Assembly: GCF_014257025.1 (NCBI RefSeq) | Contig: NZ_JACMSF010000035.1 | Coordinates: forward strand, 1-64,000 | Direction: 5' to 3' | DNA length: 64,000 nt | Source of the DNA: Streptomyces cupreus | GTDB taxonomy: Bacteria; Actinomycetota; Actinomycetes; Streptomycetales; Streptomycetaceae | Shown: positions 1 to 64,000 of the stretch, piece after piece | Numbering within the stretch: the first letter of the stretch is position 1 | How the letters are laid out: the number at the start of each line of letters is the position of its first letter | The notes under the pieces: model-generated | The model's database searches: none | Told to the model about the DNA's origin: nothing | Seen by the model: only the letters and a program-made list of their open reading frames with translations | Program-made: the position numbers and the translations under genes

Positions 1-651
1 CACCGGCTCGGCGACCACCGGCTCGGCCTCGGCTTCGCCTTCGGCCGAGTCGTTCCCACCCGCACCACCCGTGCGGCTTTCGTTGTCGGCTGCCGGTGGC
101 CCCTGTGGGGTCTCCTCGCCGTCGGCGGCTGCGGGCTCGTCGACGACCGGCTCCAGTTCCGCGACCGGCTCCGCCTCGACCACCGGCTCAGGTTCCACGG
201 CCGCCACCGGTTCCGGGGCTGCCTCTGTCACCGGCTCGGGCTCGGGCTCGATGGCCGGCTCGGCTTCCACTGCCACGGGCTCGGGCTCGATGGCCGGCTC
301 GGCTTCTGCCGTCACCGGCTCGGGGTCGATGGTCGGCTCGGCTTTCGCCGGCACCGGGTCCGGCGTTTCGGTCGTCGGTTCCGGGTTCGGCTCGACCGCC
401 GGTTCCGGTGTTTCTGTCTGCTGCTTCGGGACCGTGACGTTGTCGAAGGCTGCCGCTACCAGCTCATGCTCGTCGTCGTCCGACGACTGGCGGGGTTCGG
501 GGACTGCCGCCGGAGTCGGCGTCGGAGTCGGAGTCGGCGTCGGTTCCGGGGCGGGGGACTGCGTAGGCGTCCTGTCCGCACCCTCTGCCTCGGCCGTGCG
601 GCCCTTTCGGGAGCGGCCGAACGCGTTCCGCAGGAGAGTGAGAATGCCCAT
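1..651 (-). CDS. VWA domain-type protein, N-terminal part (gene continues off the left edge)
   Basis: Only the first 217 codons are in the window, and the reading frame stays open to base 1. The ATG at 651 follows a GAAGG ribosome site. The protein starts [18 protein letters not shown] and then becomes a long low-complexity region rich in Pro, Glu, Ala and Val, with repeated [13 protein letters not shown] units. A short conserved stretch, [18 protein letters not shown], sits near residue 50. From memory, this start and stretch open Streptomyces VWA-domain proteins of the tellurium-resistance-associated group. The VWA domain itself would lie outside the window, so the family call is inference. 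The acidic linker suggests a disordered cytoplasmic spacer. The plus-strand frames here, including a Gly/Ser-rich one, are shadows of this repeat. Confidence 0.6.
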
Positions 652-792
652 GTGCGCAACCCTTCGCATGAGTTGAAGCCCGTCAATCCCTGGCCAGGAC
701 GGACACGTAAGGTTAGCCGCCCCGGACGGTGATCTTCGGCCGGGATCCCCCGAGCGGAGTCCCGCGCGTCAACTCAGGTTCCGATACCTCAG

Positions 793-814
793 GTTCACCC
801 TTCGTTCATCGGTC
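793..814 (+). promoter_or_regulatory. PHO box (PhoP direct repeat)
   Basis: Two adjacent 11-bp units, GTTCACCCTTC (793-803) and GTTCATCGGTC (804-814), match the Streptomyces PhoP binding repeat, whose conserved core is GTTCACC. The site lies 74-95 bp before the start of the PhoX-type phosphatase gene, the expected position for activation under phosphate starvation. No clear -35 or -10 was assigned. Confidence 0.65.
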
Positions 815-887
815 GTCCCCGCTTTCGCACAAACATCCCCCTACCGTCCGTCACGCTGGATACAAGGGGAAGCAAGGGGAGAACAAA

Positions 888-2954
888 ATGCGCATTCCGC
901 TGCCGCTCATCAGAACGTCGTCCGGTTCACATCCCGGCGGCCGTTCCGCCATGACCTGCCGATTCCGGTGTGGTGACGCCTGTTTCCACGAGGTGCCCAA
1001 CACCACCGACAACCCGTACGTCGGCGACGTCATCGCCGGCGCCCTGAGCCGCCGTAGCGTGATGCGTGCCGCCGCTGTCGTGACCGCCGCTGCCGCCGCC
1101 GGTACCGCCGCCACCGTCGCCGCCGCGCCGTCCGCCGAGGCCGCGCCCGCCACCACCGACAAGCCCACCAACAAGGGCGCCCGCGGTCTGCGCTTCACGC
1201 CGGTCGCGCCCAACACCACCGACGCCGTCACCGTGCCCGAGGGCTACGGCCAGAACGTCGTCATCCGCTGGGGCGAGCCCATCCTCCGCGGTGCCCCGGC
1301 CTTCGACCCGGAGAAGCAGACCGCCAAGGCGCAGGCCCAGCAGTTCGGCTACAACTGCGACTTCCTCGCCCTGCTCCCGCTGCCCGGCGAGTACAACCGG
1401 CAGATCCTCGTCGCCAACCATGAGTACACCGACGAGATCCTGATGTTCCGGGGCTACGACGCCGCCAACCCCACCCGCGAGCAGGTCGAGATCGCCTGGG
1501 CCGCGCATGGGCTGTCCGCTGTCGTGGTCGAGGGAGAGCAGAAGACCGGGCGTCTCAAGCCCGTTCCCCGGCATCCGCTCAACCGGCGTATCACCGCCAC
1601 CACCGAGTTCCGGATCACCGGCCCGGCCGCCGGGTCCGACCTGCTCAAGACCTCCGCCGACCCCTCCGGCACCAAGGCCCTCGGCACCCTCAACAACTGC
1701 GCCGGCGGCACCACCCCGTGGGGCACCACGCTGCACGGCGAGGAGAACTTCAACCAGTACTTCGCCAACTCCAGCCGCGCCACCGACAAGCGGTACGGCA
1801 TCGGCACCGGCGCCACCGAGCGCAAGTGGGAGCTCTTCGACAAGCGCTTCGACGTGGCCCAGGAGCCCAACGAGGTGCACCGCTTCGGCTACGTCGTCGA
1901 GCTCGACCCGTACGACCCGCACTCCACGCCGCGCAAGCACACCGCGCTCGGCCGCTTCAAGCACGAGGGCGCGACCGTGCGGCTCACCGACGACGGCCGT
2001 CCCGTCGTGTACTCCGGTGACGACGAGCGCTTCGACTACTTCTACAAGTTCGTCGGCAGCAAGCGGATGAAGAAGGGTTCCAGCCGCGCGGTGCGCGAGC
2101 ACAACCTTTCTCTGCTCGACGCGGGGACCCTTTACGTCGCCAAGCTCACCGGTGACTCCCCCGCCATCGAGATCGACGGCACCGGCAAGCTCCCCTCCGA
2201 CGGTGAGTTCGACGGCTCCGGTGAGTGGATCCCGCTGGCCACCGCCACCGCCGACGGTGCCGTGTCGCACGTCGAGGGCATGACCGCCGAGGAGGTGTTC
2301 GTCTTCACGCGGCTCGCCGGTGACAAGGTCGGCGCCACCAAGATGGACCGTCCCGAGGACATCGAGCCCAACCCGCACACCGGCAAGGTGTACGTCGCCC
2401 TCACCAACAACTCCAACCGCGGCAAGACCGGCTACGCCGGCGTCGACGAGGCCAACCCCCGCAACAGCAACAAGCACGGCCAGGTCCTGGAGCTGACCGA
2501 GCGCTGGAACCGCGCCGACAGCACCAAGTTCGCCTGGAGCCTCTTCCTGGTCGCCGGTGACCCGAACGACCCGGCCACCTACTTCGCGGGCTTCCCGAAG
2601 GACCAGGTCAGCCCGATCTCCTGCCCGGACAACGTCGCCTTCGACCCCTACGGCAACCTGTGGATCTCCACCGACGGCGCCCAGCTCGGCTCGCACGACG
2701 GCCTGTTCGGTGTAGCTACGCGCGGTGACCGCCGTGGTGAGCTGAAGCAGTTCCTGACCGTGCCGAAGGGCGCCGAGACCTGCGGCCCGATCGTCCAGGA
2801 CCGCCGGGTCCTGGTCGCCGTGCAGCACCCGGGCGAGATCGACGGCGCGGACGTCGAGAACCCGGCCTCCACCTGGCCCGACGGGCCCGGCACCTACGTC
2901 CGCCCGGCCGTCGTGGCCGTGTGGCGCAAGGACGGCTGCGACATCGGCGTCTGA
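888..2954 (+). CDS. PhoX-family (DUF839) Tat-exported phosphatase
   Basis: This 688-residue protein matches the PhoX/DUF839 family of secreted Ca2+/Fe-dependent alkaline phosphatases, which release phosphate from organic phosphoesters outside the cell. A short N-terminal conserved block (MTCRFRCGDACFHEVPN) is followed by a twin-arginine signal near residue 54 (SRRSVMRAA) and an Ala-rich hydrophobic stretch. Internal blocks such as NNCAGGTTPWGT, HGEENFNQYF, ERFDYFYKFV and SCPDNVAFDPYGNLW are typical of the family. The ATG at 888 was chosen because GGGGAG lies 6 nt upstream; an open frame extends back to 729 without a good ribosome site. The upstream PHO box supports control by PhoP and a role in phosphate scavenging. 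Confidence 0.88.
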   Translation: MRIPLPLIRTSSGSHPGGRSAMTCRFRCGDACFHEVPNTTDNPYVGDVIAGALSRRSVMRAAAVVTAAAAAGTAATVAAAPSAEAAPATTDKPTNKGARGLRFTPVAPNTTDAVTVPEGYGQNVVIRWGEPILRGAPAFDPEKQTAKAQAQQFGYNCDFLALLPLPGEYNRQILVANHEYTDEILMFRGYDAANPTREQVEIAWAAHGLSAVVVEGEQKTGRLKPVPRHPLNRRITATTEFRITGPAAGSDLLKTSADPSGTKALGTLNNCAGGTTPWGTTLHGEENFNQYFANSSRATDKRYGIGTGATERKWELFDKRFDVAQEPNEVHRFGYVVELDPYDPHSTPRKHTALGRFKHEGATVRLTDDGRPVVYSGDDERFDYFYKFVGSKRMKKGSSRAVREHNLSLLDAGTLYVAKLTGDSPAIEIDGTGKLPSDGEFDGSGEWIPLATATADGAVSHVEGMTAEEVFVFTRLAGDKVGATKMDRPEDIEPNPHTGKVYVALTNNSNRGKTGYAGVDEANPRNSNKHGQVLELTERWNRADSTKFAWSLFLVAGDPNDPATYFAGFPKDQVSPISCPDNVAFDPYGNLWISTDGAQLGSHDGLFGVATRGDRRGELKQFLTVPKGAETCGPIVQDRRVLVAVQHPGEIDGADVENPASTWPDGPGTYVRPAVVAVWRKDGCDIGV

Positions 2955-3072
2955 CCCTCGCGGGTGAACCGGAGAAGGGCTGGGACCGGCGGTCGTCCAC
3001 CGTCGTGTTCCAGCCACTTCCGGTGTACGGGGGCGTGCCGCGCCGCCTCCCGAAGGCCGTCCGACAACTCCC

Positions 3073-4023
3073 TCAGTTGTCCGGCGAAGGTTGCCGCCGC
3101 CGTGTGAGCAGCCAGGTGCCGAGCGCCACCGCGAGGCCGACGGCGACCAGCAGCCAGGACACCGTGCGCAGGGTCGCGGTGAGCGCGTCGTACACCGCAC
3201 CCGCGGCCGGGCGGTGCACGTCCTCGGGCAGGTCGGCCAGGGTCAGTCGGCGGCCGAGGGCGACGGCCAGGGCGAGGAACGCGCCGCCCAGCGCCGTACC
3301 GAGCGCGGTCGCGGTCACCGCGCGACGGCGGCAGGCGGCGACGGCGATCCCGGCGACGGCGAGCACCGCGGCCGTGACGGGCAGCCAGAAACCGGCGACC
3401 TCCAGCACATGGAACCCCCGTCGCAGTCGGTCCAGTTCATCGGCCGGAAGCACGGCGACCTCGGTGCGCTCGACCGGGATACGGCTCGCGAGCGGCATGT
3501 TGTCGGCGGCCAGCCGCTCCTTCACATCGGCGGCGACCGGAGCCAGATCGACCCGCACCTCGCCCCCGCCGCCGTCGCGTACGGCACGCAGGATCGCGTC
3601 GTGGACGGCCCGGTTGCCGCTCTCCCAGGCGGTGCGGAAGGCGTCGGTGCCGGTGAAGGACCGCACCGCGTCACGGACGAAGGGCCGCATCCGGGCTCCG
3701 GCGTCCGTCTCCCGCACGATCCCGTCCCCGACCGTGTCCACGACCGCCTCCCGCACGGCCGGATCGGTGGCCAGCGGAGCCATCGCGGTGACGTACCGGC
3801 CGGTGTCGGCGAGCCCGTACGACGCCCAGGCCGCCAGCGCGCCGAACGGCACCAGAAGGCAGGCCAGCGCGATCAGCGCGGCCGAGAGGGCGTTCCGCGG
3901 ACGGGAGGACACGCCTTCAGGCAAAACCGCGCCGACCGGGCGGGCCAGTGCTGACGGCCGTATGGCCGAGGGCCCGCACCCCTTGGGGGAACTGGGCTCC
4001 CGGCTCTCCGGTGGAGGGTTCAC
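3073..4023 (-). CDS. Integral membrane protein of unknown function
   Basis: 316 codons from the GTG at 4023. There is one hydrophobic segment near residues 45-70, an exported-looking middle domain of about 150 residues with acidic and Arg-rich stretches, and three C-terminal hydrophobic segments ending in a basic tail (TRRRQPSPDN). That gives a four-TM layout with a large extracytoplasmic loop. No motif points to a function. The start is uncertain: the GTG at 4023 sits inside a palindrome, while a GTG at 3912 (VSSRPRN) just before the first membrane segment is also plausible and would give 279 residues. It runs convergently with the PhoX gene and divergently from the SH3 protein gene. Confidence 0.7.
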   Translation of the reverse strand: MNPPPESREPSSPKGCGPSAIRPSALARPVGAVLPEGVSSRPRNALSAALIALACLLVPFGALAAWASYGLADTGRYVTAMAPLATDPAVREAVVDTVGDGIVRETDAGARMRPFVRDAVRSFTGTDAFRTAWESGNRAVHDAILRAVRDGGGGEVRVDLAPVAADVKERLAADNMPLASRIPVERTEVAVLPADELDRLRRGFHVLEVAGFWLPVTAAVLAVAGIAVAACRRRAVTATALGTALGGAFLALAVALGRRLTLADLPEDVHRPAAGAVYDALTATLRTVSWLLVAVGLAVALGTWLLTRRRQPSPDN

Positions 4024-4034
4024 CCGAACGGGTG
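4021..4034. promoter_or_regulatory. 14-bp palindrome in the divergent region
   Basis: CACCCG-AA-CGGGTG is a perfect 6-2-6 palindrome 31 bp before the ATG of the SH3 protein and overlapping the possible GTG start of the divergent membrane protein. It could be an operator. A 6-2-6 palindrome with the same CACYCG/CGRGTG arms occurs at 9938-9951. Confidence 0.35.
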
Positions 4035-4064
4035 TTTCCTGGTGCTGGGGAGAAGGAGGCGATC

Positions 4065-4613
4065 ATGCGCACCACTCCGGCCCTGCGGACCCTGGCCGTG
4101 GCCCTGCTCACCGGCGGCTCCCTGATCGCCGCCACAGCGGGCGCGACGGCCGCCGCGGCAGCCCCGCCGACCTACGCCGACGGACATGGCGGAGACGGTG
4201 GCGGCCATGGCGGTCCGATCTGGGGCACAGTCATTTCCCACACGAAGCTCAACGTCAGGGAGGCGCCGACCACCCACGCGGACGTCGTCACCCGGCTCTC
4301 TCCGGGCAGCCAGGACCGCGTGGACTGCAAGGTCCGCGGCCAGAGCGTCAACGGCAACCCGGACTGGTACTGGCTCGTGGGCGCCCAGGGCTGGGCCAGC
4401 GCCGTCTTCGTCGACGTCGGCAGAGCGCACGTGCCGACCTGCGCGGACCCCTGTCCGGAATGGAAGGACGGGGCCTGGACCAACTGGGACGAGCCGTTCA
4501 CCAACGACTCCTGGAGCGCGTCCTCGTCCGGTTCGTGGAGCGCGTCCGGTTCGTGGAGCTGGAGCGTCTCCGGATCGTCGTCCAGCGCCTGGAGCTGGCT
4601 GGGCGGCTGGTGA
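4065..4613 (+). CDS. Secreted SH3-like domain protein
   Basis: The 182-residue protein has a clear Sec signal peptide: basic start MRTTPALR, hydrophobic core, cleavage region near TAAAAA. It then has a short Gly/His-rich stretch. A bacterial SH3-like domain follows, seen in KLNVREAPTTHADVV and the GNPDWYWLVGAQGWASAVFVD block, at about residues 55-125. The tail is a Ser/Trp-rich low-complexity run (SWSASGSWSW). Such domains often bind peptidoglycan or are exported stress proteins, but no catalytic domain is present. The ATG at 4065 follows GAAGGAGG. Two Cys pairs in the exported part may form disulfides. Confidence 0.85.
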   Translation: MRTTPALRTLAVALLTGGSLIAATAGATAAAAAPPTYADGHGGDGGGHGGPIWGTVISHTKLNVREAPTTHADVVTRLSPGSQDRVDCKVRGQSVNGNPDWYWLVGAQGWASAVFVDVGRAHVPTCADPCPEWKDGAWTNWDEPFTNDSWSASSSGSWSASGSWSWSVSGSSSSAWSWLGGW

Positions 4614-4671
4614 GGGAAAGGTGAGGGAGCGCGTGGGCCCCGGCACTGCCGCCGGGGCCCACGCGTGTGCG

Positions 4672-5121
4672 TCAGCGGGGCAGCGGATTGCCCACGGCGT
4701 CCTCGTGTGTGTAGTAGCGGTAGAAGAACACCGCGAAGATGGCCGCCGTGACCAGCAGACTCATGGTCACGGACCGCAGGACGCTGGCGCCGGTCTGGCT
4801 GTAGAGGAAGCCGAAGGCCGCGCCCGCGAAGGCGGACTTCGTCAGCGAGTGCAGCTCCCTCTTCAGCTTGGGCGCCAGCACGGCCACCGCGATGCACAGC
4901 ACCATGAAGGCGATCGCGGTGACAAAGCCGAACAGGATGTTCCAGCCGGTGATCTCACCGCCGCCGCGCCGGTTGGCGGCGGCCCAGTAGCCGTAGATCA
5001 GGCCGAGGACGACCGGGATCCCGAACCGCGCGATGGTGTGGGTGCGCTCGCTGAAAATGTCGGGTGTGACCGTCACTCTGACCGTCGGGCGGCGGCCGGG
5101 TGTGGGTGCCGCATGAGCCAT
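4672..5121 (-). CDS. Small conserved membrane protein
   Basis: 149 residues from the ATG at 5121, with AAGGAGGAGG upstream on the coding strand. After a basic, Pro-rich N-terminus there are four hydrophobic segments: FGIPVVLGLIYGYWAA, ILFGFVTAIAFMVLCIAVAVL, a weaker SAFAGAAFGFLYSQ, and SVTMSLLVTAAIFAVFFY. The C-terminus reads RYYTHEDAVGNPLPR. I recognise no enzymatic motif. The gene converges on the SH3 protein gene and is divergent from the SpoIIE-type phosphatase gene, with 112 bp between starts. Confidence 0.8.
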   Translation of the reverse strand: MAHAAPTPGRRPTVRVTVTPDIFSERTHTIARFGIPVVLGLIYGYWAAANRRGGGEITGWNILFGFVTAIAFMVLCIAVAVLAPKLKRELHSLTKSAFAGAAFGFLYSQTGASVLRSVTMSLLVTAAIFAVFFYRYYTHEDAVGNPLPR

Positions 5122-5233
5122 GGGAGCACCTCCTCCTTGAGGTCTGTCGCCCCCGACATCCAGAGCACACCCGGGGAAGGTGCCCTGGCAAGTCGGAGAT
5201 GCGGTGCGCACACCCCCGTGTTTCGCTGGCGGC

Positions 5234-6424
5234 ATGAGCGGGCGAGGACTGAGACCGGTGAACGGTTCCCCGGCCCGCCTGGGACGTCTTCCGGCCCTCG
5301 TTCCCCGGGACCGGCTCCAGCGGCACCAGATGCTGCGCGTGGGCGGCCGGAGCGTGGCGTGGGTGCCGCCGTTGCTGCTGCTCATCGCGATCGTGGTGAC
5401 CGACTGGAACACCACGGAGGACTTCCGGATCATCTCCTGGGTGGTCCTCGTCCCCGGCATCGCCGCGGCGATCTGCGGGGTGTGGGGCACGGCCGCCTTC
5501 GCGCTGCTCACGACGGTCACCTATCTCATCGTCGACAGCACCTGGCCCGGGGAGTTCCAGGCCGGGCTCCCCGACTTCGTGCTCTCCGCGATCGGCGGCG
5601 TCCTCGCCGTACTGGCCTGCGCGGTCCGGGTGCGCGGCGAGCAGCGCATGCTGCACATGCGGGACGTCACCGACACCATCCGCCGTACCGTGCTGCGCCC
5701 GCTGCCGCCCGGCTGGGGCGGCCTCGACCACGCCGCCGTGTATCTCACGGCCGACGTCGAGGCGGCGGTCGGCGGCGACTTCTACGACATCCAGCCCGGA
5801 CCGCACGGCACGCGCGTCCTCCTCGGCGACGTCCAGGGCAAGGGCCTCGGCGCGGTGGAGGCGGCCGCGGCCCTGCTCGGCACCTTCCGCGAGTCCGCCT
5901 ACCACGAGCCGGACCTCGCCACCGTCGCCGAACGCCTGGAGACCCGCATGGTCCGGCACGCCCGCCACTGCGCGGCCCTGGGCCGCGACGACGCCGACCG
6001 CTTCGCCACCGCCGTCCTGCTGGACTTCCCCGCCCACGACCCAGGCACCCTGGAATCGGTCGTCTTCGGCCACGACCCGCCCCTGGTCGTCGGCCCCTCG
6101 GCGATACGACAGCTCCCCCCGGGCGACGCCCTCCCCCTCGGCCTCGGCGAACTCACCGGCACCCCCGACCCGCCCTCGGTCCTCCGCACCCCCCTGGCCC
6201 CCGGCGAGACGGTGCTGCTGACCACCGACGGCGTCACCGAGGCCCGGGACGCCATCGGCGCCTTCTACCCCCTCGCCGACGAGGTCACCCGAGCCGTGGC
6301 CGCCGACCCCCGCCTCACCGACCCCCACCTCCTGGTCGCCTTCGTCCGCGACGGCACCCTGCGCCACTGCGGCGGCCTGCTGGCCGACGACACCACGGTG
6401 TTCGCGGTACGGCGGGCGGGGTGA
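5234..6424 (+). CDS. PP2C-type (SpoIIE) membrane phosphatase
   Basis: The 396-residue protein has an N-terminal membrane region of three to four segments (about residues 35-130), then a PPM/SpoIIE phosphatase domain. Metal-binding motifs are visible: VGGDFYDI, LLGDVQGKG, and late Asp motifs in TTDGVTEARD and LLADDTTVF. Such proteins dephosphorylate anti-anti-sigma factors or related regulators; there is no GAF, PAS or kinase domain. The ATG at 5234 (MSGRGLRP) lacks a strong ribosome site, and an upstream ATG at 5180 is in frame, so the start is not firm. No sigma-factor partner lies next to it. Confidence 0.85.
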   Translation: MSGRGLRPVNGSPARLGRLPALVPRDRLQRHQMLRVGGRSVAWVPPLLLLIAIVVTDWNTTEDFRIISWVVLVPGIAAAICGVWGTAAFALLTTVTYLIVDSTWPGEFQAGLPDFVLSAIGGVLAVLACAVRVRGEQRMLHMRDVTDTIRRTVLRPLPPGWGGLDHAAVYLTADVEAAVGGDFYDIQPGPHGTRVLLGDVQGKGLGAVEAAAALLGTFRESAYHEPDLATVAERLETRMVRHARHCAALGRDDADRFATAVLLDFPAHDPGTLESVVFGHDPPLVVGPSAIRQLPPGDALPLGLGELTGTPDPPSVLRTPLAPGETVLLTTDGVTEARDAIGAFYPLADEVTRAVAADPRLTDPHLLVAFVRDGTLRHCGGLLADDTTVFAVRRAG

Positions 6425-6432
6425 AAGGGACG

Positions 6433-6479
6433 TTTGCACTCCTGAGGCTCGCCTTTGCTCTCCTGGGGCCCACCTTTGC
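6433..6479. repeat. Three TTTGC units at exact 21-bp spacing
   Basis: TTTGC starts at 6433, 6454 and 6475. The first two units extend as TTTGCACTCCTG and TTTGCTCTCCTG. The 21-bp period is two helical turns, so the units lie on one face of the DNA. They occupy the 111-bp gap between the phosphatase gene and the following gene, about 60-100 bp before its start, and could be a cooperative operator or activator site. Confidence 0.4.
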
Positions 6480-6535
6480 AGCCGCAGCGGTTACGGTGCT
6501 GCCGTACGTGATCGACGGGGGATGGGGAGGGACCG

Positions 6536-7582
6536 ATGCCCGGAACCGTGCTGCTGCTCGCCGCCTCGCCGGCGGGCAAGGGCTGTCTGGTGGACGCGGC
6601 GTCCGTGCTCCCCGTCCTCGCGGCGGTACCGCCCGCGGTGCTCGCGGGAACCGACACGGCGAACGTCGTCGAACTCGCCGACCCCCTCGAACCGCAGGCC
6701 GTCCTCACCCGCCTGCGCGCAGCCGCCGCGGCCCCCGGCCCACTCACCGTGTTCATCACCGGACAGCTCCAACTCGACCGCCGCCAAAGGCTGGTTCACC
6801 TGGCGCTGGCGCGCACGACCGCGTCGACGGTGCGCTATACGGCGCTGCCGTGGCACTGGGTCCGGGAGGAGCTGCGGCTGCGGGCGCCGGGCACGACGAC
6901 GCTGGTGCTCGATCTGCACGCGGACGCGGAGACTTGGGAGCTGATGCGGACCCGGCCGCTGGACTCGGGGCGGAACAGCGCCGTTTACGGACGCATCGCG
7001 CCGCCGCCGGGACGGCGGACGGTGGCGGCGCCGTCGTACATGAAGGCCGTCGCGACGATTCTGCGCAGCGGACGCCGCCCCGCGCTCGCGGAGTTGCATC
7101 AGCAGGCGCTGGCCAGGGTGGGCAGCGAGGGTTACGCGGACCTCGTCCTCGGGGCACCCGGGGCAGCCGCCCCGGACCCCCACTCCGCCATCACCGCCGC
7201 CGTGCAGTCCGGACGCCACCTCGACGCCGACGCGCTCGCCGCCCGCCATGAGCAGGCGGCTCTGCAGACCCACGGCCCCGGCTCCTCCGAGGCCCTGCAC
7301 TGGGCCGAAGTCCGGGCGGATCTGGCGATGTTCGCGGGGGATGCCGTCCGCAGTTGCCGTGCCTGGCTCGGGGTGGCGTCCGCCCGGCTGGCCGCGGGGC
7401 AGTCGGCGGCGGACCCGGACGTGGAGTCCGCCGTGGACCGGGCCCACCACCAGTGGGGCCGCATCACCGACCCGGCGCGGGCCCGTGAACTGGGGCCCGC
7501 GCTGGCCGAGTTGAGGACGCGGGTGCCGGGGCCGCAGGGTGCGCTGGACCATGTCCAGCGGCAGTTGCAGCGGCTCAGCTAG
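6536..7582 (+). CDS. Conserved actinobacterial protein of unknown function
   Basis: 348 residues from the ATG at 6536, behind GGGGAGGG. There is no signal peptide or membrane segment, so it is probably cytoplasmic. The N-terminal 150 residues look like an alpha/beta fold (TVLLLAASPAGKG, LTVFITGQLQ, TTTLVLDLHAD), in a style reminiscent of caspase-like or Rossmann-type folds. I see no complete catalytic pair. The C-terminal part, about residues 170-348, is helical, Ala-rich and TPR-like (DALAARHEQAALQTHG, ALHWAEVRADLAMFAGD). No function is assigned. It overlaps the convergent M20 gene by 8 bp. Confidence 0.75.
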   Translation: MPGTVLLLAASPAGKGCLVDAASVLPVLAAVPPAVLAGTDTANVVELADPLEPQAVLTRLRAAAAAPGPLTVFITGQLQLDRRQRLVHLALARTTASTVRYTALPWHWVREELRLRAPGTTTLVLDLHADAETWELMRTRPLDSGRNSAVYGRIAPPPGRRTVAAPSYMKAVATILRSGRRPALAELHQQALARVGSEGYADLVLGAPGAAAPDPHSAITAAVQSGRHLDADALAARHEQAALQTHGPGSSEALHWAEVRADLAMFAGDAVRSCRAWLGVASARLAAGQSAADPDVESAVDRAHHQWGRITDPARARELGPALAELRTRVPGPQGALDHVQRQLQRLS

Positions 7583-8822
7583 TGAAGGACAAGAAGGAGA
7601 GCGCCCCCGACACCAGGGTCCGCACGCCCGTCGGCACGGTGGCCAGGTCGGGCGCGAACAGGGGGCTGTGGTTGCTCGGCACCGACTCCGACCGGCCCAG
7701 CGGATCGTCCCCCGGCGCCGCGTCCCAGATCGCGGGCGGGGTGCTCGTCACGAACCAGTAGGAGTACGGCAGCTTGCCCTCGGCGAGATGCGAGAAGTCC
7801 TCGCTGCCCATCGCGGGGCCCGGGTCGAACACGGCGTCGGCGCCGAAGACCTCGCGGTGCGCCTGCGCCACCCGACGGTCGGTGTCCGCGTCGTTCACGG
7901 TCACCGGGAACTCGCCGCCCACCGTCACCTCCGGCTCGCGCGGACACCCGGCGGCCAGGCACTCCCCGGCCGCCACCCGCCGGATCGCGGCGACCATCCG
8001 GTCCCGGACGCCCTCCGACTGCGTACGGAGATTGAGGGAGATACGGGCGGTGGACGGAATGACATTGGCCGCCGTACCCGCCTCGATCCGTCCGACGGTC
8101 AGCACGGCCTGCTCGCGCGGGGCGAGCTCCCGGCTGACGACGGTCTGCAGACGCGTGACGAGAAACGCGGCCGTCACCACCGGATCGACGGTCGTCTCGG
8201 GCCGCGACCCGTGCCCGCCCCGCCCGTGCACCACGATCTCGACGTCCGTCGTGGCCGACATGATCAGCCCCGGCACATGCGCGATGCCGCCCACCGGACC
8301 CGGCGCCACGTGCTGCCCGAGCAGCACGTCCGGCCTCGGGAACCGGTCGTAGAGCCCGTCCGCGACCATCGCCGCCGCCCCACCACCGGACTCCTCGGCG
8401 GGCTGCCCCACCACCATCAACGTCCCCGACCAGGCATCCCGCCCACCCGCGAGCGCCTCGGCGGCCCCGACCAGCCAGGTGACATGCATGTCATGCCCAC
8501 AGGCATGCATCACACCGGGCACGGTGGAGGCATACGGCAACCCGGTCTCCTCGCCGACCGGCAGGGCGTCCATGTCGGCGCGCACCAGCACGGTGGGGCC
8601 CTCGCCGTTCCTCAACAGCCCGACAACCCCGGTACCGCCGACCCCCTCGACGGTGTCGAACCCCGCCGCGCCGAGCCGTGCCGCGAGCCGGGCGGCCGTC
8701 CGGTGTTCCTGGAAGGACAGCTCGGGATGCCGATGCAGATCCCAGTACAGATCCTCCAGTTCCGCGACGCGGAGACCGGCGGTGAGTTCCAGCGCGGCGC
8801 GGGCTGCGGCAGAGGTCGTCAT
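7575..8822 (-). CDS. M20 family amidohydrolase (HipO/AmiA type)
   Basis: The 415-residue protein is a complete M20D metallopeptidase. Members hydrolyse N-acyl or N-carbamoyl amino acids and related amides in the cytoplasm. Visible motifs are DLHRHPELSFQE near residue 27, VLVRADMDALP, the metal-binding HACGHDMHV, QPAEESGGGA with the catalytic Glu, and the dimerisation domain start GRGGHGSRPE. The late metal site lies in AMGSEDFSHL. Length and order fit the family. There is no signal peptide. The ATG at 8822 begins MTTSAAARA. The physiological substrate cannot be read from sequence. Confidence 0.92.
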   Translation of the reverse strand: MTTSAAARAALELTAGLRVAELEDLYWDLHRHPELSFQEHRTAARLAARLGAAGFDTVEGVGGTGVVGLLRNGEGPTVLVRADMDALPVGEETGLPYASTVPGVMHACGHDMHVTWLVGAAEALAGGRDAWSGTLMVVGQPAEESGGGAAAMVADGLYDRFPRPDVLLGQHVAPGPVGGIAHVPGLIMSATTDVEIVVHGRGGHGSRPETTVDPVVTAAFLVTRLQTVVSRELAPREQAVLTVGRIEAGTAANVIPSTARISLNLRTQSEGVRDRMVAAIRRVAAGECLAAGCPREPEVTVGGEFPVTVNDADTDRRVAQAHREVFGADAVFDPGPAMGSEDFSHLAEGKLPYSYWFVTSTPPAIWDAAPGDDPLGRSESVPSNHSPLFAPDLATVPTGVRTLVSGALSFLSFTS

Positions 8823-8848
8823 GGGGCCAGCGTGTCACTAGGAGTTTG

Positions 8849-8862
8849 GTGATTTCCATCAC
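8849..8862. promoter_or_regulatory. Inverted repeat before the XRE regulator gene
   Basis: GTGAT-TTCC-ATCAC is a 5-4-5 inverted repeat 32-46 bp before the ATG of the XRE/DUF5753 gene. It is positioned for autoregulation and also lies just beyond the start of the divergent M20 gene. Confidence 0.4.
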
Positions 8863-8894
8863 GTGGATGTAGCGGACTGATTACTCTCGGCTAC

Positions 8895-9734
8895 ATGGCT
8901 CACATTCGTGAACTGGACCCCAGTGCGTCTCCGTTGGACTACTTCGGCTACGAGTTGCGCAGGAAGCGGGAAGAGGCGGGGCTGACCCAGAAGGAGCTCG
9001 GGGACATCCTCTTCTGCACAGGCTCCTTGATCGGCCAGATCGAAACCACGCTGAAAGTGCCGACGCGGGAGTTCGCCGAGCGGGCGGACGCGGCGCTGAT
9101 GACGGACGGGATGTTCTCGCGGCTGATCGGGCTGGTGCTCCGGTCCCAGTTGCCGAGCTGGTTCCAGCCGTACGCGGAGATGGAGGCGACGGCGACGTAC
9201 ATCTCCACGTATCAGTGCCAGTTGGTGTACGGGCTCTTGCAGACGCCGGAGTACGCGCGAGCGGTGCTCTCCGTCGACCAGGATGATCGGCTCGACGAGA
9301 TGGTGGCCGCACGGATGGAGCGCCAGCGCATCCTGAGCCGTGACGAACCGCCGGTGCTGTGGGTGGTGCTGGACGAGGCGGTGCTGTACCGGCAGATCGG
9401 CGGCCGGGAGGTCATGCACGACCAACTCGCCCACCTTCTCCGGCTGTTCGAGAAGCCGTGGATCCAGATCCAGGTGCTGCCGTTCTCGGTGGGCGAGCAT
9501 GCGGGGATGATGGGGACGTTCACGCTCCTACGCTTCGCCGATCACCCTGACCTGCACTACAGCGAGAGCTACGACGCCGGGCACATGACGGCCAATCCGC
9601 AGGTGATCAGGGAGCGTTCGGTCGGTTACGCTCGCCTGCAGGCCGAGGCTCTCTCCCCGAGGGAATCGGCAGCCCTGATCGCTCGCGTGATGGAGGAACG
9701 CTATGAAGAGCAGCCTGGATCTGACCCGCGCTGA
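8895..9734 (+). CDS. XRE-family regulator with DUF5753 (WhiJ/AbaA-type)
   Basis: 279 residues. An N-terminal helix-turn-helix covers roughly residues 15-70 (LRRKREEAGLTQKELGDIL, SLIGQIETTLKVPTREF). It is followed by the DUF5753 domain, recognised by LPSWFQPYAEMEATATYISTY, QTPEYARAVL and the C-terminal IQVLPFSVGEHAGM block. Streptomyces carries dozens of these regulators, each paired with a small DUF397 protein; studied pairs such as WhiJ affect development. The downstream DUF397 gene starts inside this gene (32-bp overlap), so the two are co-translated. The start is followed directly by MAHIRELDP with no clear ribosome site. Confidence 0.92.
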   Translation: MAHIRELDPSASPLDYFGYELRRKREEAGLTQKELGDILFCTGSLIGQIETTLKVPTREFAERADAALMTDGMFSRLIGLVLRSQLPSWFQPYAEMEATATYISTYQCQLVYGLLQTPEYARAVLSVDQDDRLDEMVAARMERQRILSRDEPPVLWVVLDEAVLYRQIGGREVMHDQLAHLLRLFEKPWIQIQVLPFSVGEHAGMMGTFTLLRFADHPDLHYSESYDAGHMTANPQVIRERSVGYARLQAEALSPRESAALIARVMEERYEEQPGSDPR

Positions 9735-9900
9735 GTGGCGTAAGTCCTCGTACAGCGGAAGCAGTGGCGGCGAATGCGTCGAGGTCGCCGACCTGACCCC
9801 TCTGGTCGCCATCCGGGACTCCAAGAACCCCGAGGTCGGCATACTCACCCTCTCCCCGGTTTCCTACGCCGCCTTCGTAAGGCACGTGGCCGGAGCCTGA
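9703..9900 (+). CDS. DUF397 protein
   Basis: A 65-residue DUF397 protein with the signature WRKSSYSGSSGGECVEVAD, VAIRDSKNP and a C-terminal SYAAFVRHV. DUF397 proteins are partners or antagonists of the adjacent XRE/DUF5753 regulators. The ATG at 9703 overlaps the end of the regulator gene, with GGAGG immediately upstream inside that gene. The role as regulator partner is inferred from gene pairing, not from this sequence. Confidence 0.92.
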   Translation: MKSSLDLTRAEWRKSSYSGSSGGECVEVADLTPLVAIRDSKNPEVGILTLSPVSYAAFVRHVAGA

Positions 9901-9937
9901 ATCGAGTCCCACTTCGCGGCGCGGAAACGTAACAGCA

Positions 9938-9951
9938 CACTCGTTCGAGTG
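9938..9951. promoter_or_regulatory. 14-bp palindrome before the Uma2 gene
   Basis: CACTCG-TT-CGAGTG is a perfect 6-2-6 palindrome located 72-86 bp before the ATG of the Uma2-family gene. It is a candidate operator. Its arm pattern resembles that of the palindrome at 4021-4034. Confidence 0.4.
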
Positions 9952-10023
9952 AACGGCTCCAGGTTTCGGATCCGCGGTGCCGGTCTACGCTGGGATCGTC
10001 GCGCTGAGCGAAGGAGGTCTGTC

Positions 10024-10680
10024 ATGGCGGTGGCGGAGCCGATCATCATGCCGGGGTATCAGGGCGAGGCCATTCATGGGCCTTACGACGACCCTGACGG
10101 CGACAGTGACGCGGACAGCGGCGTGCCCGACAACTCGGACACGAGCGTAGAGGCGGCCTTCGAGCTCTTCGGTGCGGCGGCCCCCCGGGGTTGGCGCGTG
10201 GAGCTGATCGAAGGGGAGATCTACGTGACGCCACCGGCCAACGGGGAGCACGAGGAGATTGTGTCGCGGCTCAACCGCCAGATCATCCGGAAGGACCCCG
10301 ACGACTTCTTGTTCACCTACACGGGCATCGGTCTCACCGTTCCCGGGGCGTCCAAGACGGGTCATGTCATCCCCGACCTCGTTGTCGCACCCGAAGGCAG
10401 CTTCGATGACGAGAAGCAGTGGCACGACACTCAGACCGTCCTGCTTGTCGCCGAGGTAACCTCCCCCGGCACCGCTGATCGTGATCGCGAGAAGAAGATC
10501 CGCGGCTATGCCCGAGCAGGTATCCCCGTCTACCTACTGATCGACCGCGAGGAAGCGGAGATCACCATCTACTCCGAGCCGTCCGGCGACGACTACGCCC
10601 AGGCCCCCAAGTGCAAGATCGGCCTCACTGTCCCGCTGCCCGCCCCCTTCGGGTTCGAGCTGGACACGACGAAATTCTGA
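10024..10680 (+). CDS. Uma2-family (DUF820) endonuclease-fold protein
   Basis: 218 residues from the ATG at 10024, behind AAGGAGG. The Uma2/DUF820 restriction-endonuclease-like fold is seen in RGWRVELIEGEIYVTPPANGEHE, the metal-site region HVIPDLVVAPEGSF, VLLVAEVTSPGTADRDRE with the E-x-T-S-P motif, and KIRGYARAGIPVYLLID. A 50-residue acidic N-terminal extension precedes the domain. These proteins are abundant in actinobacteria and cyanobacteria; their biological role is mostly unknown, although the PD-(D/E)XK residues appear intact. Codons are somewhat less GC-biased than in its neighbours. Confidence 0.9.
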   Translation: MAVAEPIIMPGYQGEAIHGPYDDPDGDSDADSGVPDNSDTSVEAAFELFGAAAPRGWRVELIEGEIYVTPPANGEHEEIVSRLNRQIIRKDPDDFLFTYTGIGLTVPGASKTGHVIPDLVVAPEGSFDDEKQWHDTQTVLLVAEVTSPGTADRDREKKIRGYARAGIPVYLLIDREEAEITIYSEPSGDDYAQAPKCKIGLTVPLPAPFGFELDTTKF

Positions 10681-10820
10681 GCACACTCGACGTTCTGGAC
10701 GTCAAGGGCCGCCGCCCTCGCCGGCCCCGCGTTCGCTGCCAGGACCAGCGTGGCCACGGCCACGATCGCGGCAGCGATGCCTCGGGCGTAACGCTCGCTT
10801 GTGCTGGTTCGTTCGAGCAC
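10593..10820 (-). CDS. Possible small secreted peptide or gene relic
   Basis: A 75-codon GTG-started frame whose first 40 residues look like a real export signal: charged start MLERTSTSERYARG, a 20-residue hydrophobic core rich in Ala/Val/Leu, then an ARAAA cleavage site. The codons in this part are GC-rich at third positions. The last 30 codons lie antisense to the end of the Uma2 gene and look unnatural. One reading is that the front of an exported-protein gene was cut by arrival of the Uma2 gene; chance is also possible. No ribosome site stands out. Confidence 0.25.
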   Translation of the reverse strand: MLERTSTSERYARGIAAAIVAVATLVLAANAGPARAAALDVQNVECAQNFVVSSSNPKGAGSGTVRPILHLGAWA

Positions 10821-10856
10821 GGCGACCTCGCAGCAGCGGTGTATTGACGTGATGTA

Positions 10857-10897
10857 TTAAGCGGGTTGGGTAATCAGGCTTAATTCCCGGTTTAACC
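10857..10897. promoter_or_regulatory. Palindromic promoter region of the XRE-TPR regulator gene
   Basis: The 265-bp gap before the regulator gene is AT-richer than its surroundings. It holds a TTGACG (10844-10849), an inverted repeat TTAAGC/GCTTAA (10857-10862 and 10878-10883), and GGTT-T-AACC (10889-10897). These could form the promoter and an autoregulatory operator. No single -10 box is clear. Confidence 0.4.
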
Positions 10898-10945
10898 TAG
10901 AGGCTGTCGGAGTCGAACGGCAAGGGGCACCAGGGGAGTTGGGCA

Positions 10946-12289
10946 ATGTCGGAGCGCGACGACCCGGTGACCATCGGGCGCAGGGTGCAGCAGTTGCGCG
11001 GCGAACGAGGGCTGACGCAGAAGCAGTTGGCCGAGCCGGCCTACACGCCCGCCTACATCTCCACTCTGGAGGCCGGCCGGGTGCGGGCCTCCGACGAGGC
11101 GCTCAGGCATATCGCCGAGCGGCTCGGGGTGGCCTACGACGAGTTGATCACCGGCCGGTCCGCCCGTCTCGCCACCGAGTTACGGCTCCAACTCACCGGC
11201 GCCCAGCGCACCCTGGCCACCGGCGCCACCGAGGCCGCCGCCGAGGCCTTCAGCGCCGTCCTCGGCGAGGCGGAGGCGAACGGACTCGTCGAGGAACGGG
11301 TCGCCGCGCTGCTCGGGCTCGGGGAGTGCGGTCTCGACACCGGTGATCTGGACGACGCCCGCTGCCACTTCGAGCAGGCCGAGCGGGAGCTCGCGGCGGC
11401 CCCGCTGCCGGTGCGTGTCCCGGCCCTGCGCGGACGCGCCGTCGCCCACTACCTCGCCGGTGAACTCCGGTACGCCGTCTATCTGCTGGAGTCGACTCTT
11501 GACGAGCTGAACCGCGGTGGAATGCACGATCCCGACGCGCTGCTCCTCCTCTACGCCAGCGTCATCGGCCCGTACATGGACCTCGGCGCCCACGCCCGCG
11601 CCGCCCAGGCTGCCGAGCTCGCCCTCGCTCTCGCGCCGCAGGCCGGGGACCCGGCACTGGTCGCCCGAATGCATCGGTCCGTCGCCCGCACCCTGCTCGC
11701 CGAGGGGCGGATCGCCGAGGCCGACGCCTCCCTGGCCAAGGCGGCCGAGCTGTACCGGGGGCTCCAGATCCGTACCGAACTCGCCCACTGTCACTGGATG
11801 CGCGGGTACGTCTGTGCGCAGAACGGCGAGCTGGACCGCGCCGAGGCCGAGCTGCGGGAGGCGCGGGCCATGCTGTCCGCCAAGCGCGCCGGCCTCTACA
11901 CCAGCCAGGTCGCCGTCGAGCTGGCCGACGTACTGCACCGGCGCGGCAAGTCCGACGGGGCCGCCGCCCTCCTGCGCGAGGTCCTCAGCGACCTCAGCCC
12001 CGAACGCGGCGCCCTGCACTCCGCCGCCGCCCACCGCCTCCTCGGCATCATCGCGGAGGACGCCCGCGACACCGAGGCCGCCGAGGAGCACTACGTCCGC
12101 GCCCTCAGCCTGCTGGAGCGGGCCGGCGCCGCCGGTGACCTGGCCGACCTGTGCCGGCTGCTGGGCGATCTGCTGCGCCGTACCGGACGGGTGGAGGCCG
12201 CCCTGGACGCGTACCGGACGGGTCTCGGGCACCGTACGGCCCCCGGCACCACCACCCTCGGACCCGCGCCCGCACAGCCGCCTCTGTGA
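10946..12289 (+). CDS. XRE-family transcriptional regulator with TPR repeats (TTA codon)
   Basis: 447 residues. The N-terminal XRE helix-turn-helix (residues 9-70: IGRRVQQLRGERGLTQKQLAE, YISTLEAGRVRASDEAL) is followed by a long helical region of TPR-like repeats, which probably senses a peptide or protein. This layout resembles Rgg/PlcR-like or AfsR-adjacent quorum and development regulators, but the ligand is unknown. The ATG at 10946 lies 9 nt after GGGGAG. Codon 79 (11180-11182) is TTA, so translation should depend on the bldA tRNA and be linked to development. The C-terminal 15 residues are a Pro/Thr-rich tail. Confidence 0.85.
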   Translation: MSERDDPVTIGRRVQQLRGERGLTQKQLAEPAYTPAYISTLEAGRVRASDEALRHIAERLGVAYDELITGRSARLATELRLQLTGAQRTLATGATEAAAEAFSAVLGEAEANGLVEERVAALLGLGECGLDTGDLDDARCHFEQAERELAAAPLPVRVPALRGRAVAHYLAGELRYAVYLLESTLDELNRGGMHDPDALLLLYASVIGPYMDLGAHARAAQAAELALALAPQAGDPALVARMHRSVARTLLAEGRIAEADASLAKAAELYRGLQIRTELAHCHWMRGYVCAQNGELDRAEAELREARAMLSAKRAGLYTSQVAVELADVLHRRGKSDGAAALLREVLSDLSPERGALHSAAAHRLLGIIAEDARDTEAAEEHYVRALSLLERAGAAGDLADLCRLLGDLLRRTGRVEAALDAYRTGLGHRTAPGTTTLGPAPAQPPL

Positions 12290-12366
12290 CCGTCCCGGCT
12301 CTGCGCACGGCCCCGTACGGTTAGCCTGCCCGTGGCACAAGGCGAGTGGGATCCTGGGGCAGGCGC

Positions 12367-13353
12367 GTGGCGAATCAACGGACGGTGGTCTACGGCGGCC
12401 TGCGCGCGGTCGTGTACGTCGTGGTCGGCGGTGCCGCGCTGCTCGCCGTCGCCACCGTCGCCTCCGTGCTGGGGCCCGCCCTCGCGTTCGACCTGTACAC
12501 CCCGGCCTTCGCCGCCTGGTGGACCGTGTTCACCGCCATCGCCGTACAGGGCGTGCCCTTCCTGCTGCTCGGCACCGTGGTGTCGGCGGCGATCGGGGCC
12601 TTCGTGCCCGAGCGGGTGTTCACCCGGCTCCTGCCGCGCAGTCCGGCGCTCGCCGTGCCGGTGGCCGGTGCGGCCGGGGTGGTGCTGCCGGGGTGCGAGT
12701 GCGCGTCGGTGCCGGTGGCCGACAGCCTGATGCGCAGAGGGGTCGCCCCCGCGGCGGCGCTCGCGTTCCTCCTGTCGGCCCCCGCCATCAATCCCGTGGT
12801 GCTGGTCGCCACCTCCGTCGCCTTTCCCGGGCAGCCCGAGATGGTGCTGGGCCGGCTCGTCGCCTCGCTGGTCACGGCGGTGGTGATGGGGTGGCTGTGG
12901 GTGCGGTTCGGGCGCGAGGAATGGCTCCGGCCGGCCAGGCGCCGCGGGCATGACCACGGCTCCGGTCCCGGCGCCTTCGTCGCCGGGCTCCAGCACGACT
13001 TCCTGCACGCGGGCGGGTTTCTCGTGGTGGGCGCGGCCGCCGCGGCCACCTTCAACATCGCCGTACCGCGCTCGCTGCTGGACGTCCCGGGATGGGCGGC
13101 CGTCCTGCTGCTCGCGGTGCTCGCCGTGGTGCTGTGCGTGTGCAGTGAGGCGGACGCCTTCGTCGCCGCCTCGCTGAGCGGCTTCTCGCCGACCGCGCGG
13201 CTGGCGTTCATGGTGGTCGGGCCGATGGTCGACCTGAAGCTGTTCGCGTTGCAGGCGGGCACCTTCGGGCGGTCCTTCGCGGTCCGGTTCTCGGCGGTGA
13301 CCTGGGTGGTCGCCGTGGTGTGCAGTGTGCTGGTGGGGTGGTGGCTGCTGTGA
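12367..13353 (+). CDS. DUF318 (UPF0718) permease
   Basis: 328 residues from the GTG at 12367 (MANQRTVVYGG). About eight hydrophobic segments are visible. The family hallmark PGCECASVPVADSL, with two Cys and a Glu, lies near residue 110, and a second conserved block, LCVCSEADAFVAASL, sits in the C-terminal half. A His-rich loop (GHDHGSG) separates the two halves. DUF318 permeases pair with TIGR03943 proteins across bacteria, and some pairs are under metal-responsive control. The transported substrate has not been settled. The next gene overlaps by 4 bp (GTGA), so the two are translationally coupled. An in-frame GTG at 12346 is an alternative start. Confidence 0.85.
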   Translation: MANQRTVVYGGLRAVVYVVVGGAALLAVATVASVLGPALAFDLYTPAFAAWWTVFTAIAVQGVPFLLLGTVVSAAIGAFVPERVFTRLLPRSPALAVPVAGAAGVVLPGCECASVPVADSLMRRGVAPAAALAFLLSAPAINPVVLVATSVAFPGQPEMVLGRLVASLVTAVVMGWLWVRFGREEWLRPARRRGHDHGSGPGAFVAGLQHDFLHAGGFLVVGAAAAATFNIAVPRSLLDVPGWAAVLLLAVLAVVLCVCSEADAFVAASLSGFSPTARLAFMVVGPMVDLKLFALQAGTFGRSFAVRFSAVTWVVAVVCSVLVGWWLL

Positions 13354-14027
13354 GGCGGTACGGACCGGCCGTTGTGTTGCTGCTCATGGGCGGCGCGGTG
13401 CTGCGGATCTCGCTGTTCGGCGAGCTGTATCTGCGGTATGTGCAGCCCGGTCTGCGGCCGTACCTGGTCGTGTCGGGGGCGGCGCTGGTGGTGCTGGGGC
13501 TGGTGGCGGCGGGACGTCCGGCCCACGCGGGACACGGTCCCCGGGTCGCCTGGCTGCTCACCCTCCCCGCCCTCGCCCTGCTGCTGTTCCCGCCGCCCGC
13601 CCTCGGCTCCTACAGCGCCGAGCGCGAGGCCGCCGAACGGGCCGCGCAGGGGATCGGGACCTTTCCGGCGCTGCCCTCGGGGGATCCGGTCGCCCTGACG
13701 CTCGGCGAGTTCACCTCCCGGGCGATCTACGACAGCGAACGCTCGCTGAAGGGCCGCACGGTCCGGCTCACCGGGTTCGTCACGCACGACGGCGACGGGA
13801 GCTGGTACGTCACCCGGCTGATGGTCTCCTGCTGTGCCGCCGACGCCACCACCAGCAAGGTCGAGATCCGGGGCGCGGACGCCCTGCCGGACGACACCTG
13901 GGTCACGGTCACCGGCACCTGGCACCCCGAGGGGGAACTGGGCAGCGACGAGGCCTGGCCGCCCGTCCTCGACGCGGGCTCGGTGCGGCGGGTCGAGCAG
14001 CCTGCGAACCCCTACGAGAAGCGGTAG
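13350..14027 (+). CDS. TIGR03943 family membrane protein, permease partner
   Basis: 225 residues from a GTG that overlaps the permease stop. Three N-terminal hydrophobic segments (VVLLLMGGAVLRISLFGEL, LVVSGAALVVLGLVAAG, AWLLTLPALALLLFPPPAL) lead to an exported C-terminal domain. The family pattern is seen in RTVRLTGFVT, YVTRLMVSCCAADA with vicinal Cys, and WVTVTGTWHPE. TIGR03943 proteins (YcgQ-like) occur with DUF318 permeases and presumably form one complex. The double Cys suggests a metal or redox site by inference. Confidence 0.87.
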   Translation: MRRYGPAVVLLLMGGAVLRISLFGELYLRYVQPGLRPYLVVSGAALVVLGLVAAGRPAHAGHGPRVAWLLTLPALALLLFPPPALGSYSAEREAAERAAQGIGTFPALPSGDPVALTLGEFTSRAIYDSERSLKGRTVRLTGFVTHDGDGSWYVTRLMVSCCAADATTSKVEIRGADALPDDTWVTVTGTWHPEGELGSDEAWPPVLDAGSVRRVEQPANPYEKR

Positions 14028-14149
14028 CGGGTTTCGCCCCCTGCGCCCCGGGTAGTCGGGCGGAGTCCGGGGCGGGCGATCCAGGGCCTGGGGCCGCCGA
14101 ACCCGTGGGACGGTGTGCGCCGCGCTGGAGGTGTGAGGAGGCGGTGACC

Positions 14150-14905
14150 GTGCGGCCCAGGGACGACCACCGTGGTGCCGTCGGCGGCGACCACCGGTCG
14201 AGGGACCGCGAGCAGGACGCGACCGCCGCGCGGGGCATGGGACCCGGTGAGATTCCGCGGCGGCTGTGCGCCGTCGCGGTCGAACTGCTGCCGGTGACCG
14301 GGGCCAGCGTCTCGCTGCATGACGACGAGATGCCGATGCGCCTGTGCGCGAGCAGTGCGCAGGCCGCGTATGTGACGGACATCCAGGCCACCTTGGGCGA
14401 CGGGCCCTGCCACAGCGCGGTGCGCAGCGGGCGGCCCGTGCTCGCCTGCGATCTGACGGAGGGGCAGGACGTGGACCGCTGGCCGGTCTTCGCCGAGGAG
14501 GCCACGCAGGCCGGGGTGCGGGCGGTGTACTCACTGCCCCTCGGCGACGAATCGGTGTGCGTGGGCACGCTCGACCTCTACCGTGACACCCCCGGCGTAC
14601 TCACCGCCGACGAGCTGCGTACGGCGCGGGCCCTGGCCGGGGCCATGACCGTGGCCGTGATGGCGCTGTCCCGGGAGGCGGAGGGCGACGACCGCGACCG
14701 GGACCGGCCCGGCTGGCTGGACGGCCTGGCCGCCGACCACGACGGCATCTACCAGGCCATCGGCATGATGATGGCCCAACTCGGCGTCGGCGCCCACGAG
14801 GCCCTGGCCCGCCTCCGCGCCCACGCCTTCGCCCACGGCCGCACAGCGGCGGACGTGGCGAGGGACGTGGTGGACCACCGGCTGCGGTTCCGACGGGAGA
14901 GCTAG
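14150..14905 (+). CDS. GAF and ANTAR domain regulator
   Basis: 251 residues from the GTG at 14150, placed 7 nt after GAGGAGG; a GTG at 14144 is too close to it. A GAF domain covers about residues 40-170, with LGDGPCHSAVRSGRPVLACDL and VRAVYSLPLGDESVCVGTLDLY. It is followed by a C-terminal ANTAR RNA-binding domain (IYQAIGMMMAQLGVGAHEALARLRAHAFAHGR split over helices). ANTAR proteins bind dual hairpins in transcripts to block termination. GAF-ANTAR proteins are common in Streptomyces, with unknown signals. No obvious ANTAR RNA target was seen next to the gene. The N-terminal 30 residues are charged and disordered. Confidence 0.88.
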   Translation: MRPRDDHRGAVGGDHRSRDREQDATAARGMGPGEIPRRLCAVAVELLPVTGASVSLHDDEMPMRLCASSAQAAYVTDIQATLGDGPCHSAVRSGRPVLACDLTEGQDVDRWPVFAEEATQAGVRAVYSLPLGDESVCVGTLDLYRDTPGVLTADELRTARALAGAMTVAVMALSREAEGDDRDRDRPGWLDGLAADHDGIYQAIGMMMAQLGVGAHEALARLRAHAFAHGRTAADVARDVVDHRLRFRRES

Positions 14906-15154
14906 CCTCTTCGCTTGCGGAGCAGAAGATTCCCTGTGTGGCGATTTGGTGTGGAAGCGTGAACTCCACCTGCATTCCCGCAGGTTGACAGGGCATCAGC
15001 GACGCGACCACCATGGGCTCAGCGCTGTGGCACATGTGACCAATGAGCCCAGTGTTTCTTCGACCACCACCCCGGCACGGCACGGCCCCGCCGTCGATGC
15101 GCGCTGCCCTGCTGCCGTCACCCGGGTTCTGCTCACGTCAAGATGGGGAATCGC

Positions 15155-16084
15155 ATGTCCATAGCGAGACGTGTCATCGCACGACGCCTGCTGGGGACGG
15201 GCGCCGCGTCGCTCGCCCTGTGCGCCGCCAGTGTCGCCGCCGCCTCCGGCGCCTTCGCCACGGGTGCTCCGGGCGGCGACGGCTGGAAGTCGGGCGGCCA
15301 GTACCAGCCCGGTACCGGGGCGGGCACCGAGACCGCCACCGACCGGTGCCAGTTCTCGCTGGACGGCACGGACTTCTACGACTCCGTCAAGGTCGACGAC
15401 CAGAACCTCAGGCCGACCGACGACGGCAAGGTCCACATCCAGGTCCGCGTGGCCGGCGACGCCACCACCTGCACCGCCTCCCTCGCCTCCTACCTCGCCC
15501 ACGGCCCCACGTTCGCCACCTCCGGCGAGCAGGTCTTCGTCGACTTCGACACGGTCACCGTCAAGCCCGGCCAGACCGACACCCTCGACATCGCCGTGCC
15601 CGACGCGGGCTGCTTCGCGCAGATCGACCTCTACCGCGGCGCCGTGAAGTTCGACGGCCGGCTCGACGCGAACGACGGCTTCGTCCACGGTGACGTGCCC
15701 AAGGGCCCGGACCGCCCGGTCATCAAGGACAAGCTGATCGCGGCATGGAACGGCGGCACCAAGGACTGCACGACCACGGAGTCGAAGCCCCCGGCCACGC
15801 CGACCCCGTCCACGCCCGAGGAGTCCGTCCCGGCCACGGAGACCCCGGCGACCGAGCCCCCGGCCGAGGAGACCCCGGCCACGGAGACCCCCTCCGAGCC
15901 GACCCCGACCCCCGCCGACTCCACCACCGCCCCGGCTCCCAGCCCGAACGGTGGCGGCGGTGACCTCGCCGAGACCGGCGCCGACAGCAGCACCCTGCCG
16001 ATCACCATCGGCGCGGCGGTCCTCCTCGGGGGCGGCGGCGCGATCGTGGTGGCGACCCGCAGGCGCCGCGCGGCGCGGTCGTAG
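15155..16084 (+). CDS. LAETG-anchored cell-surface protein
   Basis: 309 residues with a signal peptide (RRVIARRLLGTGAASLALCAAS, cleavage near FATGA) and an exported domain of about 190 residues. A Pro/Thr/Glu-rich stalk follows at residues 215-265, then a canonical class E sortase signal: LAETG at 271-275, a hydrophobic segment, and the tail TRRRRAARS. In Streptomyces this motif is attached to peptidoglycan by class E sortases. Two to three Cys in the ectodomain may be disulfide-bonded. The ATG at 15155 follows GGGGA by 5 nt; an ATG at 15143 is in frame. No sortase gene is adjacent. The 249-bp upstream gap shows a hairpin GGGCTCA/TGAGCCC but no firm promoter. Confidence 0.88.
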   Translation: MSIARRVIARRLLGTGAASLALCAASVAAASGAFATGAPGGDGWKSGGQYQPGTGAGTETATDRCQFSLDGTDFYDSVKVDDQNLRPTDDGKVHIQVRVAGDATTCTASLASYLAHGPTFATSGEQVFVDFDTVTVKPGQTDTLDIAVPDAGCFAQIDLYRGAVKFDGRLDANDGFVHGDVPKGPDRPVIKDKLIAAWNGGTKDCTTTESKPPATPTPSTPEESVPATETPATEPPAEETPATETPSEPTPTPADSTTAPAPSPNGGGGDLAETGADSSTLPITIGAAVLLGGGGAIVVATRRRRAARS

Positions 16085-16095
16085 GACGACGCAGA

Positions 16096-16136
16096 AGGGG
16101 CGGGCAAATCCCGGAAGAAGACCCTCGCCCGCCCCT
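16096..16136. terminator. Bidirectional hairpin terminator
   Basis: AGGGGCGGGC (16096-16105) pairs perfectly with GCCCGCCCCT (16127-16136) around a 21-nt loop. It lies between two convergent genes, the LAETG protein and the nucleoside hydrolase. Confidence 0.7.
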
Positions 16137-16149
16137 CCTCACCGTCCCG

Positions 16150-17139
16150 CTACTCGCCCTCCACCGCCGACAGCCACAGCTTCACGTATCGCTCGACGTC
16201 GACGTCCAACGCCACGTCCACCAGCCGCTGTTCACGCTCCCCGTGGTGGATCTCCGCCTCGCCCGGACGCGGACGCCGGTCGACGATCGTCTGCCCTCGG
16301 GTCGGGCCCGGCGCCAACGAGACCTCCACCGGCAGGAGTTCGGTGGTGATGCCGCCCGGGTCGACGACCGCGCAGACCGCCCCCGCGTCACCGAGCCCGC
16401 CGGACGGGTCGTCGCCGTCCGGGTCGGGGGCGGAGGGGCGGTGGGCGAGGAGTTCACCGGCCAGCCGCAGCCGCGGCTCCGAACTGGCCCGCAGGCGCTG
16501 CACGTCCGCCGCCGGGACGAGAACCCGGCTGAAGACGTCCAGCCCGTACATGGTGATCGGCACCCCGGCGGTCAGCAGGATCGCGGCGGCCTCGGGGTCG
16601 TGCCAGACGTTGAACTCCGCGACCGGCGTGGCGTTCCCGACCTCCACCGCGCCGCCCATGAACACGATCCGCTCGATGTTCCGGACCACCTCGGGGTGTG
16701 TACGGAGCAACAGCGCGATGTTCGTCAGCGGCGCGGTCGGGATCAACGTCACGGGCCGCGGCGACGCCAGGATCTCCCGCCGCAGCAGCGTCACCGCGTC
16801 GACGTCCACCGGGCGCCGGGTCGGCGCGGGCAGGCCCAGGTCGCCCATCCCGTCCTGCCCGTGCACATGCGACGCCGCGCGCACCGGCTCGATCAACGGC
16901 CGCTCGGCACCCCGCGCGACCGGGATGTCACCGGCCCCGGCCTGCTCCAGCACGGTCAGGGTGTTGCGTACGACCCCGTCCACGCCGGTGTTCCCGGCCA
17001 CGCAGGTCACCGCCCGCACATCGAGCCCCGGATGCCGTACGGCGAACAACAGGGCCAGGGCGTCGTCGACGCCGGTGTCGCAGTCGATGATCACCGGGAT
17101 GGGCTGACCGGTCACGGGCGCTCCCTCTTCGACAGTCAC
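16150..17139 (-). CDS. Inosine/uridine-preferring nucleoside hydrolase
   Basis: 329 residues. The Ca2+-binding DTGVDDAL motif near residue 20 (IIDCDTGVDDALALL) is the hallmark of the IUNH family, which cleaves the N-glycosidic bond of ribonucleosides for salvage. Further family blocks are AVTCVAGNTGVDGVVRNTL, LIPTAPLTNIALLL, IVFMGGAVEVGNATPVAEFN and, in the C-terminal half, GDAGAVCAVVDPG, where the usual catalytic His/Asp block has the form D-A-x-A-V. The ATG at 17139 or the GTG at 17115 (VTGQPIPV) could be the start. The gene follows the threonyl-tRNA synthetase gene on the same strand with 13 bp between, so read-through is likely. Confidence 0.92.
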   Translation of the reverse strand: MTVEEGAPVTGQPIPVIIDCDTGVDDALALLFAVRHPGLDVRAVTCVAGNTGVDGVVRNTLTVLEQAGAGDIPVARGAERPLIEPVRAASHVHGQDGMGDLGLPAPTRRPVDVDAVTLLRREILASPRPVTLIPTAPLTNIALLLRTHPEVVRNIERIVFMGGAVEVGNATPVAEFNVWHDPEAAAILLTAGVPITMYGLDVFSRVLVPAADVQRLRASSEPRLRLAGELLAHRPSAPDPDGDDPSGGLGDAGAVCAVVDPGGITTELLPVEVSLAPGPTRGQTIVDRRPRPGEAEIHHGEREQRLVDVALDVDVERYVKLWLSAVEGE

Positions 17140-17152
17140 TACGCAACCGACC

Positions 17153-18367
17153 TTACGCAGCCCCCCACAGTTCGGCCCCGCGAGTCCGCACAGCCGCGTC
17201 GATCCGTCGCAGCAGCTCTGCCACGGGCACCGCCCCGACCCGGCTCCCGTCCCTCAGGCGTACGGCCGCCAGGTCGCCGTCGGTCTCCCGGTCCCCGATC
17301 ACCGCCTGGTACGGCACGAGCCGGGCCGCCCGGATCCGGGCGCCGAGGGTGCCGTCGCCGGGGCCGGAGAGCTCGGCGCGGAGTCCGGCCGCCCGAGCCC
17401 GCCGTACGACCTCGTCCGCCTGCTCCACCTGGGCGTCCGCCACCGGTAGCACCATCAGTTGCACGGGGGCCAGCCAGGCCGGGAAGGCGCCGCCGTGGAC
17501 CTCGATGAGGTGGGCGACGGCCCGTTCCACACTGCCGATGATGCTGCGGTGCACCATGACCGGACGGTGTTTCGCACCGTCGGGGCCGATGTAGTGCAGA
17601 TCGAAGCGTTCGGGCTGGTGGAAGTCGATCTGGACGGTGGAGAGGGTGGACTCGCGGCCGGCGGGGTCGGTGATCTGCACGTCGATCTTGGGGCCGTAGA
17701 AGGCGGCCTCGCCCTTGACCGCTTCGTGCTCGACGCCGTCCAGCGCCTCCCGCAGCAGCGCGGTCGCCCGCCGCCACAGTTCCGGGTCGGCGACGTACTT
17801 GCCGCCCTCGCCCGGGAGCGAGAGCCGGTACCGGGACGCGCGGATGCCGAGGTCGGCGTAGGCCCGCCTGATCAGGTCCAGGGCGGCGCGGGCCTCCTGG
17901 GCCGCCTGTTCCAGGGTGCAGAAGACATGCGCGTCATTGAGGTGGATCGCGCGCACCCGGGTCAGACCGCCGAGCGCGCCCCACAGCTCGGAGCGGTACA
18001 TGTCGCCCAACTCCGCCATACGCAAGGGGAGTTCACGGTAGCTGTGGGAGCGGGAGCGGTAGATGAGGGCGTGGTGCGGGCAGAGGCTGGGCCGCAGGAC
18101 GACCTCCTCCGCGCCCAGCGGCATCGGCGGGAACATGTCGTCGCTGTAGTGCGACCAGTGCCCGGAGATCTCGTACAGCCGACGTTTGCCGAGGACGGGC
18201 GAGTACACATGCCGGTACCCGGCGGCGCGCTCCTCCTCGCGGATGTACTCCTCCAGTTCGTGGCGTACGACGGCGCCGTCGGGGAGCCAGTACGGCAGTC
18301 CCGCGCCCATGAGGGGGTCGGTGTCGAAGAGGTCGAGTTCGCGGCCGAGTCGGCGGTGGTCGTGCAT
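17153..18367 (-). CDS. thrS2: Short threonyl-tRNA synthetase lacking editing domains
   Basis: 404 residues against about 650 for full ThrRS. The TGS and SAD/editing domains at the N-terminus are absent, and the catalytic core starts almost at once. The zinc ligands are present as C96 (RPSLCPHHA), H147 (LNDAHVFC) and H273 (RPVMVHRSI). Class II motifs 2 and 3 are intact (DMYRSELWGALGGLTRVRA; GSVERAVAHLIE). The anticodon-binding domain covers about residues 300-400. It should charge tRNA-Thr but cannot clear Ser mischarging in cis. The ATG at 18367 follows GAGGGAG. The leader carries a threonine attenuator, so it should be made when Thr-tRNA is scarce. A second, full-length copy is expected elsewhere in the genome. 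Confidence 0.92.
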   Translation of the reverse strand: MHDHRRLGRELDLFDTDPLMGAGLPYWLPDGAVVRHELEEYIREEERAAGYRHVYSPVLGKRRLYEISGHWSHYSDDMFPPMPLGAEEVVLRPSLCPHHALIYRSRSHSYRELPLRMAELGDMYRSELWGALGGLTRVRAIHLNDAHVFCTLEQAAQEARAALDLIRRAYADLGIRASRYRLSLPGEGGKYVADPELWRRATALLREALDGVEHEAVKGEAAFYGPKIDVQITDPAGRESTLSTVQIDFHQPERFDLHYIGPDGAKHRPVMVHRSIIGSVERAVAHLIEVHGGAFPAWLAPVQLMVLPVADAQVEQADEVVRRARAAGLRAELSGPGDGTLGARIRAARLVPYQAVIGDRETDGDLAAVRLRDGSRVGAVPVAELLRRIDAAVRTRGAELWGAA

Positions 18368-18410
18368 GTCGTACTCCCTCGCTCAGGGGGGCGAGGAGTC
18401 CGGAAACGCT

Positions 18411-18440
18411 GAAGCCCCGGGGCGCTCGCCCCGGGGCTTC
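18411..18440 (-). terminator. Attenuator terminator hairpin before thrS2
   Basis: A perfect 13-bp stem, GAAGCCCCGGGGC with GCCCCGGGGCTTC, closes a 4-nt loop between the leader peptide stop and the synthetase start. Bases 18407-18415 (read as GCTTCAGCG on the transcript) can instead pair with CGCTGAAAGC (18453-18462) just after the leader, which would open the terminator. Confidence 0.75.
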
Positions 18441-18456
18441 GTTCGCTGCTCAGCTT

Positions 18457-18513
18457 TCAGCGCGCCGGGACCGGATCCGGCGTCGTCGTGAGAGACATGG
18501 GGGCGCGCTGCAT
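18457..18513 (-). CDS. Threonine-rich leader peptide of the thrS2 attenuator
   Basis: The 18-residue peptide MQRAPMSLTTTPDPVPAR has three consecutive ACG threonine codons at residues 9-11 (18481-18489) and a TGA stop at 18457. There is no ribosome site; instead TACCGT lies 6 nt before the ATG, the spacing of a -10 box driving a leaderless transcript. The transcript bases CAGCGCGCC (18502-18510), right after the ATG, are an exact complement of GGCGCGCTG (18458-18466) at the end of the peptide. A ribosome stalled at the Thr codons would mask the first arm and release the second to form the antiterminator. This is the classical layout of ribosome-mediated attenuation. Confidence 0.7.
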   Translation of the reverse strand: MQRAPMSLTTTPDPVPAR

Positions 18514-18666
18514 GAGGTGACGGTAGCGAGGGGTGACGGGGGCGGGCGAACGTTTTTCGCTGACCCCGCTCACCCGGACGGACCGGCGCACTGGTGGACC
18601 GCCCCGCTCGGTGGTGCCTTGAAAGCACGCACTTCGATCATGGCAGCGCCCCCAGGAGGCCACACG

Positions 18667-19425
18667 ATGCCCCGCGTCCCCATCGCCCCGGCCCTCGCCC
18701 TGGGCGCCCTGCTGACCGCGACCGCCTGCGGCGCCGGCGGATCGGACACCACGGCCAGGCCCCCGGCATCCGCCTCCCCCACCGCGTCACCGCCCACGTC
18801 CGCCCCGTCCCCGGCGTCCGCTCCCGCCCTCACCGAGGCGCAGGCCCGGGCGGCCCTGATCACCGAGGCGGACCTCGGCGAACCCTGGTCGGCGACCCAG
18901 GGCGCCGCCACCTGGCGGGACGGCATGCTCAAGGCGAGCACCGACAAGGCCGACTGCCGACGGCTGCTGGACGTCCTCTACACCGAGGAGTTCTTCGGCC
19001 CCGACGCCCGCACGCGCGCGGTGACCGGCCTGGACGACGACTGGGACGGGGCCCAGATCCGCTACCAGGTGGTGGCCCACCCGTCCAAGGACGTGGACCG
19101 CACCCTGTCCTGGCTGAAGTCCCTGCCGAAGAAGTGCGGTGAGTTCACGGCGGTGACCGGGACCGGGGCTCCGGAGTACGGCGAGGTCTACGAGACGGAA
19201 CTCCCCGAGGTCGGCGACGCCCGTCAGGGCCTGCGCATCACGCTGAGCGCCGACGACGAGACCACGCTCACGCTGGACGTGGCCGCGGTCCGCGTCGGCG
19301 ACGACGCGATGGTCCTCACCAACGGCGGCCTCGGTGACGTACCGGCCGACGCGACCTGGGTGGCGACGGAACTCGGGGCAGAGCGGCTGGCGGAGGTGCG
19401 GAAGTCGGGGCGCGCGGAGGTCTGA
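18667..19425 (+). CDS. Secreted lipoprotein of unknown function
   Basis: 252 residues from the ATG at 18667, behind AGGAGG. A lipoprotein signal (ALALGALLTATAC) gives the lipid-modified Cys near residue 21, followed by a Thr/Ser/Pro-rich linker to about residue 55. The exported domain (ALTEAQARAALITEADLGEPW and so on) resembles sensor-like or PknH-C-like lipoprotein domains common in Streptomyces, with one Cys pair (KADCRRLL, PKKCGEF). It is probably held on the outer face of the membrane. No catalytic motif is seen. The gene stands alone between the thrS2 leader and another secreted protein. Confidence 0.85.
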   Translation: MPRVPIAPALALGALLTATACGAGGSDTTARPPASASPTASPPTSAPSPASAPALTEAQARAALITEADLGEPWSATQGAATWRDGMLKASTDKADCRRLLDVLYTEEFFGPDARTRAVTGLDDDWDGAQIRYQVVAHPSKDVDRTLSWLKSLPKKCGEFTAVTGTGAPEYGEVYETELPEVGDARQGLRITLSADDETTLTLDVAAVRVGDDAMVLTNGGLGDVPADATWVATELGAERLAEVRKSGRAEV

Positions 19426-19564
19426 CCGCGCCTTGGTGGTTCGGATACGACCGTATGGCTCACCCGAGACGTCCGTACGGCCGAGCCGTACGCGTCAGCG
19501 GCGGTGGCGGCCGGAAGAATCGCAGGCAGTTGTGTCGCCCTCCGTTCGAGGAGCTCTGCCGACC

Positions 19565-20296
19565 ATGAACAGGTTCAGCAAGATCGTGTCCGGGCTCGCC
19601 CTCGCCGGTGCCGTGCTGTCGGGGGCGCCGGGGCAGGCCGTGGCGGAGGGCGGGCGCGAGCTGTGGGGCGCCGCCACCATCGAGCCCGGTCGGGAAGGCA
19701 TCGTCGAGGTCGCCGGGTACACCGGGCCCGGCCTCGGCGCCGGATCGGCGCTGACGCTGACGGCACCCGCCCCGGCCGTCGTCACCGGCACGCCCCTCGA
19801 CGCCCGCGGCTACCGCGGTGCCGTCGCCTCCGGCGGGCGCAGTGGCACGTACACCTTCACCGGGCCCTCGGCGGACGAGTCGTGGCGGGGCCGTGGCTTC
19901 CCGTTCGTGCTGTCCGTGCCCGCGAAGGCGGTCCCCGGCACCCGGCTCACCGGCTGCACGATGGTGCTGACGGACGCGAAGGGCGTACCGAAGGAGCGGG
20001 GCGCCTGTACGGTCACCGTCGGCCTGCCCGCACCGACGCTGCTGCGGCCGCAGTCGGGCGTACCGCTGACCGCGCGCCCCGAGGCCTCCGGCACCGCCTA
20101 CCCCGGCGCGCAGGTCAGCGTCAGGGACGCCCTGGAGAACGAGGTCTGCTCCACGACCGCCACCGCCGAGGGCCGCTGGTCCTGCGTCCCGGCGCTCCCC
20201 CTCACCCCGGGCCCGGGCCTGCTCCAGGCGACGGCCACGCTGAACGGCGTCGCGGCCGTGAGCGACCAGATCGCCGTGACCATCGAGGGCGCCTGA
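19565..20296 (+). CDS. Secreted protein with a C-terminal Ig-like domain
   Basis: 243 residues. A Sec signal peptide (MNRFSKIVSGLALAGAVLSG, cleavage after GQAVA) leads to a beta-rich domain with TGTPLDARGYRGAVASGG and TGPSADESWRGRGFPF. The C-terminal module from about residue 160 (PAPTLLRPQSGVPLT, GTAYPGAQVSVRD, GRWSCVPALPLTPG) looks like an Ig-like adhesion or carboxypeptidase-regulatory-like fold. Two Cys pairs may be disulfides. I recognise no enzyme. The gene converges on the M24 peptidase gene with 12 bp between them. The ribosome site is weak (GAGGAGCTCTGCCGACC). Confidence 0.8.
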   Translation: MNRFSKIVSGLALAGAVLSGAPGQAVAEGGRELWGAATIEPGREGIVEVAGYTGPGLGAGSALTLTAPAPAVVTGTPLDARGYRGAVASGGRSGTYTFTGPSADESWRGRGFPFVLSVPAKAVPGTRLTGCTMVLTDAKGVPKERGACTVTVGLPAPTLLRPQSGVPLTARPEASGTAYPGAQVSVRDALENEVCSTTATAEGRWSCVPALPLTPGPGLLQATATLNGVAAVSDQIAVTIEGA

Positions 20297-20308
20297 GCGC
20301 GGGCGCTC

Positions 20309-21433
20309 TCACTCCACGAACGCCATCTCCCGCGAGGTGTTGTTCAGCCGCCGCCCCCCGTCCTCCGTGCACGTCACGATGTCCTCGATGCGCACCCCGA
20401 ACCGGCCTGGCAGATAGATCCCCGGCTCGATCGAGAAGCACATCCCCGGCACCAGCGGCAGTTGCTCCCCCTCGACCAGGTACGGCGGCTCGTGCGTCGT
20501 GACGCCGATGCCGTGGCCGGTGCGGTGCACGAAGTACTCGCCGTACCCCGCGACCTCGATCACCGTCCGGGCCGTCCGGTCGATGTCCTGGCAGGCCACT
20601 CCGGGGCGCACCGCCTCGAAGGCCGCCTGCTGGGCCGTGCGCACGATGTCGTGGACCCGGCGTTCCTCGTCCGTCGCCGGGCCGACGTGGACCGTGCGGG
20701 TGGTGTCGGAGCCGTAGCCGCCGAGGAGGCCGCCGAAGTCGAGGACGACCATGTCGCCGCGCCGGATGACCCGGTCGCCCGCCTCGTGGTGCGGGTCGGC
20801 GCCGTTCGGGCCCGAGCCGACCACCGTGAAGTCGACCTGGGAGTGGCCGTGTGCGCGCAGGAGGCGGGCCAGGTCGGCGGCCACGTCCCGCTCACGGCGG
20901 CCGGTGAAGCGTACGGAGAGGATCTCCTCGTAGGCCGCGTCCGCCGCGGCGCCCGCCGCCGCCATGCGGGCCACCTCGTGTTCGTCCTTCACCGCGCGGA
21001 GCATCGGCAGCACGGTGGTCAGGGCGCGGTAGGTGGTGAGCGGCAGGGCTTCCTGGAGGCCCAGCAGATGCAGGGCCCAGGTCGAGTCCGAGATGCCGTA
21101 GCGGCCCTGCGGGCGCAGCAGTCCGGCCGCCGCCGCGTACGGGTCCTGTCCGTCCCGCCAGTCCGAAAGACGCAGCGCGCCCGCGCCGGGGCAGGCCTCG
21201 GCGTCGGGGCGTTCCAGTGCCGGGACCAGCAGCCGGGGTTCGGACTCGGGGGTGAGGACGAGGAGGGTCAGCCGTTCGGTGATCGCGGTCGGGCGGTAGC
21301 CGCACAGCCAGGTCAGATCGGGGCCCGGGGTGACCAGCAGCCCCGAGAGCCCGGCGGCGATGGTGTCCCGGGTGGCCCGGTCCATACGGTCCGCGTGGTC
21401 CTGCTCGGTGAAGGCCGAGGGTGCCTCGGTCAT
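20309..21433 (-). CDS. M24 family Xaa-Pro aminopeptidase
   Basis: 374 residues with a creatinase-like N-terminal domain (TRDTIAAGLSGLLVTPGPDLTWLCGYRP) and a C-terminal pita-bread metallopeptidase domain. The metal ligands are seen in DMVVLDFGGLLGGYGSDTTRT (two Asp), VHRTGHGIG (His), FSIEPGIYLPG (Glu) and GVRIEDIVT (Glu). The enzyme would remove N-terminal residues before proline; it has no signal peptide, so it is cytoplasmic. Length fits the PepQ/Xaa-Pro dipeptidase class. The ATG at 21433 begins MTEAPSAFTEQDH. Confidence 0.93.
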   Translation of the reverse strand: MTEAPSAFTEQDHADRMDRATRDTIAAGLSGLLVTPGPDLTWLCGYRPTAITERLTLLVLTPESEPRLLVPALERPDAEACPGAGALRLSDWRDGQDPYAAAAGLLRPQGRYGISDSTWALHLLGLQEALPLTTYRALTTVLPMLRAVKDEHEVARMAAAGAAADAAYEEILSVRFTGRRERDVAADLARLLRAHGHSQVDFTVVGSGPNGADPHHEAGDRVIRRGDMVVLDFGGLLGGYGSDTTRTVHVGPATDEERRVHDIVRTAQQAAFEAVRPGVACQDIDRTARTVIEVAGYGEYFVHRTGHGIGVTTHEPPYLVEGEQLPLVPGMCFSIEPGIYLPGRFGVRIEDIVTCTEDGGRRLNNTSREMAFVE

Positions 21434-21517
21434 GGTCCAACCCCGTCGCCGTCGGTTGCGCTGACCTGTCCATTGGAGGCGGGGGCGCGGGGCGCCGCCC
21501 AGAGGGGCTCGGCCGTT

Positions 21518-21531
21518 CGGGTGGTCACCCG
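21518..21531. promoter_or_regulatory. 14-bp palindrome in the divergent M24/DUF7144 region
   Basis: CGGGTG-GT-CACCCG is a perfect 6-2-6 palindrome flanked by GTT and GTTC. It sits in the 213-bp gap between the divergent peptidase and membrane protein genes and is a candidate operator. Confidence 0.3.
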
Positions 21532-21646
21532 TTCGGATCGGCTCGCCCTGCGCGCGCCCGCACAGCCGCAGATCGTGGACGTATCGACGTCATCGGCGGG
21601 TCGGCGCGCAGGGTGCCGTCCGCCCCGGACGGAACGGGACGGTTCC

Positions 21647-22195
21647 ATGACTCAGCAGCCGCACGCGAAGCCGCCGACCGCCGAGGAGGGGCAGAAGCCC
21701 CCGGTCTGGGAGGAGAGCAACCGCCCGGCCGGACCGGCACCCGGCACCGCCGGCCGGCAAGGTCCCCCGGCCGACACCGCCTGGCAGACCGCCTGGCAGA
21801 CCGGCGGACTGGTCTTCGCCGGAATCCTGATGCTGGTCAACGGCATCGTGGCGATGCTCCAGGGCATCTCCGCGCTCGCCTCGGACGATGTGTACGACAG
21901 GGTCACCGAGTACGTCTACGAGATCAGCCTCACCGGCTGGGGCGTGATCCTGCTGTGCCTGGGCGCGCTGGCCGCGGTGGTGGGCTGGGGCATCCTCAAG
22001 GGCATGTGGTGGGCCCGGATGACCGGTATCTTCCTGGCCTCCTTGAACATGGTCGCCCACTTCCTGTTCATGCCGTACTCGCCGGTGTGGTCGGTCCTCA
22101 TGGTCGCGATCGACTTCTTCGTGATCTGGGCCCTCGCCACGGCTCCCGCCAAGGCGGACGCCTCGAAGCGCCCCGCCGCGTCGGCGGGGCGCTGA
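21647..22195 (+). CDS. DUF7144-type membrane protein
   Basis: 182 residues. A hydrophilic, Pro-rich N-terminus of about 50 residues is followed by four hydrophobic segments: TGGLVFAGILMLVNGIVAML, GWGVILLCLGALAAVVGWGIL, a third near MTGIFLASLNMVAHFLF and a fourth at VWSVLMVAIDFFVIWAL. This pattern and the WWARMTGIF motif match a family widespread in Streptomyces and often stress-inducible. No function is established. The ATG at 21647 has only a weak GGGACGG before it. The gene ends at a strong hairpin. Confidence 0.78.
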   Translation: MTQQPHAKPPTAEEGQKPPVWEESNRPAGPAPGTAGRQGPPADTAWQTAWQTGGLVFAGILMLVNGIVAMLQGISALASDDVYDRVTEYVYEISLTGWGVILLCLGALAAVVGWGILKGMWWARMTGIFLASLNMVAHFLFMPYSPVWSVLMVAIDFFVIWALATAPAKADASKRPAASAGR

Positions 22196-22213
22196 TCCGG
22201 CTTCCCCGGAGTG

Positions 22214-22243
22214 GGGGCTGCCCCTGATCGGCGGGGCAGCCCC
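22214..22243. terminator. Bidirectional terminator
   Basis: GGGGCTGCCCC (22214-22224) pairs with GGGGCAGCCCC (22233-22243) around an 8-nt loop, between the convergent DUF7144 and DUF6479 genes. Confidence 0.75.
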
Positions 22244-22253
22244 TGGTCGTGGC

Positions 22254-22622
22254 TCAGACGTGGCCCAGGCCACCGCTGCCGAAGGACCCGCTGGACCCCG
22301 GGAGCCAGCGCTTGCGCTTCTGGTCCTTGCCTCGCTTGCTGCCCGCGTGCCGGAGGTCGTACGGCATGAGCCGCTCGCCGCCCTCCGACAGCGGCACTTC
22401 GTCCGGCTCCCGCATCTCTCTCATCTCGCGGACCGGCCCGCCCTCGGGCAGCTTCGGCTGCTCCTCGGGGCGAGGATGCGGAAGCTCCCGGTCCATGACC
22501 CGCATGCCGTACTGCACGGCCCACACCAGTGCACCGGCGATGAAGAGGCCGCCGGCAAAGGCGGCGATCACGTTGAGTACGTCACTCGACGTGGCCGCTA
22601 GTTCAAGCGTTGTCGCACTCAT
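22254..22622 (-). CDS. DUF6479-type single-pass membrane protein
   Basis: 122 residues. The N-terminal hydrophobic segment (VLNVIAAFAGGLFIAGALVWAVQYGM) is followed by a charged cytoplasmic tail with PRPEEQPKLPEGGPVREMRE and SEGGERLMPYDLR. The C-terminus is basic, then Gly/Ser-rich. This matches small DUF6479 proteins of Streptomyces; the function is unknown. The ATG at 22622 begins MSATTLELAATS. Confidence 0.78.
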   Translation of the reverse strand: MSATTLELAATSSDVLNVIAAFAGGLFIAGALVWAVQYGMRVMDRELPHPRPEEQPKLPEGGPVREMREMREPDEVPLSEGGERLMPYDLRHAGSKRGKDQKRKRWLPGSSGSFGSGGLGHV

Positions 22623-22685
22623 GCACCAATTATCCCCGAAACGGCCGAATGCACGCCCCTTGGGGAGGGCCGGATTCCGTCGCCG

Positions 22686-23288
22686 TCAGTCCGTCTCGGC
22701 CGCCGTGCGCCGGGCGTAGGCACGGGCCGCTCGGGCGCGGTCGCCGCAGCGGGTGGAGCACCAGTGCCGACGGCCGTGCCGCAGCAGATAGCGGGTGCAG
22801 GGCGGTGAGCCGCAGGCTGTCAGGCGCTCCGCGTCGGCCCCGGTGAGCAGGTCGGCGGCGTCGGCGGCGAGGGCCGCCAGGGCGTGGTCGAGGATCTGGT
22901 CGGTGGGGTGGGCGACGGCCCGGTACAGCCCACGGGTGGCGTCCCAGCGCAGCAGGGGCGCGGCCGGCGCCCGGGTGAGCGCGTCATTGACGGCGGCCAG
23001 AGCCCCGGTGGGCGCGGGCGCCCCGTCGAGACGGGCGGCGAGCAGTGCCCGGATCTGCTCGCGCAGGGACCGCAACTGCGCGGCGCACATCTCCCGGATG
23101 CCCGCGTCGGCGGGCGCGAGACCGTGCTCCTCCAGCCACTGCCCGGCGCCCTCGGGGGTGCCGAGGAAGTCGATGTAGTGCCCGCCGGGCAGGGCGATGG
23201 CGCTGTTGGCGAAGTCGAGCGCCGGGTACTGCTCCGCGCCGGGGGCGGGCGGCAGCGCACTGCCGTCGACGGCAACGGTCTCTCTCAT
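22686..23288 (-). CDS. CGNR zinc-finger (ABATE-domain) regulator
   Basis: 200 residues. The N-terminal half is an ABATE stress-response domain (PALDFANSAIALPGGHYIDF). The C-terminus is a CGNR-type zinc finger: ACGSPPCTRYLLRHGRRHWCSTRCGDRARAA, with four Cys in C-x4-C and C-x3-C spacing. These proteins are presumed DNA-binding regulators. The divergent gene encodes a metallo-beta-lactamase-fold protein, and the region between them carries a perfect inverted repeat, so this protein probably regulates that neighbour and itself. The ATG at 23288 was preferred; the ATG at 23297 (MRLMRETV) is also possible. Confidence 0.85.
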   Translation of the reverse strand: MRETVAVDGSALPPAPGAEQYPALDFANSAIALPGGHYIDFLGTPEGAGQWLEEHGLAPADAGIREMCAAQLRSLREQIRALLAARLDGAPAPTGALAAVNDALTRAPAAPLLRWDATRGLYRAVAHPTDQILDHALAALAADAADLLTGADAERLTACGSPPCTRYLLRHGRRHWCSTRCGDRARAARAYARRTAAETD

Positions 23289-23311
23289 GAGCCTCATGGT
23301 ACGTCTTGCGC

Positions 23312-23367
23312 CCATCCGTGAGAAAGGTCTACGGTCTCTCACGGATGGCCTATCTCTTATCCGTGAG
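23312..23367. promoter_or_regulatory. Operator-like repeats between the CGNR and MBL genes
   Basis: CCATCCGTGAGA (23312-23323) and TCTCACGGATGG (23337-23348) are perfect 12-bp inverted repeats separated by 13 bp. A third half-site, ATCCGTGAG (23359-23367), lies 12 bp before the ATG of the hydrolase. The set occupies the shared promoter region and is best read as the binding array of the adjacent regulator. Confidence 0.6.
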
Positions 23368-23379
23368 GAGCCTTGATCC

Positions 23380-24138
23380 ATGTCCAAAGACCTGCCCGTT
23401 CGCGTCCTCGGCGGCCCGACCGCCTTCTTCGAGTACGGCGGCCTGAACTTCCTGACCGACCCGACCTTCGACGCCCCCGGCGAGTACGGAGGACCGGGCC
23501 GCCCGACGCTGCGCAAGCTGGCCCCGTCACCGGTCGCCCCCACGGATCTGGGCCGCATCGACGTGGTCCTGCTCTCCCACGACGAGCACGCGGACAACCT
23601 CGACCACGCGGGCCGCGCCCTGCTGGCCGACGTCCCGCTCACCCTGACCACGCCCAGCGGCGGCAGCCGGCTCGGCGGCAACGCCAAGGGCATGGCGGAC
23701 TGGGAGACGGTGCAGCTGGACCGGCCCGGTGGCGGCACGGTGACGGTGACGGCCGTACCGGCGATCCACGGCCCGGGACCCCGGGAGGCGGTGGAGCCGA
23801 TCACCGGCGAGGTCGTGGGCTTCGTCCTGACCGGCGAGGGCCTGCCCTCGGTCTACGTCAGCGGAGACAACGCGTCCCTGGACGCGGTGAAGGAGACAGC
23901 GGACCGGTTCGGCCCGGTCGACACGGCGATCCTGTTCGCCGGTGCCCCCCGCTTCCCGGTCCTCTTCGACGGTGCCCCGCTCGTCCTCGACAGCGCTCAG
24001 GCCGCCGAGGCCGCGCGGATCCTCGATGCCCGCCGCGTCGTGCCGGTCCACTGCGACAGCTGGGCCCACTTCACGGAAGGGCGCGAGGACGTGGTGGCCG
24101 CGTTCCAGGCGGCCGGTCTCGCCGACCGCCTGGACTGA
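23380..24138 (+). CDS. Metallo-beta-lactamase-fold hydrolase (UlaG-like)
   Basis: 252 residues. The metal-binding loop reads LLSHDEHADNLD near residue 66, an H-x-x-H-x-D form of the MBL motif. Further ligands are probably in AVPAIHGPG, VYVSGDNAS and VPVHCDSWAHF. The order fits UlaG/YcbL-type metal-dependent hydrolases acting on small phosphorylated or lactone substrates in the cytoplasm; no substrate can be named. GTGAGGAG lies upstream of the ATG at 23380. Expression is probably under the divergent CGNR regulator. Confidence 0.88.
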   Translation: MSKDLPVRVLGGPTAFFEYGGLNFLTDPTFDAPGEYGGPGRPTLRKLAPSPVAPTDLGRIDVVLLSHDEHADNLDHAGRALLADVPLTLTTPSGGSRLGGNAKGMADWETVQLDRPGGGTVTVTAVPAIHGPGPREAVEPITGEVVGFVLTGEGLPSVYVSGDNASLDAVKETADRFGPVDTAILFAGAPRFPVLFDGAPLVLDSAQAAEAARILDARRVVPVHCDSWAHFTEGREDVVAAFQAAGLADRLD

Positions 24139-24144
24139 ACCCGG

Positions 24145-25470
24145 TCACGGCTGAAGCGGCATGCTCCAGCAGTTCGAGTGGGCCGACCTGCCCTTGAGGC
24201 GGTCCGTGAGCCAGTCGACCGCGTCGCCCTGGTCGGTGAGCAGCGGCGTGACGTGGTTGAGGAGCGGGCTGCCCGTGTTCGGGATGATCTCGGCGTCGTA
24301 GGTCACGTTGACGCCCTTCGCGCACCAGTCCGTCGCCAGCCGGCGGGCCTGGGCGTGGGGGACCAGGTCGTCGCTGACGCCGGTCACCACGCGGACCGGG
24401 GTCGTCGGCTTGAGGGTGCCGATGCGCTGGGTGTTCAGGAAGGACGTAAGGGCCGGGGTGGCGGCGATGATGTCACTGACCGAGCGGCCGTCCGTCGTCC
24501 ACGCCGTGCTCTTGGCCCGGCCGTACTTGAACAGCGCGTCGCCCACGCACATCGTCGACAGGTCGGCCAGCGCCGCCTTGCCCGCCGTGTTCAGGTGGGC
24601 GTCCGCGATCGGCTTGAGGGTCGGGTCGGACTGGAGGAAGCCGTTGAGGGACCAGCCGATCGCGCCGGCCAGTTCGCTGCCGTCGATCGCCCGGGTGACC
24701 TCGGTCAGGTCGGCGGGCGGGGCACCGGAGTACGTTCCGGCGAGGTTGACGTCGGGGGCGTAGGAGGGCTGGAGTTCGGCTGCGGCCGCGCTCGCTCCGC
24801 CGCCCTGGCTGTACCCGAAGAGGCCCACCCGGGACCCGGCGGTCACCGAGGCCCCGTCCACCGCGCGCGCGGCGCGGGCGGCGTCGAGCAGGGCGTGGGC
24901 CTCGTCGACGCGGTTGACGTAGGTGTGCAGCCGGTCGGTCGCGCCGAGCCCTGCGTAGTCGGTGACGACGACGGCCGCGCCGGTGGCGAGGAGGCGGTAG
25001 ATCGCCAGGTCCTCGTAGCCGACGGAGACCGTCTCGCCGTTGAGCTGGAGGGGATGCTCCAGGCCCATGGACGCGGAGCACTGGTCGCCCTGGCCCATCG
25101 TGCCGGGGGCGAGCGCCACCAGGGGGCGTGGGCCCTCGCCCTTCCAGGCGGCGGTGGGTTCGATGTAGGCGCCGGTCACGGCGACCGGGCGGCCGCCCGA
25201 GTCGGTGGACTTGTACATCAGCCGGGTCGCCCTGCCCGGCAGCGGGCCGTTCAGACTCGGCAGGCTCAGGGCCAGCTTGAGCGGCTCGGTGCGGACGAGG
25301 GCGCCGTCCGCGGCGGGCAGGGTGGTGGGCGGGTTGTAGAACGCCGGGATGGTGACGCCTCGGGACACGACCTCGTCGGCCGCCGTGGCGGGGGCGCCGG
25401 CGAGAGTCTGGGCGCCGAGACATGCGGCGGCGAGGACGCCCCCGGCCACGAGCCGTCTGCGTGCGGGCAT
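24145..25470 (-). CDS. Secreted lipase (secretory lipase, LIP family)
   Basis: 441 residues from the ATG at 25470, behind AGGAGG. A signal peptide (MPARRRLVAGGVLAAACLG, cleavage near ATAADE) leads to an alpha/beta hydrolase. The nucleophile elbow is GYSQGGG (LFGYSQGGGAS) near residue 222; the acid is probably in GVSDDLVP, and the His lies in the HVTPLLTD block near the C-terminus. The start of the domain, VVSRGVTIPAFYNPP and RLMYKSTDSGGRPVAVTGAY, is typical of actinobacterial secretory lipases. The enzyme would cleave triglycerides or esters outside the cell. An upstream pair of TACCG/CGGTA palindromes suggests fatty-acid-responsive control. It overlaps no neighbour. Confidence 0.9.
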   Translation of the reverse strand: MPARRRLVAGGVLAAACLGAQTLAGAPATAADEVVSRGVTIPAFYNPPTTLPAADGALVRTEPLKLALSLPSLNGPLPGRATRLMYKSTDSGGRPVAVTGAYIEPTAAWKGEGPRPLVALAPGTMGQGDQCSASMGLEHPLQLNGETVSVGYEDLAIYRLLATGAAVVVTDYAGLGATDRLHTYVNRVDEAHALLDAARAARAVDGASVTAGSRVGLFGYSQGGGASAAAAELQPSYAPDVNLAGTYSGAPPADLTEVTRAIDGSELAGAIGWSLNGFLQSDPTLKPIADAHLNTAGKAALADLSTMCVGDALFKYGRAKSTAWTTDGRSVSDIIAATPALTSFLNTQRIGTLKPTTPVRVVTGVSDDLVPHAQARRLATDWCAKGVNVTYDAEIIPNTGSPLLNHVTPLLTDQGDAVDWLTDRLKGRSAHSNCWSMPLQP

Positions 25471-25583
25471 GGCGAACCTCCTGTTGAAGCGGCTGGCAGG
25501 AAGGTGCGGTGATACGGCGGCCCGCCGCACGCGCGTCGTCCGGAGCGCGTGCGGGGGCCGCCGGTGAGGGGCTCGCCAGACCG

Positions 25584-25619
25584 TACCGCCGGTAACCCTC
25601 TGGTTGATACCGGCCGGTA
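25584..25619. promoter_or_regulatory. Two related palindromes before the lipase gene
   Basis: TACCG-C-CGGTA (25584-25594) and TACCGGCCGGTA (25608-25619) share the same arms. They lie 114-149 bp before the lipase start, in the gap after the upstream amidase gene. They resemble TetR-family operators. The last codons of the amidase (25642-25655) also form a short GTTCTC/GAGAAC hairpin followed by an AT-rich run. Confidence 0.45.
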
Positions 25620-25644
25620 GGTTACGGTTCAGTAATTTAAGTTC

Positions 25645-27258
25645 TCACGAGAACAGCAGACGCCACGTGAGGGGCCCCGGATGCCCGTCGGCGTCGCCCC
25701 GCAGCTCCGGCCGCGATTTCTGGAAGTCCCGCACGTTCAGCCGGTCCGCCTCACCCCAGGTCTTGCTCGGGCCGACCTTGTAGTGGTCGCCGAAACCCCG
25801 CTTGACCAACTGCTTGCCGAGCCGCAGGACGTGTTCGTTGGAGGCGCCGGCGCGGAAGTACTTGCGGCCGGGGAAGGCCGGAACCTTCGGCTTGGTCTGC
25901 TCGGGCTTGGTCTCCTCCGGCTCGTCCCCGTCGTCCCCGAGGTCCAGGTCGGACTTCGCGTGCTTCAGCAGCCGGGCGAAGTCGATCGCGCCCGGGTCGC
26001 CGTGCGTGTTGTGGCAGAGCAGACCATCAGCTACGTACGTGTGCGTGTCGGTGGACAGTGAAGCGATCGGCTGCAGGCCGATGTGCTCGACCTGCAGCAC
26101 TGCCGTATCGCCCGTCGTTTCGCCGACGGCGGCTCCCTCCCACATGCGAGCGGCAACCGGAAGCAGTCGCTCGGGGCGCGGCGTGAAGTCCTTCGGGTTG
26201 TTGGCGACGGAGGTGCTCGTGGCGGCCGTCGCCGCCGCGGTCACCCTGCCGGCCTCCTCCCGGGCGCCGTGTCGGCCCCCCGCAAAGGCATGTCCGTCGG
26301 CATCGAGGACGCCCGCCATCCACCCGGCGACGCGGGTGTCCTCGGGTACCCATGGGCGGCCGATGCTGACGATGCGGTGCTTGAGCGGGTCGAGATCTTT
26401 GCTGGCCACCCAGGCGATTCGGGGGCCGCGATTCGCGTGGGGGAAACGCACCAGCCACGGATGATCGGCCGAAGCCACGACCTCGCCTTCGGTAGTCGTG
26501 ATGCGATACGAGTCCTTCGTGCCCGGCTCGTTGCGGGTGACGGTGCCCCGCCGGTATCGCCGCCCACCGTTGGCGTTGCCGATCTTTACGGTCTCCTCGT
26601 CGAACGACACGATCTCGTCGCCGACTTGGAGATCACCGGCCCGTCGCCACGTCAGATCGCCGCACAGGATTGGAGTGTCCGGGTGGACGCAGTTCTCCGG
26701 CACGTGCATGTGCCCGCACACGCCCTTGAACCCCTCCCACTTCGCCCCGGACATCCGCTGACCGCCGCCGTTGGCGTACGACGACGGATACGCCGGCCAC
26801 GCCCGCGGACCGGACAGCGGCACCCCGTGCTCCTCGTGCATCCACGCCAGGAACCGCGCGACCCCGAGCAGCGCCCACTCCGGCGCCTCGGGCCAGTAGA
26901 CGTGCGCGTCGCCGGAATTCTTCCACTTGGTGTGGGTCTTGGGGTCACAGGTGCCGACCAGTTCGACCTGGCAGACGTTCAGGGTGTTGGTCTCGACGCC
27001 GCCGCCCAGGTTGACCAGCGCCCGGGAGGAGGTCTCCACGTCGAAGTGCTGGTACCACTTCAGCTTCTTCGCCCCGAGATCCGGCACCGCCGTCAGGTTC
27101 GGCGCGGAGGTCCCGCCGCCGTAGCCGGGCAGCGAGCGGCCCTCGGTGGTGTGCAGGACGACGACGTTGACCTGCATGGCGTCGCCGCCGAAGTCGTCCT
27201 GGTACCAGTTGGCCCGACTCGCGCCCGGGTATCGCTGGGGTCCTGTCTTCGTGCTCAT
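25645..27258 (-). CDS. Peptidoglycan amidase with peptidoglycan-binding domain, interrupted by an intein
   Basis: 537 residues. The N-extein (1-189) is an N-acetylmuramoyl-L-alanine amidase-2-like domain with the Zn-site motif VVLHTTEGRSLPGYGGG near residue 33. The intein (190-417) interrupts the second metal-site motif: removal rejoins GHMHVPEN to THGDPGAIDF, which is the usual continuous motif. The C-extein (418-537) holds an acidic linker and a PG_binding_1-type domain (LGKQLVKRGFGDHYKVGPS, DRLNVRDFQKSRPELRGDADG). Without splicing, the active site would be split. There is no signal peptide, as in phage endolysins and some Streptomyces lysins. The ATG at 27258 follows AGGAGG. Confidence 0.88.
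   Translation of the reverse strand: MSTKTGPQRYPGASRANWYQDDFGGDAMQVNVVVLHTTEGRSLPGYGGGTSAPNLTAVPDLGAKKLKWYQHFDVETSSRALVNLGGGVETNTLNVCQVELVGTCDPKTHTKWKNSGDAHVYWPEAPEWALLGVARFLAWMHEEHGVPLSGPRAWPAYPSSYANGGGQRMSGAKWEGFKGVCGHMHVPENCVHPDTPILCGDLTWRRAGDLQVGDEIVSFDEETVKIGNANGGRRYRRGTVTRNEPGTKDSYRITTTEGEVVASADHPWLVRFPHANRGPRIAWVASKDLDPLKHRIVSIGRPWVPEDTRVAGWMAGVLDADGHAFAGGRHGAREEAGRVTAAATAATSTSVANNPKDFTPRPERLLPVAARMWEGAAVGETTGDTAVLQVEHIGLQPIASLSTDTHTYVADGLLCHNTHGDPGAIDFARLLKHAKSDLDLGDDGDEPEETKPEQTKPKVPAFPGRKYFRAGASNEHVLRLGKQLVKRGFGDHYKVGPSKTWGEADRLNVRDFQKSRPELRGDADGHPGPLTWRLLFS
26008..26691 (-). other. Intein (228 residues) with a relic homing endonuclease
   Basis: It begins with Cys (CVHPDTPILCGD, block A) and ends VADGLLCHN, followed by Thr as the +1 residue. 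Block B contains ASADHPWL, with Ser where Thr is common. Block F reads VLQVEHIGLQPIASLSTDTHTYV. A single LAGLIDADG-like motif, GWMAGVLDADGH, survives near intein residue 123. Only about 55 residues follow before block F, so the endonuclease is mostly lost. Codon use is less GC-rich than in the exteins (for example ATC TTT and GTG ATG CGA stretches). Splicing residues Cys1, penultimate His and terminal Asn are all present. Confidence 0.88.
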
Positions 27259-27393
27259 GGCCGCCTCCTGCGTTCGAAGGGCTGTCGTGCCCAACCACGA
27301 GGAAACTTAAGGTACTTGGAGGTCGACGCGAGGGCGGCACGAGTATTTCGCCGCCTGTGAATCCAGTCCCCGGGAGGGGCCCGCGAACCGGGG

Positions 27394-27413
27394 CGTACTG
27401 CGTTTTCAGTACG
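27394..27413. promoter_or_regulatory. Inverted repeat before the MMPL fusion gene
   Basis: CGTACTG-N6-CAGTACG is a perfect 7-6-7 inverted repeat about 92-111 bp before the GTG at 27505. It lies in the 246-bp gap shared with the divergent intein-bearing amidase gene and could be a TetR-type operator. Confidence 0.4.
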
Positions 27414-27504
27414 GCGCATTGTCGGCAGCCGCACGACGACACGGCACCCCTCTCCCCGAGAGCCTGGACGCACCTTCGACGTCCAGATGTGGAGACCTCC
27501 CCTC

Positions 27505-29871
27505 GTGGCTACTTTCCTTTATCGATGGGGCCGCCTGGCCTTCCGGCGGCGCTGGTACGTCGCCCTGGTGTGGGCGGCCGTGCTGGCCGCCGTCGGACTC
27601 GGCGCCATGAAGGCCCCGGGCGCCGCCGACGAGGAGTTCTCCATGCCGGGGATCGAATCGCAGAAGGCGTTCGACCTGCTGGAGGAGCGCTTCCCCGGCA
27701 CCACGGCCGACGGCGCGACCGCCCGGGTCGTCTTCGTCGCGCCGGGCGGCGAGAAGGTCACCGCCACCGAGAACAAGGAGGCCGTCGAGGCGGCGGTCGC
27801 CGAACTCGGTGACGGCTCCCAGGTCGCGAGCGCCGTGGATCCCTTCCGGGCCGGCGCCGTCAGCGAGGACGGCTCCACGGCGTACTCGACCGTCACCTAC
27901 AAGGTCGGCCGCTCCGACCTCACCGACGCGAGCAGGACGCACCTGGAGGAGGCGCTCGAACACGCCCAGGACTCCGGGCTCACCGTCGAGGCCGGCGGCG
28001 ACGCCATGGAGGACACGGGTGGCCCCGGGGGCGCCGCCGAGATGATCGGCATCGCCATCGCCGCGGTCGTGCTGCTGGTGACCTTCGGTTCGCCGGCCGC
28101 CGCCGGACTTCCGCTGCTGACCGCCATCATCGGCGTCGGCGTGAGCATGGCCGCGATCCTGGCCCTGTTCAGCGCCCTCGGCCTGTCCACCACCACCGGC
28201 ACGCTGGCGATGATGCTGGGCCTGGCCGTCGGCATCGACTACGCCCTGTTCGTTGTCTCCCGCTATCGCGAGGAGCGCGCCAAGGGCCGGGCGCCCCAGG
28301 AGGCCGTCGCCCTCGCCACCGGCACCGCAGGATCCGCGGTCGTCTTCGCGGGCCTCACCGTCGTCATCGCCCTCGCCGGACTGTCCGTGGTCGGCATCCC
28401 GATGCTCACCAAGATGGGTCTGGCCGCGGCGGGCGCGGTCGTCGTCGCCGTACTGATCGCGCTGACGCTGGTCCCGGCCTTCCTCGGCTTCTGGCCGGGC
28501 GCCGTGCTCGCCCGCAAGGCCCGCCGCCGCGGCCGTGTCGAGGAAGCCGCCAAGGACAACGGCGGCACCCGCTGGGCCCGGTTCGTGCTGCGCCGCCCGC
28601 TGCCCGTGCTGCTGCTCGGCGTCGTGGGCCTCGGCGGCCTCGCGATACCCATGACCGACCTCCAGCTCGGCATGCCCGGCGACGAGGCCAAGTCGACGTC
28701 CACCACCGAGCGCCGGGCCTATGACGCGCTCGCCGAGGGCTTCGGGCCCGGCTTCAACGGGCCGCTGACCCTCGTCGTCGACGCCAAGGGCGCCGAGGAT
28801 CCGAAGGCCGCCGCGGCCTCCGTCTCCGAGGAGATCGGCGGCACCGAGGGCGTGGTCTCCGTGTCCCCCGCCCGCTTCAACGAGGCCGGAGACACCGCCG
28901 TCTTCTCCGTCGTACCGTCCACCGCGCCGACCGACGAGAAGACCAAGGACCTGGTGACGACCATCCGCGGCGAGCGCCCCGCCGTGGAGTCCGAGACCGG
29001 GGCGACCTTCGAGGTCACCGGCACGACCGCGCTGAACATCGACATCTCCGACAAGGTGCAGTCCGCGCTGGTGCCGTATCTGATCGTCGTGGTCGGGCTC
29101 GCCGTCATCCTGCTGCTCGTGGTCTTCCGGTCCCTCCTCGTCCCCCTGAAGGCGGCCCTCGGCTTCCTGCTCTCGGTGCTCGCCTCCCTCGGCGCGGTGG
29201 TCGTGGTCTTCCAGCAGGGCCACGGCTCCGAACTCCTGGGCGTGGAGACCACCGGCCCGATCATGAGCCTGATGCCGATCTTCCTGGTGGGCATCGTCTT
29301 CGGACTCGCGATGGACTACGAGGTCTTCCTCGTCTCGCGGATGAGGGAGGCATACGTCCACGGCGAGAGCCCCGCCCGCGCCGTGTCCGGCACCTCCGCG
29401 AGCTGCGCCGACCCCGGCCTCGCCGCGACGAAGGTGCTGATCCTCACCACCTTCGAGACCGAGGACTACGTCGCCCAGGCGCTGCGGGCCGGGGCGAGCG
29501 GCTTCCTCGGCAAGGACGTCACCGCGGACGCCCTGCTGGCCGGCATCCGCACGGTGGCCTCCGGTGACGCCCTTCTCTCCCCGGGCGCCACCCGCACCCT
29601 GATCACCCGTTTCCTCACCTCCCCGGCGCCGGGCACCCAGCTCGCGCCCCCGGAGCGGCTGGCCGAACTCACGGGCCGCGAGCGGGAGGTGATGGCGCTG
29701 GCGGCGGAGGGCAAGTCCAACGGAGAGATCGCGGAGCTGCTCACGGTGAGCCCGCTGACGGTACGGACGCACATCCACCGGGCGATGACCAAGCTGAACG
29801 CCCGTGACCGGGCCCAGCTGGTCGTCATCGCGTATCAGACGGGTCTGGTGCAGGCGGGGCCGCACGGGTGA
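27505..29871 (+). CDS. MMPL transporter truncated and fused in frame to a LuxR response-regulator tail
   Basis: 788 residues with no frameshift. Residues 1 to about 627 are an MMPL/RND family exporter: TM1 (RRRWYVALVWAAVLAAVGLG), the first porter loop, the TM2-6 block with GLAVGIDYALFVVSRYREER, the second loop (GATFEVTGTTALNIDISDKVQ) and TM8-10 up to GLAMDYEVFLVSRMREAYVHG. The last helices are missing. After a short junction (residues 628-635) the sequence becomes the second half of a NarL/LuxR response regulator: DPGLAATKVLILTTFETEDYV, GASGFLGKDVTADALL, then a LuxR helix-turn-helix (LTGREREVMALAAEGKSNGEIAELL). The phosphoacceptor half of the receiver is gone. The GTG at 27505 was chosen by similarity to MMPL starts (MATFLYRWGRLAFRRRW). 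Confidence 0.85.
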   Translation: MATFLYRWGRLAFRRRWYVALVWAAVLAAVGLGAMKAPGAADEEFSMPGIESQKAFDLLEERFPGTTADGATARVVFVAPGGEKVTATENKEAVEAAVAELGDGSQVASAVDPFRAGAVSEDGSTAYSTVTYKVGRSDLTDASRTHLEEALEHAQDSGLTVEAGGDAMEDTGGPGGAAEMIGIAIAAVVLLVTFGSPAAAGLPLLTAIIGVGVSMAAILALFSALGLSTTTGTLAMMLGLAVGIDYALFVVSRYREERAKGRAPQEAVALATGTAGSAVVFAGLTVVIALAGLSVVGIPMLTKMGLAAAGAVVVAVLIALTLVPAFLGFWPGAVLARKARRRGRVEEAAKDNGGTRWARFVLRRPLPVLLLGVVGLGGLAIPMTDLQLGMPGDEAKSTSTTERRAYDALAEGFGPGFNGPLTLVVDAKGAEDPKAAAASVSEEIGGTEGVVSVSPARFNEAGDTAVFSVVPSTAPTDEKTKDLVTTIRGERPAVESETGATFEVTGTTALNIDISDKVQSALVPYLIVVVGLAVILLLVVFRSLLVPLKAALGFLLSVLASLGAVVVVFQQGHGSELLGVETTGPIMSLMPIFLVGIVFGLAMDYEVFLVSRMREAYVHGESPARAVSGTSASCADPGLAATKVLILTTFETEDYVAQALRAGASGFLGKDVTADALLAGIRTVASGDALLSPGATRTLITRFLTSPAPGTQLAPPERLAELTGREREVMALAAEGKSNGEIAELLTVSPLTVRTHIHRAMTKLNARDRAQLVVIAYQTGLVQAGPHG

Positions 29872-29896
29872 GGGGACCGGCGTATTCCCGGAGTGC

Positions 29897-29945
29897 CATT
29901 GGAATTCCAATGCCAGGGATAGGAATCCTCATTGGAAATCTATGG
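29897..29945. promoter_or_regulatory. Palindromic sites before the DJ-1/PfpI gene
   Basis: CATTGGAATTCCAATG (29897-29912) is a perfect 16-bp palindrome. A second partial copy, CATTGGAAATCTATG, starts at 29930. Both precede the ATG at 29996, and the second copy is placed near a promoter. They are likely targets of the LysR-type regulator encoded just downstream. Confidence 0.5.
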
Positions 29946-29995
29946 GTCGACGGGCCTACCTTCGAGACACCACCGAACCCCCTGGAGCTCACACC

Positions 29996-30691
29996 ATGTC
30001 GAAGATCCTCTTCGTACTGACCGGCGTCGACTACTGGACGCTCGCCGACGGCACCCGCCACCCCACCGGCTTCTGGGCCGAGGAAGCCGTCGCCCCCTAC
30101 CGGCGGTTCAAGGCCGAGGGCCACGAGATCGTCGTCGCCACGCCCGGTGGAGTCGTGCCCACCGTCGACCCGGGCAGCCTCGCCCCGGAGTTCAACGGCG
30201 GCCAGGAGGGCGCGGACGAGATCGCGCGGGCGCTCGACGCGATGACCGAGCTGAAGAACCCCATCAGCCTGGCGGACGTCGACCTCGACGACTACGCCGC
30301 CGTCTTCTACCCCGGCGGCCACGGCCCCATGGAGGACCTGTCGGCCGACGCCACCTCCGGCCGGCTCCTCGTCGACGCCCTCGACTCCGGCAAGCCGCTC
30401 GGCGTGGTCTGCCACGGCCCGGCCGCGCTGCTCGCCGCCACCCGCGAGGACGGCGCCAACGCCTTCGCCGGCTACCGGATCGCCGCCTTCACCGACGCCG
30501 AGGAGCTCCAGGCCGGTCTCGGGGACAAGGCGAAGTGGCTGCTGGAGACGCGGCTCGTCGAGGCGGGCGTGAACGTCCAGGCGGCCGAGCCGTGGGCGCC
30601 GCACGTGATCGTCGACCGCAACCTGGTCACCGGCCAGAACCCGGCCTCCTCGGCCCCGCTCGCGGCCGAGCTGCTGAAGAAGCTGGGCTGA
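29996..30691 (+). CDS. DJ-1/PfpI family protein (class I glutamine amidotransferase-like)
   Basis: 231 residues of the DJ-1/PfpI superfamily, in the Hsp31-like chaperone/glyoxalase III branch. The nucleophile elbow is GVVCHGPAALL with Cys and His near residue 141, and the Glu/Gly-rich block YPGGHGPMEDL precedes it. The N-terminus KILFVLTGVDYWTLADGTRHPTG is typical of the branch, with the acidic FWAEE motif. Likely roles are detoxification of methylglyoxal or protein repair in the cytoplasm; the exact activity is not proven by sequence. GGAG lies before the ATG at 29996. The LysR gene follows on the same strand 32 bp later. Confidence 0.9.
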   Translation: MSKILFVLTGVDYWTLADGTRHPTGFWAEEAVAPYRRFKAEGHEIVVATPGGVVPTVDPGSLAPEFNGGQEGADEIARALDAMTELKNPISLADVDLDDYAAVFYPGGHGPMEDLSADATSGRLLVDALDSGKPLGVVCHGPAALLAATREDGANAFAGYRIAAFTDAEELQAGLGDKAKWLLETRLVEAGVNVQAAEPWAPHVIVDRNLVTGQNPASSAPLAAELLKKLG

Positions 30692-30723
30692 ACGGCCCAT
30701 ACGACCGGATTAGGCTCCTGGGT

Positions 30724-31653
30724 GTGAGCCATAAGGAACCCAATGGCACAGGCCCGGGAGCCCAGGATCTCAACCTGATCCGGACGTTCCTCGCCGTCTA
30801 CCGCTCCGGCTCCTTCACCGCGGCCGCGCAGATGCTGGGCATCTCCCAGCCCACGGTGACGACCCAGGTGAAGGCCCTGGAGCGGCAGTCGGGCCGCGAA
30901 CTCTTCGCCCGCCTGCCGAGGGGCGTCACGCCCACGCCGTACGCCCATGACCTGGCCGCCAGGATCGCGGCCCCGCTGGACGCCCTGCTCGCGGCCACCG
31001 GCCACGACCCGGCGGAGGCGGGCCCTCCGGCCCCGGTCCATCTGGCGGGCCCCGCGGAAGTCCTCTGCCTCCGCGTCCTGCCCGCACTGGCCCCCCTGGT
31101 CGCGGAGGGCGTACGCCTGAGGGTCACCCCGGGCCTGACGGACCCCCTCCTCGACGAACTCCGGGCGGGCCGCCACGACTTGGTCATCTCGACCACCCGC
31201 CCCAGAGGCCGAACCCTGACCGCGACGCCACTGGTGGACGAGGAGTTCGTCCTGGTGGCGGCACCGTCCTGGGCGGCCCGGATCGGCGACCGAGTGACCA
31301 CGGAGGGCCCAGGCATCCTCCACACGGTCCCCCTGATCGCCTACGCCGAGGACCTCCCCATCCTCCGCCGCTACTGGCGCCATGTCTTCGACCAACGCCT
31401 GAACTGCCGGGCGGCGGTCACGATGCCCGACCTACGAGGCGTCCTGACGGCGGTGACCGCCGGCGCGGGCTTCTCGGTCCTGCCCCGCTACCTGTGCGAA
31501 CAGGAACTGGCCACAGGCACCTTGGTCCCCCTCCACATCCCCGAGGACCCACCCATCAACACGGGCTATCTGGTCCAACGCCCGGGCACTCCGGAGAACC
31601 CACACGTCACAAAGGTCCGGGACCAGCTGCTCCGCCTGGGCCCCACCTGGTGA
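30724..31653 (+). CDS. LysR family transcriptional regulator
   Basis: 309 residues from the GTG at 30724. The N-terminal winged helix-turn-helix covers about residues 15-75 (LNLIRTFLAVYRSGSFTAAAQML, SQPTVTTQVKALERQSGRELF). It is followed by a substrate-binding-like effector domain (LRVTPGLTDPLLDELRAGRHDLVIST, AGAGFSVLPRYLCEQEL). The gene lies downstream of, and in line with, the DJ-1/PfpI gene rather than divergent from it, and probably regulates that gene through the palindromes upstream. The effector is unknown. No strong ribosome site is visible, so translation may be partly coupled to the upstream gene. Confidence 0.9.
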   Translation: MSHKEPNGTGPGAQDLNLIRTFLAVYRSGSFTAAAQMLGISQPTVTTQVKALERQSGRELFARLPRGVTPTPYAHDLAARIAAPLDALLAATGHDPAEAGPPAPVHLAGPAEVLCLRVLPALAPLVAEGVRLRVTPGLTDPLLDELRAGRHDLVISTTRPRGRTLTATPLVDEEFVLVAAPSWAARIGDRVTTEGPGILHTVPLIAYAEDLPILRRYWRHVFDQRLNCRAAVTMPDLRGVLTAVTAGAGFSVLPRYLCEQELATGTLVPLHIPEDPPINTGYLVQRPGTPENPHVTKVRDQLLRLGPTW

Positions 31654-31717
31654 CACAGCGGGGCCGATCGGGGTGTGGGCGGTGGCCCACACCCCTCCGT
31701 TTCAGAAGTCCTCGGCT

Positions 31718-33376
<1,659 letters not shown>

Positions 33377-33443
33377 CTAAGAAGCGTGAAACAAGTCACG
33401 AGAAACCTACGGGTAACTTGAGAGCTGTTCCGTGGGATTTCCG

Positions 33444-34319
33444 TCAGTCGCCGGCGATGGAGATCTGGCTCTCCTGCATCGGGTTCTTGTCGGCGTACCG
33501 CACCAGGTCGAGGAAGCGCGAGTCGCCGACGACTGCCAGCAGTTCCTCGCTGGTGACCGGGGCGGAGGTCGTGGCGTTTGTGTCCGGGGTGACGGTGAGT
33601 GCGACATCGCTGTTCCCGTAGGAGAAATAGACCATGGTGGCCGTGGTCTCCGGTGAGTCGGAGAGCATGCGGTACGAGATCGCCTCGATGCCGCCGGGCA
33701 GGGTGGTCCGTTCACAGCTGCCGCCCTTGAGGGCGCCCGGCTCGTCGGGGCAGGGCTTCGGGCCGGAGCCGCCGCCGGACGGCCGTACGGAGAAGATGAC
33801 GGGGAACACCTTGCCGTCGTCGGTCTCGCCCTGGTAGCGCCGCACTTCGAGGTCGACCGGCCGGATCAGGCCGACCGCGTCCGGCAGCAGCTCGTCGAGG
33901 AGGACGGCCACCCGCTGCTGGAAATCCTCCCGCTGTTTCCGCTCGGCGGGCGGCAGGTCGGCCATGGCCGTTTCCTCATCGCTCGTGGGTTCGATGTGCA
34001 CCGGCGTGCGGTACGCCTCCGGCTCCTGCACCGGGGTGGGCGACTCGCTCGGCTCGGGGGTGCCGCTCGCGGCGGGTCGGACCGTCGTCCCACCGTCGCC
34101 CCCGGCCGGCAGCCCCACGGCGCCGACCACTGCTGCCCCGGCCACACAGACGATCCCGGCGGCGATAGCGAGACGGGCACGCGCCCTGCGGCGGCGGCCC
34201 TGGGTGACCGCGGTGGGCACCAGGTCGTGCACCGGCGGCAGTTCCGCCACCGTCCGTTCCATCGCGTCCCTGACCAGCAGGGCGTTCCGCTGGTCGTCCT
34301 CGGGCATGTTGTCTCCCAT
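33444..34319 (-). CDS. Membrane protein paired with an ECF sigma factor (putative anti-sigma)
   Basis: 291 residues. An N-terminal cytoplasmic part of about 45 residues has ELPPVHDLVPTAVTQGRRRRAR. One membrane segment (LAIAAGIVCVAGAAVVGAVGL) and a large exported domain follow, with a Thr/Pro/Glu-rich linker and one Cys pair (KPCPDEPG, GGSCERT). It begins 9 bp after the sigma-factor stop, so the two are translated as a unit. The layout fits the membrane partners of SigE-family sigma factors in Streptomyces. No ZAS zinc motif (H-x3-C-x2-C) is present, so the anti-sigma role is inference from gene order. Confidence 0.8.
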   Translation of the reverse strand: MGDNMPEDDQRNALLVRDAMERTVAELPPVHDLVPTAVTQGRRRRARARLAIAAGIVCVAGAAVVGAVGLPAGGDGGTTVRPAASGTPEPSESPTPVQEPEAYRTPVHIEPTSDEETAMADLPPAERKQREDFQQRVAVLLDELLPDAVGLIRPVDLEVRRYQGETDDGKVFPVIFSVRPSGGGSGPKPCPDEPGALKGGSCERTTLPGGIEAISYRMLSDSPETTATMVYFSYGNSDVALTVTPDTNATTSAPVTSEELLAVVGDSRFLDLVRYADKNPMQESQISIAGD

Positions 34320-34328
34320 GGCGGCTCC

Positions 34329-34862
34329 TCAGCTCTCCGTGGTGTAGATGTGGGCCTCGCCCAGTTGCGCGCGCAGCTTGGCCAGGGAGCGTGAGCACTG
34401 GCTCTTGACCGTGGATTCGCTGCAGTTCAGAAGCTCGGCGACGGACTCGACGCTCTGGTCCTCCCAGTACCGCAGCACGACCATGGCCCGGGCCCTGGGC
34501 GGCAGCACGGCCAGTGCCGACAGCAGGGTCACCCGCCGATCGGCGTGCTCGGGCGCGGGCCGGGAGCCGGGGCGGGAGTGCGCCAGCAGATCACGCAGCC
34601 GACGCCGCCGCTCGGCCAGATAGGTGCGGGTCAGCACGGTCCTGGCATAGGCCTCGATGTGGTCGGCGGCGCTCGCCCGCCGCCAGTGCTGGAACAGCTT
34701 GGCGAGCGTGGTCTGCGTCAGGTCCCGGGCCGTCTCCGGGTCCCCGCACAGCAGGTACGCGGTCCGGTACAGCCGTCTCTGGCGCGCCCGGGCGAAAGTC
34801 TCGAAGCTCTCGGGCGCCCGGGAGCGCCCTGGTGCTTCGGAGCCCCGGCCGTTCTCCGGCAT
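34329..34862 (-). CDS. SigE-family ECF RNA polymerase sigma factor
   Basis: 177 residues. Region 2 (FETFARARQRRLYRTAYLLCGD, ARDLTQTTLAKLFQHW) and region 4 (LSALAVLPPRARAMVVLRYWEDQSVESVAELLNCSESTVKSQCSRSLAKLR) are complete. It belongs to the SigE-like group common in actinobacteria (region 2 with YRTAYLLCGD). The ATG at 34862 (MPENGRGSEA) follows GAGAGGAG. Its partner membrane protein is immediately downstream. The target promoter is unknown. A GGAAC lies about 35 bp upstream, possibly part of an autoregulated promoter, but no matching -10 is certain. Confidence 0.9.
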   Translation of the reverse strand: MPENGRGSEAPGRSRAPESFETFARARQRRLYRTAYLLCGDPETARDLTQTTLAKLFQHWRRASAADHIEAYARTVLTRTYLAERRRRLRDLLAHSRPGSRPAPEHADRRVTLLSALAVLPPRARAMVVLRYWEDQSVESVAELLNCSESTVKSQCSRSLAKLRAQLGEAHIYTTES

Positions 34863-35056
34863 CTGTTCTCCTCTCAGAAGCCCTGTCAAGGGGCTCTGTT
34901 CCTGTCACCCCTCTTCAGAGCGCTGCCGCACGCCAAAGGTTGAAAGGAGGATTCACTCGGTCCGCCGGCTGCACCGCATGGCGGTCGCACGCACGACACG
35001 CCGCCGGATGGTCCATCCGACCTGTTCGCGACCTTTCGGACCATACAGTGCTGAAT

Positions 35057-36118
35057 ATGGTGAAATTTCATATTGCCTACCTGGCATGTACCGCAGCGAT
35101 CATCGGGGCGGCGTTCGGGGCCGCCCCGCCCGTGGGTGCCGACCCAATGATCCATGTGGTCTTTCCAGGGGAGTCGATCCAGAAAGTGGTGGACGCTGCC
35201 GAGCCGGGAGACACCGTTCTCCTGACCGCCGGCACATACCGCGAGAGCGTCAATGTGAGCACGTCCGGGATCACCCTGCGCGGCATGGGCCCCAGCACCG
35301 TCATCGAACCGGGCACGAAGAAGGACGCCAACAGGTGTGCCGAGGAAGGCAACGGCATCTGCGTGGTCGGGACGAAGGACCGCAACGTCGAGGGCGTCAC
35401 CGTCGCTTCCCTGACAGTGACCGGCTTCGCGAGCACCGGAGTGTTCGCCCAGGCGACCGACGGGCTGACCGTGCGGAACGTGACCGCGGTGAAGAACGGG
35501 GTGTGGGGGATCGCCCAGGAGCGTTCGGTCCGCGGGGTGTTCCGGAAGAACACCGCCCGGGACAACGGCGACGCCGGACTGTTCCTCGCGAACACGATCA
35601 AGGCCGAGGAAGGCGCCGCGAACACCGAAGGAGCGGTGGTCGAACGCAACCGCCTGGAAGGCAACCGGATCGGCATCACCGTCCGGCGCCTGCGGAACCT
35701 CACCGTCGCGAACAACCACCTCACCGGCAACTGCGCGGGCGTCTTCGTCGTCGGCGACGAGAACAAGCCGAGGGCCGGCGCCCTGACCGTGCGCGACAAC
35801 CACATCGCGCGCAACAACAAGTCCTGCCCGAAGACCGCACGGCTGGACGCGTTGCAGGGCTCCGGCATCGTGCTGACCGGTGCCGAGGACACCCTGGTGA
35901 CGCGGAACCTCATCATGGGCAACGTCGGTGCCTCCCGGTTGTCGGGCGGCATCGTCCTGTTCAAGAGCCTCGTGGGCACCACCAGCGAGCGGAACCGGAT
36001 CACCGGCAACGTGCTGGTGGGCAACGCCCCGGCGGACCTCGTCAACACGGACACCGGCGAGGGCAACACCTTCGAAGGCAACTCCTGCCAGGCGTCCATG
36101 CCTGCGGGACTGTGCTGA
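35057..36118 (+). CDS. Secreted right-handed parallel beta-helix protein
   Basis: 353 residues. A short signal peptide (MVKFHIAYLACTAAIIGAAFGA, cleavage near VGADP) precedes a beta-helix domain with repeating N-x-hydrophobic turns (GLTVRNVTAVKNGVWGIA, VFRKNTARDNGDAGLF, LTVANNHLTGNCAGVFV, NRITGNVLVGN). The opening IQKVVDAAEPGDTVLLTAGTY is the usual start of NosD/PbH1-type domains. These domains occur in polysaccharide lyases and surface adhesins; no catalytic residues stand out. No ribosome site is visible. TACAGT ends 7 nt before the ATG, so the mRNA may be leaderless. The gene reads away from the sigma-factor gene. Confidence 0.82.
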   Translation: MVKFHIAYLACTAAIIGAAFGAAPPVGADPMIHVVFPGESIQKVVDAAEPGDTVLLTAGTYRESVNVSTSGITLRGMGPSTVIEPGTKKDANRCAEEGNGICVVGTKDRNVEGVTVASLTVTGFASTGVFAQATDGLTVRNVTAVKNGVWGIAQERSVRGVFRKNTARDNGDAGLFLANTIKAEEGAANTEGAVVERNRLEGNRIGITVRRLRNLTVANNHLTGNCAGVFVVGDENKPRAGALTVRDNHIARNNKSCPKTARLDALQGSGIVLTGAEDTLVTRNLIMGNVGASRLSGGIVLFKSLVGTTSERNRITGNVLVGNAPADLVNTDTGEGNTFEGNSCQASMPAGLC

Positions 36119-36160
36119 CCGGCCGTGGTCGCTCATGAACTCGAAGAAGGAAGACGGCAT

Positions 36161-37189
36161 ATGACGACCGCTCAGACCGCCCCGCCGCCGTCCATGCGGC
36201 TCAGGGAGCTCGTGTTCGGGGCGGCCTGTGCGGCCGCCCTCCGCGCGGCCGCCCGGCTGGGGGTCGCCGACGCCCTCGGTGACGGCCCGATGGCCGTGGA
36301 GGATCTCGCGGCGGCGGTGAAGACCGAACCGAAGCCGCTGCGGCGGCTGTTGCGTGCCCTGTCCTGCTACGGCGTCTTCGCCGAGCAGCAGGACGGGACG
36401 TTCACGCACACCGACATGTCCCGGCTGCTGCGCGAGGACGATCCGAACAGCCTGCGCGCCATCTCCCTGTGGTGCACCGAGCCGTGGACCTGGGGCGCGT
36501 GGCCGAGGCTTGACGAGGCGGTGCGCTCGGGCCGCAACGTGGTCGAGGACCTGTACGGCAAGGAGTTCTTCGTCTACCTCAACGAGGACGCCCCGGAGTC
36601 GGCCGATGTCTTCAACCGTGCCATGACGACGTCCAGCGTGCAGTCCGCGCGGGATGTCGCCGAGTTCCTCGATCTGTCGGGGAGTTCGTCGGTCGCCGAC
36701 ATCGGCGGCGGTCAGGGACATGTGGTGGCGAGCCTGCTGGAGAAGTACCCCTCGCTCCACGGGAGCCTGCTCGACCTGCCGCGCGTGGTGGAGAACGCCG
36801 ATCCACGGCTGCGGGCGGGCGGCGTGCTCGCGGACCGGGTGCGCATCGTGCCCGGCGACTGCCGCGAGGCCATCCCGGTCCGGGCCGATGTGTACATCAT
36901 CAAGAACATCCTGGAGTGGGACGACGACAGTACCGCCCGGACCCTGCGCAACGTCATCGAGGCGGGCGGTCCCGGAGCGCGGGTCGTGGTCATCGAGAAC
37001 CTCGTCGACGACACACCGTCCATGCGGTTCAGCACGGCCATGGACCTGCTGCTGCTCCTGAATGTCGGAGGGGCCAAGCACACCACCGAGAGCATGGTCG
37101 CCCGGCTGACGGACGCGGGCCTGGTCATCGACGGCATCCGCCCGGTCAACCCCTACCTGCACGCGTTCGACTGCACCGTCCCCGGATGA
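36161..37189 (+). CDS. SAM-dependent O-methyltransferase (pigment-cluster type)
   Basis: 342 residues. An N-terminal dimerisation/winged-helix domain (AARLGVADALGDGPMAVEDLAAAV, LRRLLRALSCYGVF) is followed by an O-methyltransferase-2 fold. The SAM motif is VADIGGGQGHVVASLL near residue 184. Further blocks are RVRIVPGDCREAIPVRADVYIIKNILEWDDD, with the catalytic His position replaced by Asn-Ile (the usual motif is LHDWDD), and GARVVVIENLVDD. It converges on the pigment operon, separated by a 22-bp stem terminator. Homologues tailor aromatic polyketides, and its place here suggests a role in spore pigment. The altered LHDW-type motif may affect activity. Confidence 0.85.
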   Translation: MTTAQTAPPPSMRLRELVFGAACAAALRAAARLGVADALGDGPMAVEDLAAAVKTEPKPLRRLLRALSCYGVFAEQQDGTFTHTDMSRLLREDDPNSLRAISLWCTEPWTWGAWPRLDEAVRSGRNVVEDLYGKEFFVYLNEDAPESADVFNRAMTTSSVQSARDVAEFLDLSGSSSVADIGGGQGHVVASLLEKYPSLHGSLLDLPRVVENADPRLRAGGVLADRVRIVPGDCREAIPVRADVYIIKNILEWDDDSTARTLRNVIEAGGPGARVVVIENLVDDTPSMRFSTAMDLLLLLNVGGAKHTTESMVARLTDAGLVIDGIRPVNPYLHAFDCTVPG

Positions 37190-37212
37190 CCACGTCCCGG
37201 ACAGATCCCGCA

Positions 37213-37263
37213 GACCGCCGGTCGCCGGGCACGCAACCCTCGCGTGCCCGGCGACCGGCGGTC
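37213..37263. terminator. Very strong bidirectional terminator
   Basis: Arms of 22 bp (37213-37234 and 37242-37263) are perfectly complementary around a 7-nt loop. The hairpin lies between the convergent methyltransferase gene and the last cyclase gene of the pigment operon. Confidence 0.85.
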
Positions 37264-37274
37264 GAACGGCCGGT

Positions 37275-37607
37275 TCAGGAGGCGGTGTCCCGCTCCCAGC
37301 GGTAGAAGCACCGCGCCATCGCGTCCTTCGGCGAACGCCAGGTCGCCGGGTCGTACGCGGTGACGTACGCCGACAGCCGTTCACTGATGTCCCGGAACTC
37401 GGGGTGCCCGGCCAACTTCGCGATGGCGGGGCCGGGGTCCTGCTCGGACTCGATGAGGTGCAGATACACGTCGTCGAACTGGAAGAGGCTGCGCCGGGCG
37501 ACCCCCACGAGGTGCGGCAGCTCTCCCCGGTCCGACTCCTCGAACACCTCGGCGATGTCCTGGGCCGACCCCGGGGCCATACGGGCGACGATCAGGGATT
37601 GGTGCAT
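37275..37607 (-). CDS. TcmI-family polyketide cyclase (WhiE ORFVII type)
   Basis: 110 residues. The fold and motifs of the TcmI ferredoxin-like cyclase family are present: MAPGSAQDIAEVFEESDRGELPHLVGV, SLFQFDDVYLHLIE, and the C-terminal WRSPKDAMARCFYRW. It closes later rings of an aromatic polyketide. It is the last gene of the operon, 19 bp after the aromatase gene, and ends at the strong terminator. Order and size match WhiE ORFVII of the spore pigment pathway. Confidence 0.93.
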   Translation of the reverse strand: MHQSLIVARMAPGSAQDIAEVFEESDRGELPHLVGVARRSLFQFDDVYLHLIESEQDPGPAIAKLAGHPEFRDISERLSAYVTAYDPATWRSPKDAMARCFYRWERDTAS

Positions 37608-37626
37608 CGTCCTGTCCTCCGTCGGA

Positions 37627-38365
<739 letters not shown>

Positions 38366-38423
38366 GCGGTTTCTCTCCTTGCTTCGTGACAGGTGCTTCG
38401 TGATGTGTGCTCGCGATGCCTCG

Positions 38424-39674
38424 CTACGAGGCGTCGCCGGCGCCGAGCCGTAGCACCAGCGCCGAGTTCGACCCCATGAGTCCTCGGCTGAGGACCAGCG
38501 CCGTGCGCGGCTCGGCGGCACGGGCGCGGGTGGTGACGAGGTCGAGGTCGTGGCAGATGTCGAAGACGTTGGGGGTGGGCGGGATCACGCCGTGCTCCAT
38601 CGCGAGCACCGCCGCCGCCGCGTCCAGCACGGGGGCCGCGCCGTAGCCCCGGCCGATGGCGGTCTTCGGCGCCGTGACGGGGACGCGTGTGCCGTGCGTG
38701 CCGAGGGCGTCGGCGATCGCCAGCGCCTCGGCGCGGTCCGCCTCCGGTACGCCGAGGGCGTCCGCGAAGACCACGTCGATCTCCTCGGGGGCGCAGCCGG
38801 CCTCGCGCAGGGCGCCCCGGATCGCCTCGGCCAGCCCTTCCCGGGACTGCTCCCAGCGGGAGGCACCGGTGAACGTCGCCGCGTGTCCCGCCAGGACGGC
38901 CCGTACGGGCGCGCCCCGTTCCCGGGCCGCCGCCTCGGCCTCCACGACGAGCATGGCGCCGCCCTCGGCCGGCACGAACCCGCAGGCCGCGGCGGTGAAG
39001 GGGCGGTAGGCCCGCTCCGGGTCCTCGACGGTGCTCAACTCCCCGTAACCGAGCTGGCAGACCACCGAATAGGGGGCCAGCGGCGCCTCGGTCGCGCCGG
39101 CCACCATCACATCGGTGCCGCGCCGCACGGCCCGCGCCGCGTGCGCCAGCGCGTCCAGCCCGCCGGCCTCGTCGGAGGCGATCACCCCGCAGGGGCCCTT
39201 GAAGCCGCGGCGGATGGAGATCTGGCCAGTGCTCGCGGCGTAGAACCAGGCGATGGACTGGTACGGCCCCACGAAGCGGCTGCCCTTGGACCACAGCTGT
39301 TGCAGCTCACGCTGCCCGAACTCGCCGCCGCCGGAACCGGCCGCGGTGACCACGCCGACGGAGAACGGCGCGGCGTCGGTGGCGGGCCGGTCGAGGCCGG
39401 CGTCGTCGAGGGCGAGGTCGGCCGCGGCCATCGCGAAGTGCGTGAACCTGTCGGTCTGGACGAGGTAGCGCTCTTCGATCGCCGACGGCGGGTCGAAGTC
39501 CCGGATCTGGCCGGCCACCCGCAGCGGCAGGTGCTCGCATCCTTCGCGGGCGACCCGGTCCAGGACGCTGATGCCCTCCCTGGTGGACTTCCAGAAGGTC
39601 TCGGTGCTGGTTCCGTTGGGCGCGACCACGCCGATTCCGGTGACGGCCGCGCGCCTAGGATGCGGTTCGCTCAT
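38424..39674 (-). CDS. KS-beta / chain length factor of the pigment PKS (WhiE ORFIV type)
   Basis: 416 residues with the KS fold, but the active-site Cys is replaced: the block [16 protein letters not shown] has Glu169 exactly where KS-alpha has Cys169. Most chain length factors carry Gln there. His positions of active KS enzymes are also lost. The subunit pairs with KS-alpha and sets chain length. Its ATG overlaps the KS-alpha stop (ATGA), giving translational coupling. The N-terminus reads [21 protein letters not shown]. Confidence 0.95.
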
Positions 39675-40939
39675 TCGGTCTTCTCCCTCGGCAGGTTCAG
39701 GATCACCGCGGACTGGAAGCCGCCGAACCCACTGCCCACGGAGAGCACGCTGCTCAGTCTTCGCTCGCGAGCGACGCGCGGGACGTAGTCCAGGTCGCAC
39801 TCGGGGTCCGGGGTCTCGTAGTTCGCGGTGGGCGGGACGACCTGGTGAGTCAGGGCCAGCGCACAGGCGGCGACTTCGATCGCCCCGATCGCGCCGAGGG
39901 AATGGCCCACCATGGATTTGATGGAGCTCATGGGCGTGTCATAGGCGTGCGCGCCCAGAACCCGTTTGACCGCGGCCGTCTCGTGCCGGTCGTTCTGCTG
40001 GGTGCCCGACCCGTGCGCGTTGACGTAGTCGATCGCGGTGGCGTCGAGGCGGGCCTGGTCGAGGGCGCCCTCGATGGCCCGGGCCATCTCCAGGCCCTCG
40101 GTGGTCAGACCGGTCATGTGGTAGGCGTTGCCGAAGGTGGCGTAGCCGCTGATCTCGCAGTACACCTGGGCGCCGCGGGCCAGGGCGTGGTCCAGCTCCT
40201 CCAGGACGAGTACGGCGCCGCCCTCGCCCATGACGAACCCGTTGCGGTCCGCGTCGAAGGGGCGGGAGGCGTGGGCGGGATCGTCGTTGTTGGGGGAGGT
40301 GGCTTTGATCGCGTCGAAGCACGCCATGGTGATCGGGGAGATCGGCGAGTCCGACGCCCCGGCTATGCAGACGTCGGCCCGGCCCTCCTCGATCGTGTGG
40401 AAGGCGTACCCGACCGCGTCGAGCCCCGAGGTGCAGCCCGTGGAGACGGTCTGCACCGGCCCGCGGGCCTCGAACCGCTCCGCCACCGTCGAGGCGAGGG
40501 TGCTGGGCGCGAACGCCCGTTGGAGGTGGGGGCCCGCTTCCCGGTGATCCACGTCCCAGCGTTGCCCGTGGCTGCTGACCAGGACGTAGTCGTGTTCCAG
40601 CCGGGTGGTTCCGCCGACCGCGGTGCCCAGCGAGACCCCGACCCGCCAGGGGTTCTCCAGGGCGAGGTCGAGGCCGGAGTCCCGTATCGCCTCCTCGCCG
40701 GCGACCAGGGCGAACTGGATGTACCGGTCGCACCGGGCGATCTGCTCCGCGTCCAGCCCGTGGGCCGCCGGGTCGAAGTCGCACTCGGCGGCGATCCTCG
40801 AACGCAGCCCGGCCGGGTCGAAGAACGTGATGCCGCGTGTCGCCGTGCGACCGCTGGCCAGGAGATCCCAGAACGCCGGGACACCGATGCCGCCCGGGGC
40901 GACGATGCCTATGCCGGTGACCGCCACGCGCCTGCTCAT
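39671..40939 (-). CDS. KS-alpha ketosynthase of the pigment PKS (WhiE ORFIII type)
   Basis: 422 residues. The catalytic Cys169 lies in [13 protein letters not shown]; the two His are in [14 protein letters not shown] and [14 protein letters not shown]. It performs decarboxylative condensation of malonyl-ACP units with KS-beta. The start ATG overlaps the cupin gene stop by ATGA and its own stop overlaps KS-beta, so cupin, KS-alpha and KS-beta form a tightly coupled block. The sequence style ([22 protein letters not shown]) is that of spore-pigment synthases. Confidence 0.96.
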
Positions 40940-41397
40940 GAGCGGACCTGAGGTGGCTCGGCCGCACGGCCCGTACCCGCGTGGGCCGCATCCACCGCGA
41001 TCGGCACGCCGTTGGCGTCCTCGGTGTCCACATGGCCGAGCGGCGGGCTCGGGGCCAGCGGTCCGAGGTGGAAGACCATGCGGGCCTCCACCCTGCCGAC
41101 GTTGCGGAAGCGGTGCCGCATATGGGCGGGGATCAGGAGCCCCTGCTCGGGTCGCAGTTCGTGGGGCTCGCCGTTCAGATCCACCTCCAGCTGCCCGCAG
41201 ATGACGTAGATGAACTCCTCGGAGTACGGGTGGTAGTGCTCCGCGATGCGGTCGCCGGGCTGCACGATGGCCACGCCCATGAAACCGCTGGTGGAGCCGA
41301 CTGCGGCGGGGGTGAGCATGGCGCGCAGATCGCCGCCGCGCCGGGTGTTGGGCTCGACCTCGCTGAGATCCACTATTGCGGGATGACGTTTGATCAC
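40936..41397 (-). CDS. Cupin protein of the pigment operon (SchB/WhiE ORFII type)
   Basis: 153 residues from the GTG at 41397, 6 nt after GGAGG. A double-stranded beta-helix cupin is seen in [25 protein letters not shown] (metal ligands His, His, Glu) and [15 protein letters not shown] with the last His. It is probably an oxygenase or a cyclisation helper acting on the polyketide. WhiE ORFII and SchB are homologues of unproven activity. The gene lies 74 bp after the SchA/CurD gene and overlaps KS-alpha. Confidence 0.9.
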
Positions 41398-41471
41398 GAC
41401 GTTCCTCCGAACATGAGCTGCATCGACATGAGGCATGAGGCGTGGCCGGCACGGCGGCCCGGCGCCGCGAT

Positions 41472-42629
41472 TCAGGCGTCGGGCGCGCGGCGGTCGGTGA
41501 CGAGTTCCATGCGGGCGACCTTGAGCAGGCGAGCGGGGGCGATGTCCTTCAGCGCCGAAGCGTCCGCTCCGAGGGCTCCGCCGTCGAGGAGTTCCGTGAG
41601 CTCGGCCGCCGGGCCGCGATCCGTGAGCCCGAGCACCGGGCCGGGGTCGGTGTCGATCCCGCCGCGTACGTCGACCAGTCGCACCACGACGTCGTCGCGC
41701 TGGAAGATCGTGCTGCGCAGCACCGGTCCGTGCGGATCGTCCGCCGCCGCCTCGTCCTGACGGGCGAGCAACTCGGCCAGCCGCAGACCGCACCCCTCCC
41801 GGGCCGGGTAGTACAGCGCGTGCCGCACAACCTCCGGACTCTCCTGCCCTGCCGTCACATGGTGTACGGCGGGCAGCGCGGCGCGGGTGAAGAAGACCCG
41901 GGCGGACTCGGGATCATCGAGATCCCGGTCCTGCTCCAGATAGGGGTTGATGGCTTCCTCGACGGCCCGTACCTCGGGCTGCCGGGCGACGTGGCGCAGC
42001 GCGGCGAGCAGGTCGCCCCGCACCTCAATGGCCCGAACCACCCGGTTGCCGTGCATGAACAGCGAGGTGCGGCACAGCCGGGTGGTGTCGTCGACCCGTG
42101 GCTCGGGGGAGGTGTAGCCGGCGAGGATCTTCGCGACGGTCTTCTCACTGCCCGGCTTGACCGTGAAGGTGAGCGCATGCCGGATCAGGCCGTCACCGAT
42201 CCTGGGCGACGTCTGGAGCCGGCGCTTCCCGGCCTCGGCTCCCACCGCCGGGCCGCCGGTCTCGCGGACGATGTGGAAGCGGAGCGACCTGGTGTCCCGG
42301 ACACAGCTGTGCAGGGGCTTCACCATCTGCACGTGCTCCTCGCTGTTCACCCAGGTGAGGAAGGGCGGGGCGCTCTCCCACTCACTTGTGATGAGCCATT
42401 GGGAGGGGTTCTCGATGGACTGGCACAGTTGGTCGCTGACATGCCCGGGCACGGAAGCAACCTGGTTGCACAGATCCTCGTACGCCTCAAGGAACTGCTG
42501 CTGGGCTCCGTCGTAGACGTCCACCAACAGGACGACACGGAGCCTGGAGCCGTCGAACACGGACTGCGAGACACGCTGCGACGCCTGTTGCGTAGGCGGT
42601 TCCGAAATTCGGTCGGACGTGGTGGTCAT
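41472..42629 (-). CDS. SchA/CurD-like protein (WhiE ORFI type)
   Basis: 385 residues. The N-terminal third is an ABM/dimeric ferredoxin-like fold ([56 protein letters not shown]). The rest carries further SchA/CurD repeats ([71 protein letters not shown]). SchA/CurD and WhiE ORFI open spore-pigment operons and are of unknown function, perhaps monooxygenase or deposition related. The ATG at 42629 begins [12 protein letters not shown]. It is the first gene of the operon; the promoter lies in the 150 bp before it but no WhiG-type or other box was recognised there. Confidence 0.88.
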
Positions 42630-42779
42630 CTTGCGTGCATCTCCTTCGTGGGCAGAGGCGGATGAGCGTCGGCCACATGGGGATGACGTCGGCTTGCCTC
42701 GATCCTGAGCCCGCCTCCGGAGGCGCGCGACTCGTATGCACCGTGGGGGTGACCCGCCGGCTCGGCAGGCGGGGCCGGC

Positions 42780-43457
42780 TCAGGCGAGGTGGGCGAAGAC
42801 CACCAGGTTGTCCGTGTAGTCCTTGGCCGTACGGTCGTAGTCACCCGCACAGGTGATGAGCCGGGCCTGGGCCTGGGCCGTGTCGCCGTACACACGTCGG
42901 CTGGGGAAGTGCTCCTTGTCGAACGTCTCCACGCTGTCGACCACGAAGGACGCTCTGCGCCCGTCAGCTCGTTCGACGTGGAAGGCGTCCCCCTTCTTCA
43001 GGTTTCTGAGGTTCGCGAACACGGCCGCCGATGTTGCCGTGTCGACATGCCCGGCGATGATCGACGTGCCCGTCTCCCCGGGGGACGCTCCCTTGGCGTA
43101 CCAGCCGACGAGGTTGACATCGTCGGCGGGAGGAGGATTGAGCTGGCCCGTGCGACCGATGGCGAGATCCGTGAACGGGGCGTCGACCGAGATTTTCGGA
43201 ATGAGCAGGCGCACGGGCCTCGATCGCGGCAGATGCTTCCCCACCGGCTGCCCGGCCGGCGGAGCCGGCGCGGAGGCGTGTGCGACCCGCGGCGGGAGGG
43301 GGGCTTCGGACGGCGAGTCGTTACTGCCGAACAGGCCCACGGTCAGCGCCAGGAGCGCTACGGCGCCCATCATCACCTTGGTGTGGGGTCCCCGCACGGT
43401 CGGGGCCGGTTCGTTGCAGCCAAGGTTGTCGGCGGGGGAAGAAGGACGAACTGCCAT
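42780..43457 (-). CDS. Class F sortase
   Basis: 225 residues. One N-terminal membrane anchor (VMMGAVALLALTVGLFG) and a Pro/Ala-rich linker precede the sortase beta-barrel (RLLIPKISVDAPFTDLAIG). The catalytic triad is visible: His137 in IIAGHVDTA, Cys203 in LITCAGDYDR and Arg209 in the same motif. Class F sortases attach surface proteins in actinobacteria, but few substrates are known. The ATG at 43457 follows GAGGTGG. It lies 119 bp downstream of a repeat protein with a sorting-like tail, beyond a hairpin terminator. Confidence 0.92.
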   Translation of the reverse strand: MAVRPSSPADNLGCNEPAPTVRGPHTKVMMGAVALLALTVGLFGSNDSPSEAPLPPRVAHASAPAPPAGQPVGKHLPRSRPVRLLIPKISVDAPFTDLAIGRTGQLNPPPADDVNLVGWYAKGASPGETGTSIIAGHVDTATSAAVFANLRNLKKGDAFHVERADGRRASFVVDSVETFDKEHFPSRRVYGDTAQAQARLITCAGDYDRTAKDYTDNLVVFAHLA

Positions 43458-43520
43458 CGGACACCACCTCACCAGGGCGCGGCAGCAAATCGGACGGACG
43501 GGGCACGGGGAAAGCCGGCA

Positions 43521-43551
43521 TGGCCGCCACGCGGCACGCGCGTGGCGGCCA
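43521..43551 (-). terminator. Terminator between the surface protein and sortase genes
   Basis: TGGCCGCCACGCG (43521-43533) and CGCGTGGCGGCCA (43539-43551) pair perfectly over 13 bp with a 5-nt loop. The hairpin lies 25 bp after the surface protein stop and may limit read-through into the sortase gene. Confidence 0.7.
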
Positions 43552-43576
43552 CTGCGGCTATCGCATCCGGCATGGG

Positions 43577-44155
43577 TCAGGCCACACTTCCGGCGCTCTT
43601 CTTGCGGCGCGCCACGTACAGCCCGGTTCCGGCCAGTGCCAGGACGGCGAGCCCGCCCGCGTTCACGGCCGGCGAGGCCAACCCGCCGCCCCCGGTGTGC
43701 ATTCCGCCGCTGGGCTTCTCGTGCTTGCCGCTCCAGGAGTGCTCGTCCTTCTTCGCGCTACCGGAGTCCTCGCTGTCCTTCTCCTTGTAGGTCTCCGGGT
43801 CGTACTTGGGGTCCTTCGCGGTGCCCCAGTCGTCCTCGTTCACCATGGTCAGCGCACCACCACCCGTGTGCATGCCACCCCACGGCGACTCGTGGTTGCT
43901 GTCCTTGCTGTACTCCTTCTCGGACCCCTCTTCGGACTCCTTGCTGTACTCCTTCTCGGACCCCTCTTCGGACTCCTTGCTGTACTCCTTCTCGGACTCC
44001 TTCTCGGACTCCTTGCTGTACTCCTTCTCGGACTCCTTGCTGTGGGAGGAGTCCGTCTGGTCCCATTCGTCCCCGGCCGCGTAAGCACCGGGTGCGCCGA
44101 GAACAAGGACGGTCGAAGCCGCCGCAGTGGCCAGGAGCATGCGAGCAGAGTGCAT
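43577..44155 (-). CDS. Repeat-rich surface protein, probable class F sortase substrate
   Basis: 192 residues. A signal peptide (MHSARMLLATAAASTVLVLG, cleavage near AYAAG) leads to a highly charged repeat region of SKESEKEY units at residues 39-85. The motif GGMHTGGG occurs twice: GMHTG at 94-98 in the middle, and at 151-155 just before a hydrophobic segment (160-182) and a basic tail (RRKK, 183-186). That last part is a sorting-signal layout in which GMHTG could stand for LPxTG. The neighbouring class F sortase is the natural candidate enzyme; the assignment is inference. The ATG at 44155 was chosen over 44230 because it opens a clean signal peptide behind AAGGAA. Confidence 0.82.
   Translation of the reverse strand: MHSARMLLATAAASTVLVLGAPGAYAAGDEWDQTDSSHSKESEKEYSKESEKESEKEYSKESEEGSEKEYSKESEEGSEKEYSKDSNHESPWGGMHTGGGALTMVNEDDWGTAKDPKYDPETYKEKDSEDSGSAKKDEHSWSGKHEKPSGGMHTGGGGLASPAVNAGGLAVLALAGTGLYVARRKKSAGSVA
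43905..44036. repeat. Tandem repeats in the surface protein gene
   Basis: Units start with TTGCTGTACTCCTTCTCGGA at 43905, 43941, 43977 and 44013. The first three are 36 bp long and the last is 24 bp. The first two are identical; the third differs by CTCCTT for CCCTCT, and the fourth is shortened by 12 bp. They encode the SKESEKEY/EEGSEKEY blocks. Copy number could vary by slippage. Confidence 0.85.
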
Positions 44156-44406
44156 TTGACGTTCCTTCCGTCGGCGGCCGGGCAGCTGATGCTTCGTCAG
44201 CTGATATGACCCGCCTCCGACGTGATTCATCGTCAGTCAGCTGTTCTCCCGTCGCCACTCGAGGCGATCACTTGGGTGAACCCGCCCGGATTCCCGGCGG
44301 TCCGCAGAGCCTCAACGCATCTGCTCCCCTCTTGAACAGGCTTGTCCGGCAGGCGAGTTCACCCCGGCCGAGGTCGCTGCGACCACCGCCGTCCGAAGGG
44401 CGGAGG

Positions 44407-46068
44407 TCAGACCGTTGCCAGCAGCGTGGTCAGGACGCTGCGCAGTGCCGACTCGGCATCCATGACCTGCCCTGACGATCGCCAGGCCACGAACCCGTCG
44501 GGTCGCACGAGTACGGCCCCTTCAGGCGTCGTACCGTGGGCGGCCGACCAGTCCGTATCGTCCTCGGGTGTGAGCTCGGCAGCGGGTCCGTTGCCCACCC
44601 GGTACGAAGTCAGCGGGATGGACGTCGCTTCGGCGAGGCGGGTGGCGGCCTTGTGCCAGCCACTCGGGTCATCGGCGTCGCTGAGCAGGACGAATGACCG
44701 TTCGTAGAGGTCCAGAGTGGAGATCCGTTCACCCTGGTGCCGCACCGTCAGGTGGGGTGCCCTGCTGCCGGTTTCACCGGACAGGTCGAGGCGGTCCGGG
44801 ACGACCGGAGCCGCGGGGTCGGCGCCGACGACGGCGCCCTGGGGATAGCGGTAGCCGAGGGCCACGTTGAGGATGCCGCGCTGCGGGCCACCGCCGCCCA
44901 CGGCCGGAGGGGGAGCGAAACCCGGATGGCTGTGCTCGACCGACCGAGCGGCGGCGCGGGCGCTGGTCGCCTCCGCCACCGGGCGGCGCTCGGCGTCGTA
45001 CGAGTCCAGCAGCCCTTCCCCGGCCCAGCCGCCGAGCACCGCGGCCAGCTTCCACGCGAGGTTGTGCGCGTCCTGGATGCCGGTGTTGGAGCCGAAGGCC
45101 CCGGTGGGGGACATCTCGTGGGCCGAGTCGCCGGCCAGGAAGACGCGTCCTGACCGGTAGCTGCGGGCGACTCGTTGGGCGGCGTGCCAGGGAGCCCTGC
45201 CGGTGATCTCCACGTCGAGGTCGGCGACCCCGACCGCGCGGCGGATGTGTGCGACGCACCGCTCGTCGGTGAACTCCTCCAGGGTCTCCCCGTGTTCGGG
45301 ATGCCAGGGCGCGTGGAACACCCAGTGCTCCCGGTTGTCCACGGGCAGCAGCGCGCCGTCGGCGTCCGGGCTGGTCAGATAGCAGACGATGAAGCGGCGG
45401 TCACCCACGACATCGGCCAGGCGGCGGGAGCGGAAGGTGATGCTGACGTTGGAGAACAGATCGCCGGGACCGCTCTGGGCGATGCCGAGCTGCTTCCGGA
45501 CGGGGCTGCGGGGGCCGTCGGCGGCGACGAGGTAGTCCGCGCGGATGGTGGTGTGCTCGCCCGTCTCGCGGTTCTTGACCAGCGCGGTGACGCCGGAGGT
45601 ATCGCTGTCGAACGACATCAGTTCGGTGGCGTACCGCAGGTCGCCGCCGAGCTGTGTGGCGTAGTCGAGCAGAACCGGCTCCAGGTCGTTCTGGCTGCAC
45701 AGGCACCACGAGCTGGGGCTGATCCGGGCCAGTCCGCCGCCCGCGTCGATCTCCCGGAAGAGCCACTCACCCGCGTCGCCGACCAGGGTGGGGGTCTGCA
45801 GGATCCCGTGGTTGTCGGCCAGCGTGGCGGCGGCCTGACGGATCATCGGCTCGACGCCGGCTGTCCGGAACACCTCCATGGTGCGGACGTTGTTGCCCCG
45901 GCCGCGGGGGTGGATGGAGGTGCCGGCGTGGCGCTCCACCAGGGTGTGCCGTACCCCCAGTCGGCCCAGGAACAGCGAGGTCGACAGGCCGACGAGGGAA
46001 CCGCCGACGATAAGGACCGGGACCTGATGGGTCTTGTGGTCGGATTGGTCGGCTCTTTGGTTCATCAC
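44407..46068 (-). CDS. FAD-dependent aromatic hydroxylase (WhiE ORFVIII/SchC type)
   Basis: 553 residues of the PF01494 flavin monooxygenase family. The dinucleotide motif is VLIVGGSLVGLSTSLFLGRLG, the conserved DG motif is ADYLVAADGPRSPVRKQLG, and the second FAD motif is VFLAGDSAHEMSPTGAFGSNTGIQDAHNLAWKL. A thioredoxin-like C-terminal domain is present, as in polyketide hydroxylases. It would hydroxylate the pigment polyketide using NAD(P)H and O2. In the known whiE cluster this gene is divergent; here it lies on the same strand, 1.8 kb upstream of the main operon and separated by the sortase genes. The ATG at 46068 begins MMNQRADQSDH. Confidence 0.92.
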   Translation of the reverse strand: MMNQRADQSDHKTHQVPVLIVGGSLVGLSTSLFLGRLGVRHTLVERHAGTSIHPRGRGNNVRTMEVFRTAGVEPMIRQAAATLADNHGILQTPTLVGDAGEWLFREIDAGGGLARISPSSWCLCSQNDLEPVLLDYATQLGGDLRYATELMSFDSDTSGVTALVKNRETGEHTTIRADYLVAADGPRSPVRKQLGIAQSGPGDLFSNVSITFRSRRLADVVGDRRFIVCYLTSPDADGALLPVDNREHWVFHAPWHPEHGETLEEFTDERCVAHIRRAVGVADLDVEITGRAPWHAAQRVARSYRSGRVFLAGDSAHEMSPTGAFGSNTGIQDAHNLAWKLAAVLGGWAGEGLLDSYDAERRPVAEATSARAAARSVEHSHPGFAPPPAVGGGGPQRGILNVALGYRYPQGAVVGADPAAPVVPDRLDLSGETGSRAPHLTVRHQGERISTLDLYERSFVLLSDADDPSGWHKAATRLAEATSIPLTSYRVGNGPAAELTPEDDTDWSAAHGTTPEGAVLVRPDGFVAWRSSGQVMDAESALRSVLTTLLATV

Positions 46069-46226
46069 TCGCCTCCAGCGGGTAGTGTCCGTTGACTCGG
46101 CCGGATACGGCCGGGAGCTTCATGCCTGCCCCGCGGTGCGTACGCGGGCTCAAGCTTTCACCCGCTTAACTCGCCCGGTTCGCCGAGTCGGCGGGCACAC
46201 GGAGGATCACCCGTGCGCGCCGGCCG

Positions 46227-46344
46227 GATGACGCTGACGCTGGCGTCGGTCACGGCCCCGGCCACAACCTGATCGCGGCCGGGGCCGCGGCGGCCGCCGT
46301 CGCCGCGGTACGCGCCCTGCCCACGGAGCACCTGGGGTCCGGTG
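46227..46344 (+). pseudogene. Possible relic of an M20-type peptidase gene
   Basis: In the 323-bp gap between the hydroxylase start and the ABC operon end, one plus-strand frame reads DDADAGVGHGPGHNLIAAGA followed by an Ala-rich helix and VRALPTEHLGS. This resembles the GHACGHNLIAAG metal-site region of M20 peptidases, with Pro for Cys. No start, upstream half or downstream continuation is present. It may be what is left of a deleted gene; chance similarity in Ala-rich DNA cannot be excluded. The rest of the gap holds the hydroxylase upstream region and the ABC terminator. Confidence 0.35.
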
Positions 46345-46355
46345 AAGGCGCCGGT

Positions 46356-46387
46356 GGCGCCCCGGCCCGAGCGTGGGTCGGGGCGCC
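46356..46387 (-). terminator. Terminator of the ABC transporter operon
   Basis: GGCGCCCCGGCCC (46356-46368) pairs with GGGTCGGGGCGCC (46375-46387) with one mismatch, loop 6 nt. It lies just after the ATPase gene stop on the minus strand. Confidence 0.7.
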
Positions 46388-46391
46388 TTCC

Positions 46392-47519
46392 TCACGGAGC
46401 GATCGTCAGCAAGTCGCGCTGTTCCTCGGGGAGTTCGACCTTGTCCGCGTACAGGAGCGCGTCGGCGGGCTCGAAGACGAGGGACACCTCCCCGGAGAGG
46501 CCGCCGCGGCCGCTGAGGACCTGGACGACCTGGTCGCCGAGGCGGACGTCGTACTCGTAGCGGGAGCCGACGTAGGAGCTGGTGAGGACCTGGGTCGTCA
46601 GACGGTTGGTGCCGGATGCCGTACCGGACTGCGGGACGACCTCCAGGCGCTCGGGACGGATCGCCACCGTGACGGACTCGCCGCCCGCGACGCGCTCTTC
46701 GCTGTCGACCTGCACCACGTCGGTGCTGCAGTCGAGGAGGATCCGGTACCGCTTGCCCTCCTGCCCGACCACCCGGCCGGTGAGGAAGTTGCAGCGGCCG
46801 ACGAAGGCGGCCACCGCGGGGGCGGCGGGCCGCTCGTAGATCTCGTGCGGCGTGCCGATCTGGATCATGTTGCCGCCCTCCATGACCGCGATCCGGTCGC
46901 TGAGGGCGAGGGCCTCGTCCTGGTCGTGGGTGACGTAGACGGTGGTGATGCCCAGCTCCACCTGTAGGCGCTTGAGCCACGCGCGGGCCTGCTCGCGGAG
47001 CTTGGCGTCGAGGTTGGACAGCGGCTCGTCGAGCAGCAGCACCGTCGGGGAGTAGACCAGGGCGCGGGCGAGCGCGACCCGCTGCTGCTGGCCGCCGGAG
47101 AGCTGGTGCGGGTAGCGGCCGCTCAGCTCGGCGAGGCCGACCTTGTCGAGCGCGTCGTGGATCAGGGTCTTCTGCTTGTCCTTGGGGACCTTGCGGATGT
47201 TGAGGGGCAGCGCGAGGTTCTTCGCGATGGTCATGTGCGGCCACAGCGCGTAGGACTGGAACACCATGCCGAGGTTGCGTTCCTCTGGCGGCAGGAACAC
47301 GCCGGCCGAGGCGTCGACGAAGGGTCTTCCGCCGACGGTGATGGAGCCCTCGGTGGGCTGTTCGAGTCCGGCTATGCAGTTGAGCGTCGTGGACTTGCCG
47401 CAGCCACTGGCTCCCAGGAGGGTGAAGAACTCGCCGTCCTTGATGGTGAAGGTGACGTCGCGCAGGACGGAGTTGTCCCCGAACGTCTTGGCCAGGTTCT
47501 TCACGGTCACCTCAGGCAT
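46392..47519 (-). CDS. ABC transporter ATP-binding protein (iron/AfuC-type)
   Basis: 375 residues. Walker A is GASGCGKSTT near residue 36, the Q-loop FQSYALWPHMT, signature LSGGQQQRVALARAL, Walker B TVLLLDEPLSNLD, and the switch His in VYVTHDQDEALAL. A C-terminal TOBE domain is present (VTVAIRPERLEVVPQ, VSLVFEPADALLY). It energises the importer encoded by the two upstream genes; its start overlaps the permease stop by 8 bp. The class (PotA/FbpC-like) includes iron, thiamine, spermidine and phosphonate importers. Confidence 0.94.
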   Translation of the reverse strand: MPEVTVKNLAKTFGDNSVLRDVTFTIKDGEFFTLLGASGCGKSTTLNCIAGLEQPTEGSITVGGRPFVDASAGVFLPPEERNLGMVFQSYALWPHMTIAKNLALPLNIRKVPKDKQKTLIHDALDKVGLAELSGRYPHQLSGGQQQRVALARALVYSPTVLLLDEPLSNLDAKLREQARAWLKRLQVELGITTVYVTHDQDEALALSDRIAVMEGGNMIQIGTPHEIYERPAAPAVAAFVGRCNFLTGRVVGQEGKRYRILLDCSTDVVQVDSEERVAGGESVTVAIRPERLEVVPQSGTASGTNRLTTQVLTSSYVGSRYEYDVRLGDQVVQVLSGRGGLSGEVSLVFEPADALLYADKVELPEEQRDLLTIAP

Positions 47520-49281
47520 GGTGCTTTCCCTTCATGAGCAGGCCCGCGAGAGCGACGAAGACCGCGGTGATGGCGATCTGGAGGGTCGCCAGAGCGGCGA
47601 CCGATCCGGCCCTGCCCTGGGTCCAGAGGCTGAGCATGGTGGTTCCGAGGATGTTGTTGTCCGCGGAGCTGAGGAACACCGCGGGGGAGTATTCCTTGAG
47701 CATGATCACGAAGGTGAGGATCAGCGCCCCGGCGAACGCCGGGGTGATGAGGGCCCGCAGGACGCGGAAGAACGTCATCACCCAGTCGGCGCCGGAGACC
47801 CGGGCCGCGTCGTCCAGTTCGCCGCCGATCTGCATGATCGCCGGCGCGACCGAGCCGAACGCACTGGGCAGGGCGCGCATGCCGAAGGCGATGATGACGG
47901 CGTAGATGGTGCCCTGCAGCACCGAGCCGATGCCGAACGGGGCGAGCGCGAAAGCCCAGAAGAAGCCGATACCGATGATGATGCCGGGCAGCGACTGCGG
48001 GATCAGCGCGAGGTACTCCACGGCGCGGCCGAAGCGGAAGGTGGAGCGGCGGGCGACTATCACCGCGAGCACCGCGATGGCGCTGATCGTCACCGAGCCG
48101 ACTCCGGCGACGATGAGGCTGTTCCAGAGGGACTGCACGTAGTTGTCGGAGTCGAAGACGATCTCGTAGTTCTGCGTGGTGACCGTCTTCAGCGGCGACT
48201 GGAGCGGGGTGAACACCAGCGTGAAGGAGCGGAGGACCAGGCCGGTGATCGGGATGAGGGCGCCGGCGATGACGTAGAGCCAGATGCAGACGATGCTCAC
48301 CCACTTCAGCCAGCCGAGATCCAGCTTGCGGGGGCGGGTCACCTTCCCGCGTACGGACACGAAGCGGGCGGCATCCTTGAGCAGCTTGGCCTGCACCGCC
48401 ACCAGGCTCAGGGTGACGACGAGGATGATCGTGGAGGCGGCGCCCAGCATCGTGTAGTCGGGGTCCACCGACTGCAGGCCGTTGCGGTACAGGAACGTCG
48501 AGAACACGTCGATGTTCACCGGCTGGCCGTACAGCAGCGGCACGCTCAGGGTTTCGAGGGAGACGGAGAACACCAGGATGGCGCTGTAGACGATGGGCGG
48601 CCGGAGCATCGGGACGACCACCTGCAGCAGGATCCGCAGCGGTCCGGCGCCGCAGACCTGGGCCGCCGACTCCAGGGAGGCGTCCGACTGGCGCAGTGCG
48701 CCCGCGCAGAACACGTAGGCGATCGGGGCGAGTGCCACGGCCTCCGTGAGCGCCATCCCGGGAATCGAGTAGAGGTTCCACGGCACGCTGCCGAGGACCT
48801 GCTGGACCTTGATGCTGACGAACCCGGCCGGGCCGTACATGATGATCCAGCCGAAGCCCAGGATCAGCGAGGAGATGAAGAACGGCCACTGCATCGCCAG
48901 GGCGATCAGCCGGCCGCCCGGCAGCTTCGTGCGGACCACCACGACCGCCATCGGGATCGCGATGGCCAGGCTCAGCAGCGTGGTCAGCCCGGCGAACAGC
49001 AGCGTGTTGAGCGCTACGTCGCCGAAGCCCGCGTCGGTGAAGAGCCTGGTGTAGCCGCTGAGGGTGAAGGCGCCGCCTGCTTCGTAGAGCGGGCGGTTGC
49101 GCACGCTCTGGTAGAGGGTCGGGACGATCGGGGCCAGGACCAGGAGGGCGAGGAACGCGAGGACTGCGTACTGGACGACCTGGTCCCGTCCGATGCCGAG
49201 GGGGCGGCGGTAGCGCGGCGGCTTGAACGTTTTCTCATGTTCGCCGGCCGGTGTGCGGGTCGGCTGGGTCAGGGTTGACAT
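47512..49281 (-). CDS. Double-domain ABC transporter permease (FbpB-type)
   Basis: 589 residues with about twelve membrane segments in two homologous halves. Each half carries an EAA-type loop: ESAAQVCGAGPLRILLQVVVPMLRP in the first and DDAARVSGADWVMTFFRVLRALI in the second. The fused two-domain form is typical of iron(III) and related importers such as FbpB/SfuB. The ATG at 49281 (MSTLTQPTRTPAG) follows a GGAGCC site, 30 bp after the binding-protein gene. The three genes form an operon reading SBP, permease, ATPase. Confidence 0.93.
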   Translation of the reverse strand: MSTLTQPTRTPAGEHEKTFKPPRYRRPLGIGRDQVVQYAVLAFLALLVLAPIVPTLYQSVRNRPLYEAGGAFTLSGYTRLFTDAGFGDVALNTLLFAGLTTLLSLAIAIPMAVVVVRTKLPGGRLIALAMQWPFFISSLILGFGWIIMYGPAGFVSIKVQQVLGSVPWNLYSIPGMALTEAVALAPIAYVFCAGALRQSDASLESAAQVCGAGPLRILLQVVVPMLRPPIVYSAILVFSVSLETLSVPLLYGQPVNIDVFSTFLYRNGLQSVDPDYTMLGAASTIILVVTLSLVAVQAKLLKDAARFVSVRGKVTRPRKLDLGWLKWVSIVCIWLYVIAGALIPITGLVLRSFTLVFTPLQSPLKTVTTQNYEIVFDSDNYVQSLWNSLIVAGVGSVTISAIAVLAVIVARRSTFRFGRAVEYLALIPQSLPGIIIGIGFFWAFALAPFGIGSVLQGTIYAVIIAFGMRALPSAFGSVAPAIMQIGGELDDAARVSGADWVMTFFRVLRALITPAFAGALILTFVIMLKEYSPAVFLSSADNNILGTTMLSLWTQGRAGSVAALATLQIAITAVFVALAGLLMKGKHHA

Positions 49282-49311
49282 CTGTTCTGGCTCCGATCGT
49301 CCCTTCCGGGG

Positions 49312-50451
49312 CTACTTCTTGAGGAGACCGTTGAACCGGTCGAGCCAGGCGTCGGCGTCGTTCTTCGCGACGGCCGCGTAGTCGACGAGGATGATCTTGT
49401 CCTCGCCGACCTCGTCGACGACCTCCTGGTAGGTGTGCAGGCCCTCGCCCTCGACGCCCTCCCGGTAGGACGCCAGGCCGCCCTCGGCGACCGCGCGCTG
49501 ACCCTCCTCCGAGAGCGCGAAGTCCAGGAAGAGCTTCGAGGTCGCCGGGTGCGGCGCCTCGGCGGCGACTCCGATGCCGCGGGGCAGGACCACGGTGCCG
49601 TCCTCGGGGAAGACGATCTTCACCAGCCCGGCGCTGTCCTCGACGACCGGGTACGCGGGCGAGGCGCTGATCAGGAAGCCGGCCGTGTACTCACCGGCGA
49701 CGATCTTCTCCAGCTGGGTACCGGAGGAGGTCTCGGGACGGGTCAGCGGGAGGATCTTCTCCAGCGAGTCCCATGCCTCGGGGTTGCCCTCGGTGAGCGC
49801 ACGGGTGACCGTGAAGCCGAACGAGCCCTCCGGGTCGCGGACCGTGACCTTGTTCTTGAACTTGCCCTCGTCGGCACTGACGATCTCGGCCAGGTCGGCG
49901 ATGCCGGTCGGGGGCTTCTCCATCAGGGCGGTGTTGTAGGCGATCGTCATCGGGTCCTGCGACATCGAGTAGACGCTGGGCAGCAGTTCCGCGGATTCGC
50001 CGAGCTCGGACAGCTCCGGGGACTGGTACTCCAGGACCGTGTTCTCGCGCGCGGAGAAGTTCGCCCAGGCGCTCGCCGCGCTGGAGATCAGCACGTCCGC
50101 CGGGGAAGAGCCGGCCGCGTTCTCCGAGAGGACCTTCTGGAACAGCTCGTCGCTGTCGAGCTCGTTGACCGAGACGGTCTTGATCCAGTCGTACTTCTTC
50201 TTGAAGTCGCGGACGACGGGGGCCATGTTCTCGTCGCCGAGGTTGGAGTAGACGGTGAGCTTGCCGCCCTCCTTCCTGGCCTCCTCGATCAGAGCGTCGT
50301 AGTCCGCGGGGTAGTAGGCGGGCTGCTCGCCGGCGACGATCTTGTTCTCCGCCACCTCGGGCGCGTCACTGTCGCCTCCGCAGGCGGTCAGCGCGCCGCC
50401 GAGCGTGAGCGCCAGGACGAATGCGGTCGCGGAGCGGTGGGTTCTGGTCAT
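49312..50451 (-). CDS. Extracellular solute-binding lipoprotein (iron-type ABC importer)
   Basis: 379 residues. The lipobox GGALTACGG gives a lipid-modified Cys near residue 24. The mature domain is a periplasmic-binding-protein class II fold: KEGGKLTVYSNLGDENMAPVVRDFKKKY, DVLISSAASAWANF, SQDPMTIAYNTALM, AGEYTAGFLISASPAYPVV, GTVVLPRGIGVAAEAPHP. It resembles the Fe(III)/AfuA-FbpA class and also organophosphonate binders; the ligand is not fixed by sequence. It is first in the operon and divergent from the sensor kinase gene, which probably controls it. Confidence 0.92.
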   Translation of the reverse strand: MTRTHRSATAFVLALTLGGALTACGGDSDAPEVAENKIVAGEQPAYYPADYDALIEEARKEGGKLTVYSNLGDENMAPVVRDFKKKYDWIKTVSVNELDSDELFQKVLSENAAGSSPADVLISSAASAWANFSARENTVLEYQSPELSELGESAELLPSVYSMSQDPMTIAYNTALMEKPPTGIADLAEIVSADEGKFKNKVTVRDPEGSFGFTVTRALTEGNPEAWDSLEKILPLTRPETSSGTQLEKIVAGEYTAGFLISASPAYPVVEDSAGLVKIVFPEDGTVVLPRGIGVAAEAPHPATSKLFLDFALSEEGQRAVAEGGLASYREGVEGEGLHTYQEVVDEVGEDKIILVDYAAVAKNDADAWLDRFNGLLKK

Positions 50452-50544
50452 GGTTGTCCTCCTCGTGCGTGCCCGCCGGCACCTGTTTCGGGGAGGCTAG
50501 GAGTGACCGGAGCCACACCGGCAGTCTTGTGGGCGCAACCTGCT

Positions 50545-50558
50545 CTTGTGCTCACAAG
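50545..50558. promoter_or_regulatory. Inverted repeat between the ABC operon and the two-component genes
   Basis: CTTGTG-CT-CACAAG is a perfect 6-2-6 inverted repeat in the 272-bp divergent region, 94 bp upstream of the binding-protein start. CTTGTG also occurs at 50526, and GTTGTG at 50572. It is a candidate site for the adjacent response regulator. Confidence 0.45.
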
Positions 50559-50723
50559 CCTCGTTCTGCTCGTTGTGCCGACGCCGTGGCGACGGAAACA
50601 CGCCACAGGTCTGGGCAGCAGCCTCTCGGGCGCTTACCTTGCGTTCACAACTGCGTCAATCGGATGAATCAGTCCATGAGGCGGCGAGTGGCGTCGGGTG
50701 ACCAGGAAAGTTGAGGTGGGCAG

Positions 50724-52382
50724 GTGCGAATCCCCCGGCCCCGGCGTGTCTTTGCCCAGGTGCTGGCCATGCAGCTGGCCATCACCACCGGGGTGACGAT
50801 TCTGGCCACCGGCCTGTTCCTCGCCCCGTTCGGCTCCCAGCTCGACGACCAGGCGATGCGCCGGGCGCTTGCCATCGCCCAGACCGCCGCCGAGCCGGAC
50901 GTCGCGCGCGATCTGGTCGCCACCGAGCCGAGCGCGTCGGGGCCTGTGCAACAGGAGGCCGAACGCATACGCGGAGCCACCGGGGCGCTGTACGTCGTCG
51001 TGATGGACACCCACGGCGTGCGCTGGTCGCACACCAACCCGGCCGCGATCGGCTACCACGTCTCCACGGATCCCGGTCGTGTGCTCGCCGGAAACGAGGT
51101 CATGGAGATCGACACCGGAACGCTCGGCCGCTCCGCCCGCGCCAAGGTGCCGCTGCGCGACGACCGGGGCGAGATCGTGGGGGCGGTCTCGGTCGGCATC
51201 GCCTACGGCAGCGTCCGCGACCAGCTGTTCGGCGCGGTTCCCGGGATGCTGCTGTACGCGGGCGCAGCGCTCGCCGTCGGTGTCCTGGCCGCGCTCCTGG
51301 TCTCCCGCAGTGTGCGCCGCCGCACCCACGGCGTCGCCTTCGCCGATATCTCCGCCCTCCTCGACGAGCGCGAGGCGATGCTGCACGGCGTCCGGGAGGG
51401 CGTCGTCGCCTGTGACCGGCGCGGCAGGATCCGCCTGGTCAACGACGAGGCCAGGAGACTGCTGAACCTCGAAGCGGATGCCACCGGACACACCCCGGAC
51501 GAGGCCCTGCCCCCGGGCCGAACGGCGGACGTGCTGGCCGGACGCGTCGACGGCGCCGACCTGCTGACCGTCAGCGGCGGCCGGGTACTGGTCGCCAACC
51601 GCATGCCGACCCGGGACGGCGGGACGGTGGTGACGCTGCGCGACCGCACCGAACTGGAACTCCTGGGCCGCGAACTGGACAGCACGCAAGGTCTGCTGGA
51701 CGCGCTGCGCGCCCAGGGCCACGAACACGCCAACCGCCTGCACACCCTCCTCGGGCTGATCGAGATCGGCCGCCACGACCGGGCCGCGCAGCTCATCGCC
51801 GATGTCGCCCACACCCACCGCGCGTCCGCCGAACAGATCGCCGAGCGGATACGGGACCCGCTGCTGTCGGCGCTGCTGGTCGGCAAGTCCGCCGTCGCCG
51901 CCGAACTCGGCGTACCCCTGCGCCTGTCCCCCGCCGCGCTGCTGGCCGACCGGGTGGTCGACCCGCGGGACCTTGTCACCGTCCTGGGCAACCTCATCGA
52001 CAACGCGGTGGACGCGGTGGCCGGGCACCGGCCCTCCGATCCCTTCATCGAGGTGGAGCTGCGGGCCGAGGGCACCACCGCTGTTCTGCGCGTGGCCGAC
52101 AACGGGCCGGGCATACCGCCCGAGATGCGCGAGCGGGTGTTCACCGAGGGCTGGTCCACCAAACCCCCGGACCACCGCCCGCACGGCCGGGGCATCGGTC
52201 TGGCCCTGGTCAGGCGACTCGCCGAACGCTACGGCGGAACGGCCGGGGTCACCGCCCGCACCGGCGGAGGCGCCGTCCTCACCGTCGTCCTGCCCGAAGC
52301 GCTCGCCGCCGATGTCCCCGCCGACATCGCGGACGACAGCGTCCCCGCAGATCAGCTCGCCGCCTCAGGAGAGTCCCGATGA
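50724..52382 (+). CDS. DcuS/CitA-like sensor histidine kinase
   Basis: 552 residues from the GTG at 50724, behind GAGGTGG. An N-terminal membrane helix (VLAMQLAITTGVTILATGLFLAPFG) and a second one at about residues 172-195 flank an extracytoplasmic PDC/CitA-type sensor domain (RIRGATGALYVVVMDTHGVRWSHTNP). A cytoplasmic PAS region follows, then the kinase: phosphoacceptor region RAQGHEHANRLHTLLGLIEIG, N-box NLIDNAVDAV, G1 DNGPGIPPEM and G2 HGRGIGLALV. These kinases sense small ligands such as carboxylates. The response regulator gene overlaps its stop (ATGA). Confidence 0.93.
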   Translation: MRIPRPRRVFAQVLAMQLAITTGVTILATGLFLAPFGSQLDDQAMRRALAIAQTAAEPDVARDLVATEPSASGPVQQEAERIRGATGALYVVVMDTHGVRWSHTNPAAIGYHVSTDPGRVLAGNEVMEIDTGTLGRSARAKVPLRDDRGEIVGAVSVGIAYGSVRDQLFGAVPGMLLYAGAALAVGVLAALLVSRSVRRRTHGVAFADISALLDEREAMLHGVREGVVACDRRGRIRLVNDEARRLLNLEADATGHTPDEALPPGRTADVLAGRVDGADLLTVSGGRVLVANRMPTRDGGTVVTLRDRTELELLGRELDSTQGLLDALRAQGHEHANRLHTLLGLIEIGRHDRAAQLIADVAHTHRASAEQIAERIRDPLLSALLVGKSAVAAELGVPLRLSPAALLADRVVDPRDLVTVLGNLIDNAVDAVAGHRPSDPFIEVELRAEGTTAVLRVADNGPGIPPEMRERVFTEGWSTKPPDHRPHGRGIGLALVRRLAERYGGTAGVTARTGGGAVLTVVLPEALAADVPADIADDSVPADQLAASGESR

Positions 52383-53068
52383 TCGATGTCCTCGTCGTGG
52401 ACGACGACTTCCACGTCGCCGAGATCAACGCCATGTATGTCACCCAGGTCCCTGGCTTCCGGGTCACCGCCCGCGCCCACACCGCCGCGCAGGCCCTGGC
52501 CACCCTTGAGCGCACCCACGTCGACCTCGTTCTCCTCGACCACTTCCTCCCCGACGAGACCGGGCTGACCCTGGTGCGCCGCATGCGGCAACTCGGCCAC
52601 CACGCCGACGTCATCATGGTGACGGCGGCCAGCGACGTCGCCACCGTCCAGGCCGCCATGCGGTACGGAGCCCTCCAGTACCTCGTCAAGCCGTTCACCT
52701 TCGCCGCCCTGCACGCCAAGCTCGACGGCTACAACACCCTCCGCCACGCCCTGGAGGACGTGGGCGGACGCGGCCGGGCGGGCCAGGACCAGGTGGATCA
52801 GATCTTCGGCGCCCTGAGATCCACCGCCGAACCCCGCTCCACCCTCCCCAAGGGCTACTCCACCCCCACCATCGACGTCATTCGCCGCGCCCTGAACCAG
52901 GCGGGACACCCTCTCTCCGCCCACGAGGTCGCCGAACGCACCGGCATCAGCCGGTCCACCGCCCAGCGCTACCTCAAATACCTCGAACGCGCCGGACGCA
53001 TCGCCCTCACCCTCAAGTACGGCGAGACCGGCCGCCCCGAGCATCGATACGTATGGGCCGCGGACTAA
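52379..53068 (+). CDS. DcuR/CitB-like response regulator
   Basis: 229 residues. The receiver domain has acidic residues VVDDDFHV, the phosphoacceptor Asp in LVLLDHFLPDETG, and the conserved Lys in YLVKPFTF. The C-terminal output is a helix-turn-helix of the DcuR/CitB type (IRRALNQAGHPLSAHEVAERTGISRSTAQRYLKYLERAG). It is coupled to the kinase gene and should activate the divergent ABC importer operon. Confidence 0.94.
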   Translation: MIDVLVVDDDFHVAEINAMYVTQVPGFRVTARAHTAAQALATLERTHVDLVLLDHFLPDETGLTLVRRMRQLGHHADVIMVTAASDVATVQAAMRYGALQYLVKPFTFAALHAKLDGYNTLRHALEDVGGRGRAGQDQVDQIFGALRSTAEPRSTLPKGYSTPTIDVIRRALNQAGHPLSAHEVAERTGISRSTAQRYLKYLERAGRIALTLKYGETGRPEHRYVWAAD

Positions 53069-53129
53069 CCCGGAGAGTGGATACGGCGGACACGGGGGCC
53101 GGATCGGCGCCGCCTCGCAGGCTTGGGTG

Positions 53130-54869
53130 TCAGCAGGTCTCGCGGAGGTAGCCGTCCGTACCCCCGGACACGACATCCTGGTCGCGTCGGACGATGCTCA
53201 GCGCACTGCCCCAGCCGGAGCACGCGTTCGACAGACCCTCCGCCGTGTATTCGACAACGAGCACATTATTGTCGAACGCTTTGGCGAACTCGCCGCACTC
53301 GTTCCACTCGCCGCACTCCTCCACCACGGCGAAGTCCAGGCCTACGGACGCCCGGTCGGGCGCGAGCTCCAGAGTGTTCTTCTGGGCGATGGCCAGGCCC
53401 TTCTCGTGGGCGTGCGCCGACAGCAGTTTCATGAACGCCTTGGCCTGACCGGCCGTGAGGTAGTCCGGGAAGCGGGTGAAGGTGTCGTAGTTGTCGGGCT
53501 CGACAGCCTGGTATCCCTTGGCCGCACACTCGTCGATCCAGCCGTTCACCTTGGCGGCGACGCGCTGCCGCTTGGCGTCCGTACGAATGTCCAGGACCGC
53601 CTCGTTCCAGTCCTCGTCGTAGACGACATCCCCGTTGGCGTCACGCAGCAGCAGGTCGGAGTCCCAGTCGTCCTCCTCGTGCTCCTGCGCCTGGAGGGCG
53701 TTGAAATTGCAGATGTTGTACGCACCCGGCGCGGACGGGTCTTCGTGGCTGCGGCTGACCACCCGCACCCCGGCCGGCAGGGTGTACGCGCCGCCGATCT
53801 GGTAGTCCCACCGTGCGTGCTTCGGCGGTGTCGTCACCGCTGTTTTCCCTGCCGATTCCGCTGCTGTTTTCCCCGCCGTTTTCACTGCCGCGATGCCCAG
53901 CCCGGTGAGGACCAGGGCCGCGGTGAGGCCGATGAGGATGCGCCGTCCTCGGCGTCCGTGACGGGCAGGGCGTGCGTCGGAATCCTCGTGGCCGGGTTTC
54001 ACCGTTTCCGCCGGGACGGCCGCTCCCGGGGTGACCCGGGTGACCGGGGCGACCGAGGTGGTGGAATCCGGCAGCGTCAGGACCATACGGTGCAGGTCGG
54101 CGAGTCGGGGGCGGGCGGCCGGGTCCTTGGCCAGGCAGCGTTCGGCGATGCTCCGGAGCGGTTCGGCGACGCCGTCCAGGAACGGAGCCTCGTACATCAC
54201 CTGATAACCCGTCAGGTAGGGGCTGCTTCCGTCGAACGGACGGTTACCGGTGGCCGCGTACACCAGCACCGACCCCAGTGAGAACACGTCCGAGGCGGCG
54301 GTGACTTCGCGTGGCGAGGCGAACTGCTCCGGCGACATGAAGGGCGGCGTGCCGATCAACCGCCCCGTCACGGTGAGGGCTTCGTTGTCGACGGCATGCG
54401 AGATGCCGAAGTCGATGACGCGGGGCCCGTCCTCGGCCATCAGGATGTTGCTCGGCTTCAGGTCACGGTGCACCACGCCCACCCGGTGAATGTCCCGCAG
54501 CGCCTCGACAAGGCCCAGCGCGAGCGTGCGCAAGTCACGTCCGCTCAGCGGGCCGTCCTGGGCCACGACATCAGACAGGGTGCGGCCCGGCACATACAGC
54601 GTCGCCATCCACGGCTGCTCGGCGTCCGGATCGGCGTCCACCACCGGGGCCGTGAACGCCCCGCTCACCTGGCGTGCCGCCGCGATCTCCTGCCTGAAGC
54701 GCGTCCGGAACTCCTCGTCCTGCGCGTACGGCGGGTGCACGACCTTGACCGCGACCTGCCGTCCCGAGGCCGAGCGCCCCAGAAAGACGATGCCCATGCC
54801 GCCACTGCCGAGCCTGTCGGTGAGCGCGTAGCCGCCTATGGATTCCACATCGCCGGGTCTCAGGGGCAT
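53130..54869 (-). CDS. Ser/Thr protein kinase fused to an extracytoplasmic GH114-like domain
   Basis: 579 residues. The kinase domain covers about 10-265: Gly loop GSGGMGIVF, Lys42 in VAVKVV, HRDLKPSN with catalytic Asp136, DFG at 153-155, SPEQ in the P+1 region. A basic juxtamembrane stretch and one membrane segment (311-329) follow. Residues 354-579 match the endo-alpha-1,4-polygalactosaminidase (GH114) family: WDYQIGGAYTLPAGVRVVSR, YNICNFNALQAQ, LDIRTDAKRQRVAAKVNGWI, AVEPDNYDTFTRF, GLDFAVVEECGEWNECGEF. In other Streptomyces this domain usually occurs as a separate secreted protein. The ATG at 54869 fits AGGTGA better than the GTG at 54872. Confidence 0.9.
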   Translation of the reverse strand: MPLRPGDVESIGGYALTDRLGSGGMGIVFLGRSASGRQVAVKVVHPPYAQDEEFRTRFRQEIAAARQVSGAFTAPVVDADPDAEQPWMATLYVPGRTLSDVVAQDGPLSGRDLRTLALGLVEALRDIHRVGVVHRDLKPSNILMAEDGPRVIDFGISHAVDNEALTVTGRLIGTPPFMSPEQFASPREVTAASDVFSLGSVLVYAATGNRPFDGSSPYLTGYQVMYEAPFLDGVAEPLRSIAERCLAKDPAARPRLADLHRMVLTLPDSTTSVAPVTRVTPGAAVPAETVKPGHEDSDARPARHGRRGRRILIGLTAALVLTGLGIAAVKTAGKTAAESAGKTAVTTPPKHARWDYQIGGAYTLPAGVRVVSRSHEDPSAPGAYNICNFNALQAQEHEEDDWDSDLLLRDANGDVVYDEDWNEAVLDIRTDAKRQRVAAKVNGWIDECAAKGYQAVEPDNYDTFTRFPDYLTAGQAKAFMKLLSAHAHEKGLAIAQKNTLELAPDRASVGLDFAVVEECGEWNECGEFAKAFDNNVLVVEYTAEGLSNACSGWGSALSIVRRDQDVVSGGTDGYLRETC

Positions 54870-55017
54870 CACCCGTCACCTTTTCCATGTGCCGCGCCGC
54901 CGAAAGGTAGTTCAACGGCAGACTAGTCCGGGGCTCTCCGGGCGAGGCGGCCTTCGCGAGTGGCGCTGATCTCTCTTTGCGGGAATGGGAGCCACAGGCC
55001 ACTTGGGCAGAGGCTCG

Positions 55018-55677
55018 TCACCGGCGTGACCCGGTTGTTTCTGGGGCATCTTCACCCTGCTTCGAGTCAGGGCGGCGGAGGCAGGAGGCCGCGACCACGA
55101 AGGGCCACAGGGACTGGAGGGATGTCACAAGGCGTTCAGCGACCCCGGCGGCACCGTGTCGATGCATCTCAATCATGAACCAGGCTGCTCCGGCACCCAT
55201 CACAGCAGTCGCCGCAAGGGAGGGCACGGGCCGCAGTCCCCACGGTGCCGCTCCGCTGCGATCGGCGGCCAGAACCGGCCAGACCGCCAGGAGCGCGAAG
55301 GCGACCCCGGCGGCTGAACCGTGGAGCAGGGAGCCCCCACTGCTCGGCGGCGGGAGCAGTGCCACCACCAACGCCGATACTCCACCGCCGCCCAGCGCCA
55401 CACGTCCGGCGAGCGCGGCCGCACGTAGCCCCCAGGCGGTCAGTAAGTGGCAGACACCCAGGGCGAGCAGCGCTCCGGTCATCACCCAGAATCCCGCTGC
55501 CTCGTAGGCCGCCAGGACACTGATCGTCTCAGTGGCAGGGTCGTATGCGGGCCCCTCAAGGTGCGCCGCGATCGTCCAGCCTCCGATCAACAGGACAGGC
55601 GCGCACCCCGACGAAAGCAAGGCCCACCTGGGCACAAGTCGCACCGGTTCACCGTAAGACGCTCCGGTACTCCGCAC
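55018..55677 (-). CDS. DUF998-type membrane protein (TTA codon)
   Basis: 219 residues. Six hydrophobic segments are visible, with the DUF998 pattern GPAYDPATETISVLAA after TM1 and ALLPPPSSGGSLLHGSAAG in the middle. Proteins of this family have no defined function. Codon 78 (55444-55446) is TTA, so translation may depend on the bldA tRNA and developmental stage. The gene lies between the kinase fusion and the MerR regulator, all on the minus strand, with 148 bp upstream of the kinase gene unassigned. Confidence 0.82.
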   Translation of the reverse strand: MRSTGASYGEPVRLVPRWALLSSGCAPVLLIGGWTIAAHLEGPAYDPATETISVLAAYEAAGFWVMTGALLALGVCHLLTAWGLRAAALAGRVALGGGGVSALVVALLPPPSSGGSLLHGSAAGVAFALLAVWPVLAADRSGAAPWGLRPVPSLAATAVMGAGAAWFMIEMHRHGAAGVAERLVTSLQSLWPFVVAASCLRRPDSKQGEDAPETTGSRR

Positions 55678-55706
55678 GGCGGCGCCGCGCCCACCGGGGC
55701 GTTGCC

Positions 55707-56360
55707 TCAGCTCGTTTTCCGCTCCCGCTGCCCGTCTGTGCCGTACAGCTTTGCCGAGGCGTTCACATGGGCCAGCCTCCGCAGCGCGCTGAACATCGCC
55801 TCACCCAGTACGGTCCCGACCACCACGGCCTCCACCATGTCCTCGACCGCCACCCGCCGGTCCACGTAACGGAGGTCGGCGCGGGCGACCTGCTCGGCTG
55901 CGTCGGCGTAGTCGTCGAGCACTTCGACAAACGCCCCGTGGCCCAACCGGCCCATGGCGGCGAGGACCTTGGACAGGTCGGCGGCGGCGGGGTTCGACTC
56001 GTGCGTCCGCCAACCGCGCCGGGAGATGAGGTCGGCGACGACGGCCCGGGCGGCCGCCGACTCGGCGTCGTCGTGCTCGACGTCCCCGCTGCCGAGGTGG
56101 TCCGCGGCGGCGCCGAGCACTTTGTGCAGGGGACGCCCCGGCTCGTCGAGGGCGGCCAGTACGTCCGCGATCTCGGTCACCTTCATGCCGCCCACATCGA
56201 GCAGGGCTCGGATCAGCTGCAGCCGACGCTCGTGCGCCTCGCCGTACGTGGCCTGGTTCGGGCTGGTCAGCTCGCCCGGAGGCAGCAGGCCCTCGCGGAC
56301 GTAGTACTTGATCGTCGGCACCGACACCCCGGTCTTGCGGCTCAACTCTCCGATACGCAC
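55707..56360 (-). CDS. MerR family transcriptional regulator
   Basis: 217 residues from the GTG at 56360. The N-terminal MerR helix-turn-helix is clear: RIGELSRKTGVSVPTIKYYVREGLLPPG, then QATYGEAHERRLQLIRALLDVGGMKVTEI. The C-terminal 130 residues are helical and hydrophobic without metal-binding Cys, so the ligand may be a small organic molecule. It is divergent from the membrane protein operon at 56486-57951; the gap carries two palindromes suited to MerR binding. Confidence 0.9.
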   Translation of the reverse strand: MRIGELSRKTGVSVPTIKYYVREGLLPPGELTSPNQATYGEAHERRLQLIRALLDVGGMKVTEIADVLAALDEPGRPLHKVLGAAADHLGSGDVEHDDAESAAARAVVADLISRRGWRTHESNPAAADLSKVLAAMGRLGHGAFVEVLDDYADAAEQVARADLRYVDRRVAVEDMVEAVVVGTVLGEAMFSALRRLAHVNASAKLYGTDGQRERKTS

Positions 56361-56435
56361 TGCCGGTTCACTCCCTGACCTTCGCCCTGAGGCCGGGGCG
56401 GCCCTTGCCGACCCGCCTCCCATCATAGATAGTTG

Positions 56436-56466
56436 CGCTATCGGATAGCGGATAGTGCTGCTATCC
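56436..56466. promoter_or_regulatory. Double palindrome in the MerR/membrane operon promoter region
   Basis: CGCTATC-G-GATAGCG (56436-56450) and GGATAG-TGCTG-CTATCC (56450-56466) overlap by one base and share the same CTATC/GATAG arms. They lie 20-50 bp before the ATG of the membrane operon, in the usual place for a MerR operator within a promoter. Confidence 0.6.
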
Positions 56467-56485
56467 GTTTTTCTAGGGGGTAACC

Positions 56486-57526
56486 ATGTCTTCTTCACGT
56501 CCGTCCTCCTGGCCCGCGCCGTTGTGGTCGCCGTCGGCGCCATGGCGGTCATGGCATCGGCCGCTGGTGCTGTTCTCGGCGGCGATGGCGCTGATGGCGG
56601 TGGTGTCCGCCGTGGGACTCGCCGTCGACGACCGTGTCCTGGTGGGTGCGCCGATCTGGTTCAAGCCGTTCAAGTTCGCGGTCTCGTTCGTGGCGTACTG
56701 CCTCTCCCTGGCCTGGATGCTGTCGCTTCTGCCCAGCGGACAACGCGTGGGCTGGTGGGCGGGGACGGTCGTCGCACTGGCGAGCCTCGTCGAGATGGTG
56801 ATCATCACCGGGCAGGCGGTGCGCGGGAAACGCAGCCACTTCAACCACGAAACACCCTTCGACGAGGCGCTGTTCAACGCGATGGCCGTCACGGTCGTCA
56901 TCCTCTGGCTCGGCACACTCGCCATCGCCGTGCTGCTGCTCCGTGCCCGAATCGCCGACCGTGCGTCCGCCTGGGCGCTGCGCTCCGGCATCGTCCTGGC
57001 GCTGGCCGGGGCCGGCGTCGGCTTCCTGATGACCCAACCCGCGCCGGGGCAGCGGCGTGGCGTGTCCAAGGTGGTCGGCGCGCACAGCGTGGGCGTGCCC
57101 GACGGCGGTCCGTCGATGCCGCTGACCGGCTGGTCGACGACCGGAGGCGATCTACGGATCCCGCACTTCGTCGGCATGCACGCGTTGCAGCTCCTGCCGC
57201 TGCTGGTCATGGTGCTGACCGCCCTCGCGCCACGCTTCGCCCGCCTCGCCGACGACCGGATACGGCTGCGCCTGGTGCTGCTCGCCTCGGGAACGTACGC
57301 CGCCGCCTTCGCGCTGGTTCTCTGGCAGGCGTTGCGTGGTCAGCCGCTGATCCACCCGGACGGCGCGACGGCGGCGATGGCCGGAGTGATCCTGGCGGCC
57401 GTCACTCTCGGGACGTACGGATCCCTGAGGGCTCCAACTCCCGCTCCACGCGAAGCACATGACGCTGCTCATGACGCTGCTCATGACGCGAAGACGCCCC
57501 CCACTCCGAAGGACCTCGTGGCATGA
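56486..57526 (+). CDS. Integral membrane protein, MerR-controlled
   Basis: 346 residues with about eight membrane segments (for example PLVLFSAAMALMAVVSAVGLAV, WWAGTVVALASLVEMVIITGQAV, AVTVVILWLGTLAIAVLLL, LQLLPLLVMVLTALA). A conserved cytoplasmic or loop motif GRRGVSKVVGAHSVGVPDGGP lacks recognisable catalysis. The C-terminus has a short Ala/His/Asp repeat (AHDAAHDAAHDA). The ATG at 56486 follows TAGGGGG. It is the first gene of a two-gene operon; the second overlaps it by ATGA. Confidence 0.85.
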   Translation: MSSSRPSSWPAPLWSPSAPWRSWHRPLVLFSAAMALMAVVSAVGLAVDDRVLVGAPIWFKPFKFAVSFVAYCLSLAWMLSLLPSGQRVGWWAGTVVALASLVEMVIITGQAVRGKRSHFNHETPFDEALFNAMAVTVVILWLGTLAIAVLLLRARIADRASAWALRSGIVLALAGAGVGFLMTQPAPGQRRGVSKVVGAHSVGVPDGGPSMPLTGWSTTGGDLRIPHFVGMHALQLLPLLVMVLTALAPRFARLADDRIRLRLVLLASGTYAAAFALVLWQALRGQPLIHPDGATAAMAGVILAAVTLGTYGSLRAPTPAPREAHDAAHDAAHDAKTPPTPKDLVA

Positions 57527-57951
57527 CCGGATTCCTCTTCGAGCTCTCCTTCTGGCTCGCCGCACCCGTATGGCTGCTCATGATCTTCGCGCCGGGGTGG
57601 GGCCCGACCGCCCGCATCGCAGGGTCACCGTGGACCGTGGTGCCCGTACTGCTCGTCTATCTCGCGCTGGTGGTCCCGGTGTTCCCCGAGCTCTGGACCG
57701 CGGTCCGCAGCCCGGATCTCGACACCTTCCGCGATCTGACGGCCTTGGCGGACGGCGCGGGGGCCATCTGGGCGCAGGTCATCGCCTGGGATCTGCTGAT
57801 CGGGCAGTGGATGTACCGGGAGGCCAGGCGACTGGGGATCTCCGCCCTGCTGATGGGACCGCTGCTGGTTCTCACGATCCTGCTGTCACCTTTCGGACTG
57901 CTGGTGTTCCTGGGGCTGCGCGCGGCGTCAGTCCGTCCGTACCGCATGTGA
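57523..57951 (+). CDS. ABA4-like (DUF4281) membrane protein
   Basis: 142 residues, four membrane segments. The motif GAGAIWAQVIAWDLLIGQWMYREARRLG and the surrounding pattern match the DUF4281 family, related to the plant ABA4 protein of carotenoid/neoxanthin synthesis. Bacterial members are of unknown function. It is coupled to the preceding membrane protein gene and is therefore probably under the same MerR control. Confidence 0.85.
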   Translation: MTGFLFELSFWLAAPVWLLMIFAPGWGPTARIAGSPWTVVPVLLVYLALVVPVFPELWTAVRSPDLDTFRDLTALADGAGAIWAQVIAWDLLIGQWMYREARRLGISALLMGPLLVLTILLSPFGLLVFLGLRAASVRPYRM

Positions 57952-58032
57952 CGTTTGAGTGTGCAGGTGCGCTGGGTATTACGGGCCGCCTGTGTGACGG
58001 CTGTGCCCAAGCCGTGGGAAGAAATTTGGGGG

Positions 58033-59367
58033 ATGAGCGTGGCTCCGAGTGCTGCACGCCATCGGCGTTCGGTGAAGCGTCGTGTTCTTGCCGGGGTTTC
58101 CGTCGCCGCGGCGGCCGGGATCGCGGTCACCGCGACGATGGCCATGAACGCCGAGGCGGCGTGGACGTCGACGTGGAACGTGTCGGCATCCGGCTGGACC
58201 CCTGACGATTCCCCCACGGTGTCGGTCGACCGGCAGGGCGACGCCCTGCTGGCCTGGAACGCCTGCGACCTGTCGACGCCGGGCTGCTACTACCGGATCC
58301 AGACCAGAGTGAAGACCGCGAGCGGTACGGTGACGGCGATCCGCACCCTGTCGCCCGACGGTGCCGCGCCGTCCTGGCCGGAGGCCGCCTCCGACGACAC
58401 CGGCGACTCGGCGGTGGTCTGGCAGCAGGACAGCCAGGTCGTGGGCCGCCGGGTCTCGGCCTCCGGCAGCCTCGTCGGACCGCTGCAGAAGCTGTCCACG
58501 TCGGCCCCCGCGGTCACCCCGGTGGTCGCCGTGACCCCGGGCGGCACCGCGATGGCGGCCTGGACGGAGATCCGCGACGGAAGCTGGTACGCCGTCGCCC
58601 GCCGCCTCAAGCTCGACGGCACGCTCGGGGCGCCCATCACCCTCGGCTCGGGCTCGGCGGAGAAGCCTGCCATCGGCGTCGACCGCAACGGCGCGTTCGT
58701 CGTCGCCTGGGCGCGCGCCTCGGACGTCGTGGCCAGGCGGATCACATCGACGTCCGTCTCCTCGACGAAGGTGCTCACCTCGCCGATCGCGTCGTACGGC
58801 GGTTTCGGCATGGTGCGGGTCGGCGTGGACCGGGACGGCGACGCGGTCATCACCTACCACTCCGGCGGCGGTGCCCGCTCGCAGGTCTGGGCCTCGCGCT
58901 GGAGCCGCACCGGCACCCTGGCGTCTCCCCTGCGCATCTCGGCGTCCACGGACAACGTGGGCTTCCACCACGCCCTCGCGACCGACCTCGACGGCGACTC
59001 AATGATCGTGTGGACCCGTTACAACAGCACCGGCAAGCTCGAGTTGCTCGGCCGCCGCCTGTCCGCGGCCGGTGCCCGGGGCGCCGTCACCGGCCTGGGT
59101 CCCGGCGACCGCCCCGACCTGGCCCTCGACGACGACGGCGACGGCATGCTGGTCTTCCATACGGTCGTCCCCAAGTCGACGCCCCCGTACAGCTACACCA
59201 AGACCAGCGCCCGCCTGATCAGCCGTTCCGGCACCTTCGGCACCACGAAGACACTCACGTCGGACGGGCGGGTACCGCAGGTCGACACCCGCCCGACCTC
59301 CCGGTTCACGGTCGTCTGGCAGCAGGAGAGCTTCCCGTACACGATCAAGTCGGTCACCGGTCCCTGA
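58033..59367 (+). CDS. Secreted repeat (beta-propeller-like) protein
   Basis: 444 residues from the ATG at 58033, behind TTGGGGG. A long signal peptide (RHRRSVKRRVLAGVSVAAAAG, cleavage after MNAEA) is followed by about seven repeats of a D-x-x-G-D-A-x-x-x-W type (VDRQGDALLAWN, VDRNGAFVVAWA, VDRDGDAVITYH, TDLDGDSMIVWT, LDDDGDGMLVFH). This spacing suggests a beta-propeller. Asp-rich loops could bind calcium. No enzyme motif is seen. A 24-bp stretch of its signal peptide region recurs at 61980-62003. Confidence 0.82.
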   Translation: MSVAPSAARHRRSVKRRVLAGVSVAAAAGIAVTATMAMNAEAAWTSTWNVSASGWTPDDSPTVSVDRQGDALLAWNACDLSTPGCYYRIQTRVKTASGTVTAIRTLSPDGAAPSWPEAASDDTGDSAVVWQQDSQVVGRRVSASGSLVGPLQKLSTSAPAVTPVVAVTPGGTAMAAWTEIRDGSWYAVARRLKLDGTLGAPITLGSGSAEKPAIGVDRNGAFVVAWARASDVVARRITSTSVSSTKVLTSPIASYGGFGMVRVGVDRDGDAVITYHSGGGARSQVWASRWSRTGTLASPLRISASTDNVGFHHALATDLDGDSMIVWTRYNSTGKLELLGRRLSAAGARGAVTGLGPGDRPDLALDDDGDGMLVFHTVVPKSTPPYSYTKTSARLISRSGTFGTTKTLTSDGRVPQVDTRPTSRFTVVWQQESFPYTIKSVTGP

Positions 59368-59433
59368 CCGGCTTCGACTGCCCCGCTGCTTTCGCTCGGC
59401 GGGTTCCCACTCATCCCTCTGTGAAGGAGATGC

Positions 59434-60222
59434 ATGCGCAAGCGCGCTGCCTTTGCCCTGCTCACCACCGTCGCCGGGCTGGCCGGCTTCGCCGTCCCCG
59501 GTGCCTACGCGGACGAGACGGTGGGCGACATCCAGATCAACAGCGTCGTGGTCAACGGCGGTAAGAGCATCGTGGTCGACACGGCCGACAAGACGATCAC
59601 GGTCTCGGTGACCGCCACCGACCCGTCGGGCATCTGGGACGCGGATTTCTACCTGTGGCGGGGCCCGGACGGCGCCGACCCCTACTACGACGCCGACGAC
59701 TACATCGTGCCCAACGAGGACACCACCCCAGCGGACTGCGTCGCCTCCAGCAGCACCACGTCCACCTGCTCGAAGACCTTCACCTTCGAACCGGACTGGT
59801 GGCTCACGAACGCCGATGCCGGTACGTGGAAGGTCGGTGTCCAGGTGTCGGCCAACGACAACAGCTGGGCCGAGCGGTACGCCTACACCACCACGCGCCT
59901 TCAGCGGCACTCCAAGCTGACCGCCAACGCGAGCCCTGAGCCGATCGCCAAGGGCAAGACACTGACGATCACCGGCAAACTGACCCGGGCCAACTGGGAC
60001 ACGCTCGATTACGGGGGCTACACCAACCAGCCGGTCAAGCTCCAGTTCCGCAAGGCCGGTACTACGACCTACACGACCGTCAAGACCGTGTACACCTCCA
60101 GCACCGGCAACCTGACGACCACGGCCCTCGCTGCCGAAGACGGCTACTGGCGCTGGTACTTCGCGGGCACCTCCACCACCCCTGCCGCCAAGGCGACCGG
60201 CGACTTCGTGGACGTGCAGTAA
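59434..60222 (+). CDS. Secreted protein with Ig-like repeats
   Basis: 262 residues. A Sec signal (MRKRAAFALLTTVAGLAGFA, cleavage near AYADE) precedes two beta-sandwich modules: residues 30-150 with acidic loops (DPYYDADDYIVPNEDTTP) and one Cys pair, and residues 155-262 of the repeat type KLTANASPEPIAKGKTLTITGKLTRANW. Similar Streptomyces proteins are often labelled calcium-binding. GAAGGAG lies before the ATG at 59434. No catalytic motif. It ends near a strong terminator. Confidence 0.82.
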   Translation: MRKRAAFALLTTVAGLAGFAVPGAYADETVGDIQINSVVVNGGKSIVVDTADKTITVSVTATDPSGIWDADFYLWRGPDGADPYYDADDYIVPNEDTTPADCVASSSTTSTCSKTFTFEPDWWLTNADAGTWKVGVQVSANDNSWAERYAYTTTRLQRHSKLTANASPEPIAKGKTLTITGKLTRANWDTLDYGGYTNQPVKLQFRKAGTTTYTTVKTVYTSSTGNLTTTALAAEDGYWRWYFAGTSTTPAAKATGDFVDVQ

Positions 60223-60257
60223 CCCGAACAAGTCGCCGCCCTGCCCCGTCCATGCGA

Positions 60258-60284
60258 AACCCCCAGGTCATAGACCTGGGGGTT
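60258..60284. terminator. Bidirectional terminator
   Basis: AACCCCCAGGTC (60258-60269) pairs with GACCTGGGGGTT (60273-60284), 12 bp with a 3-nt loop, between convergent genes. The remaining 118 bp to the next gene hold no other feature that I could support. Confidence 0.75.
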
Positions 60285-60402
60285 CGTCTCAGAAGCCTGA
60301 TGAGTAAACGCTCGGCTCTTGAGTACATCAGCCGGTACGGCCCTTGCGTCGGATGCAGCCTGCGGGGTCCGAGCCGAGCCTGTGACGCAAAGTGGAAAGG
60401 GC

Positions 60403-61779
60403 TCAGTCCGAGGTGATGTTGACCGTGACCGAGCCGTAGGCGTAGGCGTGCCGCGCGTCGCCGTAGTACTGGACGGTGTACTGGACATCGCCCTTGGCCT
60501 TCGGCTGGTCGGTGTAGTTGAACGTGCCGTCCGCGGCGACGGTCGCGGAGCCGATCAGCGTGCCCTCACCCGCCATGGGGCCGTCGATCCGCCAGATGTC
60601 CACGGTGCTTCCAGCGCCGAAGCCCACGGGCGCTTCGAGCTTTCCGGTGAGGGTGAGGTTCTGGTTCCGGGGCGACGAGGCGGGTGCTTGCACGGTGACG
60701 GTGGTGGCGACCTGCGGGTGGTTCAGGACCTGCAGCGTCAGGGACGAAGAGCCGCTGGTCTCGGTGACTGCGAAGATCCGGCTGCCGTCCGGAGCCCAGG
60801 CCAGACCGCCGGACACGAGGGTGGTGTTGGCGTAGTCGGAGGGCTCCGGGAAATCCCAGGCCGTGTAGGCCGTGGAGTTGCCCTGCGTGAACAGTTGCAC
60901 GTCGGGCCAGGATGGCCCGTAGACGCCCGCCGCTATCGTGCTGTCGGGGGCGACGGCCACCGCGGTGGGGGACCAGTTGGTGGTGTAGATGCCGTCGTCC
61001 GCCAGGTCTGCTGTGCGCAACACCTGGTGGTAATGGGCCGCGGCGCAGGCGACGACGATCTGCCGGCCGTCCGGTGTCAGCGCGACGTCCTGCAGGCTTG
61101 CGCATCCGTCCGGCCCTGGATCGACGCGCTTCGCCTGGGTGTCGGCCTGACCGGTACTCACGTCGTAGACCGCTACGGCGGCTGCGTTGCCGTCGGACTC
61201 GGCTGCCACGAGCGTGTTCGGATCCTGCGGCGTGGCGGCCAGGCGGGGCGAGCCGCGGAACGTGTCGAGGCCCTGGCCCCGGGTGACGACCGGCTGCGCG
61301 CCGCTCAGGTCCAGGGAGCCGAGGGCGCCCCTCCAGGTGTCGAGGCTGTAGCCGAACCAGATCCTGCCTCCGGCCAGCGCGAGGGAGGTCGGACCGGCAT
61401 AGGCACCCGCGCCGGTACCGGTGTCGTACCGGGCGGTCTCCTGCAGGGTGACGGTGTCGATCGCGGCGATCGCGCCGGCGTCGCGGAGGGCTACGTACAG
61501 CGTCCTGGAGTCGCTGGACAGCGCGAATCCCCAGGCGCCGTCCGCACCGCTGATCTGCTTTATGACCTGGCCCGTGTAGTCCGTCACCAGAACGCTGTCA
61601 CCGAACGGGTCACTGAGAAAGACCTGCTGATGAGCTGCGTCGACGGCTATGTCCCGATACGAGCTGATCGGCAGTGAGCTACTGGTGTCCGCGGCGGCCG
61701 CGGTCGTTCCGAGGCCGAGGAACGAGAGGCTCAGAGCAGCGGAAAGTGCCGCTCTTTCTGCGAACTGTCTTATGCGCAC
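60403..61779 (-). CDS. Secreted YncE-like beta-propeller protein with an Ig-like tail
   Basis: 458 residues from a GTG at 61779 chosen for its signal peptide (RIRQFAERAALSAALSLSFLGL, cleavage near AAAAD). Residues 45-350 form a WD-like/YncE propeller (SYRDIAVDAAHQQVFLSDP, GAWGFALSSDSRTLYVALRDAG, AWAPDGSRIFAVTE). The C-terminal 100 residues are an Ig-like fold (VTVQAPASSPRNQNLTLTGKL, IGSATVAADGTFNYTDQPKA). The protein is probably extracellular; ligand and role are unknown. The ribosome site AAGGAAG is 11 nt from the start, so the start is moderately sure. Confidence 0.82.
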   Translation of the reverse strand: MRIRQFAERAALSAALSLSFLGLGTTAAAADTSSSLPISSYRDIAVDAAHQQVFLSDPFGDSVLVTDYTGQVIKQISGADGAWGFALSSDSRTLYVALRDAGAIAAIDTVTLQETARYDTGTGAGAYAGPTSLALAGGRIWFGYSLDTWRGALGSLDLSGAQPVVTRGQGLDTFRGSPRLAATPQDPNTLVAAESDGNAAAVAVYDVSTGQADTQAKRVDPGPDGCASLQDVALTPDGRQIVVACAAAHYHQVLRTADLADDGIYTTNWSPTAVAVAPDSTIAAGVYGPSWPDVQLFTQGNSTAYTAWDFPEPSDYANTTLVSGGLAWAPDGSRIFAVTETSGSSSLTLQVLNHPQVATTVTVQAPASSPRNQNLTLTGKLEAPVGFGAGSTVDIWRIDGPMAGEGTLIGSATVAADGTFNYTDQPKAKGDVQYTVQYYGDARHAYAYGSVTVNITSD

Positions 61780-62105
61780 GTGGTCGGTCGCTTCCTTCAG
61801 TAGGACGTCGTCTGGAGGTGAGCTCCGCGAAAGGCACGACGAGCACAACGGTCCGGCGCTGTGCACGGCACTGCCACTGTCATGATCGACAGGCGGCACT
61901 TACCCAGCGCAAACGCCCACCCGGACGTCACACCGGTGGATCACGTAGCGCGGCACACAGCCGGGACGCTCCGGCTGCCGCACGCCATCGGCGTTCGGTG
62001 AAGGCTCTCGTTCGCCAAGGAGTTCCCGACGCGACGCGCGGGGCCGCGCCCTCATCGGCGCGGCCCCGCGTTGTCAGTGGTCCCGTTCCGGACCGGGCCC
62101 GCTGC
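61780..62105. other. Intergenic region with duplicated signal-peptide segment
   Basis: This 326-bp gap holds no intact gene. Bases 61980-62003 are identical to 58054-58077, which encode the basic start of the signal peptide at 58033 (ARHRRSVK). In the same frame the copy continues ALVRQGVPDATRG before losing sense. It looks like a relic of a related gene. A 13-bp hairpin follows at 62038-62069. Confidence 0.45.
62038..62069 (-). terminator. Terminator after the LVIVD protein gene
   Basis: GCGGGGCCGCGCC (62038-62050) pairs perfectly with GGCGCGGCCCCGC (62057-62069), loop 6 nt, 37 bp after the stop of the minus-strand gene. Confidence 0.7.
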
Positions 62106-63989
62106 TCACAGTCCTCCGGTGTACTCGAAGATGTAGAGCCCGTGGTCGCGGTCGGAGGCGGCGACGTACTCCTTGCCGCCGGACTCGAAGACCTGGGCGC
62201 CCCAGAAGTTGTTGCCGCCCTCGTCGATGTAGTGGCCCACCTCGACGATCTCGTCGTCGACGATCTTCGCGACGCGCAGCCCGGCCGCGTAGTACGAGAA
62301 GTAGAGCAGGTCGGCCCGCTTCTCCGAGACGGCCACCTCGTGGATGGACAGGTCGCCGGAGCCCGTCGCGTGGGCCGGGTCGTGGGCCTCGGGGACGGCG
62401 TAGGTGTCCAGCTCGGTGAGCTTGCCGCTCTCGTTGCGGTAGAGGTGCGCGTAGCCCCAGCCGTCGAAGTACGACGAGAAGGTCAGCCGGTCGCCCTTGG
62501 TGCCGACCGGCACCGGCAGCTGCGCGGGGCCCGTTCCGGCCATGCAGGCCGCGTCGTCGTACGGCTGGTTGAAGATCGCGAAGCCCTGGCCGCGCGGTGC
62601 GACGCCGAAGGTCGGGATGTCGCCCTCGACGCTCATGCCGAGGGTCTGGTCGCAGGCGTCCGTGCCGGTGCGGTTGAAGACGAGTACGGCGTCGTAGCCG
62701 CCGGCCGCGATGACGTTCGCGACCTTCTCGGTGAAGGTGCACACGCCCCGTTCGACGACGGCTACGTCCACGGCGTTCGGGTCGCCGGCGGGGACCGCCG
62801 GATCGCCGATGCAGGCGCGGCCCGCGAAGACGGAGTCGCCGGTGATGGTCTGCGCCTCTTCCAGGCGTGTGGTGTTGCTGCCCTGGCTCGCCGTGATCTC
62901 AGTGCCGTCGGTGACGTTGCGGGCGGCGAGCGCGTACGGCCCGAAGTCCTCGTCGGCGCCGATGACGTACTTGTTGTCGAGGGTGAACTCGGCCTGGTGG
63001 GCATTGCCTTCGGGCGCCACCTGGAAGCCGCTCTCCAGCGCCTCGGGGTCGAGCGCGGCGAAGTCGGTGTCACCGAGGTAGGCGACCTTCGTCGGGTCGG
63101 TCACGTCGAGGGTGACGTAGCCGGCGTCCCAGTAGGAGGCGAGCATGATCTGACGGCCGCCGATCTGCTTGACGACCATGTCGTGCAGGAAGATCTCGGT
63201 GAGGTTGGCGGGCGCGTTCTGGACGATCTGCGGGAACGCCTCGTCGAGGTCGTACTCCGCGATGACCTTCGCCTTCTTGGGGTTGGTGATGTCGACGATG
63301 TCGACGTCCGGGCCCTCTTCGTTGTCGACGATGACGGCGTACGCCTTGTCGCCGGCGTCCCAGGCGAAGACGCTGTGGATGTCGTTGGCGTCCTTCTTGC
63401 CCTGGCCCACGACCGTGTGGTCGCCGACGCCCTCGGCGAGCGGGGTCGGGTGGGCCGGGTCGCTGACGTCGTAGAGGTTCATGCCGCCGAAGCCGACGGC
63501 TTCCTTGCACTTTTCGTTGTTGCTGACCAGCACGTCCCCGTTGAAGTAGGGGGTGTCGATGTGCAGGGTCTGGATGCCCTCGCCCGGGGCGCTGCCCTCC
63601 TTCGCCTGGATGAAGGCAACCTCCTTGGGCGCGGCGGGCTTGCGGATGTCCACCACGTGCACGCCGTTGTACTTGCAGGTCGCGCCGCCCCAGGCGGCGA
63701 GGTAGGCGTACCCCTCGAAGACGCCGACGTCGGCGATCTTCTCGGGCTCGACGTTCTTCAGGCCGAGTTTGCTGACGAGCCGGACGTTCTCACTTCCGGC
63801 GGGGAGGTGGCCCTCGTCACCACCGTGCTGGTGGCTGTGGTGATCGTGTGTGGCCCCGGCGTTGTCGATACCGCCGTCGTCGGCGGAGACACCGTCATGT
63901 GCGTGGGCGACACCGGCGAAGGAACCGGCGACAAGGCCCACCGCGGCGAGACAACTCGCGGCGCGTACGCGGGCTCTCGCTCTGCCCAT
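62106..63989 (-). CDS. Secreted LVIVD-repeat protein with a PA domain
   Basis: 627 residues. A signal peptide (VRAASCLAAVGLVAGSFAGVAHA) is followed by a His-rich segment (ATHDHHSHQHGGDEGH), possibly metal-binding. LVIVD-type repeats then run through the protein (GVHVVDIRKPAAPKEVAF, MNLYDVSDPAHPTPLAEG, VDIVDITNPKKAKVIAEYD, YVTLDVTDPTKVAYLGD). A protease-associated (PA) domain is inserted at about residues 360-480 (DVAVVERGVCTFTEKVANVIAAGGYDAVLVFN). The last part returns to repeats (GLRVAKIVDDEIVEVGHYID). It is probably an extracellular binding protein; no enzyme motif. The start ATG at 63989 lies at the window edge with a possible site partly beyond it. Confidence 0.87.
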   Translation of the reverse strand: MGRARARVRAASCLAAVGLVAGSFAGVAHAHDGVSADDGGIDNAGATHDHHSHQHGGDEGHLPAGSENVRLVSKLGLKNVEPEKIADVGVFEGYAYLAAWGGATCKYNGVHVVDIRKPAAPKEVAFIQAKEGSAPGEGIQTLHIDTPYFNGDVLVSNNEKCKEAVGFGGMNLYDVSDPAHPTPLAEGVGDHTVVGQGKKDANDIHSVFAWDAGDKAYAVIVDNEEGPDVDIVDITNPKKAKVIAEYDLDEAFPQIVQNAPANLTEIFLHDMVVKQIGGRQIMLASYWDAGYVTLDVTDPTKVAYLGDTDFAALDPEALESGFQVAPEGNAHQAEFTLDNKYVIGADEDFGPYALAARNVTDGTEITASQGSNTTRLEEAQTITGDSVFAGRACIGDPAVPAGDPNAVDVAVVERGVCTFTEKVANVIAAGGYDAVLVFNRTGTDACDQTLGMSVEGDIPTFGVAPRGQGFAIFNQPYDDAACMAGTGPAQLPVPVGTKGDRLTFSSYFDGWGYAHLYRNESGKLTELDTYAVPEAHDPAHATGSGDLSIHEVAVSEKRADLLYFSYYAAGLRVAKIVDDEIVEVGHYIDEGGNNFWGAQVFESGGKEYVAASDRDHGLYIFEYTGGL

Positions 63990-64000
63990 GGCTCTTCCCA

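Follow-up and report, generated by a model that had tools for sequence, protein, structure and literature searches.

A conserved threonine-codon leader upstream of a short threonyl-tRNA synthetase gene in actinomycetes, with covarying stems that point to Shine-Dalgarno control

Organization of the thrS2 upstream region

The window analysed here, a 64,000-nucleotide stretch of Streptomyces cupreus DNA, carries on its minus strand thrS2, a gene for a short threonyl-tRNA synthetase (ThrRS), preceded by a short open reading frame, thrL, and by a series of RNA segments that can pair in several ways. An earlier note on this DNA had described a leaderless threonine leader peptide with a complete attenuator at this position, and a direct check against the window found all of its coordinates to be correct on the minus strand. 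The features are listed in the order of transcription.

18552–18558, minus: WblC/WhiB7-type box GAAAAAC; its AAA begins 32 nt upstream of the -10 element
18520–18525, minus: -10 element TACCGT, 6 nt before the thrL ATG, implying a leaderless transcript
18457–18513, minus: leader ORF thrL, MQRAPMSLTTTPDPVPAR-stop (ATG 18511–18513, TGA 18457–18459)
18502–18510, minus: arm A, CAGCGCGCC, with an exact 9-bp pairing to GGCGCGCTG (18458–18466)
18481–18489, minus: three ACG (Thr) codons inside thrL
18457–18471, minus: leader end C, GTCCCGGCGCGCTGA, near-invariant by codon-by-codon conservation and stem lengths
18453–18462 with 18407–18415, minus: antiterminator of the earlier note, CGCTGAAAGC with GCTTCAGCG, one bulge
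18411–18440, minus: hairpin D:D', 13 bp, loop GAGC; 96.8% of aligned cells paired
18425–18432, minus: element E, GGGGCGAG, made up of the top and loop of the hairpin, with complementarity to F
18388–18395, minus: core of element F, CTCGCCCC, a partner of E that also overlaps the sequestor's 5' arm
18373–18399, minus: Shine-Dalgarno (SD) sequestor F:G, ACTCCTCGC paired, save for one bulge, to GCGAGGGAGT across the thrS2 SD
17153–18367, minus: thrS2, short ThrRS of 404 aa (TIGR00418)

The thrS2 product scores 434.5 bits against TIGR00418 (cut-off 383.65) and lacks the N-terminal part, since the match covers only model positions 171–563 of 565. The genome encodes a full-length ThrRS at another locus; the 900 nt scanned at that gene contained no short ORF with Thr residues in close pairs. 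Thirty full-length ThrRS loci were taken, two of which had no search motif and were left unscanned; among the 28 scanned, five had an ORF with TT and, by eye, none had the thrL pattern. On the minus strand, a nucleoside hydrolase gene (16150–17139) follows closely downstream of thrS2 in a possible operon. On the plus strand, a divergent lipoprotein-like gene (MPRVPIAPALALGALLTATACGAGG..., 18667–19425) begins roughly 150 nt away from the start of thrL and has no NCBIfam match.

Conservation of the leader ORF and its promoter

The threonine codons of thrL are strongly conserved, as is the choice among them. TTT is present in 133 of 137 leaders, and the 419 leader Thr codons comprise 406 ACG, 12 ACC and one ACA, versus 278 ACC, 3 ACT, 2 ACG and 2 ACA at the start of the thrS2 genes; in three ORFs of the window, ACC is likewise the more frequent codon (42, against 15 ACG). 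The leader may read tRNA-Thr(CGU) specifically. In a codon-by-codon comparison of the 137 leaders, the block ACGACGACGCCGGA...GTCCCGGCGCGCTGA is almost unvaried, third positions included, and is therefore constrained as RNA. The RNA at 18368–18513 also folds more stably than its shuffles (z -3.21, 2 of 200 equally good), although the conservation of the leader among relatives is the stronger argument against chance.

The same conservation bears on whether the ORF matters as an ORF. ThrRS autoregulation through an operator is known for thrS of E. coli, and the short ORF could be incidental to a conserved protein-binding RNA of this kind. Nucleotide conservation beyond coding need fits such an operator, as does one locus (L199) in which a 2-nt deletion alters the peptide end while the RNA block stays intact. 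Against it, the start codon, reading frame, Thr codons and TGA are retained in nearly all leaders, together with a leaderless promoter, and no mimic of an anticodon arm was seen by eye; we consider an operator very improbable.

A TANNNT hexamer, searched for 3–10 nt before the start codon, ends either 6 nt (53 loci) or 7 nt (116 loci) before it in all 169 loci (L052, with too short an upstream region, was omitted from the promoter count). This promoter geometry fits a leaderless transcript in this genome; S. lividans thrL is reported to be transcribed leaderless (PMC8079986). The geometry that the earlier note had derived from TACCGT is thus general, and the conserved Thr codons, hairpin and promoter geometry together support the threonine leader peptide, probably leaderless, that it placed ahead of a second ThrRS. 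That note had missed the WblC-type box.

The published WblC box, GAAAWY, lies 3 nt upstream of the -35 element (PMC7157823). The GAAAAAC of the window is a near match to this consensus rather than a strict one. Strict GAAAWY boxes 25–37 nt upstream of the -10 element are present at 68 of the 169 loci (shuffled upstream regions: mean 0.2, maximum 3), and boxes of the more relaxed form AAA[AT]/[AT]AAA at 113 (mean 1.6, maximum 5). The thrS2 gene of S. coelicolor, equated here by name with the present gene, is listed among the WblC-activated genes, and attenuation mediated by an upstream ORF is described for wblC itself (PMC7157823). A sigma-E binding site has been placed near SCO3778, a threonyl-tRNA synthetase gene of S. 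coelicolor, under ethanol stress (PMC10771440); SCO3778 is perhaps the orthologue of thrS2.

Distribution of the element

The leader was found in the window and in all 80 of the relatives examined, the best 80 of 303 relatives of the thrS2 protein. A covariance model matched 179 of 297 Streptomycetaceae genomes (E<=0.01) in 12 of 17 genera; some of these matches are weak, and a hairpin lying on the other strand reaches 35 bits. Sixty further Streptomycetaceae loci, picked by hand from among the matches listed, all have the leader, with thrS2 downstream in 59. Across the whole class, the model matched 60 of 394 genomes (E<=1e-4) in 17 of 137 genera, spanning five actinomycete families (f1, f4, f17, f18 and f19 in our numbering). 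From families other than that of the window, 35 loci were obtained, representing 33 of the 43 matching genomes there, and 31 of them have a Thr leader together with a thrS2-like gene.

Taken together, in 91 of the 95 fetched loci a Thr leader precedes a gene for ThrRS, which is short in 90 and full-length in one; the other four are one natural thrS2 deletion and three loci with another leader. In a sample of 60 genomes, model matches coincided exactly with the seven that have a short thrS, non-matches being inferred from absence in the match list; one further genome had a ThrRS fragment only, and in two no ThrRS reached the threshold.

The deletion (L168, genome G235, in the genus of the window; locus positions 1–1009) retains the leader and hairpin and has no thrS match. 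As judged by eye, all that is left of thrS2 is a C-terminal remnant, ahead of a nucleoside hydrolase gene similar to that of the window, and the only ThrRS of the genome is full-length. The locus is a natural deletion scar of thrS2.

The full-length case (L203, genome G517, about 152–310 in the locus) has a related leader, MARVFWSTTTPGISRRLSLAR-stop, before the sole ThrRS found in its genome. The hairpin top of this locus looks complementary to downstream sequence.

These loci also bear on whether the leader senses threonine at all. It might respond to slowed translation in general, including that caused by ribosome-targeting antibiotics, as the wblC upstream ORF does, with the Thr run acting as one slow stretch; the WblC-type promoter box, the place of thrS2 in the WblC regulon, the attenuation of wblC (PMC7157823) and the use of ACG, the less used Thr codon, are all in keeping with this. 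A Thr-codon run kept before a Thr synthetase across families is difficult to account for unless the leader is specific for threonine, however, and the run is kept even before the sole, full-length ThrRS found in the L203 genome. A general sensor therefore appears improbable.

The main hairpin and the pairings of the leader

Hairpin D:D' is conserved and covaries: both sides are changed at 3 of 14 pairs, a count reached by 21 of 500 shuffles, and none of the 500 reached the observed percentage of paired cells. Its mean energy is -30.9 kcal/mol. A uridine tract is absent. Within the 9 nt that follow the hairpin, the longest run of T is usually one and never exceeds three, a length reached in 2 of 167 sequences; the window, with the hairpin tail AGCGTTTCC, is one of the two. 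Of the 13-bp terminator that had been proposed at 18411–18440, the hairpin thus stands, and the U-tract of an intrinsic terminator is missing.

Upstream of the hairpin, three pairing partners are conceivable for the leader end C: A, the Thr-codon segment and a hairpin arm (GUCCCGG:CCGGGGC). Covariation gave no signal either way for A:C, B:C or C:D (385, 994 and 475 of 2000 permutations equally good, respectively), because these segments are near-invariant. The longest C:D stem reaches at least 7 bp in 121 of 137 leaders; judged by eye, C:D seems less strong in several of the species whose hairpin is shorter.

Two further pairings were considered and set aside. The antiterminator of the earlier note is present in the window, and an uninterrupted stem of at least 8 bp occurs in only 14 of 137 leaders, the window included, so that it is not a conserved part of the element; its own pairs are slightly better than swaps (13 of 2000 permutations equally good), and it may have a local role. 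A pairing of the Thr codons with GUCGU after the hairpin looked attractive in some Streptomyces; it is weak in the window, and own partners hardly beat swaps (140 of 2000 equally good). Aligning related leaders, the check that had been suggested, thus bears out the Thr codons and D:D', is uninformative on A:C covariation and goes against the antiterminator.

Taken by themselves, these pairings could form a classical transcription attenuator, with A:C as the leader stem, C:D as the antiterminator and D:D' as a terminator lacking a U-tract; the downstream pairings would then merely assist SD exposure in read-through transcripts. The segment order A:C, C:D, D:D', the frequency of C:D stems and the strength of the hairpin given above fit such a device, and the same general kind of leader precedes trpS, leuS and ilvB in Streptomyces (PMC1262725, PMC8079986). 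The absent U-tract speaks against it, as does the statement of the S. lividans authors, in the section concerned, that termination is not clear (PMC8079986).

Covarying stems at the Shine-Dalgarno sequence

Downstream of the hairpin, F can enter two alternative stems. Their covariation was assessed in alignment A3, which comprises 63 sequences with 23–34 nt between hairpin and SD, namely every third sequence of the 80-relative set and all qualifying ones from the 60-locus set. For the sequestor F:G, 82.3% of cells are paired and both sides are changed at seven of nine pairs, values reached by 0–5 of 500 shuffles depending on the measure; sliding the partner leaves 37–68% paired. For E:F, 94.5% of cells are paired and both sides are changed at five of nine pairs (0–1 of 500 shuffles, by measure), against 34–52% paired with the partner slid. 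When partners were swapped among close relatives, grouped by clustering on thrS coding k-mers (n=168), equally good pairings arose in 0–2 of 2000 permutations for E:F and in none of 2000 for F:G. Ranked against its shuffled versions, the own F of a sequence came out in the best 5% for E:F in 134 of 167 cases and for F:G in 73 of 167.

Some later sets are slightly smaller than the whole collection. L002, in which a regular expression found no SD, was left out of them; L043 and L125 (hairpin miscalled) and L168 (thrS2 deleted) are outside the 137 and the 168; and L218 (hairpin miscalled) is included in the 168 and is outside the T-run count and the own-F shuffle test.

Individual loci illustrate the co-variation of E and F. 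The loop GAAC occurs with GUUC (L057, L064, L074 and L131), GGGU with ACCC (L139 and L155), UGAGC with GCUCA (L063) and AAGU with ACUU (L170). Counter-examples exist: 10 of 63 sequences are unpaired at the central columns 24:65, and 11 of 63 at 26:63. Among sequences with a variant loop, 31 of 41 have a better partner in their own F than in the mean F from sequences with a GAGU loop, and the window is one of the ten that do not favour their own. Its E:F pairing is modest, with 8 bp and an energy of -19.0 versus -15.6 for shuffles, and is worse than the mean with the F of other sequences (-22.4).

Same-branch co-changes on the tree number three for E:F (null mean 0.8, maximum 3.4), four for F:G (mean 1.1, maximum 4.5) and four for D:D' (mean 0.3, maximum 2.0). 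In our view this test has little power because many changes pass through G-U pairs, and on its own it is not enough to establish E:F or F:G. Overall, the comparison of sequences gives good support to the existence of E:F and F:G as alternative stems. Of the complete attenuator of the earlier note, the leader and the hairpin hold; a covarying SD sequestor and a covarying anti-sequestor pairing had been missed. A classical attenuator would leave both covarying stems unexplained.

Folding at different ribosome positions

Equilibrium folds of the 137 sequences form the hairpin and the sequestor alike in the free, Thr-stalled and stop states. The mean hairpin probability is 0.95–0.96 in all ribosome states, SD pairing falls below one half in 3–6 of 137, and F:G is present in the fold of the window. 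C:D exceeds a probability of 0.5 in none of the 137 folds while D:D' is allowed, another point against a classical attenuator, which on all of this evidence we regard as somewhat unlikely. Three mutually exclusive structures succeeding one another, as previously suggested, are not reproduced by these equilibrium folds, in which the hairpin stays at every ribosome position tried.

When the hairpin was weakened by an energy penalty, E:F competed with the sequestor. Under this penalty, E:F exceeds 0.5 in 75 of 137 sequences in the free state, 50 in the Thr-stalled state and 113 at the stop codon, and SD pairing drops below one half in only 23, 13 and 49, respectively. The order of E:F between the stalled and stop states (50 versus 113) is the opposite of what a simple model expects. 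Of eight short-hairpin species folded, L216 alone shows part of the relay at equilibrium: its stalled state has a hairpin probability of 0.08 and an E:F probability of 0.59, as against 0.99 and 0.01 at the stop codon, with the SD still 0.76 paired when stalled. Since equilibrium folding holds hairpin and sequestor together in all states, a switch, if real, must be kinetic and co-transcriptional.

A model of thrS2 control

The element is real, conserved and functional-looking. The reading that we prefer, and regard as evenly poised, is that thrL is a leaderless, Thr-codon leader-peptide attenuator of the spare thrS2 gene, with an output at least partly translational and a WblC-type promoter. 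It starts from the leader and its conservation, the leaderless promoter geometry, the covariation of D:D', E:F and F:G and the absence of a U-tract; ribosome stalling, the engagement of C with the hairpin, the direction of the switch and the action of WblC in this species are inferred, the trigger and direction from the way in which leader peptides generally work.

According to this model, A:C, C:D, D:D', E:F and F:G would form an alternating chain in which D:D' goes with a sequestered SD and E:F with an open one. With charged tRNA-Thr plentiful, the ribosome would complete the leader and D:D' would hide E; F would then pair with the SD region (F:G), and thrS2 would be off. A ribosome stalled at the ACG codons would instead cover arm A, leaving the leader end C free to act against D or D', and E, once freed, would capture F and expose the SD. 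With a promoter of the WblC-activated kind, translation stress would raise thrS2 transcription, and the leader would add a check on charged tRNA-Thr.

A wider formulation, which we put forward tentatively, is that of a widespread actinomycete translational attenuator in which the hairpin top mimics the SD region and is its rival for a third strand. In the same relay, a ribosome stalled on rare ACG codons would free the SD of the spare ThrRS, and the WblC promoter would make of it a gate for antibiotic plus tRNA charging. The element probably lets the cell make a spare ThrRS when charged threonine tRNA is short. The model, in which a spare synthetase of antibiotic producers would be switched on under tRNA or translation stress, is testable by compensatory mutations.

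Relation to known leaders

The earlier note knew of no description of such a leader; thrL of S. lividans TK24 (SLIV_19412, before thrS SLIV_19410) in fact appears in Table 4 and in the text (section 14) of a 2021 study (PMC8079986). It is reported there as leaderless, with the sequence MKRVRPFLETTPGFVPAR-stop, and shares with the leader of the window an MKR...TTP...VPAR-stop pattern before thrS, followed by one hairpin without uridine-rich sequence. The window leader has the thrL-type pattern, a Thr-codon short ORF of the form MKR/MQR...TTP...VPAR-stop before thrS. The section on S. lividans thrL names two threonines and leaves termination unclear (PMC8079986); SD control would explain both the lack of a U-rich sequence and this uncertainty. 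An SD sequestor, the E:F pairing, the WblC box and the distribution, all given here, are absent from that section. The leader itself is thus already known from one species, and the mechanism first proposed from the window is partly supported. What is added is its conservation in five actinomycete families and covarying stems that point to SD control rather than to a textbook terminator.

In Streptomyces, the trpS, leuS and alaS attenuators likewise have a cognate-codon leader ORF before a synthetase gene, several of them leaderless, and that of leuS differs from thrL in a hairpin with a U-stretch (PMC1262725, PMC8079986). Seliverstov et al. (2005) predicted attenuators before trpS and leuS, and the passage concerned reports no conserved structures at threonine operons (PMC1262725). 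The SD box is likewise paired in the LEU element of leuA and in the translational ileS T-boxes of Actinobacteria. LEU further resembles thrL in its leader peptide; there, however, it is the leucine codons that base-pair with the SD, and ileS relies on a T-box (PMC1262725). In thrL, unlike either, the top of a hairpin and the SD would vie for a third strand. No family of Rfam 15, the T-box included, matched in the window at the gathering score, and a search of the open-licence PubMed Central literature found no description of an SD sequestor or of an E:F pairing for thrS.

Mycobacteria have leaderless upstream ORFs encoding polycysteine. They resemble thrL in being leaderless and in carrying a run of the sensed amino acid, and differ in that amino acid and in the operons concerned.

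The three fetched loci with another leader (L210, L214 and L215) encode a peptide with FWRFYGY near position 151 of the sense strand, and in L210 the downstream gene is that of a DAHP synthase. Their match to the thrL model is weak, and they have the arms ATGCAGC...GCGCTGA in common with thrL.
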